Positions 1 to 16,132 of a DNA stretch of 16,132 bases are shown one piece after another. The notes beneath the pieces were generated by a model. It was not told where the DNA came from. It did not search any database and was given only the letters and a program-made list of their open reading frames with translations. Each line of letters opens with the position of its first letter. The first letter of the stretch is position 1. Source of the DNA: an uncultured Arenimonas sp. (GTDB lineage Bacteria > Pseudomonadota > Gammaproteobacteria > Xanthomonadales > Xanthomonadaceae); the NCBI GenBank assembly GCA_946480565.1, contig CAMLKR010000040.1:1-16132 (forward strand), read 5' to 3'. The position numbers and the translations under genes are program-made.

Positions 1-545
1 CCCACGGCGATGCCGGTGGTGCCGTTGAGCAGCAGGTGCGGCAGCCGCGCCGGCATCCACGCCGGTTCCTCCAGGGTGCCGTCGAAGTTCGGGTTCCAGT
101 CGACCGTGCCCTGGCCGAGTTCGGCCAGCAGCACCTCGGCGATCGGGGTGAGCTTGGACTCGGTGTAGCGCATCGCCGCGAACGACTTCGGGTCGTCGGT
201 GGAGCCGAAGTTGCCCTGGCCTTCGATCAGCGGATAGCGGTACGAGAACGGCTGCGCCATCAGCACCAGCGCTTCGTAACAGGCGCTGTCGCCGTGCGGG
301 TGGAACTTGCCGATCACGTCGCCGACGGTGCGCGCGGACTTCTTCGGCTTGGCGCCGGCGTTCAGGCCGAGCTCGCTCATCGAATAGATGATGCGGCGCT
401 GCACGGGCTTCAGCCCGTCGCCGATGAAGGGCAGGGCGCGGTCGAGCACCACGTACATCGAATAATCGAGGTAGGCGCGCTCGGCGTATTCGCGCAGCGG
501 GATCTGTTCGAAGCCGTGGAAGGTCGGGCGGGCGGGTTCGGTCAT
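1..545 (-). CDS. parC: DNA topoisomerase IV subunit A (ParC), N-terminal part, cut by window edge
   Basis: ParC is the breakage-reunion subunit of topoisomerase IV, the type II enzyme that unlinks daughter chromosomes together with ParE in the cytoplasm. The first 181 residues are visible; the gene runs off the left edge. The ATG at 545 gives a start [20 protein letters not shown], which is typical of ParC rather than GyrA. The winged-helix core carries [10 protein letters not shown] at residues 82-91. Ser87 and Glu91 there correspond to the quinolone-resistance positions Ser80 and Glu84 of E. coli ParC, so both are the susceptible-type residues. The catalytic Tyr is Tyr127 in AAMRYTE, equivalent to E. 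coli Tyr120. The gene is divergent from the small membrane peptide at 635. The family call is very secure; only the C-terminal part is missing because of the window. Confidence 0.96.
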
Positions 546-634
546 GCGCAGGTCAGGCTCGGGGGCAAACGATGGGCCACATTCTACCGGCCCCGACCGG
601 TTGTGATGCCCCTTCCACAGAAAGGAGCAAGACC

Positions 635-778
635 ATGAGCCTGTTGGGAATTTTCCTCGTCATCGTCGGCTTGGTGCTGGCGATCAAGATCACCGGCTTC
701 GTGCTGCGCCTGGTGTTTTTCGGCGTCATCCTGTTCGGCCTGTACCTGCTGGTGGGGCCGATGCTGGGTGCGGGCTAG
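635..778 (+). CDS. Small hydrophobic membrane peptide, 47 residues, function unknown
   Basis: I do not recognise a function. The peptide starts at an ATG preceded by AAAGGAG at 621-627, a strong ribosome binding site with 7 bases of spacing. That is why I prefer it over the longer reading frame that enters from 572 without such a site. Nearly the whole peptide is hydrophobic: residues 3-18 and 24-42 look like one or two membrane spans, separated by a short Lys/Arg-containing turn ([11 protein letters not shown]). There are no cysteines and no charged catalytic residues. It lies between divergent parC and the ArsR-type operon, with no obvious partner. The strong RBS and clean membrane profile make it a real gene in my judgement, though its role is open. 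Confidence 0.7.
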
Positions 779-794
779 CCCCGGTCGGCCGGGG
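779..794 (+). terminator. Short GC hairpin directly after the small-peptide stop
   Basis: CCCCGG (779-784) and CCGGGG (789-794) form a 6-bp stem with a TCGG loop immediately after the TAG stop at 776-778. No T-run follows (TAAGGGAATCC), so it could be a weak terminator or just an mRNA 3' end stabiliser. Confidence 0.35.
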
Positions 795-807
795 TAAGGG
801 AATCCAT

Positions 808-865
808 TCAACCGAATGGTTGACAATCGTCGGGGTGAGGTCTAAGTTCAACCACATGGTTGAAC
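808..865 (+). promoter_or_regulatory. Twin palindromic operators of the ArsR-family repressor
   Basis: Two copies of the same palindrome lie here. Copy 1 is TCAACC-gaat-GGTTGA at 808-823. Copy 2 is GTTCAACC-acat-GGTTGAAC at 846-865. Their centres are exactly 40 bases apart, about four helical turns, so two dimers would bind on the same face. Copy 1 covers the -35 hexamer; copy 2 covers the end of the -10, the predicted transcription start and the ATG of the repressor. This geometry fits negative autoregulation. That the local ArsR-type protein binds them is inferred from position. Confidence 0.8.
820..848 (+). promoter_or_regulatory. Sigma70-type promoter of the ArsR operon, predicted leaderless
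   Basis: A perfect -35 TTGACA (820-825) is followed by a 17-base spacer and a -10 TAAGTT (843-848). The start of transcription should fall near 855-856, which is the A of the ATG at 856-858. The message would then be leaderless. This agrees with the lack of a Shine-Dalgarno at usable distance; the only purine-rich stretch, GGGGTGAGG, ends 15 bases upstream. Confidence 0.7.
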
Positions 866-1218
866 TAAACACATCCCGGCTCGACGCCGTCTACCGCGCC
901 CTCGGCGACGCCACCCGCCGCCAGATGCTGCGCGACCTCGCCCAGGGCGAGCGCACCGTCGGGCAGCTCGCCGAGCCCTTCGCCATTTCGCTGGCCGCCG
1001 CGTCCAAGCACATCAAGGCCCTGGAAAGCGCCGGCCTGATCCAGCGCGAGGTCCGCGGCCGCACCCACCTGTGCCGGCTCGAACCCGGCCCGCTGGCCAG
1101 CGCCCACGAATGGCTGCGCTTCTACGAAACGTTCTGGACCCAGCGTCTGGACGTGCTCGACCGGCTGCTCCGCCAGGACGGCGATCGCAAGCCCACCCCC
1201 AAACCCAAGAGGAAGTGA
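856..1218 (+). CDS. ArsR/SmtB-family HTH transcriptional repressor, 120 residues
   Basis: A winged-helix DNA-binding protein of the ArsR family, probably the autoregulator of this operon. Residues 10-26 (DAVYRALGDATRRQMLR) are the usual ArsR opening. The helix-turn-helix spans about 34-56, with recognition helix around LAAASKHIKALE, and the wing is near 62-75. There is no ELCVCD-type metal site; the only Cys is Cys73 in HLCRLEPGPL, so I see no basis for metal sensing. The tail (111-120) is Lys/Pro-rich. I chose the ATG at 856; the in-frame TTG at 820 lies inside the -35 and would be upstream of the transcript. The AHSA1 gene starts 3 bases after the stop. ArsR regulators paired with SRPBCC proteins are a common arrangement. 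The effector is unknown. Confidence 0.92.
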   Translation: MVELNTSRLDAVYRALGDATRRQMLRDLAQGERTVGQLAEPFAISLAAASKHIKALESAGLIQREVRGRTHLCRLEPGPLASAHEWLRFYETFWTQRLDVLDRLLRQDGDRKPTPKPKRK

Positions 1219-1221
1219 GTC

Positions 1222-1755
1222 ATGAACAACGCCGCCGCCCCGGACGCCTTCGGCGTCCTGATCGAACCCGCGACCCTGACCATCCAGCGCGTGCTGCCCG
1301 GGCCCATCGACCGCGTCTGGGCCTACCTGACGCAGAGCGACCTGCGGCGGCAGTGGTTGGCGGCAGGGGACATGCAGATGACCAAGGGTGCGAATTTCGA
1401 ACTGGTCTGGCGCAACGACGAACTCACCAACCCGCCCGGCAAACGCCCCGACGGTTTCGACGGCCGGCACCAGATGGAATGCACCATCACCGAGCTCGAT
1501 CCCCCGCACAAGCTCGCGTTCACCTGGGGCCGCAGCGGCGGCGTCGTCTTCGAGCTGAGCGAGCAGGGCAAACACGTGGTGCTGACCGTCACCCACCACC
1601 GCCTGCCGGATCCGGAAATGCTGCTGCGGGTCAGCGCCGGCTGGCACATGCACCTGGACGTGCTGGTGGCGCGGGTCTCCGGCACCGAACCCGAACCGTT
1701 CTGGGACGGTTGGGCGAGGCTGCGCGAGGAATACACCCGCCGGCTGTCGGCCTGA
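1222..1755 (+). CDS. SRPBCC / AHSA1-like (START-fold) protein, 177 residues
   Basis: A soluble START/Bet v1-fold protein of the AHSA1 (activator of Hsp90 ATPase homologue 1-like) group, which forms a hydrophobic ligand cavity. The ligand here is unknown. Typical features are the start of the first strand and helix (TIQRVLPGPIDRVWAYLTQ, 20-38), the DLRRQWLAAGDM segment (40-51), a strand pair around ECTITELDPPHKLAFTW (86-102) and the long C-terminal helix from about 132 that ends WDGWARLREEYTRRL. The ATG follows the ArsR-type stop by 3 bases, and AGAGGAAG just upstream serves as RBS, so the two genes are co-transcribed. Proteins of this kind are often made under control of the neighbouring ArsR regulator. 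No enzymatic function can be assigned from the sequence. Confidence 0.9.
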   Translation: MNNAAAPDAFGVLIEPATLTIQRVLPGPIDRVWAYLTQSDLRRQWLAAGDMQMTKGANFELVWRNDELTNPPGKRPDGFDGRHQMECTITELDPPHKLAFTWGRSGGVVFELSEQGKHVVLTVTHHRLPDPEMLLRVSAGWHMHLDVLVARVSGTEPEPFWDGWARLREEYTRRLSA

Positions 1756-1775
1756 CGCACAACGGAGTCCATCGC

Positions 1776-2522
1776 ATGAAACTCGAATTCCTGATGGCCC
1801 TGCTGATTGCCGGCCTCGCTGCCGCGATGCCCGCCCGCGCTGGCACGGACCTGGAGGCGATGCCGGCCGAACTGGAGACCCGGTTCGCCCTGAGCGCCCT
1901 GCCACCCGCGCTGCGCGAAGGCGCCACGGTCTACCTGCTCGATCCGGCCTCGGGCTACCGGCTGGCGAGGAAAGGAAGCAACGGCCAGGAATGCCTGGTG
2001 CAGCGCACCGTCTGGGAACTGGGCGACTTCCGCGACGATATTTATTTCCCGCTCTGCTACGACGCCGCCGGTGCCGGCACCTATCTGCGGGTGATCCGCG
2101 ATGCCGCCACGCTGCGCGCCGAAGGCCTCGGCCCGGCCGAGCTGAAGGCGACCATCACCCGGCGCTGGCAGGACAAGACCTACGCCGTGCCGCAGCGCCC
2201 CGGGCTGTCCTACATGGTCGGTCCGATCATGCGCACCGCCGGTCCGCCCGACCTGCAGGTGCATACGATGGCGATGCCGCACCTGATGTTCTACGCCCCG
2301 CACGCACGCAACGAGGACATCGCCGCGGCGCCCGACCTGGCCGATCCGGCGACCCTGCGTTATCCCTTCGTCGACCGCCAGGGCATCGACGAGCAGAGCT
2401 ACTTCATCCAGATGATGGGCGAGGCGGAGAAGGCCGGCATCCTGGCGGCGGAGGCGGAGCTGGTGGACGCCCTGTGCAGCTACCGCAAGGTCCTGTGCCT
2501 GGAAAAGCACGCAGCGCACTGA
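1776..2522 (+). CDS. Exported protein of unknown function, 248 residues
   Basis: I do not recognise the family. Residues 1-22 form a clear Sec signal peptide: Lys2, a hydrophobic core, and an AMPARA cleavage site before Gly23. The mature protein is therefore periplasmic or secreted. It has four cysteines (73, 94, 234, 241) that could form two disulfides. A conserved-looking central part contains RRWQDKTYAVPQRPGLSYM (129-147) and HTMAMPHLMFYAPHARNED (163-181), followed by GIDEQSYFIQMMGEAEKAGI (203-222). The last segment recurs in my memory of conserved hypothetical proteins, but I cannot name it. GGAG at 1764-1767 precedes the ATG by 8 bases. The gene is 20 bases behind the AHSA1 gene, so it is probably the third gene of the ArsR-controlled operon. 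It converges with the oxidoreductase gene only 10 bases downstream. Confidence 0.8.
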   Translation: MKLEFLMALLIAGLAAAMPARAGTDLEAMPAELETRFALSALPPALREGATVYLLDPASGYRLARKGSNGQECLVQRTVWELGDFRDDIYFPLCYDAAGAGTYLRVIRDAATLRAEGLGPAELKATITRRWQDKTYAVPQRPGLSYMVGPIMRTAGPPDLQVHTMAMPHLMFYAPHARNEDIAAAPDLADPATLRYPFVDRQGIDEQSYFIQMMGEAEKAGILAAEAELVDALCSYRKVLCLEKHAAH

Positions 2523-2532
2523 CCGTGCCGGT

Positions 2533-5145
2533 TCAGGCCGCCAGCCCGCTCCAGTCGCCGCGGGCCAGCGCTTCACGCTGGCCCGCGACATCGCGGCCCG
2601 CGTCGACCGCGCCGACCACGGCATCGGCCAGTTCCGGATGGCCCAGCAGCAGGGCGCCGGCCACCCGGCCCTCGCGCAGCACCAGCTTGCGGTAGCGGCT
2701 GTCGTCTTCGAACACGAAGGCCTCGTCGCCGTCCGCGGCTTCGAAGCGGCCGATCGAGGTCAGGTCCACGCCCGCCACCTTCAGCGCCACCGGCACCGGC
2801 TTGGGCGCGTACACCGCATCGGCGCCGAGTGCGTTCAACGCGGCGATGCGGCCCTGTTCCACCGCCACCGCCCACAGGCCCGGCACCTGGCCGGGCGCGC
2901 CGCGCCACTCGGCGGCGTCGCCGGCGGCGTAGACGTGTTCGATCGAGCTGCGCATGCGCTCGTCCACCTGCACGCCGCGGCCGGTCTGAGCGCCGGCGTC
3001 GGCGGCCAGCATCAGGTTGGGTGCGATGCCGGCGGCGACCAGCAGCAGGTCGGCCTCGATCAGCTCGCCGCTCTTCAGGCGCAGCTGGCGCAGCCGCGGT
3101 TCGCCCAGCGCCGCGGCGACTTCCTGGCCGAAGCCCAGCGCCAGGCCCAGGCCTTCGAGATAAGTTCTAAGGTGCTGGCTGGCGCGCGCGTCGAGCTGGC
3201 GCGACAGCAGCTGCTCGGAACGGTCGAGCACGCGCACGCGCAGCCCCAGGCGCATCAGGCCGTAGGCCGCCTCCAGGCCCAGCAGGCCGCCGCCGGCGAC
3301 CACGGCCTGGCGCGCGTCGTGCTGCTGCACGTAGTCGCGGATGGCCATCGCGTCGTCGGCCTCGCGCAGGGTGAAGCAGCCCGGGCGGGCGAAGCCTTCG
3401 ATCGGCGGCACGAAGCTGCGGCTGCCGGCGGTCAGGATCAGGCGGTCGTAGGGCAGGGTTTCGCCGGTGGCCAGCTCGACCTTGCGCGCGGCCGCGTCGA
3501 TGCGACGCACCCGGGTGTTGAGCCAAGTGCTGATGTTGCGCTCGTCGTACCATTTTTCCGGCATCAGCAGCAGGCCCTGCATGGCGGTGCGGCCGTAGAT
3601 GAGCTTGGTGATGGCCATGCGGTTGTAGAGCGGATGCCGCTCGGCGCCGACCAGGTGCAGTTCGCCGGTCTTCCAGTGCCGGCGGATCACGTCGGCGGCG
3701 GTGACGCCGGCGATGCCGTTGCCGACGATGACGATGCGCTCGATGCCGGGGTCGATCGCCATCGGCTCGGTATCGGCGGACGCCGCCGCCATGCCCGGGT
3801 CCAGGTGCAGCCCGACGGGGCCGGACACCCGGGCGCTGCAGGCCAGGCGCACGCCCTCGCCGTAGCCGAGCCGGCGCAGTGTGTCGCGCTCGCGGTCGCT
3901 GCAGGGGCTGAGGTTCTCCGCGCCGCTCAGCACCGCCACCGGGTCCGCGCCGCAGGCGCCCATGCGGCAGCCGGCGTTGATGGCGCAGTCGTTGGCTTCC
4001 AGCAGGTCGAGCAGGGTGCCGCCGGGCGTGGCGACCAGCTGTTTGGCGCCGGGGTCCAGCGTGACCACGGGCTGGTCGGCGGTGGAATGCAGGGCCAGCG
4101 CCCGGGTCGCCACCTGGGTGCGCGGCGCCTGGGCATAGGTCTGGGCCAGGAACAGCGGTTCCTTGGCGAAGCCGCGGACGATCCAGTGCAGCGACAGCGC
4201 GAACACCAGCGCGCGCAGCACCCAGGCCAGCGCTTCCACCGGCAGCGCGGCGCCCAGCTGGGCGATGGTTTCGAACAGCGTGACCGACGCGAACCAGTAA
4301 TAGAGGTTCAGCGCGATCGCGCCGAACACCACCGTGATGCGCTGCGCGCTCTGCCGGAACAGCGACTCGGCCAGCCAGTAGGCGCCGACGCCGACCAGGC
4401 AGTACAGGCCGTTGTGCAGCAGCTGCACGACGAAATCGCCGCCCGCCGGCGCGGTGAAATAGGCCAGCACCAGGCCGGGCAGGGCGCCCGCCACCAGGCG
4501 GCGGTCGGTGCCCAGGCCCGGGTCGTCGTCGTAGAGGTCGGCCAGCCAGGCCACCTGCGGATTGAAGTCGTAGCAGTTGCGGGTGCAGCCGACACAGGGC
4601 TGGCAGTGGCTGTTCGGGACCAGCTTCAGCGGCTCCTGCCCGTACAGCCGCTGCACCGGCAGCAGTGGGCAGAAGCTGCCGCACCAGCCGCTCTTGCCCT
4701 TGAACACCAGGCCGCCCAGCAGGGCCAGCCCCAGCGCGCCGCCGACCAGGGCCGCCAGCGCGCCGGCGTCGGTGTCGAACAGCACCCGCCGCGCCGAGAC
4801 CGCCAGGAACAGCGCCAGCAGCCCGGCCAGCACCGCGTACCTGCGCGCCGCGGCGGGCAGCGTGAGGCCGCGCGAGAGCCCGAACAGACGCGGCAGCTGG
4901 TTGGTCGCCGCCAGCGGGCACAGGTTGCGCCACAGGCCGGGCAGGGTCAGGAACACCAGCGGCAGCAGCGGCACCGCCAGGCCCCAGAACAGCTGCAGCG
5001 CCAGCGCCGGCTGTGCGAAACACAGCCACAGCAGGCCGCCCACCGCCGCCAGGCTCAGCAGCCGCAGCGCATGCCAGGCCGGGATCGGCAGCCGGCGCCG
5101 CTGCTCGAGGTAGTTCGGGAAGACCGGGCGGCTGCCGTCGGCCAT
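2533..5145 (-). CDS. Membrane-bound Fe-S / [2Fe-2S] ferredoxin / FAD-NAD(P)H oxidoreductase fusion, 870 residues
   Basis: A three-part electron-transfer protein. Residues 1-335 form a NosR/NapH-like membrane module with about eight hydrophobic spans, a CxxxCP motif (Cys155, Cys159) and a [4Fe-4S] motif CxxCxxCxxxC (181, 184, 187, 191). Residues 355-450 are a plant-type [2Fe-2S] ferredoxin domain with GCRMGACGAD (392-401) and LAC436. The third ligand position is Asp401 instead of Cys. Residues 468-870 are a pyridine-nucleotide-disulfide-type flavoprotein: FAD motif GNGIAG (475-480), NAD motif GGGLLG (618-623) with Asp641 ending the second strand (suggests NADH over NADPH), FAD motif YAAGD (739-743) and a C-terminal domain. 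It resembles the flavin part of NirB and rubredoxin reductases. Likely route: NADH to FAD to ferredoxin to membrane cluster; direction and partner are unknown. It starts 7 bases after the cyclic-nucleotide protein and has no clear RBS, so coupling is likely. Confidence 0.88.
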   Translation of the reverse strand: MADGSRPVFPNYLEQRRRLPIPAWHALRLLSLAAVGGLLWLCFAQPALALQLFWGLAVPLLPLVFLTLPGLWRNLCPLAATNQLPRLFGLSRGLTLPAAARRYAVLAGLLALFLAVSARRVLFDTDAGALAALVGGALGLALLGGLVFKGKSGWCGSFCPLLPVQRLYGQEPLKLVPNSHCQPCVGCTRNCYDFNPQVAWLADLYDDDPGLGTDRRLVAGALPGLVLAYFTAPAGGDFVVQLLHNGLYCLVGVGAYWLAESLFRQSAQRITVVFGAIALNLYYWFASVTLFETIAQLGAALPVEALAWVLRALVFALSLHWIVRGFAKEPLFLAQTYAQAPRTQVATRALALHSTADQPVVTLDPGAKQLVATPGGTLLDLLEANDCAINAGCRMGACGADPVAVLSGAENLSPCSDRERDTLRRLGYGEGVRLACSARVSGPVGLHLDPGMAAASADTEPMAIDPGIERIVIVGNGIAGVTAADVIRRHWKTGELHLVGAERHPLYNRMAITKLIYGRTAMQGLLLMPEKWYDERNISTWLNTRVRRIDAAARKVELATGETLPYDRLILTAGSRSFVPPIEGFARPGCFTLREADDAMAIRDYVQQHDARQAVVAGGGLLGLEAAYGLMRLGLRVRVLDRSEQLLSRQLDARASQHLRTYLEGLGLALGFGQEVAAALGEPRLRQLRLKSGELIEADLLLVAAGIAPNLMLAADAGAQTGRGVQVDERMRSSIEHVYAAGDAAEWRGAPGQVPGLWAVAVEQGRIAALNALGADAVYAPKPVPVALKVAGVDLTSIGRFEAADGDEAFVFEDDSRYRKLVLREGRVAGALLLGHPELADAVVGAVDAGRDVAGQREALARGDWSGLAA

Positions 5146-5152
5146 GGCCGGC

Positions 5153-5632
5153 TCAGCGGCCCTGGGCCAGGAAGCGGGTGGTGTCGCGCAGGCGCAGCGA
5201 GACGATGCGGCCCAGGTCGAGCAGCAGGTCGCGGGCCAGGGCCGGTTCCCGCGCCGAGAACACCAGGAATTTCTCCCGGCTGAAGCGGAACACCTCGCCC
5301 TCGGTCAGCGCGCGGATGCTGGTCGAACGCGGCTGGTGGTCGAGGAAGGACTGTTCGCCGACCACCGATCCGGCGCGGATCACCGCCAGCTGGCGCGGCG
5401 CCGCGCGGCCGCGCGGCATCAGCACCTCCAGCTCGCCGCGGCCGACGAAGTAGAGCGCGTCGTCCGCCTCGCCCTCGCGGATCAGCAGTTCGCCGGCGGC
5501 GAAGCGGCGCGAGGTGGTGTGCGTCAGCAGGCGCTGCCACTGCGCGTCGCTGGCGTTGCGCAGCAGGCACATCGCCGCGTCGGCCGGCGCCGCGCGGATG
5601 GTCGGGTACTGGAAAAACGCCGATGCGTCCAT
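5153..5632 (-). CDS. Stand-alone cyclic nucleotide-binding domain protein, 159 residues, no DNA-binding domain
   Basis: A CRP/FNR-type cyclic-nucleotide-binding fold without the helix-turn-helix; CRP is about 210 residues and this stops at 159. The beta-roll runs from about 38 to 118 (FAAGELLIREGEADDALYFV at 44-63). The phosphate-binding cassette is GEQSFLDHQPRSTS (92-105). It keeps Gly92, Glu93 and Arg102-Ser103, the residues that hold ribose and phosphate in CRP, so it should bind cAMP or a related nucleotide. The C-terminal helix (130-150) corresponds to the CRP dimer helix. I start at the ATG at 5632; a GTG lies one codon upstream, and GGGGAGGGG is the RBS. The gene is 7 bases ahead of the oxidoreductase and 67 bases behind the diguanylate cyclase. 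It most likely controls, or is a subunit of, the oxidoreductase rather than being a transcription factor. That role is inference. Confidence 0.87.
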   Translation of the reverse strand: MDASAFFQYPTIRAAPADAAMCLLRNASDAQWQRLLTHTTSRRFAAGELLIREGEADDALYFVGRGELEVLMPRGRAAPRQLAVIRAGSVVGEQSFLDHQPRSTSIRALTEGEVFRFSREKFLVFSAREPALARDLLLDLGRIVSLRLRDTTRFLAQGR

Positions 5633-5699
5633 CACCCCTCCCCAGGGCCGCGGTCGCGTGCGGGCATCTTAGAGCGTATCGGCCTCCGGCGGGGGCGGA

Positions 5700-7073
5700 T
5701 CAGGCCAGGCTGCGGGGCGCGTGCTGGTCGCGGGGCGGCGCTGGCGTCGCGGCGTCCTCCAGCACGCTGCGGTTGCGGCCGCCGCGTTTGGCGGCGTACA
5801 GCGCCGCGTCGGCGCGGCTGAACAGCAGTTCCAGTGAATAGCCGGCGCCCGGATCGGCGTGGGCGATGCCCAGGCTCAGGCTCAATGCGGCCAGCCGCGG
5901 GTCTTCGGCGACGGCCCGCTGCTGGGTCGCTGTGCGGATCTTCTCGGCCAGGGCCAGGGCCGGCTCGCGGCCGAGGTCGGCGCAGGCGATAAGGAATTCG
6001 TCGCCGCCGAAGCGTCCGAACAGGTCTTCGCTGCGCAGGTTCTCGCGCACGATGCCGGCGACGAACTTCAGCGCGGCGTCGCCGGCGAGGTGGCCGTGGC
6101 CGTCGTTGATCTGCTTGAAGTGGTCCAGGTCGAAGACCATCAGCGCCACCGGTTTGCCGTAGTGCGCGGCGTGCAGCAGCGATTCCTCTAGCTCGCGCGC
6201 GAAGGCGGCGCGGGTCAGCGCGCCGGTCAGCGTGTCCTGCACCGCGGCCTGCCGCAGCTGCGCCGCCTGCTCCTGCAGGGCGCTGTGGGCGCTGCGGAGC
6301 TGGCGCTGGTGGCGCGCCAGCCGTTCGGCTTCCTCGTGCAGCCGTTCCGCCTTGGCCTGGCTGCGGCGCCAGGCCCACACCAGCGCGACCGCCAGCGGCA
6401 GCAGCAGCCAGGGCCAGCGCGAAGCGGGCGCGCCGGCCGGCGCGGGCGGCGGGGGCGAGGCGGGCTGCGCCGGGTCCGCGGCCGCGGGGACTGCGGCCGG
6501 AGCGGCCGCCGCCGCGGGTGTCGCGGCGGGCGGCGGCGCGACGCCGGCGGCGATGCGTTCGCGGTAGCGGTCGGCCTGGTCCCGCCAGGTCCGCTCCAGC
6601 GCCGTGTCGCCGCGGCGCAGGTAGAGGTCGGCGGCGGCGAGGGCGGCCTCGCGGCCCAGGCGGTCGTCGCCGCTGCGGTTGGCCAGCGCGCCGGCCTCTT
6701 CGAGCAGGGGCAGGGCGAGGTCGTCGCGCGAACGGCCGATATGTTCATTGGCCAGGGCCATCAGCGCGGCGCCCAGGTCGCCGCTCCCGCCGCCGCGGCG
6801 CGCCTGTTCCAGGCGGGCCTCGGCGGGCGAAGCCGGCGCGGACGCCGGCGTGGACGCCGTCTCGGGCGCGATGCCGGGCTGCACCGGCGTGGGTGCCGGA
6901 CGTGGCGGCGGCAGTCCCGGCCGCGGCGGGGGCGGATGCCCGGGCGGCGGCGGGTGGCCCGGCGGCGGCGGGCGCTGGCCGGGCGATTGCGCCAGCACCG
7001 GCGCGACGGCGCCGAGTGCCATGGCCAGCAGGATCGGGATCACCAGCAGCACAAGCCGGAACGTCGGAGTCAT
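5700..7073 (-). CDS. Membrane diguanylate cyclase (GGDEF) with proline-rich periplasmic region, 457 residues
   Basis: It makes c-di-GMP from two GTP. A signal peptide or first span (4-28) is followed by a proline-rich stretch with PPPPGH repeats (35-50), then a helical region (84-172) that looks TPR-like, a second Ala/Pro-rich linker (178-217), a membrane span (219-236) and a coiled coil (240-278). The GGDEF domain is 279-440: FDLDHFKQIND (314-324) supplies metal-binding Asp315, the active-site motif GGDEF is intact at 356-360, and the product-inhibition site RxxD is present (Arg347, Asp350), five residues upstream. It should therefore be active and feedback-inhibited, with a periplasmic sensor part. 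I chose the ATG at 7073 because the upstream extension lacks a signal sequence and overlaps the ABC exporter gene. It lies 53 bases after the ABC exporter. The signal sensed is unknown. Confidence 0.92.
   Translation of the reverse strand: MTPTFRLVLLVIPILLAMALGAVAPVLAQSPGQRPPPPGHPPPPGHPPPPRPGLPPPRPAPTPVQPGIAPETASTPASAPASPAEARLEQARRGGGSGDLGAALMALANEHIGRSRDDLALPLLEEAGALANRSGDDRLGREAALAAADLYLRRGDTALERTWRDQADRYRERIAAGVAPPPAATPAAAAAPAAVPAAADPAQPASPPPPAPAGAPASRWPWLLLPLAVALVWAWRRSQAKAERLHEEAERLARHQRQLRSAHSALQEQAAQLRQAAVQDTLTGALTRAAFARELEESLLHAAHYGKPVALMVFDLDHFKQINDGHGHLAGDAALKFVAGIVRENLRSEDLFGRFGGDEFLIACADLGREPALALAEKIRTATQQRAVAEDPRLAALSLSLGIAHADPGAGYSLELLFSRADAALYAAKRGGRNRSVLEDAATPAPPRDQHAPRSLA
6924..6971 (-). 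repeat. 18-bp tandem repeat coding for PPPPGH
   Basis: Residues 35-50 of the diguanylate cyclase read PPPPGH-PPPPGH-PPPP. The DNA repeats with an 18-base period at well over two copies and is almost pure G/C on one strand. Such a stretch can change copy number by slippage, which would alter the length of the periplasmic proline arm without breaking the frame. Confidence 0.75.
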
Positions 7074-7126
7074 GGCGCGGTCGGGCGGACGGACTGGCGC
7101 CGACGCTAGCACAGGCGCCGCCGGGT

Positions 7127-8947
<1,821 letters not shown>

Positions 8948-9037
8948 CGGATCGATTACCTGGTGGCGTAGGGCCGCGGTTCAAGCGCGGGCCGGTAGGG
9001 GCTTGTATGCTTGCACGGTTTTCCGCGCCGGGTTCCC

Positions 9038-10300
9038 ATGATCTCCCATCTCAACATTTCCCGCGCCCGGCTGGCCTTCATCCTGGGCGGGCTGGCCATG
9101 TTCGGGCCGTTCTCGATCGACACCGTTTTCCCGGCCTTTGTGGTGATGGCGCGGGACCTGGGCGTGGGCAAGGTGGCGATGCAGCAGACGATCAGCGTCT
9201 ACCTGATCGGCTACGCGGCGATGAGCCTGTTCCATGGCCCGATCTCGGACGCCATCGGCCGCAAGAAGGTGCTGCTGGCCGGCATCGTGGTGTTCACGCT
9301 CGCGTCCGTCGGCGCCGCCCTGGCCAACGACATGACCACGATGCTGGTCTACCGCGCGCTGCAGGGCCTGTCGGCCGGCGTGGGCCTGATCGTCGGCCGC
9401 GCGGTGGTGCGCGACTGCCTGCAGGGCGACGACGCGCAGCGGCTGATGAGCCAGATCTCGATGATCTTTGGCATCGCGCCGGCGATCGCGCCGGTGATCG
9501 GCGGCTGGATCCTGGGGTTTTCGGAGTGGCACGGCATCTTCTGGTTCCTCGCGGTGTTCGGCCTGCTGCTGTTCGGCCTCACCGCCTGGGGCCTGCCGGA
9601 AAGCCATCCGGTGCAGAACCGGGTGCCGCTGCACGCCCGGACCCTGATCACCGACTACGCGCACATGCTGTCGAACCGCCGGTTCCGGCTGCTGGCGCTG
9701 GCGGGCACCTTCAACTTCGGCGCGCTGTTCCTCTACATCGCCTCGGCGCCGGCCTTCGTGATGGACCTGCTGGGCCTGGGCGAGCAGGACTTCGTCTGGT
9801 TCTTCGCGCCGACCATCGGCGGCATGATGCTGGGCGCCTTCACCAGCGGCCGCGCCGCGGGGCGGGTCACCGGGCGTCGCCTGGTGGAGTGGGGTTTCCT
9901 GTGCTGCGGCCTCGCCGCGGCCTACAACATCGGCTACAACGCGCTCACCGATGCGCCCAGCCTGCCCTGGGCGGTGCTGCCCACGGCGCTGGGCGCCTTC
10001 GGCATCGCCCTCGTGTTCCCGATCGTGACCCTGGCGATCCTGGACATGTACCCGCGCCACCGCGGCGGCGCCTCGTCCATGCAGGCCTTCGTCGGCCTGC
10101 TGTCGAACGCGGCCATCGCCGGCCTGCTGTCGCCGCTGGTCAGCGGCAACGGCCTGCACCTGGCGCTGGCGGCTTCGGCCTTCACCGTCGTCGCCTACGG
10201 CCTGTGGCGCTGGTACGTCTCGCACAGCGACCGCTATCCGGATCCCATTCCGGATCCCGACCCGAACATCGCGCGGCACGAGCCGACACAGGAGCTCTGA
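9038..10300 (+). CDS. Bcr/CflA-family MFS multidrug efflux transporter, 420 residues
   Basis: A 12-span major facilitator of the DHA1 drug:H+ antiporter family, Bcr/CflA subgroup, in the inner membrane. The N-terminal span ends in FGPFSIDTVFPAF (22-34), very like the Bcr/CflA opening with an Asp in helix 1 (Asp28). MFS motif A is GPISDAIGRKK (67-77) in the loop between helices 2 and 3. A motif-C-like glycine/proline helix is seen around IFGIAPAIAPVIGGWILG. The C-terminal tail is short and Asp/Pro-rich (YPDPIPDPDP), encoded by a 10-base direct repeat (10237-10246 and 10249-10258). I use the ATG at 9038; an in-frame TTG at 9011 adds nine residues without hydrophobic character, and neither start has a good RBS. 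It is divergent from the ABC exporter and convergent with the 463-residue membrane protein. The substrate is unknown. Confidence 0.93.
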   Translation: MISHLNISRARLAFILGGLAMFGPFSIDTVFPAFVVMARDLGVGKVAMQQTISVYLIGYAAMSLFHGPISDAIGRKKVLLAGIVVFTLASVGAALANDMTTMLVYRALQGLSAGVGLIVGRAVVRDCLQGDDAQRLMSQISMIFGIAPAIAPVIGGWILGFSEWHGIFWFLAVFGLLLFGLTAWGLPESHPVQNRVPLHARTLITDYAHMLSNRRFRLLALAGTFNFGALFLYIASAPAFVMDLLGLGEQDFVWFFAPTIGGMMLGAFTSGRAAGRVTGRRLVEWGFLCCGLAAAYNIGYNALTDAPSLPWAVLPTALGAFGIALVFPIVTLAILDMYPRHRGGASSMQAFVGLLSNAAIAGLLSPLVSGNGLHLALAASAFTVVAYGLWRWYVSHSDRYPDPIPDPDPNIARHEPTQEL

Positions 10301-10301
10301 C

Positions 10302-10320
10302 GCGCCTGCGGCTCAGGCGC
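10302..10320. terminator. GC hairpin between convergent genes
   Basis: GCGCCTG (10302-10308) pairs with CAGGCGC (10314-10320) around a 5-base loop. It begins one base after the MFS stop and includes the TGA of the minus-strand gene (10313-10315). It could stop transcription from both sides, but neither strand has a T-run, so the call is weak. Confidence 0.4.
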
Positions 10321-11704
10321 CGCCGTTCGCCAGCAGGGTGATGCGGTCGGCCCAGGTCTGCCGCTCCTCCGGCGTCCAGCGCTCGCCCAGGGTGAAGCGT
10401 CGTTCGCTCAGGTGCTGCCGGCGCCAGGCGGGGTCGTCCACCTGCACCTGCAGCCTGTCGTCGGTGATCCGGACGCTGGCGCCGCGCCACTCGCCGGTCC
10501 AGGTCTCGTCGCCGTTCGCATGCACGATGAGGCCGCGGCCGTCGCGGTTGGCGGCGACCAGGGAGACGATGCGGCCGTCCAGGTCGTACGCGTACTTGCT
10601 CCACAGGTCGCTGCCCGACAGGCCGGCGTCCGCGAGCAGCGACTGCAGGTTGGCCAGGGCCTCGACCCGTGATTTTTCGACGCGCGCCTGGTGGCGCAGG
10701 GCGTCGTCGGCTTCGCGCTGGCGGGCGCGCTCGGCCTCGGCCGCGCGCTCGGCGCCGGCGCGGCGCCGGTCTTCCTCCTGTTGCACCTTGTCGGCGCGGT
10801 GCAGCGCGCGCACGTAGCGGTCGAACAGCCGCTGCAGCGTCCTGTTCGCACGGACCGCGGTGGAGGTGGAGACGGTCATCGCCAGGTCGCCCAGGGTCAG
10901 GTGGCTGCGGCCGGTGCCGGTGGTGCGATTCACCCACTGGCCGGGGCCTTCGATGGTGCCGGAGATCTGTTCGCCGCTGAAACGGCCCCGCGCCTCGAAG
11001 GTCTGGTAGGTGCGCTCGAAGACGCGATCGGTGCGCATCTCGTGGATGAAGCTGGACAGATGCCGCAGCGGCACGTCCCGGCGCTGCCATCCTTTCGGGT
11101 CGGCCTTGGAGAGATAGTGCCACTCCACCGTTTCGTCGCCCGGACGGTGCCGGAACTTCAGCTCGGACGAAAGGAAGCCGAGGCCGCGGGTACGCCGCAC
11201 GATGGCGATCACGGGCAGCGCGAGCAGGCGGCCCGCCGCCACGCCGATCATCCACAGCGCCCAAGCCATCACCGGCACCAGCGCGAGGATCACCGCGCGG
11301 TAGACCGTGGGGTCCAGGCCATCGGTGGCGGTCGAGGCCAGCAGCTCGGGGAGCTTGTGGAAAAGCTCGAGGCCGCCGCGTGCCACCAGGGCGGCGGCCA
11401 GCCAGCCCAGTGCGAGGCTGGCGACGAAGTTCCGGCTGTCCCAGGCGAACCATTGCAGCCGCGGCCGCAGTGTCCACGCCGCAGCGACGGCGATCACCAG
11501 CAGCGGCCAGCCGGCCAGCTCCGCCCACAACACGTCGGCATCCCGATAGGGCGAGTAGAAGAAGCCGGGAAGCCAGATCGCCGCGGGCACGGCGACCAGG
11601 AACACCGGCAACCAGCCGGCGCCGGCGCGCCAGGTGAACGCCCCGAGCAGCGACGCAACGGCGATGAGCGCGGCAGCGCCCACCGCGACGGTGTTCATGT
11701 CCAT
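10313..11704 (-). CDS. Membrane protein of unknown function with long soluble C-terminal part, 463 residues
   Basis: I do not recognise a family. Numbered from the start used here, the N-terminal 175 residues hold about five or six membrane spans (about 5-25, 29-46, 63-78, 93-109, 135-170). A soluble region then contains SSELKFRHRPGDETVEWHY (179-197) and a beta-rich stretch to about 280, including the segment GQWVNRTTGTGRSHLTLGD (255-273). A highly charged coiled coil follows (about 300-355, rich in Glu, Arg and Ala), then a C-terminal domain with DGRIVSLVAANRDGRGLIVH (376-395), which looks like short beta strands. Three in-frame ATGs are possible: 11722, 11704 and 11698. I use 11704 because a promoter-like TTGACC/GATATT places transcription near 11731 and AGGGG sits 8 bases upstream. 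Its neighbours give no functional hint. An envelope stress or signalling role is possible but not shown. Confidence 0.75.
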   Translation of the reverse strand: MDMNTVAVGAAALIAVASLLGAFTWRAGAGWLPVFLVAVPAAIWLPGFFYSPYRDADVLWAELAGWPLLVIAVAAAWTLRPRLQWFAWDSRNFVASLALGWLAAALVARGGLELFHKLPELLASTATDGLDPTVYRAVILALVPVMAWALWMIGVAAGRLLALPVIAIVRRTRGLGFLSSELKFRHRPGDETVEWHYLSKADPKGWQRRDVPLRHLSSFIHEMRTDRVFERTYQTFEARGRFSGEQISGTIEGPGQWVNRTTGTGRSHLTLGDLAMTVSTSTAVRANRTLQRLFDRYVRALHRADKVQQEEDRRRAGAERAAEAERARQREADDALRHQARVEKSRVEALANLQSLLADAGLSGSDLWSKYAYDLDGRIVSLVAANRDGRGLIVHANGDETWTGEWRGASVRITDDRLQVQVDDPAWRRQHLSERRFTLGERWTPEERQTWADRITLLANGGA

Positions 11705-11738
11705 TCCCGCGACCCCTGCCATCCGGATTCCCCGGTCG

Positions 11739-11768
11739 AATATCGGACAGGGCTCGAACCAGGGTCAA
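11739..11768 (-). promoter_or_regulatory. Putative promoter of the 463-residue membrane protein
   Basis: On the minus strand a -35 TTGACC (11768-11763, 5 of 6 to consensus) is followed by an 18-base spacer and a -10 GATATT (11744-11739, 4 of 6). Transcription would start near 11731, about 27 bases before the ATG at 11704. The 70-base gap between the two membrane-protein genes holds nothing else I can name. Confidence 0.45.
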
Positions 11769-11792
11769 GCGCCCCGGGGCATCGCCCGGCCG

Positions 11793-12242
11793 TCAAGGAC
11801 GGGCAGCCCGGCTCCAGGTCTGCACGAGGCCCACGAGGTACAGCAGGCCGATGGCCAGGCAGATCGCCGAACTCCAGAACCAGAACGTGTCGCCGTTGCC
11901 CGGGAAATAAGGCTCCAGCACCGGGCGGGCAAAGCCGCGCAGCAGGAAGACCGCCGTGATGGCGACCAGGACCGTGCGCAGCAGGGGCAGCCGCCGGACC
12001 CGGCCGGCGCCCGACAGTGCGTAGGCCGACCATACGAACAGCATGCCGGCGATCACCACCGTGACCGCCGGCGGATACCAGTGGCCGGCTTCGGCCAGCT
12101 CCGCCATGCGCGGCCCCGCACCCATCGCAAGATAGGCCGATGGCCCGATCACGATGCAGGCCAGGTGCGCGACCGCCGCCAGCGCCGTCGCCGCGGCTGC
12201 CGCGAGCAGCCATGGATTCCCGCGACCGACCGCAGGAATCAA
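11793..12242 (-). CDS. Four-span membrane protein coupled to the Rieske oxygenase, 149 residues, TTG start
   Basis: A small integral membrane protein with four spans: about 8-30, 50-70, 82-102 and 117-138. The loop between spans 1 and 2 has PRMAELAEAGHWYP, and a LLRGFARPVLEPYF motif follows span 3. There is no catalytic signature and I cannot assign a function. The frame has no ATG or GTG near the beginning. The best start is TTG at 12242-12240, which overlaps the TGA stop of the Rieske gene (TTGA), a variant of the common ATGA overlap, so translation is probably coupled. Starting there leaves a short polar lead-in (IPAVGRGNPW) before span 1, as expected. A longer reading frame reaches back to 12641, but that part only shadows the Rieske gene. 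The overlap suggests shared expression, not necessarily shared function. Confidence 0.75.
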   Translation of the reverse strand: MIPAVGRGNPWLLAAAAATALAAVAHLACIVIGPSAYLAMGAGPRMAELAEAGHWYPPAVTVVIAGMLFVWSAYALSGAGRVRRLPLLRTVLVAITAVFLLRGFARPVLEPYFPGNGDTFWFWSSAICLAIGLLYLVGLVQTWSRAARP

Positions 12243-13312
12243 GGCGTCGCCCGGTACGCCGCGCGCAGCAGCTCGTGGTAGTGGAAGACCGCGTTCTCGC
12301 GCAGCGGGTTCAGGCGGCCGGGCAGGTAGGAACCGGAGCCGAGGCCGCGCTGCACGTGCTCGCAGATCTCGATGTCCTCGTCCTGCACCTGGTGGGCGAA
12401 GTCGTGGTCGGCCTGCTTGCGCGCCTCGGCCTCGGCGCTGTCGTCGGCCCGATAGTAGTAGTCGAACTCGACGATGCAGCGGTCGGCGCCCAGCGGCAGC
12501 ACGCGGTTGGTCTGCAGCCGGCCCGGCAGCAGGTTCAGCATCGTGTTCGGGTAGATGAAGTAGTAGAGCGCGTCGCCGTCGCCGTACAGCGCCGGGTCGC
12601 TTTCCAGCGGGCTGTACTGGTACGAGAACCAGTCGCCGCACTCGGTCACGTACTGCCGGTAGTCCAGCAGGCTGTTGAGGCCCGGATGGATGTGCGGCAC
12701 GTGGTAACCCTCGAGGTAGTTGTCGCAGTACACCTTCCAGTTGCAGGCGACCTCGTAGCGGAAGCGCTTGTGGAAGACGAAGTCCTTGGGCGAGAGCGAA
12801 CGCAGCGGCTCGTCCAGGCCTTTGCTGAATTCGGTGAAGGACACCGCCCCGTCGCCGGCGACGAAGACCAGTCCCTGCCAGACGTCCACCCGCAGCTCCG
12901 GGAGCCGGACCTCGGAGGGAACGAAGTCCTCGGCGGTCTGCATCTCCGGCGCGCTGCGCAGCACGCCCTCGAGCGTGTAGGTCCAGCCGTGGTACTTGCA
13001 GCGCAGCACCTTGGCGGCCTTGCCGTCGCAGGTGGCCAGCGGGCCGGCGCGGTGCCGGCAGACGTTGTGGTAGGCGCGCAGCCGGCCCTCGGTGTCGCGG
13101 ATGACGACGATGGGCAGGCCGGCGACCTCGGTCACCACGTGGTCGCCGGCATTGGCCAGCGCCGACACGTGGCCGACCAGCTGCCAGCTGCGGGCGAACA
13201 CCGCCTCGCGGTCGCGCCGGACCATGGCCTCGCCCAGGTAGAAATCGGCCGGCAGCGCCACGGCGTGCGATAGCGTCTGCGGGGCGAGCGGATCGGGGAG
13301 GCGCGGGTTCAT
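12239..13312 (-). CDS. Rieske non-heme iron oxygenase, catalytic alpha subunit, 357 residues
   Basis: A ring-hydroxylating or quaternary-ammonium-type oxygenase. The Rieske [2Fe-2S] ligands are Cys85, His87, Cys105 and His108 (CRHRAG ... CKYHGW). The catalytic domain has the iron ligands His204 and His209 in DNYLEGYHVPHIHPG (197-211) and Asp313 in the EDIEICEHVQRG motif (312-323). The residue bridging the two metal sites is Glu201 where classical dioxygenases have Asp; Glu is also found in the carnitine monooxygenase CntA. The ICExVQRG ending is shared with GbcA/CntA-like enzymes. No beta subunit is nearby, which fits an alpha-only oxygenase. No reductase is adjacent either. I start at ATG 13312; a TTG at 13369 would add a Pro-rich lead with no support. 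The substrate cannot be named. The stop overlaps the start of the 4-span protein. Confidence 0.92.
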   Translation of the reverse strand: MNPRLPDPLAPQTLSHAVALPADFYLGEAMVRRDREAVFARSWQLVGHVSALANAGDHVVTEVAGLPIVVIRDTEGRLRAYHNVCRHRAGPLATCDGKAAKVLRCKYHGWTYTLEGVLRSAPEMQTAEDFVPSEVRLPELRVDVWQGLVFVAGDGAVSFTEFSKGLDEPLRSLSPKDFVFHKRFRYEVACNWKVYCDNYLEGYHVPHIHPGLNSLLDYRQYVTECGDWFSYQYSPLESDPALYGDGDALYYFIYPNTMLNLLPGRLQTNRVLPLGADRCIVEFDYYYRADDSAEAEARKQADHDFAHQVQDEDIEICEHVQRGLGSGSYLPGRLNPLRENAVFHYHELLRAAYRATP

Positions 13313-13340
13313 CGGGCGGGCCGGGCGGGAATCAGCCGGC

Positions 13341-13370
13341 AGTATTGCGCCGCCGGGCCGCGGCTGCAAA
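13341..13370 (-). promoter_or_regulatory. Weak candidate promoter of the Rieske operon
   Basis: In the 65 bases between the GNAT stop and the Rieske ATG, the minus strand has TTTGCA (13370-13365), an 18-base spacer and AATACT (13346-13341), each 4 of 6 to consensus. Transcription would begin about 22 bases before the ATG. Read-through from the GNAT gene is an alternative. Confidence 0.3.
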
Positions 13371-13377
13371 GCCCCGT

Positions 13378-13836
13378 TCAGCCCTGGCGCGGGTCCCGGG
13401 TGTAGACCCGGAAGTCCTCGTCCCGCTTCCAGCCCAGGCCTTCGTACAGGCGCTGCGCCGGCAGGTTGTCGTGGGCGGTCTGCAGGAACAGCTCGGCGGC
13501 GCCGGTCTCCCTGGCCAGCTGCTCCGCGGCCCGCATCAGCGCGCGGGCCACGCCGCCGCCGCGCGCCTGCGGCGCGACGAACAGGTCGTTGAGGATCCAG
13601 CTCGGGGCCAGCGACAGGCTGGCGAAGGCGGGGTAGAGCTGGACGAAGCCGACCGCCTGTTCGCCGCGGAAAGCCAGGAACACCGCCGACTGGTTGCGCT
13701 GCAGACGCTCGCCGAGGAAGGCGCGGATGCGCGCCTCGTCCACCGGTTTGCCGTAGAAGCGCAGGTAGCCGGCGAACAACGGCACCAGCACGTGCAGTTC
13801 ATGGGAGGTGGCGCGTTCGACCTGCAGGCTGTCCAT
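13378..13836 (-). CDS. GNAT-family N-acetyltransferase, 152 residues
   Basis: A cytoplasmic enzyme that moves an acetyl group from acetyl-CoA to an amine; the acceptor is not known. The GNAT fold is clear. Beta-strand 4 (SWILNDLFVAP, 79-89) leads into the pyrophosphate-binding loop QARGGGVARAL (90-100), which matches the Q/R-x-x-G-x-G/A motif. The C-terminal signature NLPAQRLYEGLGW (124-136) follows; its Asn and Tyr are typical of the family. The start ATG at 13836 is preferred; a GTG three codons upstream (13845) is the alternative. There is no strong RBS. A strong terminator just upstream separates it from the M2 peptidase gene, so it needs its own promoter, which I cannot identify. Length is normal for the family. 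Confidence 0.9.
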   Translation of the reverse strand: MDSLQVERATSHELHVLVPLFAGYLRFYGKPVDEARIRAFLGERLQRNQSAVFLAFRGEQAVGFVQLYPAFASLSLAPSWILNDLFVAPQARGGGVARALMRAAEQLARETGAAELFLQTAHDNLPAQRLYEGLGWKRDEDFRVYTRDPRQG

Positions 13837-13862
13837 GGCCGCCACGCTACACCGGAAACGAA

Positions 13863-13890
13863 GCGGCCGGCGAATCGCTTCGCCGGCCGC
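13863..13890 (-). terminator. Strong intrinsic terminator of the M2 peptidase gene
   Basis: A perfect 12-bp stem, GCGGCCGGCGAA (13863-13874) with TTCGCCGGCCGC (13879-13890), has a TCGC loop. On the minus strand it lies 26 bases after the peptidase stop and is followed by TTCGTTTCC, a modest T-rich tail. Confidence 0.82.
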
Positions 13891-13916
13891 GGGTCATGCA
13901 CCTGGTTACGGAAGGG

Positions 13917-15854
13917 TCAGGACTTCGCCGCTTCCCAGCCGCAGGCCTTGCCTTCGTTCTGCTTGACCAGCCATTCCTGCAGCGGCGCGAAGTACTCCAG
14001 CACCGCCGAGCCGTCCATCTGCTCGCCGCCGGTCAGCTCCTTCAGGGTCTGCTGCCAGGGCTGCGAGGCGCCGCGCTCCATCATCGCCCAGTAGCGCTTG
14101 CCGGCTTCCGGGTTGTTGGCGAAGTTGCAGGTGTACAGCGGACCCTGGTGGCCGGCCGCGTCGCACAGCGACTTGTAGAACTGGAACTGCAGCACGTGCG
14201 AGAGGAAGTAGCGCGTGTAGGGCGTATTGCCCGGCACGTGGTACTTGGCGCCGGCGTCGAAGAACTCCTCGCCGCGCGGCGACACCGGGGCCACGCCCTG
14301 GTACTTGGCCTTCAGGTCCCACCAGGCCTGGTTGTACTGGTCCGGCGTGATCGAACCGTCGAACACGCCCCAGCGCCAGCGGTCGATCATCAGGCCGAAG
14401 GGCAGGAACGACACCTTCGCCAGCGCCATGCGCATCTGCGAGTTGATCACGGCTTCCTCGCTGACCGCCGGCTTGTCGACCAGGCCGATCGAGGCCAGGT
14501 ATTCCGGGGTCATCGACAGCACGATGGTGTCGCCGATGGCCTCGTGGAAGCCGTCGTGCGCGCCGTTCTGGAACACCGGCGGGTGCTGCTTGTAGGCCAG
14601 GTAGTAATAGATGTGGCCGAGCTCGTGGTAGATCGTGGTCAGCTCTTCCTCGTTGGGCTTGATGCACATCTTCATGCGCACTTCGCCCTCGGTGTTCATC
14701 GGCCAGGCGCTGGCGTGGCAGACCACGTCGCGGTCGCGCGGCTGCACCAGCATCGAGTCGGTGTAGAAGCTCTCCGGCAGCGCCGGCATGCCCAGGCCGG
14801 TGTAGAAGCTCTCGGCCAGCTTGGTCATGCGGGTGGCCATTTCCAGGTCGGCCTGGCGCTCGATCTCGACCTGCTGGGACGCGGTGAGGTTGCGCATGCC
14901 GCCGGCCTTGGACACCAGCTCGGCCTGGATCGCGTCGCGCTGCTTCTTCAACGCACCGGTCACGTCCAGGCTGCCGACGCCCTCGTAAGGCTGCAGCAGC
15001 GGCCAGAGGTTGCCCCAGTCCTGCTGCCAGAGGTTGCCGGTGAGGTGGGCCGGGATCATGCCGTTGACCGAACCCTGCTCGCCGTACTTCTCCACCAGCT
15101 TCTCGCGGGTGTAGCACTGCAGCTGTTCGTACAGAGGCTGCACCTGGCCCCAGAGGCGGTCGGCCTCGGCCTGGAAGTCGGCGGCCGGCATGTCGTAACC
15201 CGCGCGCCAGACTTCGCCGGTGTTGGCGAAGCCCATTTCCTTGGCGCCTTCGTTGGTCAGTTCGACGAAGCGCTGGTAGTCCTTGCGCATCGGCACGGCG
15301 ATGGAATGCCAGCCTTCCCAGGCCGCCTTCATCTCGTCGTAGCTGCTGGTGCCGGTGTTGGCGAGGATCTCGGACACCTGGCCGATGTCCTTGCAGTCCT
15401 GGCCGTCCACGCACCATTTGCCGGCGCCGTAGGTCGCGCCCAGGCGGCTGGTGATCTCGGTCAGTTCCTTGAGCTTGGCCGGGTCGCGCGGGGCGGGCAG
15501 GGAAGCGCCGACCTTCATCAGGTGCAGGGCGCGCGCGGTGTCGGCGCTCAGGCCTTCGGTCGGGTAGGTCTTGGCCTGCTCGATGAAGGCGTTGTTGAGG
15601 GCGAGGAAGCGCTCGTTGGCCGCCGCTTCGACGCGCTGGCTGTCGGCATTGATGTAGGTCGCGCCCAGCCAGGCGGCGGAGGTCAGCTCCGGGGTGATTT
15701 CCTTGGCGGTCTTGTTGACGCGGGCGACGAATTCGTCGGCCGATTCCTTCGGCGCGTCGGCGGCGCTCTCGGTCTGGTCGGCGGGCTTGCAGGCGGACAG
15801 GGCCAGCAGGCTGGCGGAGATGGCGAGCGCCAGCAGGGCGCGTTGGGATTTCAC
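13917..15854 (-). CDS. M2-family (ACE-like) zinc peptidyl-dipeptidase, lipoprotein, 645 residues
   Basis: A bacterial relative of angiotensin-converting enzyme that should remove C-terminal dipeptides. The zinc site is HELGH (410-414) plus Glu438 in FHEAIGD. The spacing from the first His to this Glu is 28 residues, the same as His383 to Glu411 in human testis ACE. Other ACE active-site residues are matched in order: His380 in CHASAW, Lys537, His539, Tyr546 and Tyr549 (equivalents of His353, Lys511, His513, Tyr520 and Tyr523), and Arg548, the chloride-site residue Arg522. The N-terminus is a lipoprotein signal with lipobox LSAC (Cys22). The next residue is Lys, so the protein should go on to the outer membrane, facing the periplasm. 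The start is GTG at 15854, with GGAG 8 bases upstream. An ACE-like peptidase is known from Xanthomonas. It is monocistronic, ending at a strong terminator. Confidence 0.96.
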
Positions 15855-15907
15855 GGTGGAGGCTCCGGTTTCGGGTCGGGATCCGCTGCCAGTTGCAGGG
15901 TGCGGGC

Positions 15908-15936
15908 AGGCTAGACCCCCCGCTTTCCCCGCGCAA
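15908..15936 (-). promoter_or_regulatory. Weak candidate promoter of the M2 peptidase gene
   Basis: Minus strand TTGCGC (15936-15931), a 17-base spacer and TAGCCT (15913-15908). Each hexamer matches only about half of the consensus, but spacing is ideal and it would give a leader of about 45 bases. Bases 15937-16020 hold nothing else I can name beyond a 5-bp hairpin at 16015-16028. Confidence 0.3.
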
Positions 15937-16020
15937 GTGGCGGGTTTGCCGCCTCAGTTGCTCGCTGGTGCCGGATCGCTTTCGTTGGTGGGCCAGGGTG
16001 CCGGGATCGTTCGAGGCGGT

Positions 16021-16132
16021 AGGCCGCCGCACGTGAGGTCTCTCTGCGGACGCCGTGAATACGTCCATGTAGGCTCTTCGAAAACGTCCATGTTTTCGAG
16101 ACCGCAGAAAAAGACCTCACGCACGACGGCCT
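16021..16132 (-). repeat. Structured intergenic element: 29-bp inverted repeat enclosing two hairpins with the same loop
   Basis: The outer arms, 16021-16049 and 16102-16132, pair over 29 bp with one 2-base bulge (16108-16109). All four non-Watson-Crick positions (16027/16126, 16030/16123, 16031/16122, 16042/16111) are G-U if the minus strand is transcribed but A-C on the plus strand, so the fold belongs to minus-strand RNA. Inside are two hairpins that both show loop ATGGAC on the minus strand: a strong one (8-bp stem, 16078-16085 with 16092-16099) and a weaker one (TAC/GTA around 16063-16068). They come from a 10-base direct repeat, ACGTCCATGT, at 16061-16070 and 16084-16093. The pattern resembles dispersed stem-loop repeats of Xanthomonadaceae genomes (from memory). 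The outer pairing reaches the window edge and may continue. No T-run follows, so it is not a standard terminator. Confidence 0.8.

Follow-up and report, generated by a model that had tools for sequence, protein, structure and literature searches.

Sponge RNAs of the CsrB/RsmZ type carry several GGA hairpins that are thought to bind CsrA/RsmA; CsrB has CAGGA(U/C/A)G repeats, and the recognition consensus of RsmA/CsrA is longer than its ANGGA core. A palindromic sequence of Yersinia, YPAL, was reportedly described by De Gregorio in 2006. The excerpts available for this 168-nt repeat (RU-2/YPAL), the sequence of which was printed by Delihas in 2007, present it as mobile, with filled and empty chromosomal sites reported (PMC2759123, PMC2229807), and the reviews, in the same partial form, add that it might affect the stability of upstream transcripts; CsrA is not named in these excerpts. 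TwoAYGGAY (RF01731) appears in the excerpts of its original description as a probable RNA, not cis-regulatory, from the human gut, gammaproteobacteria and Clostridiales (Weinberg 2010, PMC2864571), and an excerpt of a later paper proposes, on motif grounds, that it binds CsrA (Gardner and Eldai 2014, PMC4333381). Among the papers listed by searches of open PubMed Central, where subscription papers are mostly outside, we found none that links CsrA/RsmA to YPAL/RU-2 or to a dispersed repeat, and none that joins YPAL and TwoAYGGAY with Ysr224 (RF02770, a Yersinia sRNA), reads such repeats as CsrA sites genome-wide or describes outward pairs.

The repeat reported here lies at the end of a window, that is, the whole 16,132-nt stretch of Arenimonas DNA that was analysed. 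It is not wholly new, its kind being known in pieces. We consider it likely that it is a dispersed gammaproteobacterial intergenic repeat, selected as RNA, and a putative two-site RsmA/CsrA ligand that would act as a decoy or as a local tether.

The unit in the window and its copies

The unit is a structured, repeated element with strand-biased wobbles and conserved loops. A preliminary description of the window had taken it for a repeat, and copies do exist: BLAST (E<=1) gave 37 matches in A. daejeonensis and 42 in A. terrae, both strands and partial matches counted, which group into 21 and 30 places, and two further genomes gave 4 and 3 matches. These Arenimonas places together with the window yielded 65 units, 64 of which were aligned (alignment A1, which is without the copy at locus L129, missed by nhmmer, and without L147, a cut unit among the 65). 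A covariance model, R1, was built from the 64 units, the window unit itself among them. The unit and its surroundings in the window comprise:

16021..16132, minus (GGA) strand: whole unit, a three-way junction; R1 match of 109.5 bits, E 1.3e-24
16102..16129, minus: outer stem, 5' arm (columns 4-31 of A1)
16024..16049, minus: outer stem, 3' arm (columns 84-111 of A1 minus two gap columns)
16076..16101, minus: hairpin 1, 10 consensus pairs, loop ATGGAC at 16086-16091 (alignment, covariation)
16052..16074, minus: hairpin 2, 3+3 consensus pairs, bulge TTCAC, loop ATGGAC at 16063-16068
16000..16009, plus: REP-like end GCCGGGATCG adjoining the unit (pattern match)
15970-15978: variant REP-like end GCCGGATCG (pattern match)
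13917..15854, minus: M2 peptidase gene, downstream of the unit on the GGA strand (ORF list, Peptidase_M2 match)

The element is the last 112 bases of the window, which ends at the element's edge. Folding of positions 16010-16132 gave -70.3 kcal/mol (z -8.69) on the minus strand and -56.0 kcal/mol (z -4.61) on the plus strand, with 0 of 200 shuffles equally stable in each case, and the R1 score on the plus strand at the same place was 35.1 bits. The three-way-junction-like architecture first proposed, an outer stem with two hairpins, was retained, but the stem was given as 29 bp and the consensus has 28 pairs, two of which fall at a 2-base gap in the window copy as aligned in A1. Both hairpins present the ATGGAC loop on the minus strand, 23 nt apart, and the four outer-stem wobbles pointed out earlier (16126/16027, 16123/16030, 16122/16031 and 16111/16042) are G-U on this strand only, being A-C on the plus strand. 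As to the second hairpin, covariation backs the form originally drawn (TAC/GTA inside GCC/GGC), but the single-sequence optimum differs from it: in that fold GGACGU pairs with GCGUCC, and the second GGA of the window is hidden.

The unit was correctly placed upstream of the M2 peptidase gene and reading toward it (Peptidase_M2 E 3e-196; GTG start at 15854, 166 nt away), and the encoded protein shares 95% identity with its A. daejeonensis and A. terrae counterparts. The REP-like end motif of the window has further occurrences elsewhere in it (pattern match). At gathering score Rfam gave no match in the window, and weaker Rfam matches to microRNA precursors were taken as chance matches of long hairpins; carriage on a plasmid or phage was set aside, as the plasmid and phage collections gave no match.

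Beyond these copies, R1 matches were found in at least 38 of 149 genomes of the family (E-value limit 0.01), at least 65 of 369 genomes of the class (0.001) and at least 30 of 398 genomes of the phylum sample (1e-4), as well as in at least 14 of 29 genomes reached through named loci (0.001; some places in this search were counted twice, once per strand). Since the number of candidates scored per genome was capped (at 25, 10, 9 and 129 in the family, class, phylum and named-loci searches, respectively), matches per genome are minimum values. The 14 genomes are eight Arenimonas, Thermomonas beijingensis and all five Shewanella searched, so a limit to Xanthomonadaceae is too narrow. Among the candidates scored, no R1 match was obtained for the other 15 genomes, which include A. 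maotaiensis, an Arenimonas MAG, Thermomonas flagellata, Silanimonas lenta, two Luteimonas, two Pseudoxanthomonas, two Chitinophaga-type genomes and a Myxococcales MAG.

Covariation, strand bias and the loop sequences

Changes in the stems compensate, as had been anticipated. In A1 (64 units from two Arenimonas genomes and the window), 22 of the 44 pairs have a double change, and the double-changed cells number 247 vs 64 in shuffles, with 0 of 500 shuffles as high; 99.4% of cells pair, a value that falls to 40-50% when the partners are slid by 1-3 columns. Further pair types were not above shuffles in this alignment (358 of 500 as high). The class-wide set of 33 rows, which still includes the one low-scoring row of alignment A3, shows compensatory change in 40 of 44 pairs, including all 28 pairs of the outer stem, with 563 double-changed cells vs 154 in shuffles. 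The C-G pairs closing the two loops are invariant in the class-wide rows with letters (32/32 and 33/33), and in hairpin 1 one pair of columns lacks pairing in 22 of 32 rows. The outer stem can vary almost freely, and the junction is kept by compensatory change on one strand. The bias of the wobbles also extends beyond the window, with ratios of G-U to A-C cells of 188:2, 23:1, 23:3 and 122:7 in four sets, some of these cells being common to related copies. Compensatory change and minus-strand-biased wobbles together uphold the original reading of selection on an RNA.

The letters of the loops are kept as well. Two copies of CANGGANG occur in 150 of 158 units, and all four letters occur at each N (pattern count); thus the two C-A-N-G-G-A-N-G loops are conserved and variable at the N positions. 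The commonest first N is T in Arenimonas and G in the class set, with the fixed letters unchanged, and Shewanella and Arenimonas units have their loops in common but not their outer stems. Opposite-strand overlaps, three low-scoring A2 rows and one A3 row were removed for the loop, gene-context and wobble counts. Background DNA contains 358 occurrences of CANGGANG in 666,592 bases, with 31 pairs at a spacing of 15-40 nt; a pair by itself is thus not uncommon, and this background may include copies of the element; moreover, as R1 was trained on such loops and A2-A4 were fitted to R1, part of the loop and pair conservation leans to the model. GAGC at the junction and UUYAC-GGCG on the 3' side (columns 58-61 and 73-83; about 16050-16075 in the window) are conserved as well, beyond the needs of a CsrA site.

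Judged by its letters, the C-ANGGAN-G loop is that of the RsmA/CsrA recognition hairpin, ANGGA being given as the core of RsmA/CsrA sites in an excerpt of the literature (PMC9788540). CsrA/RsmA, which fits the loop sequence, is now a candidate for the one protein that was suggested to bind both twin loops; the binding itself is our inference, and a strong one, namely that the RNA of the unit would bind RsmA/CsrA. We hypothesize that the GGA strand is transcribed and that the unit functions as a decoy or a tether. If a copy were transcribed from this strand, one RsmA/CsrA dimer could clamp both loops; many copies would then jointly form a decoy for RsmA/CsrA, and single copies might be tethers that alter the stability or translation of the host RNA. 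Two features count against a CsrA site: the single-sequence fold that hides the second GGA of the window, and the conserved junction and bulge letters, which exceed what such a site needs.

The distribution of csrA was also compared with that of the element, the overlap being read from the tables by eye. A csrA match is present in 9 of 10 related genomes, and the exception, the MAG G004, carries the element. In the phylum sample csrA was found in 30 of 30 element-bearing genomes vs 190 of 368 others, a contrast confounded by kinship; in the class sample the figures are 60 of 65 vs 253 of 304, a weak contrast. The five element-bearing genomes of the class sample with no csrA match (G161, G221, G252, G347 and G493) may be incomplete. 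Three Arenimonas CsrA proteins and that of Pseudoxanthomonas kalamensis, the four that were read, all keep Arg44. Multiple csrA matches (9, 8 and 7) were observed in the element-bearing genomes G637, G448 and G492.

Paired architecture, turnover and rival explanations

All 14 loci of the two Arenimonas genomes from which a pair of units was extracted have these units pointing outward. The close pairs made of one TwoAYGGAY and one R1 unit in Shewanella sp. UCD-KL21 are outward in 4 of 4 cases or, with weaker matches added, in 5 of 6, the one inward-facing pair lying at 158524-159049 of contig C24 (G526). Arrays of four to seven units in the same direction were seen in Shewanella (L248 2603-5271, L249 2034-3080 and L250 1953-2766); the first of these, in S. 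inventionis, holds seven units within 2.7 kb. An 11-mer, GGCAGGAYGCC, occurs 56 times in 28 of the 52 Arenimonas loci scanned, two of the 52 being the same place and one of the matches, in L113, looking coding. It marks hairpins of a second module of about 100-150 nt (L155, L105, L127 and others) which, where its sequence was read, has a long compensated-looking stem of its own and reads outward from the first unit; these hairpins recall the repeats of CsrB. REP-like ends flank many Arenimonas copies, and the type GCCGGGATCGTTC..GGCGATAGGCCGCC was seen alone at an empty site (L270 ~1361-1411) and in short arrays beside filled sites. This short end may be the insertion target.

The places are largely shared between the two species, since 20 of the 21 in A. 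daejeonensis have at least one flank in common with an element place of A. terrae, with paired and single forms alternating at individual sites. For ten A. terrae places no counterpart was matched in A. daejeonensis, and the three of these that were examined are all filled vs empty sites, with lengths of ~640 vs 20 bp (upstream of the M2 peptidase gene), 460 vs 50 and 560 vs 70; one empty site retains a solo REP-like end, and the element borders at the sites seen are blurred by such ends. As one species can have a copy at a site that is empty in its relative, the copies would seem to have spread as non-autonomous mobile repeats. The gap upstream of the M2 peptidase gene is a shared hot spot, with other, unrelated hairpin repeats in further Arenimonas-type genomes (L002, L005, L006 and L019). 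Within-genome identity is 0.946 in A. daejeonensis and 0.891 in A. terrae; copies are thus more alike within A. daejeonensis only, which suggests homogenisation in that one genome, and homogenisation in both was rejected, as the A. terrae value is not above the between-genome value.

With respect to genes, which were called roughly by a codon-usage method, 4 of 157 units lie inside a called frame and 126 are flanked by a called gene on either side. Of these 126, taken relative to the GGA strand, 34 are tandem sense, 57 tandem antisense, 28 between convergent genes and 7 between divergent ones, and the small number between divergent genes agrees with a location at 3' ends. In tandem genes antisense placement of the GGA strand outnumbers sense placement, which disfavours a plain sense 3'-UTR sponge; partner modules unseen by the model may supply the other strand.

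Taking into consideration this putative mobility, one may ask whether RNA has any role. A DNA-level mobile hairpin, recognised in the single-stranded form of one strand by a transposase, of the Y1/RAYT type or another, for which the loops are signals, would explain the dispersed intergenic copies, the inverted pairs, the REP-like ends and the filled and empty sites, and G-T wobble in single-stranded DNA could yield the same strand bias. Y1_Tnp genes are indeed present in 8 of the 10 genomes searched, at 24 places, but the four of these loci that were examined are without the unit; the RAYT link suggested at the outset was not borne out there, and RAYT as the carrier is not favoured on the basis of these four. 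L163 contains one 19-nt match to a module-C query. Against a signal read in DNA also speak the letters, which are fixed where the CsrA hairpin is fixed and vary at its two Ns, and the comparison of Shewanella with Arenimonas, which share loops but not outer stems. We regard this explanation as unlikely.

An RNA that works locally and without CsrA would also suit several of the observations. Its stem would protect or process mRNA, as a 3'-end stabiliser or an RNase III substrate, a role suggested for YPAL, in keeping with the influence on upstream transcripts mentioned in reviews, and shown for other repeats; its loops would serve another protein or the fold. The avoidance of divergent gene gaps (7 of 126, vs 28 convergent) agrees with this, as do the conserved junction and bulge letters that CsrA leaves unexplained, but a stabilising stem needs no twin ANGGAN loops with invariant C-G closure, and we judge it quite unlikely. 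Copies of a former mobile element could finally be neutral debris, kept alike by recombination within genomes and with no present function: the identity of copies at orthologous sites barely exceeds that of random pairs taken between the species (0.913 vs 0.907, p 0.13). Debris, however, gives no strand bias of wobbles, and the loops and closing pairs are kept across genomes whose outer stems have no common sequence, which makes it highly improbable.

Wider reading and comparison with known systems

Extending the two-site RsmA/CsrA ligand to the whole group, we put forward tentatively, as a possibility that is more doubtful than the ligand itself, that a mobile RNA repeat is now a distributed, genome-wide CsrA/RsmA titration system in many Gammaproteobacteria, of which YPAL, TwoAYGGAY and Ysr224 would be pieces. 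A genome would have up to tens of copies, each with twin sites and frequently in outward pairs, which would buffer or tune the regulator alongside dedicated CsrB/RsmZ genes or in their place. The repeat reported here brings together in one family a mobile repeat of Yersinia, an Rfam motif that was an orphan and a Yersinia sRNA annotation, and it offers a single testable function for a repeat present in at least 65 of 369 sampled genomes of the class. If the copies are transcribed and bound by CsrA, how much of a global regulator is free would depend in part on their number and activity; a repeat of selfish type would then feed into post-transcriptional control, and annotations of these repeats as REP or MITE debris would need revision.

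The Yersinia repeat is matched by the window repeat family in core sequence and fold. RU-2 compared with a profile of 32 class-wide units, which may include kin of Yersinia, gave E 4e-13, the best of 500 shuffles giving E 4.8. According to the excerpts of its descriptions, YPAL/RU-2 resembles the window repeat in its tens of intergenic copies, its two ANGGAN hairpins and its junction and 3' letters, and its filled and empty sites have their counterpart at three of three sites here. Target-site duplication of 3-26 bp is a trait of YPAL/RU-2 itself. The Yersinia repeat differs in its outer stem and in being described, in those excerpts, as a single 168-nt unit with no outward composites. That such repeats have no assigned function, as stated earlier, is out of date for the relatives, given the CsrA binding proposed for TwoAYGGAY and the RNA-stability role suggested for YPAL.

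TwoAYGGAY is defined by two AYGGAY terminal loops in a multistem junction, which the window also has (both AUGGAC, in a fold backed by covariation), and its above-cut-off copies adjoin R1 units in Shewanella. RF01731 (gathering cut-off 43 bits) gave no match to the window even at E<=10, and at E<=0.01 nothing in A. daejeonensis or A. terrae; the class-wide copy L194 reached 40.4 bits, under the cut-off, and 8 of 20 genomes have matches, above the cut-off in 4. Luteimonas cucumeris (G080), a genome with no R1 match, shows 14 weak TwoAYGGAY matches, none above the cut-off. Ysr224, with a cut-off of 70 bits, matched the strand opposite GGA, with 36.0 bits (E 7.8e-6) in L194 and a weak 18.5 bits in the window; unlike the GGA strand here, it is the TCC strand that is annotated as RNA.

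REP/BIME sequences with their RAYT, and MITEs, are likewise short intergenic palindromic repeats with many copies and inverted pairs. In REP systems a cognate RAYT gene is flanked by the repeat; in the four loci examined here no RAYT lies beside the unit. As a three-way junction of 112 nt, with loops that are fixed and stems that are free, the window repeat differs from all of these. Finally, CsrB and RsmZ are dedicated single genes, whereas the window repeat consists of many dispersed two-site units.
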